A stretch of DNA of 64,000 nt from an uncultured Gemmatimonadales bacterium (lineage in GTDB: Bacteria; Gemmatimonadota; Gemmatimonadetes; JACCXV01; JAHWKZ01): NCBI GenBank assembly GCA_947259315.1, contig CAMYLR010000008.1, forward strand, positions 1 through 64,000. The letters are read 5' to 3'. The position numbers and the translations under genes were made by a program. This document shows positions 1 through 64,000 of the stretch, in pieces. The number at the start of each line of letters is the position of its first letter. The stretch's first letter is position 1. The notes under the pieces were generated by a model, which was given only the letters and a program-made list of their open reading frames with translations, did no database searches and was not told where the DNA came from.

Positions 1-1
1 A

Positions 2-295
2 GGCTTAGAGCGTTTCACCCGCCGGCTTGGGAGGATGATTCCAAGACCGAATCTTATCGTCATCCTAGATGTACCAGCGAAAGTCACTCAGCAACGCAAG
101 TCCGAGGTTCCACTCGACGAAACCGAACGCCAAAGACAGCACTACCTTCGATTAGCCCCGAGACTCAAAGATGCGCATGTCGTAGACGCTTCACAACCGC
201 TTGATGAGGTCTCGCAAACTGTAAACCGTCTGATCATTGATCACCTGGAGAAGCGCTTTTTGAGGCGACACATCGGTGGCAAGAATGCGCACTAA
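2..295 (+). CDS. Thymidylate kinase-like protein, C-terminal part
   Basis: The reading frame is open from the window edge, so the N-terminus with the expected P-loop is missing. What remains has a hydrophobic strand ending in LDVPA, followed by an arginine-rich lid-like stretch (QQRKSEVPLDETERQRQHY) and a closing helix. This arrangement is typical of the C-terminal half of thymidylate kinase-like nucleotide kinases, in which LDV precedes the lid. Such kinase-like genes often sit inside polysaccharide loci, and here the next gene is a glycosyltransferase that it overlaps by 11 nt. The substrate cannot be inferred from this fragment. Assignment to the fold is moderate; true dTMP kinase activity is not claimed. 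Confidence 0.5.
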   Translation, partial: GLERFTRRLGRMIPRPNLIVILDVPAKVTQQRKSEVPLDETERQRQHYLRLAPRLKDAHVVDASQPLDEVSQTVNRLIIDHLEKRFLRRHIGGKNAH

Positions 296-1459
296 GAGTC
301 GTCTTAACGTGCTAATGTCTGCGTACGCTTGCGAGCCCAAAAAAGGGTCGGAGCCTGGCGTCGGTTGGCACACTGCACTCGAGGTGGCCAAGTATCATGA
401 CGTACTAGTAATTACGAGGGCCAACAATCGATCCATCATTGAGGCCTGTGTAGAGCCCAATTCAGTCTCGGGTCTCCAGTTTGTGTACTTCGATCTACCT
501 AGATGGGCTATGTGGTGGAAGCGCGGTTCACGAGGCGTTACGGTTTACTACTATCTGTGGCAGATCGGTGCTTATTTTGTCGCTCGTCGACTGCTCACAA
601 CAATCAGGATCGATGTTATTCACCACGTTACATTCGTCAAGTACTGGACGCCCAGTTTTCTGTCACTGTTGCCAAAACCGTTTGTCTGGGGCCCGGTTGG
701 TGGAGGCGAATCGGCACCGCGCGCGCTTCACCGCTCTTTAAGCACTTACGGGAAACTGTACGAATTCGCGCGTTCCACGGCGCGTCGTATTGGCGAGCTA
801 GACCCATTTGTCAGGTTGACTGCCCGACGGAGCGCGCTCGCCATCGGTACGACCGGATCAACCGCAGCGCGCCTTGAAGCTCTTGGAGCCAAGGATGTGC
901 ATGTGCTCGTGGCTGCGGGCTTGAACCAATCGACTTTCGAACTCATAGACGCAACCGCCGTTCGTTTAGACGATGCCAGTCTCAACACCGAACCGCTTCG
1001 ACTAATCAGCATCGGACGACTCTTGGAGTGGAAAGGCTTTGGCCTTGGACTTGAGGCTTTCGCGCAAGCTTCCCTGAATGACGCAGAGTACTTGATCGTC
1101 GGAGACGGCCCGGCTCGCGCCCAGTTGGAGGAACTCTCAAAAACGCTCGGATTAGCCGATCAGGTTCGTTTTTGCGGTTCGCTGTCCCGCGATGACACGC
1201 TAAAGCAGCTTGGTCGATCTCACGTTCTGGTTCACCCCAGCCTCCACGATTCGGGGGGATTTGTCTGCATCGAGGCGATGGCTGCTGGACGACCCGTTAT
1301 TTGCCTGAAGCTAGGGGGTCCCGCCGAGATAGTAGACGAGGGGCAGCTGCCAGGGTCCGCGCCCGTACCGAGCATAATTGGGACACGAGGGGTGCTCGAT
1401 TGGCGGAGTTCTATCGTCGTACGTACGAGAGAGTGCGCGGTCATCCGACAGGACAGTAG
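285..1459 (+). pseudogene. Family 4 glycosyltransferase, frameshifted and shortened at the C-terminus
   Basis: From ATG 285 (a GTG at 276 is an alternative) the frame encodes a GT-B glycosyltransferase of family 4: an N-terminal SAYACEP..GSEPGVGW motif, GPVGGGE near residue 130, then a Rossmann half with SIGRLLEWKGF, VGDGP and HPSLHDSGGFVCIEAMAAGRPVI. It reads well to GGPAEIVDEG near 1340, then turns to unrelated residues and runs through the tRNA. The expected C-terminal tail, WDTRGARLAEFYRRTYERV, is found in another frame and stops at TAG 1457-1459. So there is a frameshift near 1338, and about 40 residues between the last sugar-nucleotide motif and the final helix also seem missing. It may be a pseudogene or an assembly error. 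It probably acted in surface polysaccharide synthesis. Confidence 0.75.
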
Positions 1460-1488
1460 CTTACAATTAACGCGGCATCACATCCCCG

Positions 1489-1575
1489 GCCGGGGTGGCG
1501 GAACCGGTAGACGCGCGGGACTTAAAATCCTGTGGGCGAGAGCCCGTGCGGGTTCGACTCCCGCCCCCGGCACCA
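1489..1575 (+). tRNA. tRNA-Leu (anticodon UAA)
   Basis: A complete class II tRNA: acceptor arm GCCGGGG pairs with CCCCGGC at 1565-1571, discriminator A, and CCA is encoded at 1573-1575. The anticodon stem CGGGA/TCCTG holds the loop CTTAAAA, giving anticodon TAA for leucine UUA codons. The long variable arm (TGGGCGAGAGCCCGT) and GGTTCGA T-loop confirm tRNA-Leu. It lies 29 nt after the broken glycosyltransferase and converges with lon, whose stop is 7 nt away on the other strand. tRNA genes of this kind are common island integration sites. Confidence 0.97.
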
Positions 1576-1581
1576 AACAGG

Positions 1582-4056
1582 TCAGGAAACGGCGGCCGGC
1601 TCGGCTGAGGTCTCCTCCTCGGGCGTGGGAGGCTGCGGCTCGGCCTCGAGCAGCGCCGCCTCGAGCACATCGCCAATCGTTTCCGCGTACACAAAGCTGA
1701 GCCCCTCCAGCAACTCCGGATCGACATCTTCGACGTGCTCACGGTTTTGCTCCGGGACGATGACCGTCTTGATCTCCGAGCGTCGAGCGGCAACCAGCTT
1801 TTCCTTGATGCCACCGACCGGTAATACCTGGCCGGTCAGCGTGATCTCGCCTGTCATGGCGACCTCGGGCCGCACCTTGCGCCCGCTCACCGCCGACGCG
1901 ATCGCGGTAGCCATTGTCACTCCCGCTGAAGGCCCATCCTTGGGGATCGCACCCGAGGGCACGTGGAGGTGCAAATCGACTTCGTCAAAGAACCGCTCTT
2001 TGATCCCGAGCTTGGCCGTATGAGAGCGGACGTACCCCAACGCCGCCTGTACCGACTCCTGCATCACGCTACCCAGCTTGCCGGTCAGCGTTAGCCCTTT
2101 TCCTCCTGGCATCGTCGTCGCTTCCACGAACAAGATCTCGCCTCCGGCCGCCGTCCAAGCCAATCCGGTCGCGACACCCGGTGTCGCCACCCGCCTAGCC
2201 ACCTCGTGGAACGCCTTCTTTGGCCCCAGGAAGGTCGCGATATCATCGGGGCTGACCTTGACCTTGTCGTCGCGCCCACTCGCCACCTCGGCGGCGACCT
2301 TGCGGCAAACCTTGGCGATCTCCTGCTCCAGACCGCGCACCCCAGCCTCTTGCGTGTAATCGGTGACGATGCGCTGGAGCGCCTCATCCTCGATCTCGAG
2401 ATACTCTTCTCCTAGGCCGTTTTCCTCGAGCTGTCTCGGAACTAGGTACTGCTTTGCGATGTGGAGCTTCTCGCGATCGGTATAGCCGGGCAATCGAATG
2501 ATCTCCATCCGATCGCGCAGCGCGGGTTGAATCGTCTGCAATACGTTGGCGGTCGTGATGAACAATACGCTCGAAAGATCGAACGCCAGATCCAGGTAGT
2601 TGTCGCGAAACGTGTTGTTCTGTTCCGGGTCCAGGACCTCGAGCAACGCGCTCGAAGGATCGCCTCTGAAGTCGGCCCCGATCTTGTCAACCTCATCAAG
2701 CATGAAGACTGGGTTGTTGGTCCCGGCTCGCTTCAGTGATTGGATAATCCGTCCGGGCATCGCTCCTACATACGTTCTGCGATGGCCACGAATCTCCGCC
2801 TCATCGTGCATCCCACCCAACGACATGCGCACGAACTCGCGTCCCATCGCACGCGCGATCGAACGGCCCAAGGAGGTCTTGCCGACACCGGGAGGCCCGA
2901 CAAAAGAGAGGATCGGGCCCTTCATTTCATCCTTTAGCTTCCTCACCGCCAAATACTCGAGGATGCGGTCTTTGATCTCCTGAAGATCGTAGTGATCCTC
3001 GTCCAACACCTTGCGCGCGTTGTCCAAGTCGAGCCGGTCCTCCGTTGATCGACTCCACGGCACCTCACACAACCAATCCAAATAGCTCAGAATAACCGAA
3101 TACTCCGGGCTGGCTGCCGGGATGTTGGCCAACCTCTCGAGTTGCTCTTCGCCTGCCTTCATGACGTGTTCGGGAACTTCTCGGGCCCGTAGACACTCAC
3201 GGATGCGGTCGATCTCGGCCTCTTCGTCCCCCACCTCGCCAAGCTCCTCGCGGATCGTTTTGAGCTGCTCGCGCAGGTAATACTCGCGTTGCCTCTTCTC
3301 GAGCTCTTCGTCGACCTGGCTCTTGATCTCACCGCCGATCTGCAGGACGTTCAACTCGCGCCTCAGCGCCGCCAGCACGATTTCGAGCTTCTCCTCCGGC
3401 TTGTCGCTCTCGAGGACGCTCTGGTGTTCGGCGGGATCGAGCTTGACCATCGACGCGACCATGTACGCGAACTGATTCGGGTTCTCGAGCTGCCGCACGG
3501 CATGACGCAGCTCATCTGGCATGTACGAAGATTCCGAGATCACCTGGCCGGCCAGCTCGTAGCCCTCACGAAGCATCGCCTCTACTCGGTCACTGTGCTC
3601 GTCGGGAGCCTCGGGCAAAACCGTGATCGATGCCTCGACGAATGGCTCGCCCTTGACCACATCGACGATCCGAAAGCGACTCACGCCCTGCACCAGCAAT
3701 CGCATACCGGCGTCAGGGTGCTTGACCAGACGGTGGATGACGGCTGCCGTTCCAACATCATACAGATGTTCACGACTCAATGGCTGTTCGGGCTCTTCAT
3801 CTGTCGTCTCACGCAGGGCGATGACCCCCACGATGCGTGACCCACGCATGGCCTCATCGACGGCCGCTATCAAGGGCGAGTCGTTGAACGCCAGAGGCAC
3901 GACCGCGAACGGATACAGAACACCGTTCCGGAACGGCAACAGCGGGATCGTATCGGGGATCGACGACGGATCGAATTCCTCTCCCATCCCCTCGCTCGGG
4001 AGCAATGTCCCCGCCGATTGAGTCTCGGTTTCCTCCGGCTTCTGCTCTTCTGTCAT
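1582..4056 (-). CDS. lon: ATP-dependent protease Lon
   Basis: An 824-residue LonA protease that unfolds and degrades damaged and regulatory cytosolic proteins. The order is standard: an N-terminal substrate-binding domain ([13 protein letters not shown] near residue 40), a central coiled coil, an AAA+ module with Walker [10 protein letters not shown] near residue 387 and Walker [11 protein letters not shown], and a C-terminal protease domain. The catalytic serine is in [10 protein letters not shown] near residue 708 and the lysine in PVGGIKEKL near 748. Full family length. GGAGG lies 9 nt before the ATG. It is the last gene of the long minus-strand run, 84 nt after pgsA. The N-terminus is acidic and Glu/Thr-rich, probably disordered. 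Confidence 0.97.
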
Positions 4057-4140
4057 CTATTCAGCCTCCAGGCTGGTTTCCGGTAATTCCACCCCGCAGA
4101 TCAGAGTTTGTTTCGAATCGAGACCGCGCGCCAGCCCCGG

Positions 4141-4725
4141 CTAACTGGGTTCTCGGTACGCCAGCGCGCGCTTTCCGTACGAGAACGTGGACAACGCGAG
4201 AGCGATCAATGCGAGAGCTGTGAGGACTTGGTAGAAACGCTCCCCGTTCAGGACATAGGCCAGCAGAAGCAGGCTCAGGACAAGTGTCGTTAGCTTGCCC
4301 GTCCAGTTAGCCTGAAAAACCAGCCGATCCCGCTTCAGAAAGAGCAACGTTCCCGCCACGAGAGCCAGGTCGCGTAGTACGATGAGCCCGAGCAGCCAAA
4401 TTGGGAATCCGCGGGCCACCGCCAGATAAATCGCCAACCCACCGATCAACACTTTGTCGGCGATCGGATCGACGATCTTGCCCGACGGGCTGATCCACCC
4501 CCGCGAGCGAGCCAACGCGCCATCCAAGAGATCGGTGATGGCCGCCACGAACAGAAGGCCGACACCGGCGAGGCGGCTCGCCTGATCGGGGCGGTCGATC
4601 AGAATCAGGACCGGCACGAGCAAGAACATTCGGAGGATCGAAAGAGCGTTCGGTAAAGTGAAAAACCGCAGCCCGTGGGCAACCCGCTCGGGATCCGACG
4701 TGTGATCTGTCGGCTGACGACTCAA
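4141..4725 (-). CDS. pgsA: CDP-alcohol phosphatidyltransferase (PgsA-like)
   Basis: A 194-residue integral membrane enzyme of the CDP-alcohol phosphatidyltransferase family. The family signature D-x2-DG-x2-AR-x8-G-x3-D-x3-D is complete: DLLDGALAR, then GKIVDPIADK near residues 65-90, supplying the metal-binding aspartates. Several hydrophobic segments span the rest. By length and similarity it is most likely CDP-diacylglycerol-glycerol-3-phosphate 3-phosphatidyltransferase, which makes phosphatidylglycerophosphate. Other family members (phosphatidylserine or cardiolipin synthases) share the motif, so the acceptor is inferred. It overlaps recN by 4 nt (ATGA). Confidence 0.85.
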   Translation of the reverse strand: MSRQPTDHTSDPERVAHGLRFFTLPNALSILRMFLLVPVLILIDRPDQASRLAGVGLLFVAAITDLLDGALARSRGWISPSGKIVDPIADKVLIGGLAIYLAVARGFPIWLLGLIVLRDLALVAGTLLFLKRDRLVFQANWTGKLTTLVLSLLLLAYVLNGERFYQVLTALALIALALSTFSYGKRALAYREPS

Positions 4726-6371
4726 ACCCGACCGCCCAACAATTCCTGAGCGTGCTCGCGCGACACACGGCGTTCCGGATCGCCGCCGAGCAGCCGACTG
4801 ACTTCGAGCACGCGTTCCTCGGATTCAACGCTGCGTACACGACTCACCGTTCGTCCATCAACCGCTCCCTTGTCGATCACCAGGTGGCGATCAGCCGCCG
4901 CGGCGATCTGCGCTAGATGAGTAACGACGATCACTTGGTGGTGGCGTGCCACCGTCGCTAGCTGGTTCGCCACCCGGTGGCCCACCGAACCGCCGATTCC
5001 GGCGTCGATCTCATCGAAGATCAACGTTGGGGTGCGGTCAGCGCTTGCGATGGAGGCCTTGACCGCCAGCAGAATACGCGACAGCTCACCGCCGGAAGCG
5101 ATCTTCGCCAACGGCCTCAACCCTTCACCCTGGTTGGGAGCGATCAATAGCTCGATCTCCTCCAAGCCACCACGCGTCCAGGCGTAGCGCCCATTCCCCC
5201 AGCGGATGCCACTCCCATCCGGGCGTCGTTCGATTCTGACCCGAAAGGCCCCGTTGCCTACTCCGAGATCGCCAAGACGCTCGCGAACGGCGGATTCGAG
5301 TCGTTCGGTGGCAGACTCGCGCATGTCGGCCAGCTCGCGAACCACGGCCGCCAACTCGGATCGCGCCCGGTCAACCTCGACACCCAGCTCAGCGCTGCGT
5401 TCGAGCCGGGCCTCGATGGTGGCTACCTCCTCCACCATCCGCTCTCTCTTGTCGAGTACGTCGCTCAGCTCCCCGCCATGCTTGCGCTTGAGGTCGAACA
5501 ACAAGTGTCGGCGGGCTTCGACCTCGGCCAACCGCGCGGGATCATGTTCGATCGTATCCGCATAGCGGTTGACCTCGAGTGCTATATCGTCCAACTCGTA
5601 TCGAGCTTCTGTAAGACGCGAGGCGAGGTCGCGTACCCGGACGTCCAATCCAGCCAACTCATCGATCGCCCGCTGAGCGGTGACGAGAGTTCCCAGTACC
5701 GCTGGCGAGTCGCCGTCCAACGCTGCACCGAGCTCGGCGGCCAGCCGCGCTCGATCGATCGAGTGGGTGAGCCGCCGAGCTTCCTCAGCCAACTTCTCTT
5801 CCTCCGCGGGATCGATGCGCGCCGCACCGATCTCCTGCAGGTCATGGTTCAAGAGCTCGAGCCGCCGACGCTCTTCTTCCCGCCGCTCCGCGGTCTGGCG
5901 CTGTTCCAATTCCAGCGCTGTCAGCCGCTCGGCCGCGGCCGCGGTCTGCTCGGCCAACTCCTCGGCGCCCGCGAACGCATCCAGCAACGCGCGCTGATGG
6001 GCGGACCGCAGCAAAAGCACGTCTTCATGCTGACCATGGAGCGCCGCCCAGCCTGCGGCCCGGTCTCTCAGCATGCGAAGCGTGACCAGCTCACCGTTTA
6101 TAGAGCAACGACTGGTCTTGTCACGGCGGATGTCCCGGCGCACGAGCGTCTCGTCGTCACTATCGATGAAGAGACCCTCGATCGTGGCCTCGTTGCGACC
6201 CGGACGGATCGCCTCAACCGAGGCTCGCGCCCCCAAGAGAAGTGCCAGCGAGTCGACGAGCAGCGACTTGCCGGCGCCGGTCTCGCCAGTGAGCACATTG
6301 AGGCCACCACCGAATTCGACTTCGGCCTCATCGATAAGCGCGAAACCGGTAACCCTCAATCGACTCAGCAT
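4722..6371 (-). CDS. recN: DNA repair protein RecN
   Basis: A 549-residue SMC-like ATPase acting early in double-strand break repair. The chosen start begins MLSRLRVTGFALIDEAEVEF, exactly where RecN proteins begin; an upstream ATG at 6419 would run into nadK. Walker A GETGAGKS lies near residue 30. A long coiled coil with many Glu/Arg heptads fills residues 150-350. The C-terminal half has the ABC signature ASGGELSRILLAVK and Walker B LIFDEIDAGIGG. It follows nadK after 14 nt, a nadK-recN order common in bacteria. Confidence 0.95.
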   Translation of the reverse strand: MLSRLRVTGFALIDEAEVEFGGGLNVLTGETGAGKSLLVDSLALLLGARASVEAIRPGRNEATIEGLFIDSDDETLVRRDIRRDKTSRCSINGELVTLRMLRDRAAGWAALHGQHEDVLLLRSAHQRALLDAFAGAEELAEQTAAAAERLTALELEQRQTAERREEERRRLELLNHDLQEIGAARIDPAEEEKLAEEARRLTHSIDRARLAAELGAALDGDSPAVLGTLVTAQRAIDELAGLDVRVRDLASRLTEARYELDDIALEVNRYADTIEHDPARLAEVEARRHLLFDLKRKHGGELSDVLDKRERMVEEVATIEARLERSAELGVEVDRARSELAAVVRELADMRESATERLESAVRERLGDLGVGNGAFRVRIERRPDGSGIRWGNGRYAWTRGGLEEIELLIAPNQGEGLRPLAKIASGGELSRILLAVKASIASADRTPTLIFDEIDAGIGGSVGHRVANQLATVARHHQVIVVTHLAQIAAAADRHLVIDKGAVDGRTVSRVRSVESEERVLEVSRLLGGDPERRVSREHAQELLGGRV

Positions 6372-6385
6372 GTTGACATGGCTGG

Positions 6386-7261
6386 CTACTGTTCCCCACG
6401 GGCAGCACGGCCGCCCCACATGAGCTTGGATCTCAACCGTTCGAAATAGGCGTCGGTGTCGAGACCGGCCAGCGCTATGCGATAGTCGCCGCGACCAACA
6501 CGGATCGTATCGCCGATCGAGAGGCGAACTTCAACCTGACCGTCAACGACCAGGAACATCCCTTCGTCACCAGCTTCGACGTCGACGGTGACTCGCTCAT
6601 CTGGGGTCGCCACGATCGGCCGAATCGCAAGCGTGTGGGCGCAGATCGGTGTGACCAAGAGGATGTCCAGGTCGGGTACGACCAATGGTCCTCCCGCCGA
6701 GAGGTTGTACCCGGTCGACCCTGTCGGTGTCGACAAGATCAGACCGTCCGCCAGGTACGAACCAAGCACGTCGTCGTCGATCGCGAGCTTCAACTTGATC
6801 GTTCGCAGCCCCCCGCCCTTGTGGATAACGGCATCATTGAGGGCATGGTGGCGGCAGAGGACCTCCCGGCCGCGGACCACCTCGGCGGCAAGGGTCATTC
6901 GTTCTTCGACCGGTGCACGGCCTTCCAGCGCCGGCTCGAGCCGATCCCACATCTCTTCATCTGGCGCCGCTGCAGTCAGGAAGCCGAGCCCACCAAGATT
7001 GATGCCAAAAAGCGGGATCGAGCGACCAGCCACCCGACGCGCGGCACTCAACAGAGTGCCGTCACCGCCGAGGCTGATTACGAGCTGCGCTTGGGGGTCT
7101 GTCCAGTCGAGCGAATCGGTTTCGAAATCGACGCCTGCAAGCAGGGCTGGGTCGAGGATCGGTTCCCAGCCACGCGCCTCGAGACCGTCGATGAGACTCG
7201 CGAGTGCTTCTGGCACTCCTGTTCTGTCGGGATTCGCGACGATCGCCGCGCGAGGCGCCAC
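6386..7261 (-). CDS. nadK: NAD kinase
   Basis: A 291-residue ATP-NAD kinase that phosphorylates NAD+ to NADP+. It has the catalytic GGDGT motif (ISLGGDGTLL near residue 65), NLGGLGFLTA, the NE/D-type region HHALNDAVI and the conserved glycine-rich segment GSTGYNLSAGGP near residue 180. Length matches the family. It sits 11 nt downstream of dxs and 14 nt upstream of recN and is presumably co-transcribed with both. Confidence 0.96.
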   Translation of the reverse strand: MAPRAAIVANPDRTGVPEALASLIDGLEARGWEPILDPALLAGVDFETDSLDWTDPQAQLVISLGGDGTLLSAARRVAGRSIPLFGINLGGLGFLTAAAPDEEMWDRLEPALEGRAPVEERMTLAAEVVRGREVLCRHHALNDAVIHKGGGLRTIKLKLAIDDDVLGSYLADGLILSTPTGSTGYNLSAGGPLVVPDLDILLVTPICAHTLAIRPIVATPDERVTVDVEAGDEGMFLVVDGQVEVRLSIGDTIRVGRGDYRIALAGLDTDAYFERLRSKLMWGGRAARGEQ

Positions 7262-7272
7262 TAGCCCAACGT

Positions 7273-9165
7273 CTACGAGCCAGCTGGCGCGCGCTCCATG
7301 GCCAACACCGTATCACGGATCGACTCCGGTGTCAGCCCGCACTGCTCCAGCTGAAGCTTGCGCGAGGCGTGTTCGATTACCCGGTCGGGCAATCCAAGTG
7401 AACGAATCTCAGGGAAGGTGCCACGAGCAGCGAGGTGGGCACCGACGTTGCTTCCGAAACCGCTCCAAAGAGCACTCTCCTCGACCGTTACAAAGCGCGA
7501 GAAACGTTGTCCCAAATGAGCCAGGAGGTCCTCGTCCATCGGTTTCAAATAGCGGCAATTAACTACCTCAGCCTCGATACCTTCCGTGGCTAGTTCCTCG
7601 GCCGCGGCGATTGCTGGCTTGACCATTGTACCCACCGCGAGGATGCACACGTCGTCACCCGTGCGAATCGTCTCCCATTTGCCAATCGGTAGGAAGGTGA
7701 ACTCGGAGCGCGTGAGATCGACGCCTGCGGCGATCGAATCACGCGGATACCGAAAAGCGAACGGGTGCTCGCGCTGCTTCACGGCCGTATAAAGCAGATC
7801 CTGCAGTTCGTGCTCATCCATTGGTGCGGCCACAATCATGTTTGGAAGCACCGACAGGAACGCCACATCGTAGGCACCCATATGGGTCGGACCGTCCTCA
7901 CCCACTAGCCCACCGCGGTCGAGCACAAAGACGACCGGCAGATTTTGGATACAGACATCGTGAACGATCTGATCGTACCCGCGCTGCAGAAACGTCGAAT
8001 AAATCGCGCATACTGGTATTAAGCCCTCCCGCGCGAGGCCAGCCGCAAAGGTCACCGCGTGCTGCTCGGCGATCCCGACATCAAATCCACGTTCGGGAAA
8101 CTCCTCCAAGAAACCTTGGACGCCGGCGCCATCCGGCATCGCAGCAGTGATCGCAACGACCTTCTCGTTACGCCGACCGACTTCGACCAACGCGTTCGAT
8201 AACACCTTCGTCCATTTGGGTGGCGATGCGGGTCCCTCGACCTTCCCCGACTCCAGATTGATCGCACCAACGCCGTGGTACTTCCATTGGTTGGCTTCGG
8301 CAAACGAGTAGCCCTTGCCTTTTACGGTCAAAGTGTGGAGCAACCGTGGGCCAGGCAGGTCCTTGATCCGCTCCAAGGTCTCGATCAACTCGTCCAGATC
8401 GTGGCCATCGATCGGCCCGAAATACCTGAAGCCCAATTCCTCGAACAGCATACCCGGCGTCACCAATCCCTTGATACTCTCTTCCATGCGATGCGCAAAA
8501 CCGCGGACCTCATCGGCTACTTTCGGGATCTTGCCCGTGAGATCCCAGATCTCGCCCCTAATACGATTGTACAGGGGGTTGGTGAGAACCCCGGTCAGGT
8601 AGTTATGCATCGCACCCAGGTTGGGCGCGATCGACATCTTGTTGTCGTTGAGGATGACCAACATATCGCGTTCCGATGCACCGGCATTGTTGAGTCCCTC
8701 GTAAGCCAGACCTGCAGTCATCGCGCCGTCACCGGTAACGGTCACCACCTTAAAGTCATCACCCGTCAGATCGCGAGCCGTCGCCATCCCGAGGGCTGCC
8801 GAGATCGACGTGGAAGCGTGGCCCGCCCCAAAGATGTCGTGTGGACTCTCCGAGATGCGACAGAATCCTGACGGCCCGTCGACCCGCCGCAGGTCATCCA
8901 TGTCCGCGTTTCGACCGGTGAGGATCTTGTGCGGATAGCACTGGTGTCCGACGTCCCAAATGATCTTGTCGGTCGGACTGTCGTACACGTAGTGCAGTGC
9001 GACGGCCAGTTCGACCACCCCGAGCGGCGCCCCGAGATGACCGCCACGGTTAGCGACGATCTCGAGGACACGCTGACGGACTTCGTCGCTCAGCTGGTGG
9101 AGCGCCTCTCGCGACAGACCCTTTAGGTCGTCGGGGCCGGAAATGCGGGTGAGAATTTTGGACAT
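7273..9165 (-). CDS. dxs: 1-deoxy-D-xylulose-5-phosphate synthase
   Basis: A 630-residue thiamine-diphosphate enzyme that condenses pyruvate and glyceraldehyde-3-phosphate in the first step of the MEP isoprenoid pathway. The DVGHQCYPHKILTGR signature is near residue 70, the ThDP/Mg2+ motif GDGAMTAG...NN near residue 150, and the transketolase-like central domain contains RGGLVGEDGPTHMGAYD. Full length. It lies 70 nt after the polyprenyl synthetase gene, so the DOXP entry step and prenyl chain elongation are in one operon. The Shine-Dalgarno is weak. Confidence 0.97.
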   Translation of the reverse strand: MSKILTRISGPDDLKGLSREALHQLSDEVRQRVLEIVANRGGHLGAPLGVVELAVALHYVYDSPTDKIIWDVGHQCYPHKILTGRNADMDDLRRVDGPSGFCRISESPHDIFGAGHASTSISAALGMATARDLTGDDFKVVTVTGDGAMTAGLAYEGLNNAGASERDMLVILNDNKMSIAPNLGAMHNYLTGVLTNPLYNRIRGEIWDLTGKIPKVADEVRGFAHRMEESIKGLVTPGMLFEELGFRYFGPIDGHDLDELIETLERIKDLPGPRLLHTLTVKGKGYSFAEANQWKYHGVGAINLESGKVEGPASPPKWTKVLSNALVEVGRRNEKVVAITAAMPDGAGVQGFLEEFPERGFDVGIAEQHAVTFAAGLAREGLIPVCAIYSTFLQRGYDQIVHDVCIQNLPVVFVLDRGGLVGEDGPTHMGAYDVAFLSVLPNMIVAAPMDEHELQDLLYTAVKQREHPFAFRYPRDSIAAGVDLTRSEFTFLPIGKWETIRTGDDVCILAVGTMVKPAIAAAEELATEGIEAEVVNCRYLKPMDEDLLAHLGQRFSRFVTVEESALWSGFGSNVGAHLAARGTFPEIRSLGLPDRVIEHASRKLQLEQCGLTPESIRDTVLAMERAPAGS

Positions 9166-9235
9166 AATCTCGTAGTTTAAAAAACTAACGCTCAGCGCCG
9201 GTTACGGGCAAAACAGTCTCGATTCCCGGCACTCT

Positions 9236-10147
9236 CTAGTGCATACGATCGAGCACAAAATCGACCATCCCGACCAGAACCGACTGGTCGCCGGGAAGCT
9301 CGGCCAGTTCATCGAGCGCGGAATCACCCGCCAATCGAGCCTGTTCCTGGGTTCCATCGACACCATGAACGGCTGGATACGTGGCTTTGAACCGCGCCTG
9401 ATCAACCCCAACCGCTTTGCCCATATCCGAGGGGTCGCCGGTGACGTCCAACAGATCGTCCACCATCTGGAAGGCGAGTCCGAGTTGTGCTCCATACGAG
9501 CCGAGCGCTCTAACGGCCTGTGGCGTGGCGCCAGCGACCAATCCCCCAAGCGCGCAGGCAGCCGAGATGAGGGCCGCCGTCTTGGCCCGGTGGATCGCCT
9601 CGAGTCCGGCCGCATCCGGCGCGCGGCCCTCGGCTTCCAAGTCGAGAAGCTGACCTCCAACCATCCCCTCACCTCCGACCGCCGCCGCGAGGCGCCGAAC
9701 GATCAACGGCAGGTGCGCCGCCAAGCCTGGTGAGGTCCGGGCCGCTGTGCCAAGGGCCAAAAACGCCACCTGTTGCAGCGCCGCTCCGGTCGCCGTTGCA
9801 ACGGTCGTCCCGTATACCCGGTGTGTGGTCGGCAACCCGCGCCGGAGCGCGTCGTCGTCCATGCACGGCAGGTCATCGTGAATCAGCGAATAGGTGTGAA
9901 TCAGCTCGACTGCAGCCGCAACCCGGTATAGCCGGGTTCGCTCATCGTCGTCGCCGGCCTGGTATCCGCCCTCGATGGCGGCGTCGTGCGCGGCCATGGT
10001 CAGCAACGGCCGGATTCGTTTGCCGCCGGCACCAACCGCGTAGGCGGCAGCCGACCCCAGCGGCGGCCCGAGCGGCTCGATCAAGCGTCGGATCGCCGCC
10101 TCGAGTCCCGGCCGTTCGACCGCAACGAACTCTTCGACGCGATTCAA
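9236..10147 (-). CDS. ispA: Short-chain polyprenyl (farnesyl/geranylgeranyl) diphosphate synthase
   Basis: A 303-residue trans-isoprenyl diphosphate synthase. The first aspartate-rich motif is DDLPCMDDDALRRG near residue 85, with the FARM in the DDx4D form typical of bacterial IspA; the second is FQMVDDLLDVTGD near residue 225. The lysine-arginine GGKRIRP segment near residue 42 binds isopentenyl diphosphate. Context xseA-xseB-ispA-dxs is a very common bacterial arrangement. Chain length (C15 or C20) cannot be decided by reading alone. Confidence 0.92.
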   Translation of the reverse strand: MNRVEEFVAVERPGLEAAIRRLIEPLGPPLGSAAAYAVGAGGKRIRPLLTMAAHDAAIEGGYQAGDDDERTRLYRVAAAVELIHTYSLIHDDLPCMDDDALRRGLPTTHRVYGTTVATATGAALQQVAFLALGTAARTSPGLAAHLPLIVRRLAAAVGGEGMVGGQLLDLEAEGRAPDAAGLEAIHRAKTAALISAACALGGLVAGATPQAVRALGSYGAQLGLAFQMVDDLLDVTGDPSDMGKAVGVDQARFKATYPAVHGVDGTQEQARLAGDSALDELAELPGDQSVLVGMVDFVLDRMH

Positions 10148-10169
10148 GCCCGCCGCGCCAGCAACGCCA

Positions 10170-10436
10170 CTAGAGGTTGAAGTCTTCCAACGAGAACAAC
10201 CCGCCGGACCTCTCTACGATCTCCCGGATTCGCCCCTCGCTGACTTCCAAACGACGACGGATCTGAACCGCCAACTCGACCCCCTCCTCGAACAGAGCGA
10301 TCGACTGATCCAGCGATACCGCCTCGCTCTCTAGCTTCTCCACGATAGCGTCGAGGCGCTTGAGCTGCTCCTCGATCGGTTGCTCGTCTTTTCCGTCGCC
10401 GGACACAGTCTCGTCCTCGATCGGGATCTGGGTCAT
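10170..10436 (-). CDS. xseB: Exodeoxyribonuclease VII small subunit
   Basis: An 88-residue protein with the family core EQLKRLDAIVEKLESEAVSLDQSIALFEEG split over two helices (residues 18-55), followed by an arginine-rich coil. XseB binds XseA to form exonuclease VII, which degrades single-stranded DNA in both directions. Its ATG overlaps the xseA stop by 4 nt, and the polyprenyl synthetase gene starts 22 nt downstream. Confidence 0.94.
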   Translation of the reverse strand: MTQIPIEDETVSGDGKDEQPIEEQLKRLDAIVEKLESEAVSLDQSIALFEEGVELAVQIRRRLEVSEGRIREIVERSGGLFSLEDFNL

Positions 10437-11740
10437 CCAGCGACCTCCGTCTCGGGCTCGGGGAGACTCTTATCAACCGTTGCCAACAACCCTCCACGCG
10501 CGAGCCTGACGCCGATCTCATCACCCACATGGACGGCAGCAGCGTCGCGCACGACGGCCCCGTCCGTTGCTGCCACAACCGCGTAGCCACGATCTAGGAT
10601 CGCCAACGGACTCACCGCTTTAAGGCGCTCATCCAAATGATCCAGACGGATCCCAGCCTCGCGCAACCGTAACCTCACCGGCGAGGGGATCCGATCGCAA
10701 CCGCGGTTGAGGCTCTCAGCAGCTCGCTGGCTGCGCTCGGCCACTGGCCACGCGATGCCACCCAAGCTATCACCCCAATGTTGTCGCGTTTCAAACAATC
10801 GGTCACGAACCCTTCTGAACCCGTAACGCCGAATCGGTGCCAGCGCTTCGTCGATTCGGCGACGACGCTGGCGCTCCACCCCCCCAGCCAATCGTTTGAG
10901 CGACCGCTCCAGAGCGATCTCGATCTCGCGTGTCTCTGGCACGACCCGCTCCGCCGCCACTGAGGGAGTCGGCGCTCGTAGATCGGCCGCAAAGTCCGAC
11001 AGGGTCGTGTCGCTCTCGTGACCCACCGCGCTCACGACCGGGATCGTGCTCGCGGCGATCGCCCGCACGACGACTTCTTCGTTGAACGCCCAGAGGTCCT
11101 CCAACGACCCCCCGCCACGGCCGACGATGATTACCTCGGCTATCGCCTGGGCCGAGAGCCACTCGATCGCTCGGGCGACCTCCGGTGCCGCCTCGCGACC
11201 CTGAACCGGGACCGGTTTCAAGACGATACGAGTCGCTGGCGCGCGACGATGGATCACGCTGATGATGTCGCGAACTGCGGCGCCCTCAGCGGATGTTATG
11301 ACGCCGACCCGCTGGGGCCAAAACGGGAGGCTGCGCTTGCGCTCCGAATCGAACAGACCCTCGGCGGCCAGCTTCTTCCTCAACGCCTCGAACTGAAGAT
11401 GGAGCGCGCCCCTACCACGCGGGAGCACTTGCGTAATCTGAAGCTGAAACTGCCCGCGACTGGGATAGATCGTCGGCCGCGCCATGACCACTACATGTGT
11501 TCCGTCGACCAATGGAAACTCGAGCTCTTGGTTATCGCTCCGGAACATGACACAGCGCACTTCGCTGGTCGCGTCTTTGAGCGTCCAGTACATGTGACCC
11601 GACTTCACGGCATGGTGAAATGACGATATCTCGCCTTCGACCGCGACCGATCCCAATTCGGCGACCAACGCGTTGGTGGCTCTCAGGAGAAGCTGGCTGA
11701 CGGTTAAGACAGGCCCCGATTCGAGGCGTGTGAAGTTCAC
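10433..11740 (-). CDS. xseA: Exodeoxyribonuclease VII large subunit
   Basis: A 435-residue nuclease subunit. I place the start at GTG 11740, which overlaps the folD stop as GTGA; an ATG at 11836 would lie deep inside folD. From there the N-terminal OB-fold follows (LTVSQLLLRATNALV, then VEGEISSFHHAVKSGHMYWTLKD). The catalytic domain contains GVITSAEGAAVRDI, VGRGGGSLEDLWAFNEE and SAVGHESDTTLSDFAAD between about residues 130 and 270. A coiled-coil C-terminal half ends in LDRGYAVV. Confidence 0.95.
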   Translation of the reverse strand: MNFTRLESGPVLTVSQLLLRATNALVAELGSVAVEGEISSFHHAVKSGHMYWTLKDATSEVRCVMFRSDNQELEFPLVDGTHVVVMARPTIYPSRGQFQLQITQVLPRGRGALHLQFEALRKKLAAEGLFDSERKRSLPFWPQRVGVITSAEGAAVRDIISVIHRRAPATRIVLKPVPVQGREAAPEVARAIEWLSAQAIAEVIIVGRGGGSLEDLWAFNEEVVVRAIAASTIPVVSAVGHESDTTLSDFAADLRAPTPSVAAERVVPETREIEIALERSLKRLAGGVERQRRRRIDEALAPIRRYGFRRVRDRLFETRQHWGDSLGGIAWPVAERSQRAAESLNRGCDRIPSPVRLRLREAGIRLDHLDERLKAVSPLAILDRGYAVVAATDGAVVRDAAAVHVGDEIGVRLARGGLLATVDKSLPEPETEVAG

Positions 11741-12618
11741 GACGATGCTGCGGCCCGCTTGGCAGCGGTCAAGGTATTTGAGAGCAGCATGGCGATCGTC
11801 ATCGGGCCCACGCCTCCCGGCACGGGCGTGAGCCAACCCGCGACCTCAGCCACCGAAGCGTGGTCGACGTCTCCAACCAACCGGTGACCTTCACCGTCCT
11901 CGCGACGCACGCGGTTCGTTCCGACGTCAATCACGGCGGCCCCAGGCTTCACCATGTCACCACGCACCGTATCCGGGCGCCCTACGGCAGCCACGAGAAT
12001 GTCGGCGCGGCGCGTGTGAGCTCCCAGGTCCGCAGTCCGGCTATGGCAAATGGTGATCGTCGCGTGCGCGTGCATCAGCAAGAGCGCGGTTGGCTTTCCA
12101 ACGATATCACTGCGGCCAACGATAACCGCCTCGCGACCCTTTGGATCGATCCCCGTTTCAGCGATCAGCTTCATGATCCCCGCGGGGGTAGCGGATACGA
12201 ATCCACTCTCCAGGTCTCCCGCGACGAGCCGACCCACGTTCGTCGGGTGAAACCCATCGACGTCCTTGGACGGCGAGATCGCCAGCATGATCGTATCAGG
12301 ATCGATTTGTGAAGGGAGCGGTAGCTGAACCAGGATCCCGTGGATTTCCGGATCCGCGTTGAGTTCGTTCACTTCTTTGAGAAGCTCGTCCTGCGTCGTC
12401 GTCTCAGGCATGCGAACGATGCGCGAAGCGAAGCCAACCTCGTCGCACGCCTTGCCCTTCATCCGGACGTAGGTCGCGGATGCGGGGTCGTCTCCGACCA
12501 GGACCGCGCATAGGCCAGGTCGGACGCCGGTGTCGCTGACCAAACGTTCTGTCTCAGCCGCGATCTCGCCCCGTACCCGGGCTGCCAGTGCTTTGCCGTC
12601 GATTGGTTTAGCCGTCAT
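11737..12618 (-). CDS. folD: Bifunctional methylenetetrahydrofolate dehydrogenase/cyclohydrolase
   Basis: A 293-residue FolD interconverting 5,10-methylene-, 5,10-methenyl- and 10-formyl-tetrahydrofolate. The catalytic tyrosine and lysine are in [14 protein letters not shown] near residue 50-57. The second signature, [10 protein letters not shown], is near residue 98, and the NADP-binding segment GRSDIVGKP is near 165, followed by PGGVGPMT. It overlaps tdk by ATGA at the 5' end and xseA by GTGA at the 3' end. Confidence 0.97.
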
Positions 12619-13238
12619 CGATCCAACCCGTGATCTGTCTCACCTGCTGCGCGCGTAAGCGGCAGCTCGGCTTGAGCCAGTCGTGGCTCGAAGCACTGCC
12701 GACAGCGAGCCTCATACTCATTGGATCCTCCCACGACGATTGTCTTCTCAGAGGGAACCAGGCGCTGAGTGTAGTTGGCCGGATTGCCACACTGCACACA
12801 GATCGCCAGGGTCTTCGTAATCTCCTCGGCTTTGGCCAACAGTTGGGGGATCGGATCGAAGGCGCGGCCCATAAAATCCTGGTCGAGACCGGCCACGATC
12901 ACACGCTTTCCCATGTTCGCCAATCTATCCACCACTTCGACCAGTTGTTCATCAAAGAACTGCGCTTCATCGATCCCCACCACCTGTGTACGCGGATCCA
13001 CTCGAACCAGAATATCATTCGCCGGTGCGACTCGTATCGCGTCTATTCGCATCTCGGAGTGACTTACGATCTCGTCTTCGGAGTACCGATCGTCAATCAA
13101 CGGCTTGAAGACTTGAACCCGCTGGCGTGCGATCTGTGCACGTCGGATACGCCGGATCAATTCCTCGGACTTACCACTGAACATCGGCCCACAGATCACC
13201 TCCACCCAACCCACCGGCCCGCGCACGAACGGGCTCAC
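12615..13238 (-). CDS. tdk: Thymidine kinase
   Basis: A 207-residue type II thymidine kinase of the salvage pathway. The start is GTG 13238, overlapping the upstream metallophosphoesterase stop as GTGA. The P-loop [14 protein letters not shown] is near residue 20, and the DEAQFF motif containing the catalytic acid is near 95. A zinc lasso with four cysteines follows (CVQCGNPA and CRQCFEP). An upstream ATG at 13271 would overlap the neighbouring gene by 37 nt and add residues not seen in the family. Confidence 0.94.
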
Positions 13239-14038
13239 GCTACCGACTCCTCGATCGGCTCGGCGGGCCAATCGATGTGCTCGATCGATCGCGAGAGACC
13301 GGTTTCAACATCGATCTCGACCAGAGCGGCCTGAAACCGAACCTCCTCGTCGGCTACCTCAAATCGATTCGGGGTCTGCGTGAGGAACCTCTCGATCGCA
13401 CCTTCGGCGCGAATTCCGATCACGCCGCCGTGTGGCCCCGTCATACCGACATCCGTTACGTAAGCGGTCCCTCCAGACAGCAACCGAGCATCGGCCGACG
13501 GGACATGTGTGTGGGTCCCGATCACGGTTGCCACGCGACCATCGGCGTATCTGCCAAACGCTATTTTCTCGGCCGTCGCCTCGGCATGAAAATCGACCAC
13601 AATGGCATCGGCACCGCGCACATCTTCGCGATCGAGCAAGCTGTCCAATCGTCGAAACGGACAGTCGATTTCCTTCATGAAGACCCTGCCCTGGAGATTC
13701 ACGACCGCTCCCGTAATGGACCCCATCACGCCAATCCACACGCCGCGCCCGGGATTGGGGTCGGGGTAGTTGTCAGGCCTCAGCAGACGATGCTCGGATT
13801 CAAGGTACGGGTACACCTCGCGGCGGTCCCAGATGTGGTTCCCGCTCGTGATTACGTCGGCGCCCGAACCGAACAACTCTCGGGCGATGTCGGGCGTGAT
13901 TCCGAACCCCCCGGCCGCATTCTCGCCATTGGCTACGACAAAGCAATCTGGATCGGATGCCCGAACCCGCTTGACTCCCGACGCGAAGGCTCTGCGGCCC
14001 GGCCGTCCGAAGATATCGGCGACGTGGAGTATCTTCAC
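13235..14038 (-). CDS. YmdB/TIGR00282-family metallophosphoesterase
   Basis: A 267-residue dinuclear metallophosphoesterase related to Bacillus YmdB, a phosphodiesterase for 2',3'-cyclic nucleotides. The metal ligands are in place: [11 protein letters not shown] at the N-terminus, [10 protein letters not shown] near residue 38, SGNHIWD near 67, VDFHAEAT near 150 and [10 protein letters not shown] near 175. I chose GTG 14038, directly before [10 protein letters not shown], with GAGGG just upstream; the ATG at 14104 lies within the 6S RNA. This family is often near RNase Y and ZapA genes. No rny is visible here. Confidence 0.9.
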
Positions 14039-14078
14039 CGGCCCTCGCTCGGCGCGATGGGACGTTGACCGATCGCGT

Positions 14079-14272
14079 GGGCAAAGACCCCGCCGCAGGT
14101 CCACCCGAGAGGATTTTTTGACGCCCTCAAGAAACTAGTGGGTAGCCTCCCCACCCGAGTCTCACTTCCTCGCTAGAGGCTTGTGATCGTCTGATGGAGC
14201 GAGGCTCCCTGTGAGAACGCGTTGGCTCAAAAAATTAGTCTCTCGAGCACCCCGCGCGCGGGGTCTTTGCCC
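14079..14272 (-). ncRNA. ssrS: 6S RNA
   Basis: The roughly 194-nt segment can fold into the hallmark 6S shape. A closing stem pairs 14079-14093 with 14258-14272 (15 perfect pairs), extended by 14106-14111 with 14240-14245 and 14114-14121 with 14227-14234. A large central bubble holds a small hairpin on one side (14138-14142 with 14150-14154). The apical arm pairs 14161-14165 with 14211-14215 and 14168-14174 with 14198-14204. Position directly after zapA is the classic 6S location. 6S RNA mimics an open promoter and sequesters housekeeping RNA polymerase. The ends are estimated from the closing stem; strand is inferred from gene context. The 5' half overlaps the zapA coding region. Confidence 0.75.
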
Positions 14273-14485
14273 AGCGCGAAAGAGCTCGTCCGAGATCTCC
14301 ATCGCCCCTAGCACGGCCGTTTGGAACGGCTCCAGCGTCGGCACGGCTCTACGCAGCTCGCGGAGGGCAGCGTCAACGTGAGAGGCCACCCGGCGGGTAT
14401 ACTCCTCATCGGCTTCGGATCGGATCCGAAACTGCTCGTCGAGAACCGTGACCTTGACGGCGTCTGCGGTCTTCTGATCGGTCAT
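14162..14485 (-). CDS. zapA: Cell division protein ZapA
   Basis: A 107-residue ZapA-like protein, which bundles FtsZ filaments at the Z ring. The N-terminal globular part has VTVLDEQFRIRSEADEEY; the helix VASHVDAALRELRRAVP and AVLGAMEISDELFRA follow, matching the family to about residue 72. The last 37 codons fall inside the 6S RNA fold and read as arginine-rich, low-similarity sequence. This tail may be constrained by the RNA rather than by protein function. The ATG overlaps the upstream coiled-coil gene by 4 nt. Confidence 0.85.
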   Translation of the reverse strand: MTDQKTADAVKVTVLDEQFRIRSEADEEYTRRVASHVDAALRELRRAVPTLEPFQTAVLGAMEISDELFRAGQRPRARGARETNFLSQRVLTGSLAPSDDHKPLARK

Positions 14486-14775
14486 GCGTCTACAGCGTAA
14501 CGAACGCGAGTCAGCAGCTCGCGTATCTTGCCCTCGAGAAAGGCCGCATGGCGAGAAAGCCGGTCGCGTTCGCTTTCGAGGACTCGGACGCGCTCTTCGA
14601 GCACTACCGGATCAAGCCCCGTATCGAGTCGCTCGCTGGCCGCCATCGCTTCTTTGTAACGTTCGGTCAACTCCGTGTGACGGGAAAGGAGCAACTTCAC
14701 CTTGCCCTCAAGCCCAGCCACCGCGTCAGCCAGATCGGTGCCCGCTGTCCCGTCGCTTGTCTGTGTGTCTTTCAC
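14482..14775 (-). CDS. Small coiled-coil protein upstream of zapA
   Basis: A 97-residue hydrophilic protein. Two heptad-rich helices cover about residues 20-45 (VAGLEGKVKLLLSRHTELT) and 55-92 (VLEERVRVLESERDRLSRH). There are no membrane segments or cysteines. It lies between pheT and zapA with 4-nt overlaps on both sides, so it is translated with them. Small coiled-coil genes at this place are often annotated as ZapB-like or hypothetical cell-division proteins. I infer a ZapA partner from position and shape only. Confidence 0.7.
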   Translation of the reverse strand: MKDTQTSDGTAGTDLADAVAGLEGKVKLLLSRHTELTERYKEAMAASERLDTGLDPVVLEERVRVLESERDRLSRHAAFLEGKIRELLTRVRYAVDA

Positions 14776-17201
14776 CGTCGCTGGTAGCCCCTTTCTTCAA
14801 CCAGATGGCCCATCAAACGGTCGACCTGTTCATCCACTTCATTATCGGTCAGGGTCCGATCGGTCCGAAACGTGAGCCGGACCCCTAGACTGTAATACCC
14901 TGGATCCACTTGCACCCCCCGGTAACGATCAAACACCTCGACTCGGTCTAGATCTTCGAGCCCCATCGATCGAACAGCGTCCACGACCACCCGAGCCGTC
15001 TCGCCGTCGGGCACGACCAGGGCCAAGTCGCGGGCGATCGCCGGCTCCTTTGGAACGCCGGACACCGTGAGTGTTCCACTGTCCGTGGGCAACGCGTCCA
15101 ACCCGAGCTCCGCAACGAAGACCCTCGAAGCGAGGCCCCAAGACGCAGTCACCGCGGGGTGAAGCTCACCGCAGAACCCAATCGCGTTCCCAGCGTCGTC
15201 CGTCACTTCCGCCTGACGGCCGGGATGCAGGAACCGTCTCGCGCCGCGATCAACGATACACTCCCGCAATCCGAACTGCGTCAGAAGCTCCTCGACGTCA
15301 CCCTTCAGGTCAAAGAAGTCGTACTCAGCCTGATCGGTCGCGGTCCAGTCGAGCGGTCCACGCGTGCCCGCGGCGACCATCGCCAACTGCCGCCGCTCCC
15401 GCAACGGTACCCCCTGAGGCTCGGTACCGCGCTCGAAGGCGTGGCCGAGCTCGAACAGCTTCACGCAACTGGCCTGGCGATTCAGATTGTACGCCACTGC
15501 GCCCCCCAGGGTGGCAAATACATATGGTCTTAAGAACCTCTCGCTTTGCGATATAGGGTTCTTGATCTCAACCAAGTTATCAAGTAGCTCGACGCTCGCC
15601 AGTGTGGCCGCATCGACAAACGAAGGTGTCTGCGCCTCGTCAAATCCCGCCGCTCGCAGAGTCTCACGCACACGCGTGGCTCGCCGCTCGTCGCCAGTCG
15701 GCTCCGGCGCGACCGGCGGCGCTGGCAACGGTTCCAACGGGATCCGCGAATAACCGGTCAACCGTGCGACCTCCTCGATCAGATCGACCTCACGGCTAAC
15801 GTCAAAACGCCAGCTTGGCACTGTCACGGTAAGCGCGCCGTCGGTGTCGTCTTCTGCATCGAACCCCAGCGACTCGAGCGCTCGCGTGATCTCGGAAACC
15901 CCGATCGCATATCCGACAAGCGCCTCGACTCTTTGATCGCGCAGAGTAAGAGCTCCGTCGTCAGCCGCGCGACGTTCTGCGTTGGCCCCCACGCCCACGA
16001 CCCCCGGCGCGACACGCCCACCCGCGAGCTGTGCGATCATTTCAGCGGCGCGATCGATCGCCCAGCCAGTGATCTCTGGATCAACACCCCGTGAGAAACG
16101 CGTGGAGGCCTCGCTGACCAAGCCGAGCCGCCGCGCCGTACGGCCCACGCGGCTCGGATCGAAATGCGCACCCTCGAGGAATATCTCGGTTGTCGAAGAG
16201 CTTACCTCGCTGTCGCTTCCGCCCATCACACCACCGATCGCAACCGCCTCGCGCGCATCGGCGATCATCGTCGTCTCCGAAGTGAGCACTCGCTCCTGAC
16301 CATCGAGCGTCTCCATGCGCTCGGCTTCACGCGCGCGTCGCACCACGATTTGCCCGTTCGAGATCCGTTCGAGATCAAACGCGTGCAACGGCTGACCGAC
16401 CTCGAGCATCACGTAGTTGGTTACATCGACGATGTTGTTTATCGGTCGTTGATCGAGCGCGAGCAACCGAGTTTGTAGCCAGCCTGGGCTCGGTCCGATC
16501 GACACGTCGTTGATGACCCGACCCAAATAGCGCGAGCAACCCTCTTGATCCTCCACTTGTACGCTCGCCTGTTCACTTGCCGCGCGTCCGCCCTCGGTCA
16601 AGTCGACACGGGGCAGCTGCATCTTCTTGCCGGTTATCCACTGTATCTCGCGCGCGATACCGAGGTGACTGAGCGCATCACCCCGGTTCGACGTCACGTC
16701 GATAGCGAGAATCGTATCGTCGAGCTCCAGTGCTTCGCGGAGGTCGCGACCAAGGTGGGCCTCATCCGCATCCGGAATCGCCCAAATCCCCTCCGCTGAC
16801 CCGAGCGCATCGAGTCCTAGCTCTGGCGCCGAGCACAACATGCCATCCGACTCCACGCCGCGGATCTTCGCACGCCGAATCTTGTTGCCACCGGGGAGCC
16901 TGGCTCCTACCTGAGCGTATCCGTAGAGCGCCCCGACCTCAACGTTCGGCGCGCCACAGACCACTTGTCGACTGCCATCGCCCGCATCGACCGTACACAG
17001 CGTCAATCGGTCGGCATCCGGATGCGCTTTCGCATCCAACACCTTCCCCAGAACGACACCGGAAAACGGATCGAACGCCGGACGTAACTCGTCGACCAAA
17101 AACCCCTGATCGGCCAACCGTTGAGCCAGTCCTGCCGGTTCGAGCTCGTCCAGCACACCGTCGTCGAAGAACTGCGACAGCCAGCGGAAGGAAACGTTCA
17201 T
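14772..17201 (-). CDS. pheT: Phenylalanyl-tRNA synthetase beta subunit
   Basis: An 809-residue subunit of the alpha2-beta2 phenylalanyl-tRNA synthetase. The start at 17201 (MNVSFRWLSQFF) overlaps pheS by ATGA; the longer open frame to 17585 is antisense-like read-through of pheS. Visible parts are the N-terminal domain, the tRNA-binding OB-fold (HPDADRLTLCTVDAG near residue 60 and VVCGAPNV), the B3/B4 editing core (CSRYLGRVI, NNIVDVTNYVMLEVGQPLHAFD), the catalytic-like core (YNLNRQASCVKLFELGHAF) and the C-terminal anticodon-binding domain ending in VRLTFRTDRTLTDNEVD. Confidence 0.96.
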   Translation of the reverse strand: MNVSFRWLSQFFDDGVLDELEPAGLAQRLADQGFLVDELRPAFDPFSGVVLGKVLDAKAHPDADRLTLCTVDAGDGSRQVVCGAPNVEVGALYGYAQVGARLPGGNKIRRAKIRGVESDGMLCSAPELGLDALGSAEGIWAIPDADEAHLGRDLREALELDDTILAIDVTSNRGDALSHLGIAREIQWITGKKMQLPRVDLTEGGRAASEQASVQVEDQEGCSRYLGRVINDVSIGPSPGWLQTRLLALDQRPINNIVDVTNYVMLEVGQPLHAFDLERISNGQIVVRRAREAERMETLDGQERVLTSETTMIADAREAVAIGGVMGGSDSEVSSSTTEIFLEGAHFDPSRVGRTARRLGLVSEASTRFSRGVDPEITGWAIDRAAEMIAQLAGGRVAPGVVGVGANAERRAADDGALTLRDQRVEALVGYAIGVSEITRALESLGFDAEDDTDGALTVTVPSWRFDVSREVDLIEEVARLTGYSRIPLEPLPAPPVAPEPTGDERRATRVRETLRAAGFDEAQTPSFVDAATLASVELLDNLVEIKNPISQSERFLRPYVFATLGGAVAYNLNRQASCVKLFELGHAFERGTEPQGVPLRERRQLAMVAAGTRGPLDWTATDQAEYDFFDLKGDVEELLTQFGLRECIVDRGARRFLHPGRQAEVTDDAGNAIGFCGELHPAVTASWGLASRVFVAELGLDALPTDSGTLTVSGVPKEPAIARDLALVVPDGETARVVVDAVRSMGLEDLDRVEVFDRYRGVQVDPGYYSLGVRLTFRTDRTLTDNEVDEQVDRLMGHLVEERGYQRR

Positions 17202-18238
17202 CGGCCCACGAACTGTTGTAGGAAGCGAAGATCGTTCTCGAAGAACATGCGAATGTCTGGCACACCGTACTTGAGCATCGCGTGTCGCTCGATACCGATG
17301 CCCCAAGCGAACCCGGTATAGCGCTCGCTGTCGTAGCCCACGCCTTCGAGAACCGCTGGATGGACCATTCCGCATCCGAGTAGCTCGAGCCACCCGGTTT
17401 GCTTGCACACGCGGCACCCTTCGCCGGCGCAGAACAGACAGCCAAGATCGAGCTCCGCTGACGGCTCGGTGAACGGGAAGTACGATGGTCGGAACCGAAG
17501 CTCTACGTCTGACCCGAAGAATTCGCGCGCGTACTCGGTCAGCGCCCACTTGAGGTGGCTCATCGCTATCCCCTCTTCGACCCATAGCCCTTCGATCTGA
17601 TGGAAGTACGGAGAGTGAGAGGCGTCAGGCGTGTCGCTGCGAAACACGCGGCCGGGGCAAACCACCCGTACAGGTGGCGGCTGTTCCTCCATCGTGCGGA
17701 TCTGAATCGGCGAGGTATGGGTTCGAAGAACCAACTCATCGCTGACGTAGATCGTGTCCATCTCTTCTCGTGCCGGATGGCCCTCGGGAATGTTCAGTGC
17801 CTCAAAGTTGTACCAGGTAGTCTCGACCTCGGGTCCACGCGCGACATCAAAACCCATACGGCGGAAGATCGCCAACAGATCCTCGGTGACGATTGTCAGC
17901 GGATGACGGGTACCCAGCCCTCTGCGTCGCCCGGGCAGGGTCACGTCCTCCGCTTCAGCCTGGAGCCGACGCGCGAGCACAGACTCTCCCAATGCTCTCT
18001 CGCGCTCGGCGATCGTCGACTCGAGCTCGGACTTGAACTGATTGATGAGATCACCGGCCGCAGGTCGATCTTCGGCAGCGAGCTTCCCGATCGACTTGGC
18101 CTCGGTTGTCAGTAGACCCTTGCGGCCAAGCGTCCGGACGCGGATCGCCTCGATTTCGGACAGGTCCGCCGCCCGCTCGAGTTCCCGAGCGACCTCACGC
18201 TGGATCGCCTCCAGGCGCTCAGACAACCCGCTCGACAT
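17198..18238 (-). CDS. pheS: Phenylalanyl-tRNA synthetase alpha subunit
   Basis: A 346-residue class II synthetase subunit carrying the catalytic site. An N-terminal coiled coil (residues 1-90) precedes motif 2 (RVVCPGRVFRSDTPDASHSPYFHQIEG) and motif 3 (GFAWGIGIERHAMLKYG). The insertion LDLGCLFCAGEGCRVCKQTGW near residue 265 adds cysteines that may bind zinc, as in some PheS proteins. It starts 19 nt after rplT and continues into pheT by a 4-nt overlap. Confidence 0.96.
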   Translation of the reverse strand: MSSGLSERLEAIQREVARELERAADLSEIEAIRVRTLGRKGLLTTEAKSIGKLAAEDRPAAGDLINQFKSELESTIAERERALGESVLARRLQAEAEDVTLPGRRRGLGTRHPLTIVTEDLLAIFRRMGFDVARGPEVETTWYNFEALNIPEGHPAREEMDTIYVSDELVLRTHTSPIQIRTMEEQPPPVRVVCPGRVFRSDTPDASHSPYFHQIEGLWVEEGIAMSHLKWALTEYAREFFGSDVELRFRPSYFPFTEPSAELDLGCLFCAGEGCRVCKQTGWLELLGCGMVHPAVLEGVGYDSERYTGFAWGIGIERHAMLKYGVPDIRMFFENDLRFLQQFVGR

Positions 18239-18257
18239 GCGTCAACTACCGGAAGTG

Positions 18258-18611
18258 CTAGAGGTGGGCCTTGGCGGCCGTGGCCAGCTCAGCGAACCCC
18301 TCGGGGTCATTCACCGCGAGATCGGCCAGCATCTTTCGGTCGATTTCGATCTCAGCTGACTTCAGGCCGTAGATGAAACGCGAGTACGACAATCCGTTCT
18401 CCCTTGCGGCGGCATTGATCCGCGTAATCCAGAGCTTGCGAAACTGCCGCTTTCTGTCTCTACGATCGCGGTAGGCATAGCGCAGGCCCTTCTCCACAGT
18501 CTCTTTCGCCGACATGTAGAGCCGGCCGCGGCCACCTCGATAACCACGGGCTTGCTTCAGGATCTTCTTCCTGCGCTTGTTACCTCGGCTGCTATTGCTT
18601 GTACGCGGCAT
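18258..18611 (-). CDS. rplT: 50S ribosomal protein L20
   Basis: A 117-residue basic ribosomal protein with the L20 landmarks: the N-terminal extension with [35 protein letters not shown] near residue 50 and [20 protein letters not shown]. It binds 23S rRNA early in 50S assembly. In other bacteria L20 represses the infC-rpmI-rplT operon by binding its mRNA; the same gene order is present here. Confidence 0.97.
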
Positions 18612-18620
18612 CGATCCCTC

Positions 18621-18815
18621 CTATGACGAAAGCAACCGTCTGATTCGAGCCGTATCCTCCTTGCTCACCAGGCTCGACTTCCTCAGCTGCCGCTTCCGTT
18701 TTCTCGATTTCTTCGTGAGGATATGGCGCAGGTGACCCTGTTTTCTCTTGATCTTGCCCTTGGCGGTCTTGCGAAATCTCTTCGCTGCCCCGCGATTTGA
18801 CTTCATCTTTGGCAT
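18621..18815 (-). CDS. rpmI: 50S ribosomal protein L35
   Basis: A 64-residue basic protein with the family signature [15 protein letters not shown] at the N-terminus, followed by a lysine/arginine-rich body. It stands between infC (21 nt upstream) and rplT (9 nt downstream), the usual arrangement. Confidence 0.96.
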
Positions 18816-18836
18816 ATATGCCTCCCCTTGCGAGGC

Positions 18837-19373
18837 TCAGTTCTTTGTATCTGAAGTGCTCTTGGTGTTGGGCGCCAGAATCATGAACATGTTTCGTCCC
18901 TCGAGACGAGCCCGTTGTTCGACAATGGCCAAATCCCCGATCTCCTCAACGACATCGTTCAGAACCTCCCTGCCGTTCTCGGTATGGGCCATCTCTCGAC
19001 CTCGAAACATGATCGTGACCTTTACCTTGTTGCGATCATCGAGGAAGCGCTTGATGTGGCGAGTCTTAAACTCGAAATCGTGCTCCTCGATGTTGGGCCG
19101 CATCTTGATCTCTTTCATCTGGGTGACGTGCTGTTTCTTGCGCGCCTCCCGTTCGGCCTTTGCCTGTTCGTACTTGTAACGTCCGTAGTCCATGATCCGG
19201 CAGACCGGTGGCCTTGCGTTGGGGGCCACTTCTACCAAATCCAGGCCTTGGGCGCGAGCTGCCTCCTGTGCCTCCTCGATCGGAACCACCCCGACCTGCT
19301 CACCATCTTGATCGATGAGCCGGATCGGTGAAAAACGGATCTGCTGGTTGATCCGCGGCTCGCTATTGCTGAT
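18837..19373 (-). CDS. infC: Translation initiation factor IF-3, AUC start
   Basis: A 178-residue IF-3, which keeps 30S subunits free and proofreads the start codon. The frame is open upstream of the first GTG (19289) and encodes the usual N-terminus SNSEPRINQQIRFSPIRLID, so the short form would miss part of the N-domain. The best start is ATC at 19371-19373: it lies 5 nt after a perfect AAGGAGG (19379-19385) and gives the normal family length. Rare AUU, AUC or AUA starts are the known hallmark of infC, letting IF-3 repress its own translation. Other landmarks are NARPPVCRIMDYGRYKYE and the C-domain KVKVTIMFRGREMAH. Confidence 0.93.
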   Translation of the reverse strand: MSNSEPRINQQIRFSPIRLIDQDGEQVGVVPIEEAQEAARAQGLDLVEVAPNARPPVCRIMDYGRYKYEQAKAEREARKKQHVTQMKEIKMRPNIEEHDFEFKTRHIKRFLDDRNKVKVTIMFRGREMAHTENGREVLNDVVEEIGDLAIVEQRARLEGRNMFMILAPNTKSTSDTKN

Positions 19374-19378
19374 GTGAA

Positions 19379-19385
19379 CCTCCTT
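19379..19385 (-). promoter_or_regulatory. Strong Shine-Dalgarno of infC that fixes the AUC start
   Basis: On the minus strand this reads AAGGAGG, followed by 5 nt and then ATC. No ATG, GTG or TTG in the IF-3 frame lies at a comparable distance, so this site decides the start codon. Confidence 0.85.
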
Positions 19386-19609
19386 CCGTTGGCGACGAGT
19401 GAACGCTCGCCAGGTTTATCGCTCGGGAACGCAAAGGCGGACTGCCTGTCCACACAGGAGCCCGCCCACACAAAACACCGCGCCGACCATTGCCTACGGG
19501 CGGGTCGGCGTCGCGTTCCCTTACCTGCGAACAGCCAGCGGCGTTCGTCAGGCGAGAAGCCGTGGGCTTCTGCTTCTTTGTAGAACAGCCCCGGCCATAT
19601 TGCCGAGGC
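19386..19609 (-). other. Structured 5' leader of the infC operon
   Basis: About 220 nt of leader separate the predicted promoter from infC and hold no convincing gene. Two clear inverted repeats can fold in the RNA: 19555-19571 (7-bp perfect stem, 3-nt loop) and 19436-19466 (outer 5-bp stem 19436-19440/19462-19466 and inner 5-bp stem 19445-19449/19454-19458). Neither is followed by a run of U, so they are not ordinary terminators. In other bacteria this leader region regulates the operon by L20 binding or attenuation; a similar role here is inferred. Confidence 0.5.
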
Positions 19610-19615
19610 ACATGA

Positions 19616-19644
19616 ATCTTACTCGATCGGTGGGGGTCCGTCAA
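19616..19644 (-). promoter_or_regulatory. Sigma-70-type promoter of the infC operon
   Basis: Minus-strand -35 TTGACG at 19639-19644 and -10 TAAGAT at 19616-19621, separated by exactly 17 nt. The -35 box overlaps the end of the wecB gene. Transcription would start near 19609 and read into infC and the long gene run after it. Confidence 0.65.
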
Positions 19645-20798
19645 ACGTGTAGACGGCTCCTTGGCTCAGTCGTCTCGGCCATCTCGGGACCTTCCCAGTC
19701 GGCTGGACGGGAGCCCAGACCGAGACGCCAGGCAACCGCCCGGGCGATTCGCGCCGAGGCCTGCCCATCACCGTACGGGTTCATCGACAACGGCGTTCGA
19801 CCGTCCGATTCGCGGCCGGCGCTCAGAGCGATCGACATCGTCTCCAGCAACTCGTCGCTATCCGTTCCCACTAGACGAAGCGTACCCTGTTCGATCCCCT
19901 CCGGTCGCTCGGTCACGTTGCGAACGATCATGACCGGCACGCCGAGTGTGGTCCCTTCCTCCTGCAACCCACCTGAATCGGTAACGATTAGCTGGCTGGC
20001 CTCCATCAACGCGATCATCGAACTGTACTCGAGCGGCTCAAGGAGGAAGACATTCTCCACATCGCTCAACACCGGCCACACGGCCTCGCGAACGATCGGA
20101 TTCAAGTGAACCGGGTAGACAAACGTAACCCCCGGGTTCTGATCTGCGGCGCGGCGAATCACTCCTGCCAGCTCCGCCAAACGAGGCCAATTCTCGCGAC
20201 GATGCAATGTGATCGTGACGTACGGTCCGGGTGGCAGGTTATCGGGCAGCGTGCCTTGCCCGGCCGCGCACAACAGTGCGTCAACGCCGGTCTGACCGGT
20301 AACGAAGATCGACTCCGGACTCTTACCTTCCTGCAGCAAGTTCTCGCGCGCCAATCGGGTTGGTGCGAAATGAAGATCGGCGACAACGGCCGTCAAACAG
20401 CGGTTGACTTCTTCGGGGAACGGTTCGCGCGCGTCATAGCTCCGGAGCCCGGCCTCTACATGACCCACCGGAACCCGCTCGAGGAAGGCCGCCCACGCGA
20501 TAGCGAAGGTCGATAGCGTATCGCCCTGCACCAGAACGTAAGTCGCGCGCATCTCTCTCAAGTGTCGAGCCGCTTCGGGCAAGATCCGCTCGACGAGCTC
20601 GGTGCAGCTCGGGCGGTCGTCGATCACTCCAGCCACGGTGCCGCTCGGCAGGTAGCCCCGCACCGGGTCGCCCTCGTCGAGGGTTACGAGAAGAAGCGGG
20701 TCGATGCCCGCCACTCGCTCCAGGGCACGATAGACCGGCGCCATCTTGATCGCCTCGGGTCGGGTCCCGAAGCTGACTACAACTCTCTTCTGGGACAC
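19641..20798 (-). CDS. wecB: UDP-N-acetylglucosamine 2-epimerase (non-hydrolysing)
   Basis: A 385-residue GT-B-fold epimerase interconverting UDP-GlcNAc and UDP-ManNAc for surface glycans. The N-terminus has SFGTRPEAIKMAPVYRAL, and VGHVEAGLRSYDAREPFPEEVNR near residue 130 is a family signature. TLHRRENW near 205 and TDSGGLQEEGTTLGVPVMIVRNVTERPEG near 280 contain conserved substrate-binding residues. It lies upstream of the infC promoter in the same direction and is divergent from a membrane glycosyltransferase gene across 96 bp. Confidence 0.94.
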   Translation of the reverse strand: MSQKRVVVSFGTRPEAIKMAPVYRALERVAGIDPLLLVTLDEGDPVRGYLPSGTVAGVIDDRPSCTELVERILPEAARHLREMRATYVLVQGDTLSTFAIAWAAFLERVPVGHVEAGLRSYDAREPFPEEVNRCLTAVVADLHFAPTRLARENLLQEGKSPESIFVTGQTGVDALLCAAGQGTLPDNLPPGPYVTITLHRRENWPRLAELAGVIRRAADQNPGVTFVYPVHLNPIVREAVWPVLSDVENVFLLEPLEYSSMIALMEASQLIVTDSGGLQEEGTTLGVPVMIVRNVTERPEGIEQGTLRLVGTDSDELLETMSIALSAGRESDGRTPLSMNPYGDGQASARIARAVAWRLGLGSRPADWEGPEMAETTEPRSRLHV

Positions 20799-20894
20799 GG
20801 TTCTACCTCGGCTCTCGTCTGGGCTTGACCCGGCGATTCATGATTCAGATATCTTCAGTCCTCTGTTGAGCACCCGACCTACGGGGAGAGCCGA

Positions 20895-22439
20895 ATGCCT
20901 ACTGGCCGTAGTACTTATAGCAATAAGCAGGCCATGTCGCCCCAGCAAAATCGGGGCTCTGACCCTACCCGAACACGGTTAGCAGCGCTGCTTGCAATCG
21001 GGGGTGTGACCGCTCTCGGCCTGCTCAATCTCCCGTATCCATTCCACGGAGATCAATCGCTATTCCTTCTGATGGCCGAGCAACTCAACCACGGTGCCGT
21101 GCTGTATCGCGACACCTGGGATGTCAAACAGCCCGGTATCTACGTCTTCTACATCGCAGCCGGGCGGGTCTTCGGATTTAACGAGATCGGCGTCCACCTA
21201 TTCGAGATCGCCTACTGGTGGGTCTTTTCGCTCACGGTCGTAGCTGCGATGCGGAACCGTATCCACACGCCGATCGCGCTTGGCCTGGCGCCGGTGATGA
21301 TTGTTGGAAGCTACTACCTCGGCTCCCGGCCGTCTCACCTGACCCAGGTCGAGGGTCTGGTTGGGTTCCCGCTCTTCCTTGCGACCTGGCTTACCAACTC
21401 GACGTCGAGACACCACTCAGACTTGCGGCTGATCTTAGCCGGCATCGCCGGTGGTGTCGTGTTGATGTTCAAGTTGATGTTGCTCCCGATCGTCGCCGCC
21501 GTCTGGCTCCCGGCTTTGATCAACCGGCAACGGCGTCAAGCGATCCGAACGGTTAGCCTGCTCTTGATCGGAGTCGGCATCATCGTACTCCCCTTCATGG
21601 CGTACATCGTACTCCACGACATCGTCGAGCTCGTAGCGTGGACCACGTTCGTGTTCCCCCTCGAGGCGGTCGGTGTAAACGAACGTTCGCTATACCGGTT
21701 TGTGCGCTCCACGGGCTGGTTCGGGATCTTCTTTTTCACACCGCTAGTTCTTGCGGGCATGCGGCTCTTTGCGTTTCGATCTCGACCCGATCGGATCACG
21801 ATCGCGTTACTGGCTTGGATCATGGCAGCGGCTGTCGTGACTGTGCTCCAGCTTTGGTGGTCGTATCACTTCCTCATTTTCGCGGTTCCTGTCGGGCTTC
21901 TCGCAGCTGAGGGCCTGGACAGGCTCGCGATGGATTGGAGAAATCGAGGGCGGTGGTCTTGGATCCTGATCTTGATCCTCCTGGCCGGGCCGACGGCTAG
22001 CGCGATCTACAAGACTCAGCGACTGGTTGAGTATCGCTTTGCGATCACTTCTACCGATCGGGCTGAATTCCAGACATCTCTCGACGCGGGCTACGGAGAG
22101 ACACTCCAAGAGGTTGCTTTTCTCTACGAACCGGAGAGCCAGGCGGGAAGCATCTTCGTGTTCGGAGATCCGCGCTACCAGGCTCTTTCCGGTCGTCGTG
22201 CCGCGATCGCGCTGAACGGATGGTCGCCGGAGTACTGGTCTGCCGAGGTGTGGCAGTGGGCGCTCGATGACCTGGAGGCGACACGCCCAGCTTACATACG
22301 CGTATCGGCATCAGCGGCGCGTCTTATCTCGGAACGCTCGCCGCAGATGGCCGAGTTCCTCGAGCTGCGATACCGGAGGACGCGCGCGAGCCGAAACGGG
22401 GTTTGGTACGAGCACCTATCAACTAGAAGCAGCCCTTGA
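20895..22439 (+). CDS. GT-C-type membrane glycosyltransferase (ArnT/PMT-like)
   Basis: A 514-residue integral membrane protein with about ten hydrophobic segments between residues 25 and 370 and a hydrophilic C-terminal domain of some 130 residues. The first extracytoplasmic loop holds FHGDQSLFLLMAEQLNHG and LYRDTWDVKQPG, the acidic loop pattern of GT-C enzymes that use polyprenyl-phosphate sugars (glycosyltransferase family 39-like). GGGGAG lies 6 nt before ATG 20895. It stands alone on the plus strand between wecB and the glycan operon, and converges with the latter. Donor and acceptor are unknown. Confidence 0.75.
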   Translation: MPTGRSTYSNKQAMSPQQNRGSDPTRTRLAALLAIGGVTALGLLNLPYPFHGDQSLFLLMAEQLNHGAVLYRDTWDVKQPGIYVFYIAAGRVFGFNEIGVHLFEIAYWWVFSLTVVAAMRNRIHTPIALGLAPVMIVGSYYLGSRPSHLTQVEGLVGFPLFLATWLTNSTSRHHSDLRLILAGIAGGVVLMFKLMLLPIVAAVWLPALINRQRRQAIRTVSLLLIGVGIIVLPFMAYIVLHDIVELVAWTTFVFPLEAVGVNERSLYRFVRSTGWFGIFFFTPLVLAGMRLFAFRSRPDRITIALLAWIMAAAVVTVLQLWWSYHFLIFAVPVGLLAAEGLDRLAMDWRNRGRWSWILILILLAGPTASAIYKTQRLVEYRFAITSTDRAEFQTSLDAGYGETLQEVAFLYEPESQAGSIFVFGDPRYQALSGRRAAIALNGWSPEYWSAEVWQWALDDLEATRPAYIRVSASAARLISERSPQMAEFLELRYRRTRASRNGVWYEHLSTRSSP

Positions 22440-22451
22440 CGCGATTTCAGC

Positions 22452-23405
22452 CTAACGAAGTGACCCCACCTGATATGCGACCTCCACGAATTCTACCGCA
22501 GCCAGCGCTCGATCGAGGCGTTCCGGTGCAATCCCACCGCGTACACTCTTCACAAAGCGATCCAGCATACGTCTGAACGCTTCCCCTTTGTCGTAGCCGC
22601 CGCCAAACTCCTCCCACTCGTCCGCATTGCAACGGACCCAACCACCGTCCCAGGCGATCCGGAGCTCGCCATGACTTCCGTGAACGTGGACGTAGTCCAG
22701 AGTCGCACTATTGTAGGCCCAGGAGAGCGCGATTCTCCCTACTGACTCACCTGTCAGGCGAACGATGATCTCCGCGGTTTCCTCCACGCGACCATTGGCG
22801 CTCCCTCGTCCAAGTGCGGCCGCGACCACTCGAGGTTTACAATCCCCCGTCAAGACGGATAAGACGTCATAGGCATGTGGCCCGTTGTCCATGATCACCC
22901 CGCCACCTGATAGCTCAGGTTGGGTGTGCCACGTATCGACCAACGGCAGGCGTGAGCAAAAGGACACCTCGACATGGACCACGGGACCGATCTTGCCGGA
23001 TTCGATCCGGCGGCGAGCCTCCCAAAGATCCTCAACGAACCGGAACTTCGACGACACCATGAGCACCCGTTCTGCACGCTCGGCTTGCGAGATCATCGAC
23101 TGAGCCTCTTCACTGGAGATCGCCAGCGGCTTCTCACACAACACGTGGACACCACTCGTGAGTAGCTCCGTGGCACCCTCCTCGTGCATCACCGGCGGGG
23201 TGCACAGACAGGCTCCATCAGGTGGTGACTCAGCCAGCATCGCTTGAATGCTGTCATAGGCCGACCCGCCATACGTGTCGGCGAACTCCCGGCGCTTCTC
23301 TTCGACCGGATCTACGACCGCGACAAGACTGATGTCACCGCGCTCACTTATCGCCGTGGCGTGAGCGTGCGCGATTCGTCCACACCCAATGATCGCCACG
23401 TTCAT
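22452..23405 (-). CDS. Gfo/Idh/MocA-family oxidoreductase
   Basis: A 317-residue NAD(P)-dependent sugar oxidoreductase. The start at 23405 (MNVAIIGCGRIAHAHA) gives the Rossmann GxGxxA motif at residue 7 and overlaps the upstream GT2 gene by ATGA. The second signature, CEKPLAIS near residue 93, and the C-terminal domain with MDNGPHAYDVLSVLTG are typical. Members in such loci oxidise or reduce nucleotide sugars; together with the nearby DegT aminotransferase it probably makes an amino sugar. Confidence 0.88.
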   Translation of the reverse strand: MNVAIIGCGRIAHAHATAISERGDISLVAVVDPVEEKRREFADTYGGSAYDSIQAMLAESPPDGACLCTPPVMHEEGATELLTSGVHVLCEKPLAISSEEAQSMISQAERAERVLMVSSKFRFVEDLWEARRRIESGKIGPVVHVEVSFCSRLPLVDTWHTQPELSGGGVIMDNGPHAYDVLSVLTGDCKPRVVAAALGRGSANGRVEETAEIIVRLTGESVGRIALSWAYNSATLDYVHVHGSHGELRIAWDGGWVRCNADEWEEFGGGYDKGEAFRRMLDRFVKSVRGGIAPERLDRALAAVEFVEVAYQVGSLR

Positions 23406-24160
23406 GCTCTGGCCTCCGATCGACGTCCCTGAAACACGTAGCGACACACCAACGACAGGTAGCGCAAAACGGTGGGTAAGACCTCCATTTTGCTCTCACT
23501 CGCCTTGTGATCGTAGCGGAGAACGAGTGGGACTTCGTCTGGTCGGGCCCCGTATGCACGCAGCTCGAGCAAGAGCTCCAGCATGCAGGCGAACCCGCTC
23601 TCAGCGACAAAACGCTGGCCGGCAAGACGTGTACCGACGAGCGTTTTTGCTCGATAGGCGCGGAAACCACTCGAATAGTCGCGCACAGGTGGGAACGGCA
23701 AGACCGTTCGCAAGAACCGACTGGCGGCGTGACTCAGCAAGCGTCGATGAGGCGCAACGCCGATCTCAGCGCCTCCGGGTGCGAAGCGAGATGCCACGAC
23801 AACGTCGCTACCCGCACCGATCCGCTCGAGCATGTCGACGATCAAACCGGGATCATGCGAATTGTCACCGTCCATGGTGATCACGACATCGGCATCATCG
23901 ACTGCACGCGTAAGCCCGGCGTCAAGCGCGTCGCCAAGACCTAGGCCCGGCTCCAGCGTCACGATCTCGACCGGCACCCGACCCTGAAACTCGGCCACCC
24001 GGTCCAATGTGCCATCGGTAGAACCGCCATCAACGACGACCACTCGGTATCCATCACGCCGACTTTCCACGAGCGCCAAGATCTTCTGGAACAACGGCTC
24101 GATCGCCTCGCTCTCGTTGAGCACGGGGATCACGATCACGGTCTGATGGGCGACACTCAA
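23402..24160 (-). CDS. Family 2 glycosyltransferase (dolichol-phosphate-mannose synthase-like)
   Basis: A 252-residue soluble GT-A enzyme. IPVLNESEAIEPLFQKIL begins the domain, VVVDGGSTDGT near residue 42 is the nucleotide-binding loop, and MDGDNSHDPGLI near 95 supplies the DxD-like metal site. The RDYSSGFRAYRAKTL and EVPLVLRYDHKASESKM segments are characteristic of DPM1-like enzymes that load a sugar onto polyprenyl phosphate. There are no membrane helices. It is a clear paralogue of the GT2 at 27646-28401. It overlaps the genes on both sides by 4 nt. Confidence 0.85.
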   Translation of the reverse strand: MSVAHQTVIVIPVLNESEAIEPLFQKILALVESRRDGYRVVVVDGGSTDGTLDRVAEFQGRVPVEIVTLEPGLGLGDALDAGLTRAVDDADVVITMDGDNSHDPGLIVDMLERIGAGSDVVVASRFAPGGAEIGVAPHRRLLSHAASRFLRTVLPFPPVRDYSSGFRAYRAKTLVGTRLAGQRFVAESGFACMLELLLELRAYGARPDEVPLVLRYDHKASESKMEVLPTVLRYLSLVCRYVFQGRRSEARA

Positions 24161-25395
24161 CCCGATTCCCCAGTCGGTTGACCGGCGTCGCGAACCAGTC
24201 GGTCTACTGCCTCCGTCATTCGGTCCGCGATAAATGCCGCGTGCGTGTCGTTATGGCGCTCCGTCCACGGCAGAACCAACACGCTCGCCAGACCCGTCTT
24301 ACAGCCGGGGAAATCGTCGATGTCCTCCAGCGGATAGTCGCCGTGCAACGAGTAAGGGTGATCACTCTGCCCGAATGTCACACGCTCTCGAAACTGGCGA
24401 CACATGAACGCTGGGTATCGGATGTAGTTGGGTGTGCTCCAGACACCCAGTGACTTGAGCTCACCCGCCAACGCCGCCGGCCCACCGGGCACGACCTCGG
24501 AATCGATCAGCAGCGGGAAGCGCCAGTAAGTGGCCACTGCGTGGGACGAGACAGGCACCGGCCGCACGCCAGCAACGTCCGCCAGACCACGGCGCAGTAC
24601 GTCAGCTACCCGCACGCGGTTCTCCACCATCGCAGTGAGTTTTCTGACCTGCCCCAGTGCGACCGCACCCTGAAGCTCCGACATCCGATAGTTGAGGCCC
24701 AGGAACTCATGGTCGGCCGCCTCGGAGTCATAGTTCCAACCCTTGTCGGCCCACACCCGCGCGCGTCTCGCCAGCGCTTCCGAGTTCGTGGTCACAAAAC
24801 CGCCTTCGCCGCAGGTGATCTGCTTCGTTTGCTGCAGGCTGAAGGCCGCGATCTGGCCCAAGGTACCGACGTATCGCTCGCGATACTTCGCCAGGTACGA
24901 CTGCGCGGCGTCCTCCAGCACAGGGATGTTTCGCTCGGTCGCCAGCTTCATGATCGGATCCATCTCACAGGGGTTTCCGAACAGGTGCGTGACGATGATC
25001 GCTCGGGTCCGATCCGAAACTCTCTCGGCGACAGTGTTCGCAGTGATGTTGAGTGTCTGCGGATCCACGTCCGCAAATACCGGAATCGCTCCTTGACATA
25101 AGATCGGCGAGATCGCTCCCATGTCGGTAATCGGCGTCGTTATGACCTCTTCGCCGGGACCGACGTCAAGCGCGGCCAGCGCCGTGTGTACCGCCGCCGA
25201 CCCGGACGACACAGCCCGCGCGTGACGTGTACCCAGAAGCGCCGCTATTTCCGTCTCGAACGCTCGGACCTTGGTGCCGTTGGGACCAAAGAGGATCCCG
25301 CTCTCGAGCACCTCGAGCAGCAGCGCTCGTTCCTCGGAACCAAAACTCCGACCGCTCGCGTCGCGCTCGCTAGGCAGTACGATCCCGGTGCTCAT
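24157..25395 (-). CDS. DegT/DnrJ/EryC1/StrS-family aminotransferase
   Basis: A 412-residue PLP-dependent sugar aminotransferase. The start at 25395 (MSTGIVLPSE) overlaps the deacetylase gene by ATGA; the open frame to 25542 is not needed. The PLP lysine is in SLQQTKQITCGEGGF near residue 200, the cofactor aspartate in VLEDAAQSY near 170 and the phosphate-binding SSGSAAVHTAL near 70. LNYRMSELQGAVALGQ is also family-typical. It transfers an amino group to a keto-sugar nucleotide, fitting the oxidoreductase two genes downstream. A family member acting as a sugar dehydratase is less likely because the lysine is present. Confidence 0.9.
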   Translation of the reverse strand: MSTGIVLPSERDASGRSFGSEERALLLEVLESGILFGPNGTKVRAFETEIAALLGTRHARAVSSGSAAVHTALAALDVGPGEEVITTPITDMGAISPILCQGAIPVFADVDPQTLNITANTVAERVSDRTRAIIVTHLFGNPCEMDPIMKLATERNIPVLEDAAQSYLAKYRERYVGTLGQIAAFSLQQTKQITCGEGGFVTTNSEALARRARVWADKGWNYDSEAADHEFLGLNYRMSELQGAVALGQVRKLTAMVENRVRVADVLRRGLADVAGVRPVPVSSHAVATYWRFPLLIDSEVVPGGPAALAGELKSLGVWSTPNYIRYPAFMCRQFRERVTFGQSDHPYSLHGDYPLEDIDDFPGCKTGLASVLVLPWTERHNDTHAAFIADRMTEAVDRLVRDAGQPTGESG

Positions 25396-26324
25396 ACGCG
25401 CTCGACCGACGGTTGATCGGTGGCCTGCAGCCGGGCCCCAAAAGATGCGTCGACCAACTCGTTCAAGGGGGACACGGCGCCACGGCGACCAAGCGCCCGA
25501 ACTTCTTTCGCCAACAACTCTAGCTTTTTGTCGAGACTCCACTTCATGCCTGGGTGACGCGCGATACGCGGGTCGAGCCCATCCTCCTGGAGCCCGAGAA
25601 CATCAACTGCATGGAGCTGGTACCAAACCCATTTGCGACGCGTGTGTGCGAGCGCCCGAATGATTCCAAACGCGAGGTTGGGCAGTGCGAATCGCAACGT
25701 GTGGTAGTATGGCAATCGTAACAAGGGGGTTGTGCACATTGGGACCTCGGCGATCGGTTGTCCGTCGGCCAGCTCGACGCGGGGTCGCGTCGACCCGAGT
25801 GCGGAGCGCCACGAAATCTGCTGTACGCGGTCGCGTTCAGAGACACTGCGCCTGGCGACGGCGATTCTCAGTAGTGGCTGAAGGATCGATGGATACGTGG
25901 AACTGTCGTATTGATACCCGGCCTTTGCGAGCTCACTTAGCAGCGCTTGATTGCCATCCCAGCTCGGCGCCCGAAAACCCCTGATCTGACGCCCGGCTAA
26001 CCCCTCCAGCAGCAACTTTGACCCGCGGACTTCGAGCCTGAGCTCCAGTGGCGTGAGCTGTGCGAAAGGCAACCGGTGCGTCATCGAGTGACTGGCCACC
26101 TCGTGGCCCCGCGAAACAATGCGGCTCACGACCTCGGGATGATGGCGAGCTTCATCCCCGATCAGGAAGAACGTCGCCCGGGCCTTGAGCGAGTCGAGGA
26201 TGTTCATGATCCGCGGCACCGCCGCACGGTACGCGGCTCCATCGTCTGCCGGACGATCGAAACCGTAGCCCTCGAGATGACTGGCGACCGAATCGACATC
26301 GATAGACAACCCCACAAGCTTCAT
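25392..26324 (-). CDS. Polysaccharide deacetylase (NodB homology)
   Basis: A 310-residue carbohydrate esterase of family 4 type. Motif 1 (SIDVDSVA) gives the metal-binding aspartates, motif 2 (HEVASHSMTHRLPF near residue 85) the histidine pair, and motif 3 (RGFRAPSWD near 125) the arginine. No signal peptide is visible, as in the cytoplasmic deacetylases of exopolysaccharide loci. Start ATG 26324 overlaps the FAD enzyme gene by 4 nt. It probably removes an N-acetyl group from a lipid-linked or nucleotide-linked glycan precursor. Confidence 0.87.
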   Translation of the reverse strand: MKLVGLSIDVDSVASHLEGYGFDRPADDGAAYRAAVPRIMNILDSLKARATFFLIGDEARHHPEVVSRIVSRGHEVASHSMTHRLPFAQLTPLELRLEVRGSKLLLEGLAGRQIRGFRAPSWDGNQALLSELAKAGYQYDSSTYPSILQPLLRIAVARRSVSERDRVQQISWRSALGSTRPRVELADGQPIAEVPMCTTPLLRLPYYHTLRFALPNLAFGIIRALAHTRRKWVWYQLHAVDVLGLQEDGLDPRIARHPGMKWSLDKKLELLAKEVRALGRRGAVSPLNELVDASFGARLQATDQPSVERV

Positions 26325-27643
26325 GACGGCCCTGCTGTGAACTTGCACATTTGGTTCACGGCTTCCTCAGCCACCGCAGCGGAACTGTTCCACGAAGTCA
26401 CCCTCGGGTACACTTGAGCAGTGGTTGCCAGATAGACTCGTCCCGGTACCAGCTCGGCTGGCGGTTTACGGTTTCCGTATCCTGGCGAGTAGAGGGGCTC
26501 GACAAACGGCGCTTTGAACAGGAAGCTCGCCCGGATGGAATCGCGGCTGAGGTCGGGGAACAGGTTTAGCAAAGCCTCGACATACTCGTCGATCACGCGC
26601 TCCGGCTCGCGGTTGAAGAGCGGTTCGTTCCGGTGCACGTAGTTCAGCAAGTACACCAAGTGGTGCCCACCGGTATCTGCCAAATCGAGCACTCGGGTAG
26701 TCTCGACAATTCCATCGAACGGAGCGTCACTCTCGACGACCGGCATCCAGTAGTGCGATGTCAGTGGCCGGTCGAGCAACACGAGCACGTTCATCACTCC
26801 CTGATAGTCGATACCGGGGTCGGTGGAGGCCAATCGATCGCCGAGCTTTCCGTTCCCGCAGATACGCCGCAGCTGAACAAGCGGCACGGTGCTGATGACT
26901 CGGTCATACCGCTGCTCCCCATCCGCGGTCGTGACGACCGGACGCCCGTCGGAATCGAGGTCCAGGTTCTCCACGGGTCGGTTCTCGAGCAACTGCGCAC
27001 CGGCTTCTCTAAGCGAGGAAACCAGCGCCTCTGTTAACCCATGGTAGCCCAACCGCGGGTAGCCCTTGACCTCGGGGCCTGTTCCCTTCTCGCGCCTGAA
27101 GCTCGCCCAGTACCAGAGCGCCGGTATCTGGCGGTAGGCGGCGCCGAATTTCGCCTCCAGCAAGGGGCGCCACAGACGGCCGAACGCCCGCCTCCCCGAA
27201 AGCCGGGTCAGCCACATCTCAGCGGTGATGTCGTCGAGCCCATCGGAGCCGGCGACGTGGGCGGCGTATAGGGCGGTCAGCCCGAGTCGCACCCTGTCTC
27301 GCAGTGGCACCGCGTCAAAACGCAGCAGATCCCGTGGACCGCGGAGCGGGTACAGGCGACGTCGATACATGAACCCCAACGAGGCCTCTCTCCAGTACAG
27401 CCGGTCTTGTACACTGAGCTCTGAACACAATCGTATCAGGTGCTCATCGGTGGGCAAGACGACGTGATAGAAGCAATCCAAGTCCTGCTCACGGTGCCGA
27501 AACGTCGTCCCAAGACCGCCAAACGAAGACGTGGCCTCAAGAACGGTCACATCCGCCCCAGCGCGGAGCAAGAAGTGAGCGGAGGTGAGCCCGGAGATCC
27601 CGCCACCGATCACGAGAACATTGCCTAGCCCCGCGTTCGGCAC
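26321..27643 (-). CDS. FAD-dependent amine oxidoreductase-like protein
   Basis: A 440-residue flavoprotein. The N-terminal dinucleotide-binding motif VIGGGISGLTSAHFLLRAG is followed by the acidic strand end VLEA and a second glycine motif. It resembles the protoporphyrinogen oxidase / UDP-galactopyranose mutase-like proteins found in many glycan clusters, whose substrates are mostly unknown. It lies 2 nt after the GT2 gene and overlaps the deacetylase. A role in modifying a lipid-linked sugar is inferred from context only. Confidence 0.8.
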   Translation of the reverse strand: MPNAGLGNVLVIGGGISGLTSAHFLLRAGADVTVLEATSSFGGLGTTFRHREQDLDCFYHVVLPTDEHLIRLCSELSVQDRLYWREASLGFMYRRRLYPLRGPRDLLRFDAVPLRDRVRLGLTALYAAHVAGSDGLDDITAEMWLTRLSGRRAFGRLWRPLLEAKFGAAYRQIPALWYWASFRREKGTGPEVKGYPRLGYHGLTEALVSSLREAGAQLLENRPVENLDLDSDGRPVVTTADGEQRYDRVISTVPLVQLRRICGNGKLGDRLASTDPGIDYQGVMNVLVLLDRPLTSHYWMPVVESDAPFDGIVETTRVLDLADTGGHHLVYLLNYVHRNEPLFNREPERVIDEYVEALLNLFPDLSRDSIRASFLFKAPFVEPLYSPGYGNRKPPAELVPGRVYLATTAQVYPRVTSWNSSAAVAEEAVNQMCKFTAGPS

Positions 27644-27645
27644 GG

Positions 27646-28401
27646 CTACCCGTCTGTGGCCGAGCGCGAGGGCGACGGCTTCAGCGCGTGCCTGAACAGT
27701 AGGCTGAAGTAGCGCGGGAGAGCATCCCGCAATCGGAGACCGCTCTCACTGCGCTTACGATCGTACCTCAGCACGAGTGGGACCTCTGCGATCGAGGCTC
27801 GCAGCGCAGCCGCTCCCAACAGCAGTTCGAGCCCGGCGGTAAACCCGGTCTCGCGCGGCAGACCCGGTCCCTCGGCCGGTAGAACCAACCGAGCGAGCAA
27901 CGTCGATCGGTAGGCTCGGTAACCCGATGTGTAATCACGCACCCCTGGAACTCGGAACACCGACCGTCCAACGAGCGCGGCGGCTCGACTCAAGAGCCGG
28001 CGAAATGGCGGAACCCCAACTTCGCGACCACCTGAGACAAAGCGTGAGGCGATGACCAGATCGTTCCCTTCGTTCAAACGTTCGATCATTGAGAGAATCA
28101 ACTCCGGTCCGTGCGAATCGTCGGCATCGAGCGTGACGACGATGTCGCCCCGTTGGAGGGCGGCTTCCAATCCCGACCCCAAGGCGCGACCATATCCACG
28201 GTTGCACGGATGGTGGACGAGGCGGACTGGGAGGCGCTCGGCTGCGGCTTCGGCCACGGCGAGTGTGTCATCAGTGGATCCGTCATCCACGACCACGATC
28301 TCATACTCCGACACAGCTGGGGCTACGACGCGGCTGATTCGCTCCAGCAGCTCATCCAGGCAAGCAGCCTCATTGTAGGCCGGCAGCACGACAGAGAGCA
28401 T
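27646..28401 (-). CDS. Family 2 glycosyltransferase (dolichol-phosphate-mannose synthase-like), first gene of the glycan operon
   Basis: A 251-residue GT-A enzyme starting MLSVVLPAYNEA, with VVVDDGSTDDT near residue 40 and LDADDSHGPELI near 92. The tail RDYTSGYRAYRSTL and EVPLVLRYDRKRSESG closely matches the paralogue at 23402-24160, but this copy keeps the canonical DDGS loop where the other has DGGS. GGAG stands 8 nt before the start. It is the first gene of a six-gene, tightly spaced minus-strand operon. Confidence 0.86.
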   Translation of the reverse strand: MLSVVLPAYNEAACLDELLERISRVVAPAVSEYEIVVVDDGSTDDTLAVAEAAAERLPVRLVHHPCNRGYGRALGSGLEAALQRGDIVVTLDADDSHGPELILSMIERLNEGNDLVIASRFVSGGREVGVPPFRRLLSRAAALVGRSVFRVPGVRDYTSGYRAYRSTLLARLVLPAEGPGLPRETGFTAGLELLLGAAALRASIAEVPLVLRYDRKRSESGLRLRDALPRYFSLLFRHALKPSPSRSATDG

Positions 28402-28660
28402 GGTCGACTCCGATGATTCCCTGGTGACGGTTGAACTAACGGTACTTCGTAGATATCACATGGTTTTCTACGGGGGGTTTTCTTACTTTAGCCCAACTAT
28501 GTGGGATGAGCAACAACTATGGTAATGTTTTACACTTTTTGAAAATCTATGGGAACTATGTGTGTATTTTGGTGGAGCGAATGTGAAAATCGTTTCCACT
28601 CAGGGTCGACCAGTTACCGTGTTCAAGCAGGTTCTAGGAGGGAAACCGATCCCACCCAAC
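28402..28660 (-). other. AT-richer non-coding gap upstream of the glycan operon
   Basis: No credible gene is seen. Base use is visibly poorer in G+C than anywhere nearby, with runs such as TTTTTGAAAA near 28540. The 7-mer AACTATG occurs three times within about 65 nt (near 28495, 28515 and 28553). An inverted repeat CGTAGA...TCTACG lies near 28450-28472. Together with the neighbouring gene remnant it looks like acquired or eroded DNA. Confidence 0.5.
28485..28513 (-). promoter_or_regulatory. Possible promoter of the glycan operon
   Basis: Minus-strand TTGCTC (28508-28513) and TAAAGT (28485-28490) are 17 nt apart, about 80 nt upstream of the first GT2 start. The match to the consensus is only partial and the surrounding AT-rich sequence raises the chance of a random match. 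Confidence 0.3.
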
Positions 28661-28760
28661 TCAGTCGTCACCAGAAGATTGTATAGACCCCACTTCGATC
28701 AACTCAAGCTCGATCTCATCTGGATCGCGGATGAAGGCGGCACTGCCGATCAGGAGTGGC
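28661..28760 (-). pseudogene. Remnant of a second glyoxalase-family gene (C-terminal end only)
   Basis: On the minus strand the frame ending at TGA 28661-28663 reads AFIRDPDEIELELIEVG and ends SSGDD. The complete glyoxalase-family gene at 30404-30811 ends with AFIRDPDGVEIELIEGG and STGDG. The DNA is also similar over this part. Upstream of AFIRDPD the similarity stops, at the end of the membrane protein gene. So only the last 30 or so codons remain. The two related 3' ends point the same way and flank the membrane protein gene. Confidence 0.7.
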
Positions 28761-28782
28761 CATGCAGCACAAGACAAACTCA

Positions 28783-30411
28783 TCATTCTGACGGGGCAGG
28801 GTCACGCACAAGGAAAACGCCACCCCAGGCGTCGTCGTGGACACGTTTCGTCGAGCGTCTGAGTAACTCGATCACGGAGTCACTCATCCAAGGCTCTGGC
28901 GATCGCTGTATGAAAATCGGCGGATCGACCACTTCACCAGTGACGAAAACGCGACCGGGGGCGCGTCGCACGGTGTCGTACAGTTGGGTTACCTCCACTT
29001 CAGTCCGATGGCGGAGCGGGACGATCTCGGCCATGGAATAGTACCGGAGATACCGAGAAAACCCAGAGCTTTCGGTCGTTAGAATCACATCTTTCTCACC
29101 TGCGTTCTCCAGCAGCCACTCGGCCTTGAGCCGATGGCGATCCGACTCCGGGCTCTTCAACATCGCCATACCGCCGATGGCGTTATGAACAAGCAGTGCC
29201 GCCGGCAGAAAGACAATGAGCATCACATTCCTCTCGAGTGGCAACTCATGATAAGCATACCACCCGAAAAGCAGCCAGAAAGGCACCAGCGCAAGGAGCC
29301 ACGCCTCGGGTTGCTCCAGCGTTCCCAAGTAACTGATAGTCGCAAGATAGAGAGCCAGCCACGAGAGCATCGCCAACACGAAGGAGCCCCGGAATTCTCT
29401 CGAGCGCCGAACACCGGCCATCCACAATGTCCAGGCGAACGCGACCACGGCGATCAGCACGGTGACAAAACCCACGACTCCTGTGGGAGGCCAAGCTCGG
29501 AGACCAATCAACTTCTCCCCTTCCAGCCGTTGAGCAGGGAATTCTTCGCTAATCCAAGAACGATAGGCTGGAAACACAAAAAGAAAGTTGCCACTGGCTA
29601 CGACGTGCCCGAGTACCACCGTTGCAATCGAGATGTCCTTTGTTCCCAGGCTTGGCACTATCTCGCCAGCCACGGATTGCGTCGCGGTGTAATGAGGGTA
29701 TTCGACCCGAGCCGCACTCCAGACACCATACCCCACTGGTAAGCACGCGAACACGAAGACGGTCAAGTACGCCACCACCTGCTTCCTGCCAGTCCGAAGC
29801 GCCATGTACAGAGGAGCCGACACCAAAGCCGGGATGACATTCAGGACGTGACTCAAGACCGCCAGTACGCCCAGCAGTCCACCGAATGCGGCACGCCTGG
29901 TCGAGATCGATTGTCCGAGCGTCAACCAGACCAAGCCCAAGGCCAGCAGCGACGCAAGCGCATAGGTCTCAGCCTCGGCGGCGTATCGCCAGAAACCGTA
30001 AGAGAACCCCAAAACTCCGCCAGCCACAATCGCAGACCGTTTGGGAACACCAAGATGCTTCCACAGAACCAACGAAAACACCGTCACGGCGCCCGCGGCC
30101 AGCGCAGCTCCAGCTACAAGCATGAGCGGGAACGAACGATCGACTAGGCCTATCGACTTGCCAATCACAAACAACACCCGCATCAACACCAAATAGAGCG
30201 GATGATAGGGGTGTAGCAGTTGTGAGAACGAAGCTGCTTCTACGTCGTAGGCATACTGGTAGGCATCATCCGCTTCAACGTGTACAGTTGGCGCGGTCAG
30301 CCAGTAGAAGAGGAACCAGCCGCAGAGCAACGTTACCCACGTCTGAGCGCCTCGATGCACAGAGTATCTCATCAGCGCGCCAGGCGATGGATCTGGCTGG
30401 CGCTCACCCAT
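28783..30411 (-). CDS. DUF2723-like multi-pass membrane protein (putative GT-C glycosyltransferase)
   Basis: A 542-residue protein with about eleven hydrophobic segments up to residue 400 and a soluble C-terminal domain. Early landmarks are VEADDAYQYAYDVEAAS, HPYHPLYLVLMRVLF and YGFWRYAAEAETYALASLLAL, the acidic-loop and EAE-Y-AL pattern of DUF2723/TMEM260-type proteins, which are thought to be GT-C glycosyltransferases. The start is uncertain: ATG 30411 (GTG 30414 in front) overlaps the glyoxalase gene, and ATG 30372 is possible. It is flanked by related glyoxalase 3' ends, suggesting insertion. Sugar and acceptor are unknown. Confidence 0.7.
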   Translation of the reverse strand: MGERQPDPSPGALMRYSVHRGAQTWVTLLCGWFLFYWLTAPTVHVEADDAYQYAYDVEAASFSQLLHPYHPLYLVLMRVLFVIGKSIGLVDRSFPLMLVAGAALAAGAVTVFSLVLWKHLGVPKRSAIVAGGVLGFSYGFWRYAAEAETYALASLLALGLVWLTLGQSISTRRAAFGGLLGVLAVLSHVLNVIPALVSAPLYMALRTGRKQVVAYLTVFVFACLPVGYGVWSAARVEYPHYTATQSVAGEIVPSLGTKDISIATVVLGHVVASGNFLFVFPAYRSWISEEFPAQRLEGEKLIGLRAWPPTGVVGFVTVLIAVVAFAWTLWMAGVRRSREFRGSFVLAMLSWLALYLATISYLGTLEQPEAWLLALVPFWLLFGWYAYHELPLERNVMLIVFLPAALLVHNAIGGMAMLKSPESDRHRLKAEWLLENAGEKDVILTTESSGFSRYLRYYSMAEIVPLRHRTEVEVTQLYDTVRRAPGRVFVTGEVVDPPIFIQRSPEPWMSDSVIELLRRSTKRVHDDAWGGVFLVRDPAPSE

Positions 30412-30811
30412 CACCGGTGGAAAATGATATCCCGCCCTCTATCAACTCGATTTCAACCCCATCGGGATCGCGTATGAATGCGATCCGCGGGCCATCTTCA
30501 CTAACCAGGTACGGTCCGCGGTCAAAACCCAGTCCGAGGTCCTCGAGCGATGCCCTGGCTGCATCGAGATCGGTTACGCCAAAGGCCAGATGCCCGAACT
30601 GGTTCCCCAAGTCGTAGCTACGACCATCGTGATTATACGTCAGCTCGATCGCGTGGTATCCCTGTTCGTCGACAAGGAATACCAGAGTCGCATCCGCCCT
30701 TTCGAGCACCTTCCGACGTTGCTCACTGAGGCCAAGAACGTTCGTGTAGAACTCGATCGATCGTTCAAGATCGGTGACGCGAAGCATTGTGTGTAATAGC
30801 TGAGTGCGCAT
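30404..30811 (-). CDS. Glyoxalase I / VOC-family protein
   Basis: A 135-residue metalloenzyme of the vicinal-oxygen-chelate fold, closest to lactoylglutathione lyase, which detoxifies methylglyoxal. The start MRTQLLHTMLRVTDLERS at 30811 follows AGGAGG at a normal distance; longer starts lack support. Motifs are the first metal histidine in LLHTMLRV, SIEFYTNVLG, GYHAIELTYN, FGHLAFGVTDLD and IRDPDGVEIELIE. Two beta-alpha-beta-beta-beta modules fit the length. It stands between the ABC transporter operon and the membrane protein gene. Confidence 0.87.
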   Translation of the reverse strand: MRTQLLHTMLRVTDLERSIEFYTNVLGLSEQRRKVLERADATLVFLVDEQGYHAIELTYNHDGRSYDLGNQFGHLAFGVTDLDAARASLEDLGLGFDRGPYLVSEDGPRIAFIRDPDGVEIELIEGGISFSTGDG

Positions 30812-30901
30812 TCGCCTGAACACCTCCTGGTCAACCGTCATTGTGCAACTGGAATATCGGAATGTGACTACTAGGATTTGGGCGTGCAATTAGACGCCGG
30901 C

Positions 30902-31777
30902 TCAGCGACTCCGCCGCTCCCTCCACGATCGCACAACCTCGGATATATCCCGGCCCTCAACGTCGACTTCGTAGTTGAGGTTCCGCATCGTTTCGGGGGT
31001 GAGAACGTCGGCCAGGTCTGCCAGGGCCTCGGCGAGACGCGGTTCCCTTTCCACCGTTGCCCCTCGTACGACAGGCGCGGCTTGATAGGGCGGGAAATAG
31101 CTCAGATCGTCATCGAGAACGACCAAATCCAGACCGGCGATCTGGCCGTCCGTGGAGTTGGCCACCGCGACGTCAATCTGGTCATCGGCCAATGCGCGAT
31201 ACATGAGACCCAAGTCGAGTTGCCGTATTGAGCCAAACTCCAGCCCATACATCTCTCGAAGACCGGGATAGCCATCGGGCCGAGCCATGAACTCGGGGCC
31301 GAATCCAGCCACCAGATCGGCCCCCCGAGGAGCGAGGTCGGCGATCGATGCAAAGCCCTGCGCTTCAGCATCCGCTCGACGAACGACGAGCGCGAAGGTG
31401 TTCTCGAACCCTAGTGGGTGTGTCCACTCGAGACCCCACCGTTCTCGATAAACACGGCGCACCGTCTGATACACTCGTTCGGGATCGGTGTCGACCGGGA
31501 GCTCAAGCACCGCCGTAAGCGCGGTACCCGTGTATTCCACGTAGACGTCGATTTCACCATTCAACAGGGCGTGGTGGCAAACGAAGGTGCCACCCAGATG
31601 GAATCGACGCTCGACCGAGACCCCACGCGCTTCCAACTCCTGAGCCACGATCTCGCCCAAAACGTTTTGCTCGGTGAAGTTCTTCGTGCCTACGACGACC
31701 GCATCGCTGGGAGTGCAACCACCGAGCACCATCGTCGCGCACATCGTGACGAGCGCGCGCCAAACGTGCTCGCTCAA
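30902..31777 (-). CDS. Osmoprotectant/quaternary-amine ABC transporter substrate-binding lipoprotein
   Basis: A 291-residue periplasmic binding protein of the OpuAC/OsmF type. It begins with a lipoprotein signal ending in the lipobox LGGC (Cys about residue 21). GTKNFTEQNVLGEIVAQ, DVYVEYTGTAL near residue 75 and FFPPYQ-like SYFPPYQAAPVV near 235 are hallmarks of binders for glycine betaine, choline and related cations; the ergothioneine binder EgtU of other bacteria belongs to the same group. It overlaps its permease gene by 4 nt. Divergence from the EgtD-EgtB gene makes ergothioneine or hercynine a plausible ligand (inference). Confidence 0.85.
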   Translation of the reverse strand: MSEHVWRALVTMCATMVLGGCTPSDAVVVGTKNFTEQNVLGEIVAQELEARGVSVERRFHLGGTFVCHHALLNGEIDVYVEYTGTALTAVLELPVDTDPERVYQTVRRVYRERWGLEWTHPLGFENTFALVVRRADAEAQGFASIADLAPRGADLVAGFGPEFMARPDGYPGLREMYGLEFGSIRQLDLGLMYRALADDQIDVAVANSTDGQIAGLDLVVLDDDLSYFPPYQAAPVVRGATVEREPRLAEALADLADVLTPETMRNLNYEVDVEGRDISEVVRSWRERRSR

Positions 31778-32445
31778 CGTTCGCGATCCCTAGTCGCGGC
31801 CGGCGTGGCCAGCGTCAGCCTCTTCTCCATCGCGCCGAGCAAACCGTCCGCCAACAACGCCAAGAGCGCGGCTGGCAACGCGCCGGCCAGAATCACTGTG
31901 TCGTTGACCATCGCCAGCCCCTGGAAGATGTACACACCAAGCCCACCAGCCCCGATAGCGGCTGCGATAGTAGCGATCCCCACCGACGTGACGGTGGCCA
32001 CTCTGACACCGGCCAAGATTATTCCTGCTGAAAGTGGCAACTCGACGCGCATCAAGAGCTGCCGATCGGTCATTCCCATTCCCCGAGCCGCTTCGCGCAA
32101 GGCAGGGTCTGTTCCTCGAATTCCAGCGAACGTGTTGCGGACGATCGGAAGGATCGCGTAAAGGGTGAGCGCTACGATAGCGGTACTCGCACCCACCCCA
32201 CCAAACAAGGGCAGTGGAATTAGAAAACCGAACATCGCCAGACTGGGAATCGTCTGGACGACATTGGCAAGCCCCATCACCGGTTTTTCCACGCGACCAC
32301 TCCGTGTGGCCCAAACACCAAGCGGTACCCCGATCAAAATCGCCCCGCCGACGGAGATCGCTACGAGCAAAAGGTGTTCCGCCGTCAGATTAGCCATCTC
32401 TTGACGATGGTCGGTGGCGTAACGCCACAGATCAAACATCTCCAC
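31774..32445 (-). CDS. Osmoprotectant-type ABC transporter permease
   Basis: A 223-residue inner-membrane subunit with about five or six membrane segments. The coupling motif REAARGMGMTDRQLLMRVELPLSAG (EAA loop) near residue 130 contacts the ATPase. It is close to ProW/OpuCB-type permeases and is not fused to a binding domain, unlike EgtU. It overlaps the ATPase gene by 14 nt upstream and the lipoprotein gene by 4 nt downstream. Confidence 0.88.
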   Translation of the reverse strand: MEMFDLWRYATDHRQEMANLTAEHLLLVAISVGGAILIGVPLGVWATRSGRVEKPVMGLANVVQTIPSLAMFGFLIPLPLFGGVGASTAIVALTLYAILPIVRNTFAGIRGTDPALREAARGMGMTDRQLLMRVELPLSAGIILAGVRVATVTSVGIATIAAAIGAGGLGVYIFQGLAMVNDTVILAGALPAALLALLADGLLGAMEKRLTLATPAATRDRER

Positions 32446-33202
32446 CGCCTACCCGATCCCCGAAGATCTCGGCCAGCGCGTGGATCTCTGGGTGGTCTGT
32501 CTCGAGAAACGTGTCCGGTGTCTCTAGTGCGCCCAGCGTGCCAGCTGTCAGCAGGCCAATCCGATGTCCAACGCACAGCGCCTCACGCACATCGTGGGTA
32601 ACGAACAGCGCGGCCTTGCCGAGCTGCCGCATGAGCGCCTTGAACTCTCGCTGAAGACTGGCTCGAGTGACTGGATCCAAGGCACCGAACGGCTCATCCA
32701 GTAACAGCAACGGCGGGTCAGCCGCCAGGGCTCGAGCGACGCCAACCCGCTGGCGCTCACCTCCGGAGAGCTGGTGGGGTCGGCGTGGTCCGTACGCGTC
32801 AGCGGGAAGACCCACCATGTCCAGCAGCGCTCGCGTGCGCTCCTGAATCCGGTCCGGATCCCATCCCAACAACTCCGGAACCAACCCCACGTTGCTGGCT
32901 ACCGTCATGTGCGGAAAGAGGCCGATCTCTTGGATCACATAACCGGTGTTGCGGCGTAGCTCCACCGGATCCCAATCCGAGGTCAAACGACCGCCGACGC
33001 GCACGACACCCGCCGTCGGATCTAGCAGTCGGTTCACCAACTTCAGTACGGTCGTCTTCCCAGCCCCCGACCGACCGACGAGAACGATTGTCTCTCGCTC
33101 GTTGACCGTAAGCGAGAAACGATCGAGAATCGTGTGTCGACTATCGATCGAGTAGGTAACGGCCTCGAATTCGACCGGAATCGAGGTTGCGTGCGTATTC
33201 AC
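32432..33202 (-). CDS. Osmoprotectant-type ABC transporter ATP-binding protein
   Basis: A 256-residue ATPase with Walker A GRSGAGKTT near residue 43, Q-loop VIQEIGLFPHMTV, signature LSGGERQRVGVARAL near 145 and Walker B LLLLDEPFGALDP. It lacks the C-terminal CBS domains that ionic-strength-gated OpuA ATPases carry. The start is GTG 33202. Only 24 bp separate it from the divergent EgtD-EgtB gene, so its mRNA leader must be very short or the promoter lies within neighbouring coding sequence. Confidence 0.9.
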   Translation of the reverse strand: MNTHATSIPVEFEAVTYSIDSRHTILDRFSLTVNERETIVLVGRSGAGKTTVLKLVNRLLDPTAGVVRVGGRLTSDWDPVELRRNTGYVIQEIGLFPHMTVASNVGLVPELLGWDPDRIQERTRALLDMVGLPADAYGPRRPHQLSGGERQRVGVARALAADPPLLLLDEPFGALDPVTRASLQREFKALMRQLGKAALFVTHDVREALCVGHRIGLLTAGTLGALETPDTFLETDHPEIHALAEIFGDRVGGGDV

Positions 33203-33226
33203 GTTTCGAAACTAATATAGGGAGCC
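33203..33226. promoter_or_regulatory. 24-bp divergent intergenic region with a near-symmetric -10 element
   Basis: The stretch CTAATATAG (about 33211-33219) reads CTATATTAG on the other strand, so a -10 box (TAATAT or TATATT) exists in both directions. Either promoter would start transcription within a few nt of its start codon, leaving little or no leader. GGGAG lies immediately before the plus-strand ATG. This is a candidate bidirectional promoter; the -35 elements are not clear. Confidence 0.4.
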
Positions 33227-35584
33227 ATGGCGACGGTCACCCAAGCGGTCGAGCTGCTTTTCGCCCGTCCCGGAGCGCCACCGTTCACCACACGACGGGG
33301 TGACGGGTGGGTCGTCCACGTCGACCAAACACCCACGTCCGAAGAAGCCTTCGCCTACAGCGTAGCTCGCGGTCTCTCCGACCATCCGCGATGGCTTCAC
33401 TGTCGATACCTCTACGACGAGACCGGCAGTGAGTTGTTCACCAAGATCACCGAGCAACCCGAATACTACCTGACCCAGGCAGAAAACCAGATACTGAAGA
33501 AGCAGGCGGATGAAATCCGCGAGGCGGTGGGTCCGCTACCCCTCATGGAACTTGGTGCTGGTACCGCGGTCAAGACGCAGCAACTTCTCAAGGCGTGGCT
33601 CGAGACCGATGGGGTTGCTGAGTACTTGCCGCTCGATATCGACCCTTCCGTCCTGACCCAGGCGGCCGAGCGACTCACGACCGAGCTACCGGGACTATCC
33701 GTCACCGGGCTCGCAACATCCTACGAGCGCGGGCTCGATCTGTTGGGCAAGCACCAACCGCTCTGTCTGGTCTTTCTGGGTTCGTCGATCGGGAACTTCA
33801 ATCTCGAACAAACAGATATGTTCTTGGCGCGACTTCGAGCGTGCCTCTCGCCCGATGACACATTCCTGCTCGGCGTCGACTTGGTCAAGGATATCCCGCA
33901 GTTAGAAGCCGCTTACAACGACGCCGAGGGCGTGAGCGAGGCTTTTACCCGCAACCTGTTTCATCGGATGAATCGCGAGCTGGAGTCCAACGTCCCGGTC
34001 GATGCGATCGACCACGTCGCTTTCTGGAACGATCGATTGCAGCGTATCGAGATATACGCCCAATTCCAGGAGGAAGTGCGGGTCGAGCTTCCGTCGATCG
34101 ACCGAAGGTTTCGGGTGGCGGCCGGCGAGATGGTCCTCACCGAAATCAGCCGCAAATACCAACTGGCGAAAATCGAGTCCGACTTGGCGCGGTTCGGTTT
34201 CCAGTTGGAGAGAGCGTTCACCGACGATGAGCAACGTTTTGGCTTGCTGCTGTCCCGCCGCATCGCTCCCACCGGCGGACCACCGCCATGGACACCTTTT
34301 GCAGCCGGGCTCCGTGCAGCGCGCAGTCAGACGCTCAGGCTCCTGAGCAGTCTGAGCGACGACCAGCTCAAGCAACAGGTTCTCCCGATCTTGAGCCCGA
34401 TAGCCTGGGACCTGGGTCACATAGCCGAGTTTGAGGAGTTGTGGTTGGTCAACGCGATCGATGGGCTAAGCGAGAACGCTGACGTGCACGACCGACTCTC
34501 CAAAGATTACGATGCGATCGCCACCCCACGTGGAGTTCGTGGGCAGCTCGAGCTCCCGGCAAGCCCCGACATAATGGGTCAGCTAAGAAACGTGCGGCGC
34601 GAGGCCCTGAGGCGCGCCCGCGAGGTAGACCTCGACGTGGACCAACGACTGACGAAGGACGGCTTCGTATACCACATGGTTGTCCAACACGAGCAACAAC
34701 ATCAGGAGACGATACTCCAGTCCATCGCGCGGATGGAAAACTTCGTGTACGAGCCAGCTTACGGAGAGAGGCCGCCAAAAACGACCTTGCCACCAGACAC
34801 CGAGATGGTCGTTATCCCGTCAGGGTTATTTCCAATGGGCACAGATCGAGAGGCCGATACCTACGACAACGAACGCCCCCCCCACTGGGTGGACGTCGAT
34901 GGGTTCTGGATCGATACCGCGCCGGTGACAGCCGGGCAGTTTCTCGAGTTTTTCGACCGCGGGGGTTACCAACGACGTGAATGGTGGTCCGAGGAGGGCT
35001 GGGCGTGGCGCACAGAGCATGAGATCGAGCGCCCGCTCGGCTGGCGGCGCTCGGAAATCGGCTGGGAGGCGATCGAGTTTGGACGCATCGAGCCCCTCGT
35101 TCCCACACGACCCGTACAGCACATCTCGTGGTACGAGGCATGCGCCTACGCGCGCTCGGTGTCCAAGCGACTGCCAACCGAAGCCGAGTGGGAGAAGGCT
35201 GCTGCCTGGGACCCCGAAGTGCGGCTTACGCGCCGCTTCCCGTGGGGTGACAGCCCACCTGAGTCACATCACGCCAACCTCGGTGCCGACATCTTTGGTC
35301 CCGCCCCCGTCGGCGCTTTTCCCGCCGGTCGTTCCTTCTTTGGCTGTCACCAAATGCTCGGTGACGTCTGGGAATGGACGGCCAGCGAGATGGAGGCGTA
35401 CCCTGGCTTTGAGGCCTACCCGTACCCGGAATACTCCCAAGTGCACTTCGGCCAGGGCCACCGGGTTCTTCGCGGAGGGTCATGGGCCACCGGCCGATCG
35501 GTCGCCAGGAATACTTTCCGCAACTGGGATCTCCCCCAGCGGCGCCAAATCTTCGCTGGTTTTCGCTGCGCCCGGGACGCTTGA
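33227..35584 (+). CDS. egtDB: Fused EgtD-EgtB: histidine trimethyltransferase and ergothioneine sulfoxide synthase
   Basis: A 785-residue two-enzyme fusion for ergothioneine synthesis. Residues 1-335 are EgtD, the SAM-dependent methyltransferase making hercynine from histidine: LYDETGSELFTKITEQPEYY, the SAM loop LMELGAGTAVKT near 107, DIDPSVL and FLGSSIGNFN. Residues 356-505 are a DinB_2 domain with iron-ligand histidines in DLGHIAEFEE near 397 and QHEQQHQE near 487. Residues 523-785 are an FGE-sulfatase domain with IPSGLFPMGTD, RLPTEAEWEKAA, WGD, GDVWEWTAS and LRGGSWATG. EgtB oxidatively joins cysteine or gamma-glutamylcysteine to hercynine. The order matches fungal Egt1. No egtA, egtC or egtE is visible nearby. 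Confidence 0.9.
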   Translation: MATVTQAVELLFARPGAPPFTTRRGDGWVVHVDQTPTSEEAFAYSVARGLSDHPRWLHCRYLYDETGSELFTKITEQPEYYLTQAENQILKKQADEIREAVGPLPLMELGAGTAVKTQQLLKAWLETDGVAEYLPLDIDPSVLTQAAERLTTELPGLSVTGLATSYERGLDLLGKHQPLCLVFLGSSIGNFNLEQTDMFLARLRACLSPDDTFLLGVDLVKDIPQLEAAYNDAEGVSEAFTRNLFHRMNRELESNVPVDAIDHVAFWNDRLQRIEIYAQFQEEVRVELPSIDRRFRVAAGEMVLTEISRKYQLAKIESDLARFGFQLERAFTDDEQRFGLLLSRRIAPTGGPPPWTPFAAGLRAARSQTLRLLSSLSDDQLKQQVLPILSPIAWDLGHIAEFEELWLVNAIDGLSENADVHDRLSKDYDAIATPRGVRGQLELPASPDIMGQLRNVRREALRRAREVDLDVDQRLTKDGFVYHMVVQHEQQHQETILQSIARMENFVYEPAYGERPPKTTLPPDTEMVVIPSGLFPMGTDREADTYDNERPPHWVDVDGFWIDTAPVTAGQFLEFFDRGGYQRREWWSEEGWAWRTEHEIERPLGWRRSEIGWEAIEFGRIEPLVPTRPVQHISWYEACAYARSVSKRLPTEAEWEKAAAWDPEVRLTRRFPWGDSPPESHHANLGADIFGPAPVGAFPAGRSFFGCHQMLGDVWEWTASEMEAYPGFEAYPYPEYSQVHFGQGHRVLRGGSWATGRSVARNTFRNWDLPQRRQIFAGFRCARDA

Positions 35585-36618
35585 TCGGGCCCGGAGAGCT
35601 CGCTAAACGACTGGCAGGGTTGGCGCTCAACATCGATGAGTGTCGGATCGAGGTCGGCTCGGTTCCGACCGTCGGTTATTACGATGGAGCGCCCCGACCC
35701 ACCGGCACGATCTCGTTGATCGGCGGCCATGATGTCGGTCGCGGTGAGAACGTCGATTGGACTCCGGAAGATCAGGCAGCGTTCAGGGACGCCGTGCAAG
35801 ACAAGGTTCCCATCGGATCAACAACGGTCGGCGATCTGACCCAGCGACTGGAAGGCGACCTTGTCGCGCATCACCGAGCGGCGATCGAAGCGGCAGCTAT
35901 CGACTTGGCGTTACGTCAAGCCGGAAGCAACCCTTTTGTTGTGGCTGGTTTGCCGGCGAAACCGGTGACTTTTTGTTGGTCGATTGGTCACGATTTGGCA
36001 ACCACCGCCGGCGGACTGTTACAGGCGGTGCGCGCAACTCTGGAAGCCGAACCAGGCGCGCGCTTCAAGCTCGACGTGCCGGCTGAAGGTTGGCCCGAGT
36101 CGATGTGGTCGGAGCTTGCCACGATTGGCCGGGTGCGGACCGTCGATTTCAAACGCCAAGGCTCACCCGGCTCTGTAGCGCTTGCGCATCAGTACTTGCC
36201 TGAGGCTTGGCTGGAAGACCCACCCTTGGAAGCGCTCGAGGACGACAGCGAACAGTCACACGCGTGGGCCGACCGGGTAGCCGTCGATGGTTACGTGACG
36301 CGAGTCGCCGATTTGGCCGTATTACCCTTTCGACCGACGGCGATCAACGTGAAAGCGCCGCGCATGGGCGGCCCACTCGAGGCCCTTCGCTGTATAGATC
36401 TATGTTGTCAAAGCGGCTGGGCGTGTTACATCGGTGGGATGTTCGAGGTCGGTCCGGGTCGGCTTCAGGCTCGCGTTTTGGCTTCGCTCTTCAGCAGTAG
36501 CCAATGGAACGACCTCGCGCCGATACGCGTCTGTGATTCGGATCCGTATCCGCCAAGTCCGTTACCGATGTCATCCGGTTTTCGTGGCTTCGGGGAAGCA
36601 ACCGTTATGGCCGACTAG
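35581..36618 (+). CDS. Enolase-superfamily protein coupled to EgtD-EgtB
   Basis: From TTG 35581, overlapping the egtDB stop as TTGA, 345 residues are encoded; ATG 35482 is an alternative lying 103 nt inside egtDB. The C-terminal barrel has the enolase-superfamily layout: RFKLDVPAEGW, VDFKRQG, LEDPPLEAL, AVDGYVTRVADL, INVKAPRMGGPLEALRC and YIGGMFEVGPGRLQA. Candidate metal ligands are the acids in VDF, LED and AVDG, and the lysine of NVKAPRMGG is the expected base. The usual K-x-K on strand 2 reads K-L-D. These enzymes remove a proton next to a carboxylate. The reaction is unknown; OSBS or dipeptide-epimerase relatives are possible. Confidence 0.75.
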   Translation: MIGPGELAKRLAGLALNIDECRIEVGSVPTVGYYDGAPRPTGTISLIGGHDVGRGENVDWTPEDQAAFRDAVQDKVPIGSTTVGDLTQRLEGDLVAHHRAAIEAAAIDLALRQAGSNPFVVAGLPAKPVTFCWSIGHDLATTAGGLLQAVRATLEAEPGARFKLDVPAEGWPESMWSELATIGRVRTVDFKRQGSPGSVALAHQYLPEAWLEDPPLEALEDDSEQSHAWADRVAVDGYVTRVADLAVLPFRPTAINVKAPRMGGPLEALRCIDLCCQSGWACYIGGMFEVGPGRLQARVLASLFSSSQWNDLAPIRVCDSDPYPPSPLPMSSGFRGFGEATVMAD

Positions 36619-38558
36619 CTAGTAGTCGCTCCAGGCTGAGGCGCCGCACCCTCGTCCGCTATTCGGCGCGCAAAGTGATCGATCTCCATCGACCCCAGCT
36701 CGCCTTCGGCGTGGGATCGAACGCTCACATGCCCAATTCCCAACTCGCGCTCGCCGACCACGACCATGTAAGGGGTCTTTTGTGTTTCGGCATCTCGGAC
36801 CTTGTAGCCCACGCCCTCTCTGCGGTCATCGACGTGCACCCGGATCGCGTGGCGCTTCAGGTGGGCGGCGACCGTCTCGGCATAATCGTTGAACTGATCG
36901 CTGACCGGAATGATGCGCACCTGCTCTGGCGCCAACCAGGTTGGGAAGGCGCCCCCATAGTGCTCGATGAGCACGCCGAGGAAACGCTCGATCGATCCCA
37001 AGATCGTTCGATGGATCACAACCGGTTGCTGCTCGGTTCCATCCGAAGCGGTGTAGTGCAGATCAAACCGCTCGGCCAAGTTGAAATCCAGCTGGACCGT
37101 CGCTAGCTGCCATTGACGACCGAGCGCATCAGTTGCCTGGAAGTCGATCTTCGGGCCGTAGAACGCCCCTTCGCCAACGCCAATGGTGAAGTCGCGCTCG
37201 TTCTCGACCAACGCCTGTTCGAGCACCGCCTCGGCGCGATCCCACATCGCCTCTGTACCGATGAACGTATCTGGGCGAGTCGACAGCTCGATCGCGATCT
37301 CGAAACCGAACACGTCGCCGAGCACGAACTCTATGAGCCCGAGCAACGACGTTACCTCAGCTTGTATCTGATCAGGCGTACAGAAGATATGCGCATCGTC
37401 TTGAACGAAGGTACGCACTCGCAGGAGACCGCTGATGACGCCCGATTTCTCGTATCGATGTAGTCGACCGAAGTCGGCATATCGGATCGGTAGGTCACGA
37501 TACGATCGCTTTCGGCTCGCGTACACGAACGTCGATGCCGGACAGTTCATCGGCTTTACCGCCAGCTCGCGATCGTCCGCCGCCGTGAAGTACATGTGCT
37601 CACGGTAGTTGTCGTAGTGCCCCGAGCGGTGCCAGAGCTCGACGTCGTAGATCTGAGGCGTGACGATCTCCTCGTGCGGCCATTCGGTTTCGAACAGCTC
37701 GCGCATAAAGCTCTGCAAGCGATTGTAGATCCAGGCGCCCTTGGGGTGAAAGTATGGGCTGGCTGGCGCGTTGGAATGGAACGAGAAAAGGTCCAGCTCG
37801 CGCCCAAGCCGCCGATGATCGCGGGCTTTGGCCTCCTCGATCCGCTCCAGGTGTTGCTGCAACTCGGCTTTGTCGAAGAAAGCTGTCCCATAGATGCGGG
37901 TCAGCATCTTGTTTCGCTCGTCGCCACGCCAATAAGCTCCTGCAGTGGACAACAGCCGGAACGTCCCCAGCCTTCCAGTAGCCGGCACATGCGGGCCGCG
38001 ACAGAGATCCACCCACTCCCCCTGACGGTACAGCGTCAGCGTCTCACCCGCGGGCAGGTCCTCGATGATCTCGATCTTGTAGGGCTCATCCAGCTCGCGA
38101 AACAAGGCCAATGCTTCATCCCGGGACACGACTTCGCGCTCAATACCCAGGTCCTCCTTGACGATCTTGGCCATCTCGGCCTCGATCGCCTCGAAGTCTT
38201 CAGGCGTGAACGGCGTGTCGCGGTCGAAATCGTAGTAGAACCCGTCAGCTATGACGGGACCGATCGTGACTTTGACTTCGGGCCACAGCCGCTGCACCGC
38301 CTGCGCCATGAGATGCGCCGTGGAGTGTCGGAATATGTCCAGCGCTTCGGGATCACGGCGGGTCAAGATCCGGAGCTTAGAATCACCCTCCAGCGGTCTA
38401 CCCAGGTCGTACGGCTGCCCGTCCACCTCGGCGGCCAACGCCGCCCGAGCTAAACCGGCACCGATTCGACTAGCGACGTCGAGCGGAGTCGAACCGGCAG
38501 CTACCTCGAGCGTGGCCCCGTCCGGCAGAGCCACCGTTGTGGTCTTGTTATTGGTCAT
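36615..38558 (-). CDS. thrS: Threonyl-tRNA synthetase
   Basis: A 647-residue class II synthetase of normal length. Domains in order: TGS (residues 1-65, VALPDGATLEV), editing domain with HSTAHLMAQAV near 77 and the SIGPV-like TIGPVIADGFYYDFD, catalytic core with motif 2 RYADFGRLHRYEKSGVISGLLRVR and zinc ligands including MNCPAS and VVIHRTILGSIERFL, then the anticodon-binding domain (VRIIPVSDQFNDYAETV). It converges with the enolase-family gene; their stops overlap. Confidence 0.97.
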   Translation of the reverse strand: MTNNKTTTVALPDGATLEVAAGSTPLDVASRIGAGLARAALAAEVDGQPYDLGRPLEGDSKLRILTRRDPEALDIFRHSTAHLMAQAVQRLWPEVKVTIGPVIADGFYYDFDRDTPFTPEDFEAIEAEMAKIVKEDLGIEREVVSRDEALALFRELDEPYKIEIIEDLPAGETLTLYRQGEWVDLCRGPHVPATGRLGTFRLLSTAGAYWRGDERNKMLTRIYGTAFFDKAELQQHLERIEEAKARDHRRLGRELDLFSFHSNAPASPYFHPKGAWIYNRLQSFMRELFETEWPHEEIVTPQIYDVELWHRSGHYDNYREHMYFTAADDRELAVKPMNCPASTFVYASRKRSYRDLPIRYADFGRLHRYEKSGVISGLLRVRTFVQDDAHIFCTPDQIQAEVTSLLGLIEFVLGDVFGFEIAIELSTRPDTFIGTEAMWDRAEAVLEQALVENERDFTIGVGEGAFYGPKIDFQATDALGRQWQLATVQLDFNLAERFDLHYTASDGTEQQPVVIHRTILGSIERFLGVLIEHYGGAFPTWLAPEQVRIIPVSDQFNDYAETVAAHLKRHAIRVHVDDRREGVGYKVRDAETQKTPYMVVVGERELGIGHVSVRSHAEGELGSMEIDHFARRIADEGAAPQPGATTS

Positions 38559-38640
38559 GACTTGGCGAAGCTACGCCGCGTTTCTGGGACCGGCAAAAAC
38601 AGTGTTGCGGTTCAGTCGCGCGATCCTCGGCAACGACGGC

Positions 38641-39012
38641 CTAGGTCACGGTTGCGGGTCCAAGCCAGCCCCAGCGCTCGAGATCAACGCTGCCGTCGGC
38701 ATCGAACTCGACACCTTCCCGCTCCAGCAGCGCGCGTTGAAGCTCCGGTGGGATTCCGACTTTGCCGATCGAGATCTCCCCGCGCACGTTGATCACCCGC
38801 TGCCACGGAACGTCGGCGTCCTCCGGAAGCGCGTGTAGCGCCCACCCCACCGTCCTTGCCGCTCTGGGCTTGCCGCACAACGCGGCTATGTGACCGTAGG
38901 TCGCCACTCTCCCCGGCGGAATCCGGCGAACCATCGCGTAAACATCATCGTAGAACGAGGACCCAGATCGCTTGGCTCCGCCGTGGTCACGTGCCGAAAC
39001 TGCGCGTCCCAT
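38641..39012 (-). CDS. Alkyltransferase-like protein (ATL, MGMT family without the acceptor cysteine)
   Basis: A 123-residue protein with the DNA-binding domain of O6-alkylguanine-DNA alkyltransferases: FYDDVYAMVRRIPPGRVATYGHIAALCG, ARTVGWALHALP and VPWQRVINVRGEIS. The active-site PCHR motif reads PWQR, so the alkyl-accepting cysteine is a tryptophan. Such ATL proteins bind O6-alkylguanine and hand the lesion to nucleotide excision repair. The ATG shares one base with the stop of the upstream dehydrogenase gene (TGATG). Confidence 0.9.
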   Translation of the reverse strand: MGRAVSARDHGGAKRSGSSFYDDVYAMVRRIPPGRVATYGHIAALCGKPRAARTVGWALHALPEDADVPWQRVINVRGEISIGKVGIPPELQRALLEREGVEFDADGSVDLERWGWLGPATVT

Positions 39013-40124
39013 CAGCTCGACGCTTGGCCGGCAGCAGCCCCCACGAGCCGAGACACGACCATATCACCCATTTCAGAGGTCGCGATCCCACTTCGGGCAT
39101 CGGCCGACGGGACATCTCCGCTCTGCAGCAGGTCACCGACTGCACGTTCGATCCGCTGAGCGCCGCTCGCCTCACCCAGGAAGTCGAGCATCATAGAGGT
39201 CGCCGAGATCGCGCCCAACGGGCAGGCGACGTTCTGCCCCGTGTACTTGGGAGCCGACCCGTGGACAGGCTCGAACATCGATGTGCGCCCCGGATGGATA
39301 TTGCCCGACGCAGCGATACCCATCCCGCCCTGCAGCATCGCTCCCAGGTCGGTGATGATGTCACCGAACAGGTTCGTCGTAACGATGACATCAAACCACT
39401 CCGGGTTCTTCACCATCCACATACAGCACGCATCGACGTAGGCATGGTCGGTCTCGATCTCAGGGAAGTCGCGGGCGACGTACTCGTACGCTCGGGTCCA
39501 CAGATCGTGGGGTCGAATCGCATTCGCCTTGTCGACCAGGGTGACACGCGCGGGGCGGTCGGGGTTCCCGGCTGCCTCGCGATCCCTCCCCCTCTTTCGC
39601 GCCAACTCGAAGGCGTACCGGCACGCCCGCTCGCACCCTTTCCACGTATAGAGGCCGTTGACGAGCGCGACCTCGTCGGGCGTGTCTTTCTTGAGATGAC
39701 CGCCGATCTGCGCGTAGAGCCCTTCGGTATTCTCCCGCACGACGACGAACTCGATGTCGCTAGGCCCCTTGTCCTTGAGTGGACATAGATGTTCGGAGTA
39801 CAGCTTGATCGGTCGCAGATTCACATACAGGTCGAGGCCGAAACGAAGACCGAGAATCACTGAGCGCTCGACCAGTCCCGGCTCGACGTCGGGGTGACCG
39901 ATCGCACCGAGGAGCACCGCGTCCAGCCCGCGCCACTCCTCGATCACCGATTCGGGTACGAGCTCGCCTGTCTTCAGGTAGTGATCACTGCCGTACTCGT
40001 ACTCGACGAGCTCGGTCTGGAACCCCTCGAGCTCGGCCGAAGCGGTGAGGACCTTTACGCCCTCCGCCGCCACTTCGGGGCCGATCCCATCACCGGGAAT
40101 CACGCCGATTCTGTATGTGGTCAT
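39012..40124 (-). CDS. leuB: Isopropylmalate dehydrogenase-family enzyme
   Basis: A 370-residue beta-decarboxylating dehydrogenase. GVIPGDGIGPEV opens the protein; RENTEGLYAQIGG near residue 130, the catalytic lysine in LVDKANAIR near 200, and NLFGDIITDLGAMLQGGMGIAASGNI near 250 are the family signature and metal site. GSAPKYTGQNVACPLGAI binds the coenzyme. It is most likely 3-isopropylmalate dehydrogenase (leucine synthesis), but tartrate or homoisocitrate dehydrogenases are similar and no other leu genes are nearby. Start ATG 40124 is preferred over GTG 40139. Confidence 0.82.
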   Translation of the reverse strand: MTTYRIGVIPGDGIGPEVAAEGVKVLTASAELEGFQTELVEYEYGSDHYLKTGELVPESVIEEWRGLDAVLLGAIGHPDVEPGLVERSVILGLRFGLDLYVNLRPIKLYSEHLCPLKDKGPSDIEFVVVRENTEGLYAQIGGHLKKDTPDEVALVNGLYTWKGCERACRYAFELARKRGRDREAAGNPDRPARVTLVDKANAIRPHDLWTRAYEYVARDFPEIETDHAYVDACCMWMVKNPEWFDVIVTTNLFGDIITDLGAMLQGGMGIAASGNIHPGRTSMFEPVHGSAPKYTGQNVACPLGAISATSMMLDFLGEASGAQRIERAVGDLLQSGDVPSADARSGIATSEMGDMVVSRLVGAAAGQASS

Positions 40125-40203
40125 CGCAGCATCTCGCACACCCCCACGCTACGGAGTGCCCGTCGTTTCTGCCCATCTTATTGCGGGACGAAAGATTGAG
40201 AGT

Positions 40204-40279
40204 TGGTGGAGCTGATCGGAATCGAACCGACGACCTCCTGAGTGCGATTCAGGCGCTCTCCCAGCTGAGCTACAGCCCC
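40204..40279 (-). tRNA. tRNA-Ala (anticodon CGC)
   Basis: A 76-nt tRNA with acceptor GGGGCTG/CAGCTCC, D-arm AGCTCAGCTGGGAGAGC, anticodon stem CCTGA/TCAGG with loop ATCGCAC (anticodon CGC, reading GCG), T-arm GTCGGTTCGATTCCGAT, discriminator A and encoded CCA at 40204-40206. A TATATT box lies 11 nt upstream (40291-40296), a likely -10 element. Confidence 0.96.
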
Positions 40280-40333
40280 AACCTGGCTCGAATATACCCG
40301 TCGACTGTCAGCGCGTCGACGCAAAACGGCACA

Positions 40334-41371
40334 CTAGCCGGTCAGTAAACCCTCACCAACTTCGGTCCACTGCTTCAGGTAATACTCCATCGTCTCCCGA
40401 AGGGTGTCCCGCAGATTGTACTCCGGTTCCCAGCCTAGCGAGCGGATCTTCGTGATGTCGGGGACTAATCGATCCGAGTCCTCGTAGCCTTCGCCGTAGA
40501 ACTCTTCGCCATCCACATCAACGACGTCACTGCGCGACGTCTCACCTGTAAGCTCCTCGTACAACTCGATCATCAGGCTCGCTAGATCGCGAATCGTGAT
40601 GTTGTTGTCTGGATTGCCGACGTTGAAGATCTGGTTGCGGGTCGCGCTCGGGTTATCGAGAATCGTTTGGAACGCGCGGTTGGCATCCCAAACATGCAGG
40701 AACGATCGATGCGCGTCACCTCCGTCAACCAGCTGTATGCGCCCACCGGTCAGGAGAGCCGACATGAAATGGGCAAAGACCCTTGGCCCACCCTGGCTGT
40801 TGGCGGGCACCAGGTAGTCGATCCGACTCCCACAGAAGTTGAACGGCCGGATTATGGTGTATTCGATATTTCCGGCGGTCCCGTGCCCGTGGATGACCCT
40901 CTCAAGCAACACTTTCGATGTGGCGTAAATCCACCGCTGTTTGTCCACTGGCCCAAAGACGCTGTCAGACTCGTCCTCGTAGTAGCGCTCCCCCTCTGTC
41001 AGCTTCCCGTAGACCTCAGCTGAAGAGTATTGAACGAGCTTCACGCCTTCGTTCTCCAGGCACATCCGAAGGACTTTCATGTTCTGATAGAAATTGAGAT
41101 CAAAAACCTCTAGGGGTGTCGTGTTGTACAGACTGGGGTTCGCGTAAGCGACCAGATCCACGACCAGATCTGCGTCACCGATAAGCCCTCGTACGGGCTC
41201 ATCATCTTGGCGTACGTCCATTTCATGAAAAATGAAATTCTCGCCCTCGATTCCAGCCAACTTCTCGTGGGTGATGTCGACACCAACGACGTCGTGCTCC
41301 CCCATCGAAATCAGGTGCTCAACCATGTGGGAGCCGATGAACCCCCCGGCTCCTAGAATCAGTATTTTCAA
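40334..41371 (-). CDS. UDP-glucuronate decarboxylase-like epimerase (ArnA dehydrogenase-domain type)
   Basis: A 345-residue short-chain dehydrogenase of the extended family. LILGAGGFIGSHMVEHL is the NAD motif. The catalytic triad is S/T-Y-K: YSSAEVYG near residue 120 and RWIYATSKVLLERVI near 150. GPVDKQRWIYATSK, RPFNFCG and VGNPDNNITIRDLA closely follow the C-terminal domain of ArnA, which oxidatively decarboxylates UDP-glucuronate, but here the domain stands alone without the formyltransferase. A related NAD-dependent epimerase is possible. GGGAG stands 7 nt upstream of ATG 41371. Confidence 0.78.
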   Translation of the reverse strand: MKILILGAGGFIGSHMVEHLISMGEHDVVGVDITHEKLAGIEGENFIFHEMDVRQDDEPVRGLIGDADLVVDLVAYANPSLYNTTPLEVFDLNFYQNMKVLRMCLENEGVKLVQYSSAEVYGKLTEGERYYEDESDSVFGPVDKQRWIYATSKVLLERVIHGHGTAGNIEYTIIRPFNFCGSRIDYLVPANSQGGPRVFAHFMSALLTGGRIQLVDGGDAHRSFLHVWDANRAFQTILDNPSATRNQIFNVGNPDNNITIRDLASLMIELYEELTGETSRSDVVDVDGEEFYGEGYEDSDRLVPDITKIRSLGWEPEYNLRDTLRETMEYYLKQWTEVGEGLLTG

Positions 41372-41446
41372 TTGATTGCTCCCTTCACAGCCTGCGTTGT
41401 ATTCGAGATTGCCCAGCGGATACCCACAATCTGCACTCTCACCCCG

Positions 41447-41475
41447 TCTTCAGGTAGACCTCTAGTAGGTGTCAA
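41447..41475 (-). promoter_or_regulatory. Possible promoter of the ArnA-type epimerase gene
   Basis: A perfect TTGACA (41470-41475) overlaps the rlmH stop codon; 17 nt further lies TGAAGA (41447-41452), a poor -10. The epimerase starts about 75 nt downstream. Confidence 0.3.
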
Positions 41476-41936
41476 TGATGGTAGGGCTCACCGCGCACGA
41501 TCGTCCAAGCGCGATAGAGCTGCTCAACCAGCACGACCTGTGCCAACTCGTGAGCGAGGGTCTGCGGTCCCAGCGCGATTCTGCGGTCGGCGGCCGCAGT
41601 CACCGCTGGCGACAGCCCATCCGCCCCACCAACCACAAAAACCGCGCGCCCGATCCCATCCGCGCGCCACTCGTCGAGCAGATTCGCCCAACCCTCCGAG
41701 GCCAGCGACTCGGCCTGCGGTGTAAGCGCCACCAACCGGTCGCGCGGTCCGATCGCAGCGGTCTTGAGAAGGCGTTGGCCTTCCTCGTCCAGCGCCTCCG
41801 CACCGGCTTTCTTTGAAGGCTTGACGTGCTTCCACTGGACTCGACAGTAACGCTCGACTCGAGCCAAGTAATCGGCAACCCCGGATCGCGCCCAATCGCT
41901 CCTGAGCTTGTCGACGGCGATGATTTCGATTTCCAC
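41472..41936 (-). CDS. rlmH: 23S rRNA (pseudouridine1915-N3)-methyltransferase
   Basis: A 154-residue SPOUT methyltransferase. The knot region VFVVGGADGLSP and the C-terminal end EQLYRAWTIVRGEPYHH are the RlmH hallmarks. It methylates pseudouridine 1915 in helix 69 of 23S rRNA. It is the last gene of the mcsA-to-rlmH run, 6 nt after nadB. Confidence 0.95.
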   Translation of the reverse strand: MEIEIIAVDKLRSDWARSGVADYLARVERYCRVQWKHVKPSKKAGAEALDEEGQRLLKTAAIGPRDRLVALTPQAESLASEGWANLLDEWRADGIGRAVFVVGGADGLSPAVTAAADRRIALGPQTLAHELAQVVLVEQLYRAWTIVRGEPYHH

Positions 41937-41942
41937 GTACTC

Positions 41943-43535
41943 TTAGCCGACCGGGGATTCGACCTCTCGAACCAGTACCGTATCGCGCTGCTGGGCGGGA
42001 TCGGTCTCGGGGTAGGTGAGCGTATGATGGAGGCCACGACTCTCATGACGCCGGCGCGCCGATTCCACGATCAGCTGGGCAACCTGGAACAAGTTCACCG
42101 TCTCTCCCATTTCCGGGACCGCAGAAAAGCTCGGTACACGACGTCCTAGTTCCTCCAGCTGACCCGCGGCTCGTGCCAACCCGTCGTCATCCCTGACGAT
42201 ACCGGCCCCATCCCACAAGATCTTGCCGATCTCCGTCCGTAACTCAACCGCCGAGTTCTCGACCGGTGGCGTCGGTGCCATGATCGGTGGCTCTTCCGCA
42301 CCCGGGCTACGCTCAGCCAGTAGATCCTGGGTTACCTCGGCCGCCCGCTCACCGAATACGACCGCCTCCAAGAGAGAATTCGATGCCAGCCGGTTGGCGC
42401 CGTGCACCCCTGTGCACGCCACCTCACCCACGGCGAGAAGAGCATGAATTGCGGTACGCCCCCAATGATCGGTCTGAATCCCCCCACACAAGTAATGCGC
42501 GGCTGGAACGACCGGGAGCATATCCTCCGGCGGGTCGAACCCTCGCTCCCGACAGGTAGCGAGGATGTTCGGGAATCGTTCCTCGAACCGCTCGCGCGAG
42601 ATCGGGCTGCAATCCAGCCAAACATGGCTCGCCCCGGTGTTGCGCATCTCGGCGTCGATGGCTCGTGCCACCTCGTCTCTGGGCGCCAACTCGGCCGTGC
42701 CGTGATTTTGCATGAACGGCTGCCGGTCGAGATTGCGTAGGATCGCCCCCTCGCCTCGAACCGTCTCGCTGATCAGAAACGGCCTTCCCTCAACGGGATA
42801 CAGCCCTGTCGGGTGAAACTGGATGAACTCCATGTTGGCGATCGCCGCGCCAGCTCGATACGCCATTGCAATGCCGTCGCCGGTGGCGATCGATGGGTTG
42901 GTCGTAAAGCGATACGCCTGACCGCACCCACCGGTGGCCACATAGGTCACACGGGCGTGGACAGCCACTAACTCCCCTCCGTGGCGATCGACGACCACCG
43001 CGCCCGCGCAGCGCGGGCCGCGGTCCGACTCCACCACCCACAGGTCGAGGGCGAAATAGTGCTCGTGAATCCGTACACCTGCACGGTCTGCGGCATCGAG
43101 AAGCCCGGCCTCAATCGCTCGCCCGGTGAGATCATCTGCGCGCACGATTCGTCGCGCTGAGTGGCCACCTTCCCGAGCTAGCGAAAGCTCTTTTGGATCG
43201 TCCGTCGAGTAGCTAAAGCGAACTCCGTAGTCTATGAGCTCGCGTACTCTCGCAGGGCCTTCCTCGACCAGAAGGCGCACCGCATCCACGTCGCACAAGC
43301 CGTCACCGGCCTGCAACGTATCAGCGATGTGCGCATCAAATGAGTCGGTCGGGTCCATGACCGCAGCGATGCCCCCCTGCGCGTAGTTCGTGTTCGCCTC
43401 GGAGTCTTCCTTCTTCGTGATTACCGTTACAGTCCCGTACGCCGCGGCTTTGATGGCATACGAAAGACCGGCGATGCCGCTACCGAGAACCAGAACGTCA
43501 GTCTCCACAACTCGGTCCGTCGCGCGAGTGCTCAT
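41943..43535 (-). CDS. nadB: L-aspartate oxidase
   Basis: A 530-residue flavoprotein of the succinate dehydrogenase/fumarate reductase family that oxidises L-aspartate to iminoaspartate for NAD synthesis. The FAD motif VLGSGIAGLSYAIKAA is at the N-terminus; TNYAQGGIAAVMDPTDS, EFIQFHPTGLYP near residue 240, HYLCGGIQTDHWGRT near 350 and GVHGANRLASNSLLEAVVFG are typical. No nadA or nadC is nearby; it is inserted in an outer-membrane gene run, overlapping lpxK by 4 nt. Confidence 0.95.
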   Translation of the reverse strand: MSTRATDRVVETDVLVLGSGIAGLSYAIKAAAYGTVTVITKKEDSEANTNYAQGGIAAVMDPTDSFDAHIADTLQAGDGLCDVDAVRLLVEEGPARVRELIDYGVRFSYSTDDPKELSLAREGGHSARRIVRADDLTGRAIEAGLLDAADRAGVRIHEHYFALDLWVVESDRGPRCAGAVVVDRHGGELVAVHARVTYVATGGCGQAYRFTTNPSIATGDGIAMAYRAGAAIANMEFIQFHPTGLYPVEGRPFLISETVRGEGAILRNLDRQPFMQNHGTAELAPRDEVARAIDAEMRNTGASHVWLDCSPISRERFEERFPNILATCRERGFDPPEDMLPVVPAAHYLCGGIQTDHWGRTAIHALLAVGEVACTGVHGANRLASNSLLEAVVFGERAAEVTQDLLAERSPGAEEPPIMAPTPPVENSAVELRTEIGKILWDGAGIVRDDDGLARAAGQLEELGRRVPSFSAVPEMGETVNLFQVAQLIVESARRRHESRGLHHTLTYPETDPAQQRDTVLVREVESPVG

Positions 43536-44680
43536 CGGGGGCTCGAAACCAACACGTCTGAAACGAGCTCGGTCAACAATCCGGCCTCTGAGGGTTGCAA
43601 GCGTCGCCGAAGAACGCCGACCGGCCGATCATTGAACCACTCGGCCTGACACTTGATAGCATCTTTCTCTGTGGCCACGAATGGCACGTTGGGGTGCTTA
43701 GCCACGAGTGCGGTTATTTCGCGCTGAGAGAAGCGGTAGTGATCAGGGAAAGCGATCACCTTTGTCGGGGACCAACCGGCTTCCTCGGCAAATCGAACGA
43801 CCGAGGCCGGATCCGCCACGCCCGCGATGACGGTGACCCTGCGATCGTCGACCTCAAACCGTACCGGGCTCCCGGTCAACCATCCGGCCAAATCAACGGT
43901 CCCTGCATCTCGCCACTGGGCCACCGTTCCGGGTATGTGCTCCCACCACGACGCGAGCGCTCGGCCGATCGACCCCGCCGGCCAAGTGCGTGATCGAGGA
44001 TCGACACCGCTGACCACCCAGGCCCCGCTGGGCGGCTGCCATGATGATCGTTGGCGGAGCGGCCCCGAGGGCAAACACTTGGCCGGTGCCATCAAATCTC
44101 GGGTAGTAAATGCGATCAGGTCCAGCTGGCGGGCGACCTTCCGATGTTGCAGCCCGTCATCGAGCAGAAACAGGTCAACGTCGGTCACAGCTAAAACCGC
44201 TCGAGCGGCAGCCGAGCGATCCGCGCCCACGCCAACCCACGCGCCGGCTCTCGCCAGCAACGCCGGTTCATCTCCGACCGCAGCGACGTCCACCGATGCC
44301 GCCGCGGGCGCTATCACCGTTGTGTCGTTGGCGCTGCGTCCGTATCCGCGTGAAAGCACCGCCACCCGCGTTCCGCTCGGTACCCCTTCGGTGATCAACC
44401 AATGGACCAGCGATGTCTTTCCGCCACCGCCAATAGTGACATTCCCGATGCTTATCGTAGGGGCACCCAGATGGATCGCGCTCGCGTCACGTCTCAGGCG
44501 ACGATCGGCGACGATAGCCCAACCGGAAGCGATCGGAGCCGCCAGCCCGCGAAACGCAGCACTCAACGCGCCACCGTTGCCGTAGACGGTCCGACGTGCC
44601 CAACCATACGCGGCCGCGCGCTCGACGACCGTTGACCCGCCGCTTGCGTGGGGGTCCGATCGCTCTGCTCTAGCGATCAT
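43532..44680 (-). CDS. lpxK: Tetraacyldisaccharide 4'-kinase
   Basis: A 382-residue membrane-associated kinase that phosphorylates the 4' position of the lipid A disaccharide. An N-terminal helix precedes the P-loop SIGNVTIGGGGKTSLVHWL near residue 80; SRGYGRS, GDEPALLAR and LLDDGLQHRKVARQLDLI near 175 (Walker-B-like DDGLQH) are family motifs; VATEKDAIK is near 330. It overlaps both neighbours by 4 nt. Confidence 0.93.
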   Translation of the reverse strand: MIARAERSDPHASGGSTVVERAAAYGWARRTVYGNGGALSAAFRGLAAPIASGWAIVADRRLRRDASAIHLGAPTISIGNVTIGGGGKTSLVHWLITEGVPSGTRVAVLSRGYGRSANDTTVIAPAAASVDVAAVGDEPALLARAGAWVGVGADRSAAARAVLAVTDVDLFLLDDGLQHRKVARQLDLIAFTTRDLMAPAKCLPSGPLRQRSSWQPPSGAWVVSGVDPRSRTWPAGSIGRALASWWEHIPGTVAQWRDAGTVDLAGWLTGSPVRFEVDDRRVTVIAGVADPASVVRFAEEAGWSPTKVIAFPDHYRFSQREITALVAKHPNVPFVATEKDAIKCQAEWFNDRPVGVLRRRLQPSEAGLLTELVSDVLVSSPR

Positions 44681-45378
44681 CCCGAAAGGGTCGCTCGACG
44701 CCGCCGCTCCACTCGGCGCGGCTGCTCGGTGAGCTCGCTCTCAAGCTGCCTATGGAGGATGCACAACCGTTTCCCCAGCTCCTGACTCGCGCTCGCGATC
44801 AGTCGCTCGTCGGCAGCCTTCGCAATCCACACCGCAGATCCGTAGCGGATCTTCACCCGAGCCCCGGGCCACGGTATCTCAAACCGATCCCACGACTCCA
44901 CTCGCTTACAGGGCCGAGCGGCGGCGGCAACTGGCACCAGCGCGTGGCCGGTTCTGCGCGCGAGCGCAACGGCACCGGGCAACACGCTATGAATGTCCGT
45001 ATGAGCGTCGGGGGTAATCGCCAAGTCCCCTCCGGCAGCTGCGTGACGCATCATAGCGCGAAACCCAGCCACCGGTGTCCGGCGCCGGGAGCCGCGAATC
45101 GGGACATATCCGAGCGGGTCAACGATTTTGGCTGCCATTACGCCATCTGGGTGACTGGATACCAGCACGCCGACCTCTTTGCCGGCGTGGAGAGCTGCCA
45201 GCTCCAGCATCCGCCCATGCCAGAAGCAAAAGATGACGCCGCAGTGCTCGTCTCGCACCGCTTGGAGGTGTTCGAGACCCGTCACGTCTGCGCGCCATGT
45301 GCTGGACAGCGCCTTCACGAACCGAGCTACGAGCCAACCACTATTACTGGCGAGAAACCGAAGACGAGGACGGCTCAC
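44677..45378 (-). CDS. DUF374-family lysophospholipid/lipid A acyltransferase
   Basis: A 233-residue protein with the domain architecture of DUF374 acyltransferases, relatives of LpxL-like lipid A acyltransferases. FCFWHGRMLELAAL carries the catalytic H-x4-E-like motif (HGRMLE) near residue 50; SSHPDGVMAAKIV, IRGSRRRTPVAGFRAM and ITPDAHTDIHSVLPGAVALARRTG follow. I choose GTG 45378 because it overlaps the stop of the small gene upstream as GTGA; the ATG at 45438 would overlap that gene by 60 nt. Sitting between lpxA and lpxK, it probably adds a secondary acyl chain to lipid A. Confidence 0.85.
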   Translation of the reverse strand: MSRPRLRFLASNSGWLVARFVKALSSTWRADVTGLEHLQAVRDEHCGVIFCFWHGRMLELAALHAGKEVGVLVSSHPDGVMAAKIVDPLGYVPIRGSRRRTPVAGFRAMMRHAAAGGDLAITPDAHTDIHSVLPGAVALARRTGHALVPVAAAARPCKRVESWDRFEIPWPGARVKIRYGSAVWIAKAADERLIASASQELGKRLCILHRQLESELTEQPRRVERRRRATLSG

Positions 45379-45509
45379 TGGATCCTCCCGAGCATCCAAG
45401 TGGCGAGGATTACCGCGGCAAGTACGACCACCATCCACCGCGTTCTCACTCGCCTAGGTCTGTGTGGCGAGACGGCCTGGCGCTCCTTCCAGGCCTTGAT
45501 GAGGACCAT
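45375..45509 (-). CDS. Small single-pass membrane protein between lpxA and the DUF374 gene
   Basis: A 44-residue open frame, too short for ordinary gene finding. It starts MVLIKAWKERQA one base after the lpxA stop and ends with TGA overlapping the acyltransferase GTG (GTGA), so spacing on both sides is that of a true operon gene. The first 24 residues are strongly basic (RPRRVRTR) and are followed by one hydrophobic segment (MVVVLAAVILATWML, residues 26-40), giving a predicted N-in single-pass protein. No family recognised. It occupies the place where many genomes have lpxB. Confidence 0.65.
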   Translation of the reverse strand: MVLIKAWKERQAVSPHRPRRVRTRWMVVVLAAVILATWMLGRIQ

Positions 45510-45510
45510 C

Positions 45511-46296
45511 CTAGACTGTTACTCCCCGCTCGCTCTCACTTATAAACGTGATAAAGCGGACAATCTCCGGGTACGGATGAAGCTCGTCCTTGGCTCGAGC
45601 AAGCGCCTGCGTGATGTTGAGCTTGGAGTTGAAGAAAAGCCGGTAGGCTCGCTTGAGCTCACTCTTGACGTTCTCTGGGAAACCCCTTCGGTCCAGGCCG
45701 ACTGAGTTGAGCCCAAACAGTGCCGCTGGATCACCTGCCGCCTTGACGTATGGTGGAACATCCTTCTGGATGCGAGAGCAGCCGCCGATAAAAGCATGCG
45801 CGCCGATACGGACGAATTGATGCACCGGTGTCATCCCACCGATGATGGCGTTTTCGTCGACGCTGACGTGTCCCGCCAGGTTCACCGCATTTGACAGGAT
45901 GACGCCGTCGCCGACCAGGCAATCGTGCGCTACATGGACGTACGCCATGAGCAAACACGCGTCACCGATGCTCGTGTACCCCTGGGCAAGTGTACCGCGG
46001 TTCACCGTCGCGTACTCGCGAATCACTGTGCCGTCGCCGATCACGCACGTGGTCGGCTCGCCCTGGTACTTCAGATCTTGAGGATCGCTCCCCACGACGG
46101 CCCCGTAGTGGATCTTGCACCGTTCCCCGATCGTAGTGTCACGCTCGATGACCGCGTGTGCCGCTATGCGTGTGCCAGCGCCGATCGTCACGCCAGGACC
46201 GATGATCGCATACGGGCCGACGGAAACATCGGCACCGATCTGTGCCCCTTCGTCGACGATCGCAGTCGTGTGGATGCTCTCCGTGATCGACTTCAT
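45511..46296 (-). CDS. lpxA: UDP-N-acetylglucosamine acyltransferase
   Basis: A 261-residue left-handed beta-helix acyltransferase catalysing the first step of lipid A synthesis. Many hexapeptide repeats (for example IGADVSVGPYAIIGPG) fill residues 12-190; the catalytic histidine lies in YVHVAHDCLVGD near 120, and HQFVRIGAHAFIGG is family-specific. The start MKSITESIHTTAIV (46296) overlaps the lpxC/fabZ stop by ATGA; the longer frame to 46374 is not needed. Confidence 0.96.
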   Translation of the reverse strand: MKSITESIHTTAIVDEGAQIGADVSVGPYAIIGPGVTIGAGTRIAAHAVIERDTTIGERCKIHYGAVVGSDPQDLKYQGEPTTCVIGDGTVIREYATVNRGTLAQGYTSIGDACLLMAYVHVAHDCLVGDGVILSNAVNLAGHVSVDENAIIGGMTPVHQFVRIGAHAFIGGCSRIQKDVPPYVKAAGDPAALFGLNSVGLDRRGFPENVKSELKRAYRLFFNSKLNITQALARAKDELHPYPEIVRFITFISESERGVTV

Positions 46297-47645
46297 TTTT
46301 CGACCAATGTTGCCATCAGATCCGCTTCGGCTACAACGGTACCGTCGACGCGAGCCAAACCACGCATCTTGCAATGCGCGCCTCGCCGTCGCACCATCTC
46401 GAGTTCGCAGACCAGCTGATCCCCAGGTCGAACCGGATGTCTGAACCTGACGTTGTCTAAGCCGGTGAAGTAGACGACCTTTTCCTCGCCTGCATCTACC
46501 GAACTCATCAAAAGCAAACCGCCAACTTGGCCCATGGCCTCGACGATCAGCACCCCCGGCATCACCGGATGACCCGGGAAATGACCCTGGAAGAACGGCT
46601 CGCTTATCGTCACGTTCTTGATGCCGACGACGCGTTCTCCGTCTTCCATCTCGATGACTCGATCAACGAGCAGGAACGGATAGCGATGTGGGATCGTGTC
46701 CAGGATCTGTGACACGTCGAGCACGGTCTTCGAAGGCTGATGCTCCGAGACCGCTACTTCTGACTGCCTACCGACATGCGGGCTCGCGTTGTTGCCGTTC
46801 TCGCCGGCCATTCGTCGCTTTAGGATCTGCACCAGCGCCAGGTGGGTCCGGTGGCCGGACCTATGAGCGATAATGTGAGCCTGAATGTCGACGTTTAGAA
46901 CTTTCAAATCGCCGAGCAAATCCAGGATCTTGTGACGGACCAGCTCGGTTGGGAATCGGAGTCGTTCTTCACTCAGGATCTCGTCGTCACCGATCACGAT
47001 CGCATTGCGGAGATTGCCACCGCGAATTAGACCAGCTTCTCTCAGCTGTTCGATCTCGCCCAGGAACCCGAATGTCCGAGCGGGCGCGATTTCTTTTTCA
47101 AACGTGTCCGGCGTGATCTCAAACGACTCGAACTGATGTTGGACTAGCGGGTGATCAAAATCGATCGAGAATGAGACTTGTAACCGATCCGAGGGCAGCA
47201 GGGTAATCTCGACACCACCGTCCTCATAGAAGATCGGTTCCTCGACACGATAACGCTTGCGCTCCGCGTCGAGCTCCGTGAGTCCCGCCTCTTGCAACGC
47301 CTTCCAAAACGGCAAGCTGGATCCGTCTCCTACAGGTGGCTCACTGGAATCGAGTTCAATCCGCAGATTGTCTATGCCTCGCACCGCAAGCGCAGCAAGG
47401 ACGTGCTCGATCGTGTGGACTTTGCTACCGTCGATCCCAATCGACGTCCCTCGTTCCACGCCAATTACGTGGTCGGGCTCCACGACGATCTCCGGATGCC
47501 CTTCCAGATCGATGCGAACAAACCGGATACCAGTGTTCGCCTCCGCGGGAAGAAACGTCATGTGACACTGATTCCCGGTGTGGAGTCCAACTCCGCTATA
47601 GGTCACAGGACGCGCAATGGTGAGTTGCCGCTCGTTACTCGTCAT
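46293..47645 (-). CDS. lpxC/fabZ: Fused LpxC deacetylase and FabZ dehydratase
   Basis: A 450-residue bifunctional protein. Residues 1-290 are LpxC, the zinc deacetylase committing to lipid A: TYSGVGLHTGNQC, the zinc ligand in VHTIEHVLAAL near 78, and LDLLGDLKVLN...HIIAHRSGHRTHL near 240-265 with the other ligands. Residues 310-450 are FabZ: LDTIPHRYPFLLVDRV, EPFFQGHFPGHPVMPGVLIVEAMGQ (catalytic His and Glu) and DNVRFRHPVRPGDQL. The same fusion is known in Bacteroidetes and Gemmatimonadota. Overlaps lpxA by 4 nt. Confidence 0.95.
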   Translation of the reverse strand: MTSNERQLTIARPVTYSGVGLHTGNQCHMTFLPAEANTGIRFVRIDLEGHPEIVVEPDHVIGVERGTSIGIDGSKVHTIEHVLAALAVRGIDNLRIELDSSEPPVGDGSSLPFWKALQEAGLTELDAERKRYRVEEPIFYEDGGVEITLLPSDRLQVSFSIDFDHPLVQHQFESFEITPDTFEKEIAPARTFGFLGEIEQLREAGLIRGGNLRNAIVIGDDEILSEERLRFPTELVRHKILDLLGDLKVLNVDIQAHIIAHRSGHRTHLALVQILKRRMAGENGNNASPHVGRQSEVAVSEHQPSKTVLDVSQILDTIPHRYPFLLVDRVIEMEDGERVVGIKNVTISEPFFQGHFPGHPVMPGVLIVEAMGQVGGLLLMSSVDAGEEKVVYFTGLDNVRFRHPVRPGDQLVCELEMVRRRGAHCKMRGLARVDGTVVAEADLMATLVEK

Positions 47646-47673
47646 ATCGTTTTCGTGAGTTACCGGAGGTCCT

Positions 47674-48696
47674 CTAAGATTTGGATCTCACCCTGCGCTC
47701 CAACGCCTTGACACGCTGGAACAGCTCGGGGAGTCGGGAGAAAAGCGCGTGTGCGCGCATTTGTTCTCGATGAGATCGCGCCGGATAGCCTGAGTACTCG
47801 GCGTCTGCTGGGATGTCGCCAATCACCCCTCCCTGAGCGCCAACCCTGGCGCGGGCACCGATCTTCACGTGGCCTACGATCCCTACCTGACCCGCTAACA
47901 TAGCGCTCTCGCCCACCTCTGTGCTGCCTGCGATACCGACTTGAGCAACTATGACAGCGTTTTTACCTATTTGAACATTATGAGCAATGTGGACCAGGTT
48001 GTCAATCTTGACCCCAGACTCGATGATCGTCTCTCCGGCCGACCCACGATCGATCGTGACGTTGGCACCAATCTCGACGTCATCGCCGATCGACAAACCT
48101 CCCCGCTGGGGAACCTTGTAGTGCTGTCCGAGCTTGTCGGTCGCATAGCCGAAACCGTCGGAGCCTAGCACAGCCCCGCTCTGAACGATGCAGCTTTTTC
48201 CGAGGTGGGTACCCCGATGCACCGTCACACGCGAGAAGAGTTGACTATTGTCGCCGATCTCGGTGCCCTCTTCGATGACGCAGAGCGGACCGATCACAAC
48301 GCCTGATCCCACTACCACGCCTGGGCCGATGATGCAGCCAGCGCCAATCGAGACGTCGTCCGGCAGTGTCGTCGCTGAATCCACGATCGCCGATTCATGA
48401 ACACCAAACTCGACCGCAGGCGGGGGTAGCAACAGATCCACGGCGCGTGCGAATGACAGATAGGGGTTTTCGCTTCGCAGCACATTCTGGCCATTGGCCT
48501 GATAATCCTCGTCAACGACCAGCGCTCCGGCGGACGATGCCAGAGCTGCTTCCAAGTACTTGGGGTTTGCGAGGAAGGAGAGGTCTTCCGGGCCGGCCCC
48601 ATCTAGCGGGGCGACACCGCTGACCTCGACCAGAGGGTCACCATCCAGTCGGGCGTCGATCGCCCTCGCCAGCTCACCTAGCGAGTACGATGGCAT
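47674..48696 (-). CDS. lpxD: UDP-3-O-acylglucosamine N-acyltransferase
   Basis: A 340-residue trimeric acyltransferase for the third step of lipid A synthesis. The N-terminal uridine-binding domain (LGELARAIDARLDGDPLVEVSGVAPL) precedes a left-handed beta-helix of hexapeptide repeats from about residue 105 to 300; the catalytic histidine lies in NLVHIAHNVQIG near 235. A short C-terminal helix closes the protein. It sits between skp (30 nt) and lpxC/fabZ (28 nt). Confidence 0.95.
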   Translation of the reverse strand: MPSYSLGELARAIDARLDGDPLVEVSGVAPLDGAGPEDLSFLANPKYLEAALASSAGALVVDEDYQANGQNVLRSENPYLSFARAVDLLLPPPAVEFGVHESAIVDSATTLPDDVSIGAGCIIGPGVVVGSGVVIGPLCVIEEGTEIGDNSQLFSRVTVHRGTHLGKSCIVQSGAVLGSDGFGYATDKLGQHYKVPQRGGLSIGDDVEIGANVTIDRGSAGETIIESGVKIDNLVHIAHNVQIGKNAVIVAQVGIAGSTEVGESAMLAGQVGIVGHVKIGARARVGAQGGVIGDIPADAEYSGYPARSHREQMRAHALFSRLPELFQRVKALERRVRSKS

Positions 48697-48726
48697 GCGA
48701 CCTCCAGGTCAACCGGTGGAGTTTCG

Positions 48727-49275
48727 TTAGTTCGAAGACGGTGCAACAGGCTCCGAAGCCCGGAGCTTCTGAATGACCTCCTCGGTGATGTTGAGCGCTG
48801 GGTCTCCGGCGACTAGGGCGCCGTCGTTCAGATCGAATATCAACGAGTATTGCCCCTCTCGCCTGGTCTGATCGATTACTCGATTCACACGCTCAATAAT
48901 CGGTTGCATGAGTTCGGCTTGACGTGTTCCAGCCTCCCCTTCAGGCCCGAACTTGCTCTGGAAATACTCCTGCATCTCACGCTCGAGTCTGAGCATCTCT
49001 TCTTGACGCTCGGTCTTTTTCTCGGGCGACAGAATCACCTCCTGCCGCTTGTATTCCTCGAACAGCTCTTGCAGCTCAGTCTGTCTCTGAGCCAGCGAAT
49101 CGCGCCACTCATTAGCGGTTCGATTGAACTCCTCATTGGCCTCCGTGTAGCCGGGCGCTTGCTTGATGACCGCATCCGAGTCCACGTAGGCGATTTTTAA
49201 CTCGCCATCCTGCGCCAGCGCGACACCGGGTAGAACAGCCAGCAAGAGAGCCGCGACAACGATCCTTCCGGACAT
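48727..49275 (-). CDS. skp: Periplasmic chaperone Skp/OmpH
   Basis: A 182-residue exported protein. The start at 49275 (MSGRIVVAALLLAVLPGVALAQ) gives a good signal peptide with cleavage after VALA and has GGAGG upstream. The mature part begins with IAYVDSDAVIKQAPGY and continues as a long charged coiled coil, like the tentacles of Skp, which holds unfolded outer-membrane proteins for BamA. It follows bamA directly, the usual order. Confidence 0.88.
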   Translation of the reverse strand: MSGRIVVAALLLAVLPGVALAQDGELKIAYVDSDAVIKQAPGYTEANEEFNRTANEWRDSLAQRQTELQELFEEYKRQEVILSPEKKTERQEEMLRLEREMQEYFQSKFGPEGEAGTRQAELMQPIIERVNRVIDQTRREGQYSLIFDLNDGALVAGDPALNITEEVIQKLRASEPVAPSSN

Positions 49276-49365
49276 GATGGATTCCCTCCTCATAGGTATT
49301 GTCACCAGCCAGATAATTTAGCTCGTACGCCCCAAATCTGCTGCCTGACACGCGGGACCCAGGAC

Positions 49366-51711
49366 TCAGCGCTGCAGCATGCCAAACCGGAAATGCAACT
49401 CCCACCCCGGATCCGGGTTACCCAAGACGTCCCGCCGATCAAACCCATACCCATAGTCGAGCCCCAACGGTCCAACCCCGGGTAGCTCGACGGACACCCC
49501 AATACCCGCGCCACGCTTCAGGTCGGCAAACGTCATGTCACGAAACTCCCGGAACACGTCTCCAGCATCGTAGAAAACAGAGGCATATATCGTATCCGAG
49601 ATCTTGAAGAAGTGCTCAGCCGTCAGGAGCAGGAAGGCGTTTCCACGATCACTGCCGCAGGAATCACCCTCCGGCGAGCCTGAATTCAATAACCCAACGC
49701 AGTTATCCTGATAGCCACGAAGCCCTTCGGCGGGGAACTGCACCCCTCCCAAGACAAACTGCTCGGTGATCGGGACGAAGCCGGTGGCATTGATCCCCCC
49801 GGTCTTGAACTTCAGGTTTATCGTCGTCCGATCGTTGAACGTGGACGCAAACCAGGAGCTCTCGAACTCATACTTCTGGAACCCGACGTTCCCGCCCAGT
49901 GGTCCACCTGCCAAGTCGACATTTAGCGCGTGCCGGGCACCTTGAATAGGGTGGCGGCGAGGGAGCCGGGTGTCTCGAACCAACCCGAGCGTGAGGCTCG
50001 ACTCGGTACGTGGGTACTCTTCTTCGAACGACTCGTTGGTGCCGGTTGTGTCTTCCAGGTCAACCCGCTGCCACTTGTAGCCGTAGAATACTCGTGACGC
50101 GTTGTCAAACGGCAGTGGCGTACCAAACCGGACGCTCGCACCAAGCGCGTCTTGACGAAAGGTCTGGTTTGTAAACCGGCGGTCGAAACTAAAGAACGAG
50201 GTCGAAAGAGAGGTTCGGGTACCCAGGAACACCGGTTCGGTGTACCCCAACTCGATATTCTGGTTACGGCTGCCGAACTCCCACCGGATGCGACCCACTT
50301 TTGCCTGCCCGAACAGGTTTGGCTGCTCGTAGCCGATAAACCCGGACAAACCAGTCCCCCCTCCCACGGCAGCGCCCAACGAGAGCGATCCCGTGCGGCG
50401 CTCTGTCAGCTCAAAGGACAGGTCGATGTCGCCCGTCTCTTGATCTACGACGCGTGTGGTCGGAATGATCCCGGGCTCGAAGAACCCAAGCCCTTCTAAC
50501 GCGAGCAGGCTATTGCGAACGTCGGTCCGGCGAAAACGTCCTCCCGGCTGGACGAAGAGTTGCCTTCGAATGACTGATTCGTGGGTTACGGTGTTGCCCT
50601 TGATCGACACGCGTTGCACGTGGGCCGGCGTGCCCTCGCGGATCTGCCAAGTGAGATCGACCACGGCGGTATCGGGGCGCACCCTGCGAATCGGTTGCAC
50701 CTGAGCGTAGATGAACCCGTCGTCGGCGTACAGGTTCAACAGGTCGGCCTGGGTCTGCTGAACCGCCTCGGTATCAAACACGCGACCTGACTCGACCTTG
50801 ACAAACCCCCGGAGGTCGGCTCGAGAGAAACGGGTGTTACCCTCGATCTCGATGTTGCCGGTTCGGTAGCGGGTACCTTCCTCGACGGTCGCAAAGAGTC
50901 GCATCTTGCCTTCGGTTTCGTCGACTTGCAGCGAGTCCGAGACTACCCGCATGTCCAGATACCCATGTCGCCCGTAGAATGATGGAAGCACTTGGCTCAG
51001 ATCGGCCCGCCATTTGGCCTCATCGAACTCGCCGTCCTTCCAAAACCAGAAGCCCTCTGGCTCTGTCTCGAGCTCTTTCCGCAGTTTCTTGTCGGAGAAC
51101 GCTTCGTTTCCGTCAAACTCGATCGTCTTGATCGCTACTTTCCGGCCTTCGTTGACGGTGACGGAGACCGCCGTCGAATCCGCGGCTGGCGCTTTAGCTT
51201 CTATTCTCACGTCGGCGAGATAGAAACCTCTGACCTGATACAACTCCCTTACGTCTAACTCTGCCTGGTGAACGCGACTGTCAACCAAGCGATCACCGGG
51301 TCGCAGTTTGAGCGCCTCCTCGACATCACGCTCACTCACTTCGTCCACGCCATCGAACGCCAGGGCGGTGACAACGGGCGCCTCTTCCACCCTCAGCACG
51401 AGAGTGACGCCTCCATCGGCCGGGCGCGTATCGATCTGGATGTCGTTGAAGAGATACGTCTTCCAAAGGGTACGGATCGCTTGCTGCATCACGCGCGGCG
51501 TGAGCAGCGCGTCACGTCGCAGTCCGGAAAGAGCGCCGACCCGCTGGGGATCGATCGTCTGTGTTCCCTCGACGACGATTTCCGATATCCGCACGCCAAC
51601 AGCTTGGGGATACGACGGCTGTGCGGCGAGCAGTATTGCGGCAACTACCAGGCTGAGGGGCAGCGCGAAGCGCGCTAGCGCGCGGGCGGGGGCAGCCCGC
51701 GACGCCGTCAA
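49366..51711 (-). CDS. bamA: Outer membrane protein assembly factor BamA
   Basis: A 781-residue Omp85 protein that inserts beta-barrel proteins into the outer membrane. The start is TTG 51711, overlapping the clpC stop as TTGA; no other start upstream of the signal peptide exists. A signal peptide ([19 protein letters not shown]) is followed by five POTRA domains (about residues 40-425, the first starting [16 protein letters not shown]), and a C-terminal barrel with [18 protein letters not shown] and the [10 protein letters not shown] region near the end. The barrel ends in [10 protein letters not shown]. Its translation appears coupled to the protease subunit gene clpC. Confidence 0.95.
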
Positions 51712-54200
51712 CCGACCTCTTCCTGGATCGACCCGGCTCCCTCCGGCTTGCGGGGACTGTCGACAACGAAGACCAGCTTGTCGTTCTCGTCGTCCACGTT
51801 GACGACCACCTCATCACCGGCAGCGAAGGTGCCCTGGAGCAACTCCTCCGAAAATGGATCTTCCAAGTAACGCTGCATCGCTCGTTTCAGGGGACGGGCT
51901 CCAAACTTCTCATCGAACCCCTTCTCGGCGAGGAAATGCTTCGCTTCGTCGGACAGTACGAGAGTGAGCTCTCTCTCACCCAACCGCTCCAGGACGTCAC
52001 GGAACAGGATATCAACGATCTCCACGATGTGTTGCTCGGAGAGCGGATGGAAGACGATGATCTCATCCAGCCGGTTCAAGAACTCCGGATTGAAGGTGTT
52101 GTCGATCTCATCTTTGACCGCTTCCTCGATCTGCATTGCGCGCGACGACTCGGTTGGCTTGTGAAAACCAAGTGCCTTGCCACCCGTGATCCGTCGTGCA
52201 CCGATGTTCGAGGTCATGATCACGACCGTGTTCTTGAAGTCGATCTTCCGTCCGTAGTTATCCGTGATGTGTCCCTCGTCCAAGATCTGAAGCAGGATGT
52301 TGAAGACATCCGGATGGGCCTTCTCGATCTCGTCCAACAGAACCACCGAGTACGGTTTCCGGCGGACTTCCTTGGTCAGATAGCCAGAGTCCTCGTAGCC
52401 GACATAACCCGGCGGCGCGCCGAGAAGACGGCTGACCGTGAACTTCTCCATGTACTCCGACATATCGATCCGAATGAGCGAGTTCGGGTCCGCGAACAGG
52501 AACCGGGCCAGCGCTCGAGCTAGCTCTGTCTTTCCAACACCCGTTGGACCGGAGAAAATGAACGATCCAATAGGTCGACGGGGGTCCTTGAGACCAGCCC
52601 GGGTTCTCCGAATCGCCTTGGAGATCGCCTCGATGGCCGGGTTCTGACCGACGATGAACTTGTGCAGCTCATCCTCCATCTGCAGCAGGCGCTCCGTCTC
52701 CTCCTCCTTGAGACGAACGACTGGGACTCCCGTCCAGCGACTCACGATGAACGCTACGTCCTCCGTGCTCAGGGCCGGGCGTTCAGCATTCGAACCGCGC
52801 TCCCACTCCAGCTTCTTGCGTTTGATCGTGGATTTCAGCTCACGCTCACTATCGCGGAGTTTGGCGGCGGTCTCGTAATCTTGAGCCTTGATCGCCTGAT
52901 CCTTGCGGACGACGATCTCCTGTACCTCTTCTTCCAGTGCCAATAGCTCTGGTGGTGGTACCTGAGTCGCCAGGTGCACACGCGCGCATGCTTCATCGAT
53001 CACATCGATCGCCTTGTCTGGCAGGAAACGATCAGTGATGTAGCGCTCGGAGAGTCGAGCTGCCGTTTCGAGCGTGTCATCCGGGATATCGACGTTGTGG
53101 TGCTCTGAATACCGCGGACGCAAGCCTTGGAGGATCTCGACCGTTTCATCGATCGTCGGCGGATCTACGACTACCGGCTGAAAACGGCGCTCCAGCGCTC
53201 CGTCCTTTTCGATGTACTTGCGATACTCGTTCAACGTGGATGCGCCGACACACTGAAGTTCGCCACGGGCCAAAGCGGGCTTCAACATGTTGGATGCGTC
53301 GATCGCACCTTCCGCTGCCCCGGCCCCGACCAGTGTGTGCAGCTCATCGATAAACAGGATCACGTTCTGTGACTGCTTGATTTCGTTGATGACCGCTTTG
53401 AGTCGCTCTTCGAACTGACCGCGATACTTCGTGCCGGCAATCACGGCCGCCATATCGAGAGAAAGGACCCGATGATCCCGGAGGCTATGGACGATCTCGC
53501 CGTTCGTTATGCGCTGCGCGAGGCCCTCCACGATGGCGGTCTTGCCCACACCCGGTTCACCGATCAGTACGGGGTTGTTCTTCTTCCGGCGTGAGAGGAC
53601 CTCGATAACACGCTCGATCTCCTTGTGCCGGCCGATCGTCGGATCGAGTTCTCCGTCGCGCGCCAGATCCGTCAGATCCCGACAGAAGTGGTCTAGCGCC
53701 GGTGTCTTGGACTTTTTGTCGCTCGTCTTGGACGTCTGGCCTCCGCTCTCCATAGAGCTCAGCTCCCCTCCGAGCAGGCGAATCGTCTCGTTACGGGCTA
53801 CGTCGATCGTGACTCCAACATCATCCAAAACTTGGGCTGCCACGCCCTTTTCCTCTCGCAACAGGCCGAGCAAGAGATGCTCGGTGCCCACGTATGAGTG
53901 CTTGAGACTCCGTGCTTCCGCAACCGAAAACTCGAGCACCTTCTTGGCCCGGGTCGTGTACGGAACCTCGTCTGCCGTCATGTCACTCTTTCCGAGCTCG
54001 ACCCGCTCCTCGATCCGCTCTCGCAACTCATCGAGGTCAGCGTTCAGGTTCGTCAGGATCGCCGCCGCGACGCCCTCGCCTTCTCGGATGAGTCCCAGCA
54101 GAATATGCTCGGTGCCCACGTAGTCGTGATGCAGGCGGGTCGCCTCTTCGCGTGCCATCGAAAGGACTTTGCGCACTCGATCGGTGAAATTGCTATTCAT
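51708..54200 (-). CDS. clpC: Clp protease ATPase subunit ClpC
   Basis: An 830-residue Hsp100 unfoldase. The start [19 protein letters not shown] (54200) overlaps mcsB by 8 nt. Two Clp N-repeats ([16 protein letters not shown] and [16 protein letters not shown]) precede AAA1 with Walker [16 protein letters not shown] near residue 210. The middle domain has a UVR motif ([13 protein letters not shown] near 440) that marks ClpC rather than ClpB; AAA2 has [15 protein letters not shown] near 545 and the ClpP-contact region. McsB-arginine-phosphorylated substrates are its typical targets. Confidence 0.96.
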
Positions 54201-55275
54201 CGGTATCCTGTCCTTCCTCCGCCAGCATTTCTCGCACCAAGGAAGCCCGCTCAATCTCGCGCTCCCGCTTGTCGAGCTTGCGACCAGCGCGCTTCTCCAG
54301 ATGGGCTATCTGGGTCCACAATAATAGTTGATTGAGCGTGGATACCCCGATCCGAGGCAGCAGTTTCATGCTCACGCCTAGACGTACGGCGGACAGCAGA
54401 TTCATCATCTCGTCGAACGAAAGCGAGCGGGCGCAAGTCATCAGACCGTACGCTCGCCACACCTTGTCCTCGATTTCGTCCAGTGCGTCCCGAACAAGAA
54501 CCTGGCGCGCGTTCTCCTCGTACTCGATCACCTGACGGGTGATCTGACCCAGGTGATCAACCAACTCATCCTCACTCTTGCCAAGCGTGGTTTGGTTAGA
54601 GATCTGAAAGTAGTTCCCGATAACGTCAGACCCTTCGCCATAAAGTCCACGGAACGTTAGACCGATTTGAGCCAAACCCTGAAGCACCTTGGCGATCTCG
54701 CGTGTCAGAACGAGTGCCGGCAAATGAGCCAACACGGAGGCCCGCAGACCGGTGCCAGTGTTTGTCGGGCAGCTAGTCAGAAAGCCGAATCGATGATGAT
54801 AGGCGAAGCGCAACTGGCTGCGCAGCGTTTCATCAGTTCGGCTGGCGATTTGCCACGAGGTTTCGATCTGCAGACCTGGCGTCAGCGCCTGTATGCGCAC
54901 ATGGTCCTCTTCGTTGATCAAAAGGGCCAAACGGCCCCCGTCCCCCACCAAAAGACCGCTCGCCTCACGGAACTTCACCATCTCACGGCTGACCAGGTGT
55001 CGTTCGAGAAGCACTGTCAGATCGGTCTCGGGCAAATCCGCCAACCGTACGAACTGGCGCATATCGTTACTCGTCGACTCGAAGGCCTCGACGATCTCCT
55101 CCATGACCAGCTCCTGCTGGCTCCCGCTTATCGTCTCCCGGAACGGATATCGCTCCAGGTTGCGCGCCAATCGGATGCGCGTCGACAGAATCACACCCGC
55201 ATGCGGGCCGTCTCCAGTGATCCAAGCCAACCCACCTTCAACAGGTTGCAGGAGATCGTCACTGGGCAGGTTCAC
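54193..55275 (-). CDS. mcsB: Protein-arginine kinase McsB
   Basis: A 360-residue phosphagen-kinase-like protein-arginine kinase, which tags misfolded proteins for Clp[19 protein letters not shown] is near residue 28, EEDHVRIQ near 122 and the catalytic-core signature [20 protein letters not shown] near 165. Arginines for ATP binding ([13 protein letters not shown]) are retained. It overlaps mcsA by 4 nt and clpC by 8 nt. Confidence 0.95.
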
Positions 55276-55829
55276 TCCTGTACCCCTCCTACGTCTTCCA
55301 CTCCTGATTGTGCATCCGCTGAAACTGTGATCGCCTGGTCTGATTCCAACTCCACGATCGCGTCGCGCAACTCGGCGGCCCGCTCGTACTCCTCGTTATC
55401 GACCGCCTGTCGGAGCTCGCGGCGCAGGGATGCCAGTTTGGCTTCTGGGCCAGACGGTAGTTGTACGCCTTCATCCTCACAGATGCCAACATGCTCGTTG
55501 GAGCCATGGATTCTCCTCAGCAGCGCGCTCATTTCTTGCTCAAAGGTAGAGTAGCATCGAGAGCACCCGAGCCTGCCGGTCTTTCGGAATTGCCGAAAAG
55601 TACACCCGCACCGGGGGCAAGCCGCGTTCGTATTTGTCGCACTGGTGAAGATCGGCGCGCCCATCTCGGACAGGAAATCCGACAACGGCGCTTGGGATCC
55701 CGGCAGCGGAGTCTTGAGTCCGCGCTCCTCTGCGCACGACTGGCACAGATGCAGGGTCTCGGTCTCGTCGTTCACTATCTGGGTGAAGTGAACGCTGGCC
55801 GGGTTTTCGTGGCAATCTTCACACAGCAT
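55272..55829 (-). CDS. mcsA: McsA, activator of McsB
   Basis: A 185-residue zinc-finger protein. Two CxxC pairs lie at the N-terminus (MLCEDCHENPAS, HLCQSCAEE) and two more near residues 75-100 (ACPRCGCTF, GCSRCYSTF). A UVR motif (DNEEYERAAELRDAI) is near 155. McsA activates McsB and couples it to ClpC. I take ATG 55829; the longer frame to 55847 adds six non-conserved residues. It opens the operon. No ctsR gene, its usual partner in Firmicutes, is present. Confidence 0.92.
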   Translation of the reverse strand: MLCEDCHENPASVHFTQIVNDETETLHLCQSCAEERGLKTPLPGSQAPLSDFLSEMGAPIFTSATNTNAACPRCGCTFRQFRKTGRLGCSRCYSTFEQEMSALLRRIHGSNEHVGICEDEGVQLPSGPEAKLASLRRELRQAVDNEEYERAAELRDAIVELESDQAITVSADAQSGVEDVGGVQE

Positions 55830-55883
55830 AACTGCAATCCTGGTCAAAGAGATTCACTACCAGCACCTAGAAGGTAATTGCAC

Positions 55884-55917
55884 CGCCACATCGAGTAAAA
55901 CGCGCCTCTGTGTGGCG
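55884..55917 (-). terminator. Inverted repeat between lolD and mcsA
   Basis: Perfect 7-bp arms CGCCACA (55884-55890) and TGTGGCG (55911-55917) with a 20-nt spacer, starting 4 nt after the lolD stop. There is no run of U after it, so it may be a weak terminator or an operator for the mcsA operon. Confidence 0.25.
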
Positions 55918-55921
55918 ATGT

Positions 55922-56671
55922 TCAAACCCCCGTTGGGTCCGACCACCCCTCGGGAGCCACACCAGCGGTGACCGGCGCCACGACTCCGTCGTCCAAACGC
56001 AAGAGACGGTCCGTCCTACCGGCGAGGCGCTCGTCATGGGTCGCTACCACAAACGCCACCCGCTTCTCTCGCGCCAAGCTGAACATCAGGTCGTGCAGGT
56101 GCTCGCTGTTGGCGCGATCCAGATTGCCTGATGGCTCATCAGCCAGGATCACCATTGGCTCGTGAACCAGTGCCCGCGCAAACGCGACTCGCTGCTGCTC
56201 GCCGCCGGACAGCGCGCTTGGCCGATGGGTCAAGCGTTCGCCCAAACCAACTTCTTCCAACACCGCACGAGCCTTACTCCGTGCGGTGTCGTCGTCGACC
56301 CCTTGGATACGAAGCGGCAGGGTTACGTTCTCCAGCGCCGAGAACTCCATCAGTAGATGATGAAACTGGAAGACAAACCCCAACAGCTTACTGCGGACTC
56401 TGGACAACTCGCTGTCAGACAACTGGCTGAGGTGCTGACCAGCCAGCACAACCCGCCCTCGAGTCGGTCGATCGAGGCCCCCCAAGAGGTGCAGGAGGGT
56501 GCTCTTGCCGGCTCCCGAAGCGCCAACAACGCCCACCGTCTCGCCGGGTTGCACCTCCAAATCTACACCCCGCAACACCACCAATGGGCCCCCACCGCTT
56601 GGGTACTCCTTGTGCAGACGGTGCCCTACCAGCACTGGACCGTCGGCTTCGTAGTCCCGTCGATCACTCAT
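55922..56671 (-). CDS. lolD: Lipoprotein-releasing ABC transporter ATP-binding protein LolD
   Basis: A 249-residue ATPase: Walker A GASGAGKSTLLHLLGGLDRPTRG near residue 50, Q-loop FVFQFHHLLMEFSALENV, signature LSGGEQQRVAFARAL near 155 and Walker B VILADEPSGNLD. The FQFHHLL pattern is typical of LolD. With LolC/E it extracts lipoproteins from the inner membrane. It overlaps the permease gene by 8 nt. Confidence 0.92.
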   Translation of the reverse strand: MSDRRDYEADGPVLVGHRLHKEYPSGGGPLVVLRGVDLEVQPGETVGVVGASGAGKSTLLHLLGGLDRPTRGRVVLAGQHLSQLSDSELSRVRSKLLGFVFQFHHLLMEFSALENVTLPLRIQGVDDDTARSKARAVLEEVGLGERLTHRPSALSGGEQQRVAFARALVHEPMVILADEPSGNLDRANSEHLHDLMFSLAREKRVAFVVATHDERLAGRTDRLLRLDDGVVAPVTAGVAPEGWSDPTGV

Positions 56672-57902
56672 ACCGAATGGCGTCGACCGGTGCCATGCGC
56701 GCAGCCTGCGAAGCCGGATACCACGTGGCCACGAGGCTGATTAACAAGCTGGCACCCACGATCAGCGCTACCCCAAGTGGTTCCACTTCCACCGGCAAGG
56801 TGTCGATGAAGTAAACGTCGCCGGGCAGTGAGATGAATCGATAGCGGGCCAGCAGGAAAGCGGCAACGAGTCCGACCACAGTGCCAAGACCCGTACCGAC
56901 GACGCCGATCAGGGCACCTTGGTAGACGAAAACTCTTCGAACCGATCGGCCCTCTAGCCCCATCGAGCGCAAGATCCCGATCTCTTTCGTCTTGTCCATC
57001 ACGATCATCGTCAGCGTGCTGATGATGTTGAACGCGGCCACCAGCACGATGAGAACCAGTATAATGAACATGGCTCTCTTCTCTAGTTTCAGCGCCGCGA
57101 ACAAGGGCTGATTTAGCTCGATCCAGGTTGTCACGTAAAACGGGCCCTCGAGCTGATCGACGACCCGCTCGCCGACGTCACTCGCCTGCCAAATATCAGC
57201 CACCCTGGCGGCCACGCCGTAAGCGATATCCCCCGATTGCAGATACTGTTGCATCGACTCGAGAGACGCATAAACGAACTTCGAATCGTACTCGAAGAGG
57301 CCGCTCTTGAACGTCCCTGCGAGGATGAACTTCTGGAGCTTGGGTACCGTGCCGTAGAGGGGAGAGACGGCGGCCACTTCAGGTGTAGTCAGGGTCAACG
57401 TATCGCCAGGGAATGCTCCCAACCGATCGGCCAACAGATAGCCGACAACGACCTTTGGGTAGGGCTCGTCCGGAGCCTGCCGCAGCTCATAGCGGCCCGA
57501 CAAGATCTGGTTCTTGGTGTCGGCGACTTGAGACTCGAGATCCGGATCTACGCCCCGGATCACCGCTCCCTCGTTGCGGCCCCGACCGTGACCGATGATC
57601 CCTTCGGTGTAGATGAATGGAGCCGCGCCCTCTACACCGGGTGTAGCGGCGATTTCCTCCAGCACATCCCGGTACTCTGTGAGCGGCTCGGAGTTGTACT
57701 TCTGCACGATGAGGTGTGGCGTGTTGGTGAGGATCTTGTCTCTCAGATCGCGCTGCAAACCACTCATAACGCTCATCACTATGACCAACGCCGCGACCCC
57801 GACGAACACGCCTCCGATCGCAATCAGACCGATCACCGAGATCACCCCCGATCGGCGCTTGGACGTCAAGTAACGCAGCGCGATTTGCCACTCCAGACTC
57901 AC
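56664..57902 (-). CDS. lolC: Lipoprotein-releasing ABC transporter permease LolC/LolE
   Basis: A 412-residue MacB/FtsX-type permease with an N-terminal membrane segment ([27 protein letters not shown], residues 20-46 split), a large periplasmic domain and three C-terminal helices (residues 270-400). It begins [16 protein letters not shown], the LolC/E signature. Only one permease is present, so it may act as a homodimer or as a LolF-like subunit. Overlaps lysS by 4 nt. Confidence 0.92.
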
Positions 57903-59419
57903 GACTCACCCTCGTTTTCAACCCGACCCTCCTCGGGACGCAGTGCCGGGAATAGGATGACATCCCTGATGGCCGGTTGATCGGTCAAGAACATCACTAG
58001 GCGGTCAATGCCGATCCCCATACCGGCAGTTGGCGGCATGCCGTACTCAAGAGCTCTCAAGAAATCTTCGTCTACGACGTTCGGCGCCTCCAGGTCACCA
58101 GCCGCAGCGAGCTCGGCTTGATCCTCTAACCGGCGCCGCTGGTCGCGAGGATCATTAAGCTCACTAAAAGCGTTTGCCCATTCGCGCCCAAACAGGTAGG
58201 CCTCGAATCGTTCCACCAGCCGGGGATCGCGTGGGTGAGCCTTGGCCAAGGGCGACGTCAACCGCGGGTGATCAATCACGAACACCGGCCCTTCGAGAGT
58301 CGGCTCGACGAGATGATCGAAGAGCGCCTCTAGGATCTTGCCCTCTCGCTCTTGTTCCGAGATCTCGATTTCGTGTTGCGCCGCCTCCGCGACCAGAGCT
58401 GTCCGTGACAGATCGTCGACCGCTACACCGTGGTCGGCTAACGCATTCAAGAAACCGAGCCGTGGCCACGGTGGCGTGACGTCTACGCTCCGACCTTGGT
58501 ACGTAATCTCGGCACCACCGGTCACTTCTCCTACCAGACCGACCAAAAGCTCTTCCGCCAGCACCATGAAATCCTCGTAATCGGCGTACGCCTGATAGAA
58601 CTCGAGCATCGTGAACTCAGGACTGTGAAACCGATCAATGCCTTCATTGCGGAAGTCCTTGGCCACCTCGTAGACACGCTCGAGCCCCCCAACGATGCAC
58701 CTTTTCAGATACAACTCATCGGCGATACGCAAATACAACGGAACGCCCAGCGCTTGGTGATGGGTCACGAACGGGCGCGCGGTGGCGCCACCATACACCG
58801 GTTGCAGAACGGGCGTCTCGACCTCGAGAAAACCGCGGTTTTCGAGCTCGTCTCTCAGATATCGGATGATCTGTGACCGACGCTCAAAAACTCCCCTGGC
58901 CTCCGGCCGGACGGCAAGGTCGGCGTAGCGCTGCCGATAACGAAATTCGCGATCGACCACGCGGTGGTACGCCCGATCTCCGTCCTCTGATTCCACGAGC
59001 TTCCCAAACGGCAGCGGCCGCAGAGCCTTCGCCAGCAGCACCGCCTCGCGTACCCGCACGGTGATCTCCCCCGTCCGCGTACGAAATAGATGGCCCGCAA
59101 CTCCGACAAAGTCCCCTATATCCAGGTGATCAACCAGACGGTACGCGTCGCCAAGCTCGTCTTGCCGCAGATATGCCTGGACGCGACCTGACCGGTCAGC
59201 CACATGAAAGAACGTCGTCTTCCCGTGCCGGCGAACGGTCACGACTCGACCCGCGATTCGGCATTCGATGTCCTCCCCTTCGTCCTCGAAGGCCTCGACC
59301 AGATCCGCAGCCGAATCGGTCACCTCCCAGGACGACGGATACGGATCGACACCGATTCGCTCGAGGTCGATCAGTTTCGACAGTCGAACCGATTGAGGAT
59401 CAGTTTCTCGGTCAGGCAT
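57899..59419 (-). CDS. lysS: Lysyl-tRNA synthetase (class II)
   Basis: A 506-residue class II synthetase. The N-terminal OB-fold (IAGRVVTVRRHGKTTFFHVAD) covers residues 50-150; motif 2 is RVYEVAKDFRNEGIDRFHSPEFTMLEFYQAYADY and motif 3 is GMGIGIDRLVMFLTD near 475. The start ATG shares one base with the prfB stop (TGATG). prfB-lysS is a widely conserved pair. Confidence 0.96.
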   Translation of the reverse strand: MPDRETDPQSVRLSKLIDLERIGVDPYPSSWEVTDSAADLVEAFEDEGEDIECRIAGRVVTVRRHGKTTFFHVADRSGRVQAYLRQDELGDAYRLVDHLDIGDFVGVAGHLFRTRTGEITVRVREAVLLAKALRPLPFGKLVESEDGDRAYHRVVDREFRYRQRYADLAVRPEARGVFERRSQIIRYLRDELENRGFLEVETPVLQPVYGGATARPFVTHHQALGVPLYLRIADELYLKRCIVGGLERVYEVAKDFRNEGIDRFHSPEFTMLEFYQAYADYEDFMVLAEELLVGLVGEVTGGAEITYQGRSVDVTPPWPRLGFLNALADHGVAVDDLSRTALVAEAAQHEIEISEQEREGKILEALFDHLVEPTLEGPVFVIDHPRLTSPLAKAHPRDPRLVERFEAYLFGREWANAFSELNDPRDQRRRLEDQAELAAAGDLEAPNVVDEDFLRALEYGMPPTAGMGIGIDRLVMFLTDQPAIRDVILFPALRPEEGRVENEGES

Positions 59420-60535
59420 CAGCTGCTGCTACCGGCTGTCTGCTTCAGATACGCCTCCATGAACTCGATCAGATGTTGCCCCTGGAGCACACCCTCGACA
59501 TCCGACATCTCATACCCCGTTCGGTGGTCCTTGACCATCGTGTATGGATGCAGCACGTACGACCTGATCTGGCTGCCGAACGCGATCTCCTTCTTCTCCG
59601 CCTCCAGCTCCTCGCGTGACTTCTCACGCTCGGCCTTGAGGTACTGGTGTAGCCTCGATCTCAACAGGCGCATGGCGGTCTCACGATTCCGATGTTGACT
59701 GCGCTCAGCTTGACTCTGAACGACGATGCCTGTCGGGAGGTGAGTGATCCGCACCGCACTGTCCGTCTTGTTCACATGTTGTCCGCCTGCACCGCTGGCG
59801 CGATACGTGTCGATCTTCAAGTCCTTGTCTACGACCTCTACGTTGATCTCGTCCGCCACATCCGGATAGACAAACACCGAGGCGAAGGAGGTGTGCCGCC
59901 GGGCGGCAGAATCAAACGGGCTTATGCGCACTAGCCGATGCACGCCTTTCTCCGCTTTGAGGTAGCCGTAGGCGTGGTCACCCTTGACCTCGATCGTGAC
60001 GCGGTCGATCCCCGCCTCTTCGCCTTCCTGAATATCGATGATCTGATAAGCGTAGCCGTTGCTCTCAAACCATCGCGTGTACATGCGCATGAGCATCGAG
60101 GCCCAATCCTGGCTCTCAGTGCCACCTGCACCAGGGTGAATGGTGAGGATTGCGTCGCGAGAATCGTCCGCATCGCTCAGCATGCCTCTCAGTTCGAGGC
60201 GAGCCAGCCGATCGGCGATGCCTCCCTCGAGCGCACCAAACTCGTCCCAAAGAGCAGCCTCTTCCTCACCCTCGAGCAGAGACAGCATCTCACCGGCTTC
60301 GTCGACCTCGACTCGGAGTGCATCGTACTCTCCGACCCACGACTGGTGTTGCTTGATCTCGGCTAGTATCGCCCGCGCGCGCTCATTATCAACCCAGAAA
60401 TCCGGCGCCGCGGACTCCGTCTCGAGCGCGGCTATCCGCTCTCGCTTGGAAGGCAGGTCAAAGATAGCTCCCGAGGAGCTCGAGCCGCTCCTCTAGTTGC
60501 GACAATCGGCGGCGGTGGTCTCGTACGTCACTCAT
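59419..60535 (-). CDS. prfB: Peptide chain release factor 2 with programmed +1 frameshift
   Basis: A 371-residue RF2 made from two frames: 25 codons from ATG 60535 to CTT 60461-60463, then a +1 shift past an in-frame TGA (60458-60460) into the main frame from 60459. The slippery sequence CTTTGAC is preceded by the Shine-Dalgarno-like CGGGAG and by TAT, closely like the E. coli site. The main frame has the stop-codon motif SPF near residue 195 and GAGGQHVNKTDSAVR with the catalytic GGQ. Without the shift the protein would end after 25 residues. RF2 recognises UAA and UGA. Confidence 0.95.
60457..60463 (-). promoter_or_regulatory. RF2 programmed frameshift site (CTTTGAC)
   Basis: Minus-strand CTT-TGA-C at codons 25-26 of prfB. 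Slow termination at UGA when RF2 is scarce allows the tRNA-Leu on CUU to slip to UUU, restoring RF2; this autoregulation is known for the family. Confidence 0.9.
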
Positions 60536-60556
60536 ACAATCTTGTAAGATAGCGTA

Positions 60557-61540
60557 TCATGTTTGCCCTTGCTCAGTTATCATGGGGCCGGCGACCGAGG
60601 TCTGATGCTCACTCATGTCGCCCCGGCGATCGACTACGTACAGTGATCCCTTGAATGACTTGGCGTAGTGCTTCATCTCGGTTGCCAACTCGCTCACTTT
60701 CGCGGGGTGCGTGAACTGGCGCCGCACGTTGGTGACACAACCAATCGACAACGTCATCAACGGTATCTCGCGAACACGCCCCTGCCGGTCTTCGGCGATG
60801 TAGAAGCCACGCTGTCGATCCTGGTCGGGATACTGCAGTGGCATCAGCGTATCGAACGTCTCGATGACTGCGTTGGATACTCGAGCTAAGTCTTCGAACG
60901 GCACGGTGTAAATAAAGTCGTCCCCACCAATGTGACCCACGAAGCCGCTTGACGATAGCCGCCGCACTATGTCCCGGAGGATCAGGGAGAGGATCCAAAT
61001 CACCTTGTCACCGCGCGGATACGAGTAGACGTCGTTGAATTCCTTGAACGAGTCGATGTCAGCGTAGCACACCGCGAACCGCTCACCGCCGGCGATCCTG
61101 CGCTCGATCTCATGCTGAATGATCTTTGTGCCGGGCAACATCGTGGATGGGTGGACCGCTACATCCCGGGCAACCCGTTTTAGCACCATCCTGAGCCGTA
61201 GCCGCTGCTCACGGCCAGAGTGGGTGCCGCTCAAGAACTCATCTGCCCCGCTCTGGAAGCCGTTGGCGATCTGTTCGACTTGATGCTCGCGCGACATGAA
61301 CACGATCGGGACGACCGAGTTGAACGGATCCGCCTTGAGTCGCTCGCACAGCTCCGAGGCGATCGCGAAATTGTCATCGGCGTCAAGCACGACGAGATCC
61401 ACGATCCCCCGATCGAGCGCCTGTCGGACCTCAACGGCGGTCTCGAGCGGGACGATGTCGCCGCCTTCTTCCTCGACAAATCGCTCCAGCGACTCGGGCG
61501 TGCGCAACGCATGCGACAGATAGAGCACCCTGAGGCTCAT
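60557..61540 (-). CDS. Receiver-GGDEF protein with a GGDDF active site
   Basis: A 327-residue putative diguanylate cyclase. Residues 1-120 resemble a response-regulator receiver: VDLVVLDADDNF with the candidate phosphoacceptor aspartate near 55 and PIVFMSREHQVEQ with the conserved Ser/Thr position. Residues 140-295 are a GGDEF domain: CYADIDSFKEFNDVYSYPRGDKVI and GHIGGDDFIYTVPF near 210. The motif is GGDDF rather than GGDEF or GGEEF, so activity is uncertain. No RxxD inhibitory site is seen five residues before it. It is 21 nt upstream of prfB. Confidence 0.85.
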   Translation of the reverse strand: MSLRVLYLSHALRTPESLERFVEEEGGDIVPLETAVEVRQALDRGIVDLVVLDADDNFAIASELCERLKADPFNSVVPIVFMSREHQVEQIANGFQSGADEFLSGTHSGREQRLRLRMVLKRVARDVAVHPSTMLPGTKIIQHEIERRIAGGERFAVCYADIDSFKEFNDVYSYPRGDKVIWILSLILRDIVRRLSSSGFVGHIGGDDFIYTVPFEDLARVSNAVIETFDTLMPLQYPDQDRQRGFYIAEDRQGRVREIPLMTLSIGCVTNVRRQFTHPAKVSELATEMKHYAKSFKGSLYVVDRRGDMSEHQTSVAGPMITEQGQT

Positions 61541-61603
61541 GACTTCTCCAAGCTGTGGGGTTGTCAGGGATGGCGCAACCGTGTCCCATCCCGATGATCG
61601 GGA

Positions 61604-64000
61604 TCAGTTGCTGATCCGGATTCCTGCCAGCGCGGTACGAGGTAGGCCGGGCCGCGCGCCAGCCGGCCGGCGAGCGACCACGTACTCTGCGGCAGTGAGG
61701 TTCTGTACCCCTGCAAACAGCGTCGCCCGCGGCGACAGGGTGTACTCGCTACCCACGCTCCAAACGGTGTAATCATCCGTCCCTTGTCCAGGGGGAATCG
61801 CACCACGGCCGGCCTGTGTTCGAGCGACGCTAACGTGATCGGCCGTGAGCTCGATCATCCAAACCGGGTGGGCGATACCGATCGCTGCATGCAATTGATG
61901 GCGCGGGACGTAGGGTAGCTCGTCGCCTTTTTCGACCGCGCCCCACGGTGGGAACGAGCTTTCAAAGCTGGCCCCAAACTCGGTCGAGGTATAGGTGTAA
62001 GCCAACCGGACGGGCGCTGACCATCGCTGGCTGGAGCCAAGCGGCTGATCACTGTTTAGCGCCAACTCGATGCCGGACACGCGCGCGGCGCCACCGTTGA
62101 ACAATTCCCCCTCGCCGGTGTCATCGCCCACCGCCAGCGTGGCTTGGCCGAGGATGTTCTCGTAGTCGTTGTAGAACACGGTGGCTTGTGCTTCTGTGTG
62201 TGACCCGGTCAGTCGCAACCCAAGCTCGTAATTGAGGCTTCTCTCGGCTTCCGTGTCGTCGTCGGCTCCCGGTCCCGGCGGACCAAATCCGCGGTGCACA
62301 CCACCAAAGAGATCGATTCCCGCGTCAACCTCGTACCCGACCCCGAGACCGGGGATCCACGCGTCGACGTGCGTCTCCCTCACCCTCTCCGGCGCAATCC
62401 GCGTCGGATCGTCTACCGCGTAATCGGTACGTGAAAAGTCTATCGATTCGTAACGGACGCCGGGGGTCAGGCTCCACCGGCCGATCTCGACGCGATCCTG
62501 AAAGAACACGGCTTGCGCGGTTGCTTCACTAACTCGATTGGATTGGCTACCTGGCGATCCAGCGCTTGTCCGCGCCATCTCGCCCGCCAACATCTGGAAG
62601 CCATCCTCGTGTTGGAATCGATCTTCTTCATCTCTGTGGTATCGGATGCCAACCTCTATCTCGTGCTCGCTGAAACCAGCCTCAGCCACCAACCCGATCA
62701 CGGATTGCACCCCGGTCGATGCGTAGTCGCGGTTGTTGGCTCGCACAGCCAACGCGTCCACGTCGCTGTCGCTTCCGCGTAACACAGCCAACGCGCCCAA
62801 ATGCTGGTCGGGATCGCTCAGGACATCAGCGATCGCAACGCCATTGACTCTCTCCAGCTTGTACCAGTTCCTGCCAAAATCGTTGTGATACACAACCGTG
62901 TTCACATCCGGTCCGGCCGGAAACCGTATCGCGTGTCGTAGCTGGAACTGTCGGTGATCGGCACGCATTACGTCCTCACTCGAGGCCCGATACCGACGAA
63001 ACGGTTGACTCCGGAAGTCGGCCTCCGTCAGCCCGAGGTACGTCTCGTTCGACGTCTCGTCATAGACTCCGAGCTTTAACTCCAGCTGCTGGTACAAATG
63101 GGCTTCACGGTCGGTGTTGATCCGCAGCTTCAACCGATAGTCGTGAACATCAAAGCCCGTGTCACCCCCCCCGTCGAGCTCTTTGAAACCGCCGGTCCGA
63201 ATCTGGTACGTCTCCGCCAACCAACCGAAGTGATCGCGTGCATCGCCGATTCCGACCCACGCTTTCCCCGTCTCGTCAGCGCCAGCCTCGAAGTCGCCAA
63301 ACCATTCCAGTTGATCGGGAATCGGGGTAGAGACAAAGTTGATCGCCCCCCCGATGGTGTGCGGTCCGTACTTGATCTGGCTCGAGCCCTTGCGGATCTC
63401 GATGGCGTTCATCCGGCCTGCCACCGGGGCGTAGTAGGCGGCTGGCGCAGCGTACGGAGCCGGAGCGATCAACACGCCATCTTCCATGAGCGTGATCTTC
63501 GAGCTGCGCTCTGAGCCGGTGCCGCGGATCCCGATATTGGGTCGCAGCCCATAACCCTCTTCTTCTTGGATGTTGACCCCAGGGATCTCGCGCAGAAAGG
63601 CGTTCACATCGTCATAGAGCAGTTTGCGCCGATTGAGCTCCTCCGGCCCCAAGTAGTGTGCTGAGCCGTGAATGCGACCCAAACCGTCCTTGCCACCCAC
63701 CACGCTGAAGCGGTTGAGAACAACCTCGATCGGCGGGGCACGCAGCGCACCGGGTCCAAGTGCAACCTCAGTTGTCCGCTGTTCGCCAGCCGCGAGCTCT
63801 ACCGTCAAGCGCTGGGTTTGCCAGCCCAATGCCCTGACCTCGACCTGCACTCGTCCGGCCGGCAGTCGATCCAATACCGCCCAGCCCCCACTGTCCGACA
63901 CCGCTATCCGATCGACGGTCGGGACTTCGACCCGTGCGCCGGCGATCGGATCTCCAGCCTCAGACATGACCCGGGTCTTGAGCTGGCCAGTGCCCTGAGC
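61604..64000 (-). CDS. TonB-dependent outer-membrane receptor, N-terminus outside the window
   Basis: The frame is open to the window end (its first ATG inside is 63967, but coding continues upstream), so the signal peptide is missing. It starts with a carboxypeptidase-regulatory-like domain (DPIAGARVEV...GGWAVLDRLPAGRVQVEVRALG), then a plug domain (FLREIPGVNIQEEEGYGLRPNIGIRGTGSERSS split over residues 125-155; IEIRKGSSQIKYGPHTIGGAINF) and a 22-strand-type barrel. The plug is close to FecA-like siderophore receptors. It ends ALAGIRISN, without the usual terminal aromatic. The ligand is unknown; it precedes the GGDDF protein by 63 nt. Confidence 0.88.
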   Translation of the reverse strand, partial: AQGTGQLKTRVMSEAGDPIAGARVEVPTVDRIAVSDSGGWAVLDRLPAGRVQVEVRALGWQTQRLTVELAAGEQRTTEVALGPGALRAPPIEVVLNRFSVVGGKDGLGRIHGSAHYLGPEELNRRKLLYDDVNAFLREIPGVNIQEEEGYGLRPNIGIRGTGSERSSKITLMEDGVLIAPAPYAAPAAYYAPVAGRMNAIEIRKGSSQIKYGPHTIGGAINFVSTPIPDQLEWFGDFEAGADETGKAWVGIGDARDHFGWLAETYQIRTGGFKELDGGGDTGFDVHDYRLKLRINTDREAHLYQQLELKLGVYDETSNETYLGLTEADFRSQPFRRYRASSEDVMRADHRQFQLRHAIRFPAGPDVNTVVYHNDFGRNWYKLERVNGVAIADVLSDPDQHLGALAVLRGSDSDVDALAVRANNRDYASTGVQSVIGLVAEAGFSEHEIEVGIRYHRDEEDRFQHEDGFQMLAGEMARTSAGSPGSQSNRVSEATAQAVFFQDRVEIGRWSLTPGVRYESIDFSRTDYAVDDPTRIAPERVRETHVDAWIPGLGVGYEVDAGIDLFGGVHRGFGPPGPGADDDTEAERSLNYELGLRLTGSHTEAQATVFYNDYENILGQATLAVGDDTGEGELFNGGAARVSGIELALNSDQPLGSSQRWSAPVRLAYTYTSTEFGASFESSFPPWGAVEKGDELPYVPRHQLHAAIGIAHPVWMIELTADHVSVARTQAGRGAIPPGQGTDDYTVWSVGSEYTLSPRATLFAGVQNLTAAEYVVARRPAGARPGLPRTALAGIRISN

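Follow-up and report, generated by a model that had tools for sequence, protein, structure and literature searches.

An enolase-superfamily gene coupled to egtDB in Gemmatimonadales: a candidate PLP-independent C–S lyase of ergothioneine biosynthesis

INTRODUCTION

Which enzyme carries out the last step in the biosynthesis of the antioxidant ergothioneine when no EgtE is encoded? Absence of egtE is general outside Actinobacteria, and the ergothioneine C–S lyase is mostly unassigned outside Actinobacteria and fungi (PMC7278568). The question is raised by a locus of an uncultured Gemmatimonadales bacterium, in which a gene of the enolase superfamily directly follows egtD and egtB. An earlier note on this DNA had proposed that the product of this gene replaces the PLP lyase EgtE, as a PLP-free last step. 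Here, we analyze the locus in its window (the whole 64,000-nt stretch of DNA studied), in its genome, and in related genomes.

RESULTS

An enolase-superfamily gene overlaps a fused egtD-egtB

EgtD and EgtB are encoded by a single fused ORF (Table 1). Its first half (residues ~44–344) is a histidine N-methyltransferase, matching Methyltransf_33 at 319.7 bits, and its second (residues ~360–782) is a type I sulfoxide synthase. The EgtB half matches TIGR03440 at 380.3 bits (cut-off 360), and scores 335 bits against EgtB of M. thermoresistibile (4x8b) versus 168 bits against type II EgtB (6qki). The EgtB motifs Y..Y (with the catalytic Tyr), R..R and FRNWDxPxRRQIFAG are retained where visible, and the D416/R420-type motif FRNWDxPxRRQ is seen in six genomes; R87, R90, D416 and R420 of EgtB have a role in γ-Glu-Cys binding. 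Judged by these matches, the fused EgtB half is of type I, the γ-glutamylcysteine-using type. MthEgtB, the model of this type, prefers γ-Glu-Cys, and CthEgtB prefers cysteine (PMC10903977). The enolase gene is coupled to egtDB as the earlier note had described, its TTG start overlapping the egtDB TGA.

Table 1. Features of the egt locus, with predicted active-site residues of the enolase-superfamily protein
Feature	Position	Strand	Basis
OpuC-type substrate-binding protein	30902..31777	-	Pfam OpuAC, 210 bits
OpuC-type permease	31774..32445	-	Pfam BPD_transp_1
OpuC-type ABC transporter ATPase, divergent from egtDB	32432..33202	-	Pfam ABC_tran
egtD-egtB fusion, 785 aa	33227..35584	+	Pfam and NCBIfam
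TTGA overlap (egtDB stop TGA, enolase start TTG)	35581..35584	+	sequence
Enolase-superfamily gene, candidate PLP-independent C–S lyase of the ergothioneine pathway	35581..36618	+	Pfam/NCBIfam models, PDB matches, orthologue linkage
Strand-2 motif K163-L164-D165 (KxD replacing KxK)	36067..36075	+	alignment to 1sja
Strand-3 motif D189-F190-K191; D189, predicted metal ligand; K191, for the usual Asn	36145..36153	+	alignment
E212, predicted strand-4 metal ligand	36214..36216	+	invariant in 15/15 family members
D236, predicted strand-5 metal ligand	36286..36288	+	invariant in 15/15 family members
K258, candidate general base, end of strand 6	36352..36354	+	aligned with OSBS/NAAAR strand-6 lysine; invariant
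E289 of the GGMFE motif	36445..36447	+	invariant

Divergent from egtDB lies an OpuC-type transporter. PDB matches of its substrate-binding protein include ProX and the binding domain of EgtU, which places it, at the family level only, among quaternary-amine binding proteins. Ergothioneine-specific residues of SpEgtU include F293, G244, E375 and others (PMC9732360). The same type of transporter also adjoins egtDB in three related genomes (G002, G003 and G004).

The predicted active site has a single canonical lysine

The enolase gene product is 345 aa long. Single-sequence models give matches (MR_MLE_C, 19 bits; TIGR01928, 33 bits) that are weak yet consistent with the enolase assignment. When a seven-sequence profile was compared with the PDB, N-acylamino acid racemase/o-succinylbenzoate synthase (NAAAR/OSBS) proteins scored best (1wue, E = 9.6e-16; 1sja, E = 1.4e-14), with L-Ala-D/L-Glu epimerase at E = 7e-7. 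Profile-level homology extends over the regions of both the capping domain and the barrel, and membership in the enolase superfamily (muconate-lactonizing-like subgroup) is shown at the level of the sequence profile. The architecture predicted from this membership is a capping domain plus a (beta/alpha)7-beta barrel; an AlphaFold model built from two sequences only was too poor to define a pocket (mean pLDDT 51.6, pTM 0.37). Between two species of the same genus, dN is 0.16 and dS 1.13, indicative of purifying selection.

The earlier note had described an enolase fold with candidate metal acids and a base lysine, and the profile and the 1sja alignment agree with it. D189, E212 and D236 align with the metal acids of Amycolatopsis NAAAR/OSBS (1sja), and all three, like the strand-6 lysine, are invariant across 15 family members. 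The two-lysine acid/base pair of N-acylamino acid racemases and dipeptide epimerases was not found: only the strand-6 lysine sits at its canonical place. On strand 2, D165 is present in 14 of the 15 members, and every egt-linked copy has KxD. The missing second lysine could be replaced by K191 of strand 3. With Asp in place of the strand-2 base lysine, one canonical base is left, as in methylaspartate ammonia-lyase, and a lone strand-6 lysine is compatible with an elimination. W60, M287 and W309 are invariant residues particular to the egt-linked group.

Homologues of the same subfamily (about 29–37% identity) that share the KxD...DxK...E...D...K site include a paralogue in the same genome (C3) and proteins annotated as hypothetical in haloarchaea, WP_227356819.1 for example. 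The paralogue lies after tyrS, away from egt genes, and no egt neighbors were seen beside the homologues on haloarchaeal megaplasmids. Thus the K-L-D motif, which the earlier note had read as a hint of an unusual site, is present as described, but it is not an ergothioneine signature.

Linkage to egtB is kept while other neighbors change

In each of the six genomes where an orthologue of the enolase gene was found (44–76% identity), it immediately follows egtB on the downstream side, so the egt linkage that the earlier note had made a test of its proposal holds. These genomes represent four genera and two families of one order (G000–G004 in one family, G005 in the other), and all six egt-linked cases form one clade. 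The two genes share an NTGA overlap in four genomes (besides the window, TTGA in G001 and GTGA in G002 and G003) and are ∼40 nt or less apart in the other two. Genes outside the pair vary, with thrS in two genomes and other genes elsewhere. Since linkage to egtB is kept while the other flanks change, functional coupling of the enolase gene to egtDB is well supported. A single-protein search of genome contigs returned a congener only, and viral contigs searched with the enolase profile gave no match.

Other pathway genes at egt loci of the phylum

There is no PLP lyase in the locus, and no protein of the genome exceeds the cut-off of the EgtE model TIGR04343; the best match is SufS, within the suf operon, at 90 of 400 bits. 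The earlier note was right that the locus has no EgtE-like lyase. Yet EgtE is over the cut-off in none of 395 Gemmatimonadota genomes, though 160 have EgtD. Because egtE is absent phylum-wide, as it is outside Actinobacteria, its absence here is undiagnostic and carries little weight, and we dropped it as an argument for a role of the enolase.

Neither egtA nor egtC is found at the six enolase loci, and none of the six genomes has an EgtC match above 24 bits. Of 45 other type I egt loci sampled across the phylum, 37 have egtA and/or egtC within ∼7 kb, and none has an enolase; among 19 loci with type II or other EgtB, neither egtA nor egtC was seen. Beyond what the earlier note had described, the enolase loci combine a type I EgtB with a lack of egtA and egtC. 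Lack of EgtC is weakened as a unique trait by the many egtA-bearing type I loci (families f5 and f7) in EgtC-less genomes. EgtA proper was not found in the genome that contains the window, where the sole GCS2 protein is a YbdK-type ligase, a possible source of γ-Glu-Cys. A γ-glutamyltranspeptidase is encoded in all six enolase-linked genomes.

DISCUSSION

We tentatively propose that the egt-linked protein is a Mg2+-dependent enolase-superfamily enzyme that acts on the EgtDB product in ergothioneine biosynthesis, with C–S lysis as the predicted reaction, a reading that we hold with slightly less than even confidence. Its substrate, product and mechanism we infer as follows. In the sulfoxide conjugate, the cysteine carboxylate would be bound by the metal that D189, E212 and D236 hold. 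K258 would abstract the alpha proton, and the enolate would release the beta sulfur in the form of ergothioneine sulfenate, to be reduced by thiols to ergothioneine. From hercynylcysteine sulfoxide, pyruvate and ammonia would also be released. From hercynyl-γ-glutamylcysteine sulfoxide, γ-glutamyl-dehydroalanine would form and give glutamine and pyruvate. Because EgtB is of type I and EgtC is missing, this γ-glutamyl conjugate, and not hercynylcysteine sulfoxide, may be the substrate. Its blocked cysteine amine puts it out of reach of a PLP lyase; the enolase may split it directly, given that its nearest solved relatives use N-acyl amino acids. The larger claim, in which one enolase replaces both EgtC and EgtE, and the haloarchaeal sisters are lyases for other γ-glutamylcysteine conjugates, strikes us as rather unlikely.

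Known systems offer partial parallels. Methylaspartate ammonia-lyase performs a beta-elimination next to a metal-bound carboxylate with one lysine, K331 (PMC7241714), as we propose here, but it cleaves C–N, not C–S, and no chain of it was among the PDB profile matches, so it is not a close sequence relative. The nearest solved relatives, NAAAR/OSBS (1sja, 1wue, 3qld) and L-Ala-D/L-Glu epimerase (1jpd), share the metal acids and the strand-6 lysine, and take as substrates dipeptides or N-acyl amino acids whose carboxylate is free. The egt-linked protein differs from them in KxD for KxK, DxK for DxN, and its linkage to egt genes. EgtE and Egt2 likewise form ergothioneine sulfenate from the EgtB product, yet they use PLP and have another fold, with no homology to the enolase. 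EgtC, the class II glutamine amidohydrolase of the γ-Glu-Cys route, would be bypassed if the γ-glutamyl conjugate is the substrate; it too lacks homology, and hydrolyzes an amide where we propose a beta-elimination. The literature searched gave no paper that links the enolase superfamily with ergothioneine, and no C–S lyase of this superfamily.

Several other readings of the gene were weighed. Its top model and PDB matches belong to MenC, N-acylamino acid racemases and dipeptide epimerases, so it might be one of these, beside egtDB with no role in ergothioneine. This is very improbable, as Asp replaces the second lysine of KxK in each egt-linked copy, and as the linkage holds in every genome with an orthologue while other neighbors change. 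For MenC in particular, the best MenB match in the genome (95.8% complete) reaches 145 bits against a cut-off of 342.7. With no classical menaquinone pathway found, nothing calls for a MenC function of the gene; OSBS, an activity that the earlier note had seen as fatal to its proposal, is excluded by both sequence and pathway. Betaine-acting members of the superfamily exist, such as 4R-hydroxyproline betaine 2-epimerase. Conceivably, then, the protein acts by the same Mg2+-assisted alpha-proton abstraction on hercynine, ergothioneine or a derivative, as a betaine epimerase or racemase or as a repair or catabolic enzyme, tied to the quaternary-amine transporter. The OpuC-type genes of the locus, found also by 24 of the 45 other type I egt loci, and the invariant residues that the egt-linked group has of its own are in line with this. 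But two-base epimerases require both lysines (K162 and K268 in YkfB; PMC5808125), and the strand-2 lysine is missing here. Moreover, it is to egtDB that the enolase gene is coupled; the transporter is divergent, and none was seen in the sequence available around the G005 gene. We judge this reading unlikely.

Also improbable, in our view, is a general role in detoxification, in which a beta-lyase or another enzyme acting on γ-glutamylcysteine or cysteine conjugates was recruited beside egt, and the haloarchaeal and paralogous proteins do the same for other conjugates. The sister group does occur in haloarchaea, several of which contain γ-glutamylcysteine as a small thiol (PMC7278568), and has the same KxD/DxK site. 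Two of the haloarchaeal copies adjoin DsrE genes, and others lie near VOC and stress proteins. However, these neighborhoods differ from one another, no thiol pathway is apparent in them, and the γ-glutamylcysteine link is a class-wide correlation. We give a similarly low probability to the reading in which C–S lysis falls to a PLP enzyme encoded away from the locus (SufS, a cystathionine lyase or some other aminotransferase), and the enolase has a different function within the pathway or close to it. The phylum-wide lack of EgtE among EgtD-bearing genomes fits this, as do reports that PLP alone gives low C–S lyase activity (PMC4493562) and that a host lacking both EgtE and Egt2 produced ergothioneine (PMC11993508). 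In other EgtD-bearing genomes of the phylum, many of them type I, both this enolase and a linked PLP lyase are missing, and EgtC is often missing as well. Some unlinked enzyme must act in these relatives and could act here too, which speaks against our proposal. So do the restriction of the egt linkage to one clade, the homologues with the same active-site residues but no egt neighbors, the γ-glutamyltranspeptidase of all six genomes, and the lack of EgtA proper. Still, an unlinked enzyme leaves unexplained why one gene is coupled to egtDB throughout the clade.

The PLP-free last step of the earlier note is thus partly supported: it keeps the egt linkage, the exclusion of OSBS, and a single strand-6 lysine compatible with elimination on its side. 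The lack of EgtE holds as well, but this and the K-L-D motif have lost force as arguments. If our proposal is true, an enzyme superfamily that ranks among the best studied would gain a new reaction, C–S lysis with Mg2+ only and no PLP. Such a lyase would shorten the ergothioneine pathway by one or two enzymes, which would be useful for fermentative production, and would provide a first handle on an uncharacterized enolase subfamily common to Gemmatimonadota and haloarchaea.

Linkage of an enolase-superfamily gene to egtB

The 345-aa ORF behind the egtD–egtB fusion (egtDB) encodes, by its sequence, a distant enolase-superfamily protein. Single-sequence searches gave weak matches to the superfamily, and a profile search with the ORF group gave clear matches to N-acylamino acid racemase/o-succinylbenzoate synthase (NAAAR/OSBS) and L-Ala-D/L-Glu epimerase. 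Assignment of the fusion is solid on its profile scores (see table). The two genes are joined by TTGA, in which the TTG start of the ORF overlaps the TGA stop of egtDB. The earlier note's reading of an enolase-type gene coupled to egtDB is thus confirmed.

The linkage recurs elsewhere, as the earlier note's proposal of an EgtE replacement implied. egtB precedes the enolase gene in all six orthologue-bearing genomes, which form one clade. Orthologue identity is 76% in the congener (G001), 49–51% in G002–G004, which belong to the same family, and 44% in G005, from a second family of the order. The complete fusion is visible in the source genome and G002–G004; the G001 contig starts within egtB, and the G005 locus holds both egtD and egtB. 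Four genomes share an NTGA overlap at the junction; in the remaining two the genes lie no more than ∼40 nt apart, and a common start codon is not assignable there. Outer neighbours vary, with thrS next in two genomes and different genes in the rest. The gene pair from the source genome and G001 gives dN 0.16 and dS 1.13. Among 395 genomes of the phylum, strong profile matches were confined to this order, plus the source genome's own paralogue; one further family gave matches of 61–88 bits, and the three alignable ones have an ordinary KxK (strand-2 motif). Overall, the gene is strongly tied in function to ergothioneine synthesis.

Features of the window and of related loci
Feature	Location	Strand or orientation	Remarks
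Membrane-type protein, 543 aa	window 28783-30414	-	no Pfam match; adjoins VOC/glyoxalase gene beyond transporter
OpuC-type ABC transporter	window 30902-33202	divergent, upstream of egtDB	sequence matches
egtD-egtB fusion gene	window 33227-35584	+	EgtB TIGR03440 380 bits, EgtD TIGR03438 304 bits
Enolase-superfamily ORF, 345 aa	window 35581-36618	+	directly behind egtDB
thrS	window, downstream of enolase ORF	convergent	recognised by its sequence
Enolase paralogue	G000:C3:195161-196117 (L045:9177-10160)		source genome, after tyrS
DsrE-family genes	L098:6556-6897, L099:6429-6770		just upstream of haloarchaeal enolase homologues
OpuC-type transporter, other loci	L126, L129, L150, L161, L163-L165, L167, L175, L177, L179-L181, L185, L188-L190, L192, L193, L197-L199, L201, L202		beside egt genes

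Active site and relatives

Alignment to 1sja (Amycolatopsis NAAAR/OSBS) places the metal acids at D189, E212 and D236 and the strand-6 lysine at K258. On strand 2, K163 is retained and D165 replaces the second KxK lysine; on strand 3, K191 replaces the Asn of DxN. Both swaps occur together in 14 of 15 family members, the remaining one, a haloarchaeal protein, having neither that Asp nor that Lys. Hence the unusual K-L-D noted earlier is real but characterises the subfamily at large and is not peculiar to the egt-linked branch. Sixteen positions (e.g. W60, M287, W309) separate the egt-linked group, where each is invariant, from the sister group, which has other residues there. YkfB uses two-base chemistry with K162/K268 (PMC5808125), whereas the egt-linked enolase keeps one canonical lysine, like methylaspartate ammonia-lyase, which eliminates with K331 alone (PMC7241714). 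By analogy, two-base racemisation or epimerisation would not be expected by default, and single-lysine elimination is possible. MenB, a classical menaquinone enzyme, was not found in the source genome, so we rejected MenC as the gene's identity; with KxK also altered, the OSBS alternative raised earlier falls away.

The single paralogue in the source genome is 36% identical to the ORF. It is closer to haloarchaeal plasmid proteins (∼52%) than to the egt-linked group (only ∼34%) and, among the sampled genomes of the phylum, was found in the source genome only, making horizontal transfer likely. The plasmid-borne haloarchaeal homologues are ∼27–37% identical to the egt-linked group with a matching active site, and no egt genes lie in the neighbourhoods inspected. 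DsrE-family genes beside two of them are a possible sulfur link. γ-Glutamylcysteine is a thiol of several haloarchaea (PMC7278568), which fits an enolase role with its conjugates and proves nothing.

The step without an assigned enzyme

No protein of the source genome reached the EgtE cut-off (best, SufS of the suf cluster, 90 of 400 bits), an outcome that the earlier note's proposal required. This argument is weak: none of the 395 genomes passes, EgtD being above cut-off in 160, and the literature treats the five-gene cluster as Actinobacteria-specific (PMC7278568). Taken by itself, the lack of EgtE is thus barely informative. The kind of EgtB carries more weight. The EgtB half of the fusion scores 335 bits against the M. 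thermoresistibile enzyme, which prefers γ-glutamylcysteine, and 168 bits against that of C. thermophilum, which prefers cysteine (PMC10903977); by sequence it is type I.

For comparison, we analyzed other egtD neighbourhoods from the phylum, 85 stretches that reduce to 80 distinct loci. Type I EgtB, called by its C-terminal motif, occurs in 45 of the 80; egtA and/or egtC lie nearby in 37 of these 45, and neither an enolase nor a class V PLP enzyme in any. At the 19 loci whose EgtB is type II or of another kind, neither egtA nor egtC occurs. Both are missing from all six enolase loci, and no EgtC was found in those genomes (the source genome is 95.8% complete, several relatives less so); a YbdK-type ligase is present in five of the six and γ-glutamyltranspeptidase in all. 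Both EgtC and the enolase are missing from many of the phylum's type I genomes, so other solutions exist. EgtC-like proteins at egt loci L126, L175, L177, L184, L191, L197, L200 and L202 score ∼155–208 bits; the NCBIfam cut-off (218.65 bits) probably misses real EgtC outside Actinobacteria.

PLP enzymes require a free amine and so can act only after EgtC. The enolase could dispense with EgtC, since its nearest relatives take N-acyl amino acids and dipeptides. In the mechanism we propose, EgtDB would yield a sulfoxide conjugate of hercynine with γ-glutamylcysteine (or cysteine); the enolase would chelate its cysteine carboxylate on Mg2+, K258 would abstract the α proton, and ergothioneine sulfenate would be expelled from the β carbon. 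Thiols would then reduce the sulfenate, a step demonstrated for EgtE (PMC4493562). The EgtE-replacement idea thus survives in refined form: given the EgtB type and missing EgtC, its most interesting version would be a direct lyase for the γ-glutamyl conjugate.

Possible ergothioneine routes in the phylum

The OpuC-type transporter lies beside egt genes at 24 of the 45 type I loci outside this order and at four of the six enolase loci, which suggests that it may carry ergothioneine or hercynine in the phylum. In family f9 (L121, L123, L182, L194), an ORF near egtD (∼1141 aa in L121 and L123) begins like a molybdopterin oxidoreductase and also contains a SufS-like stretch. This arrangement recalls the route through metallopterin-dependent ergothioneine synthase (MES). 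The phylum thus appears to have three or more routes to ergothioneine.
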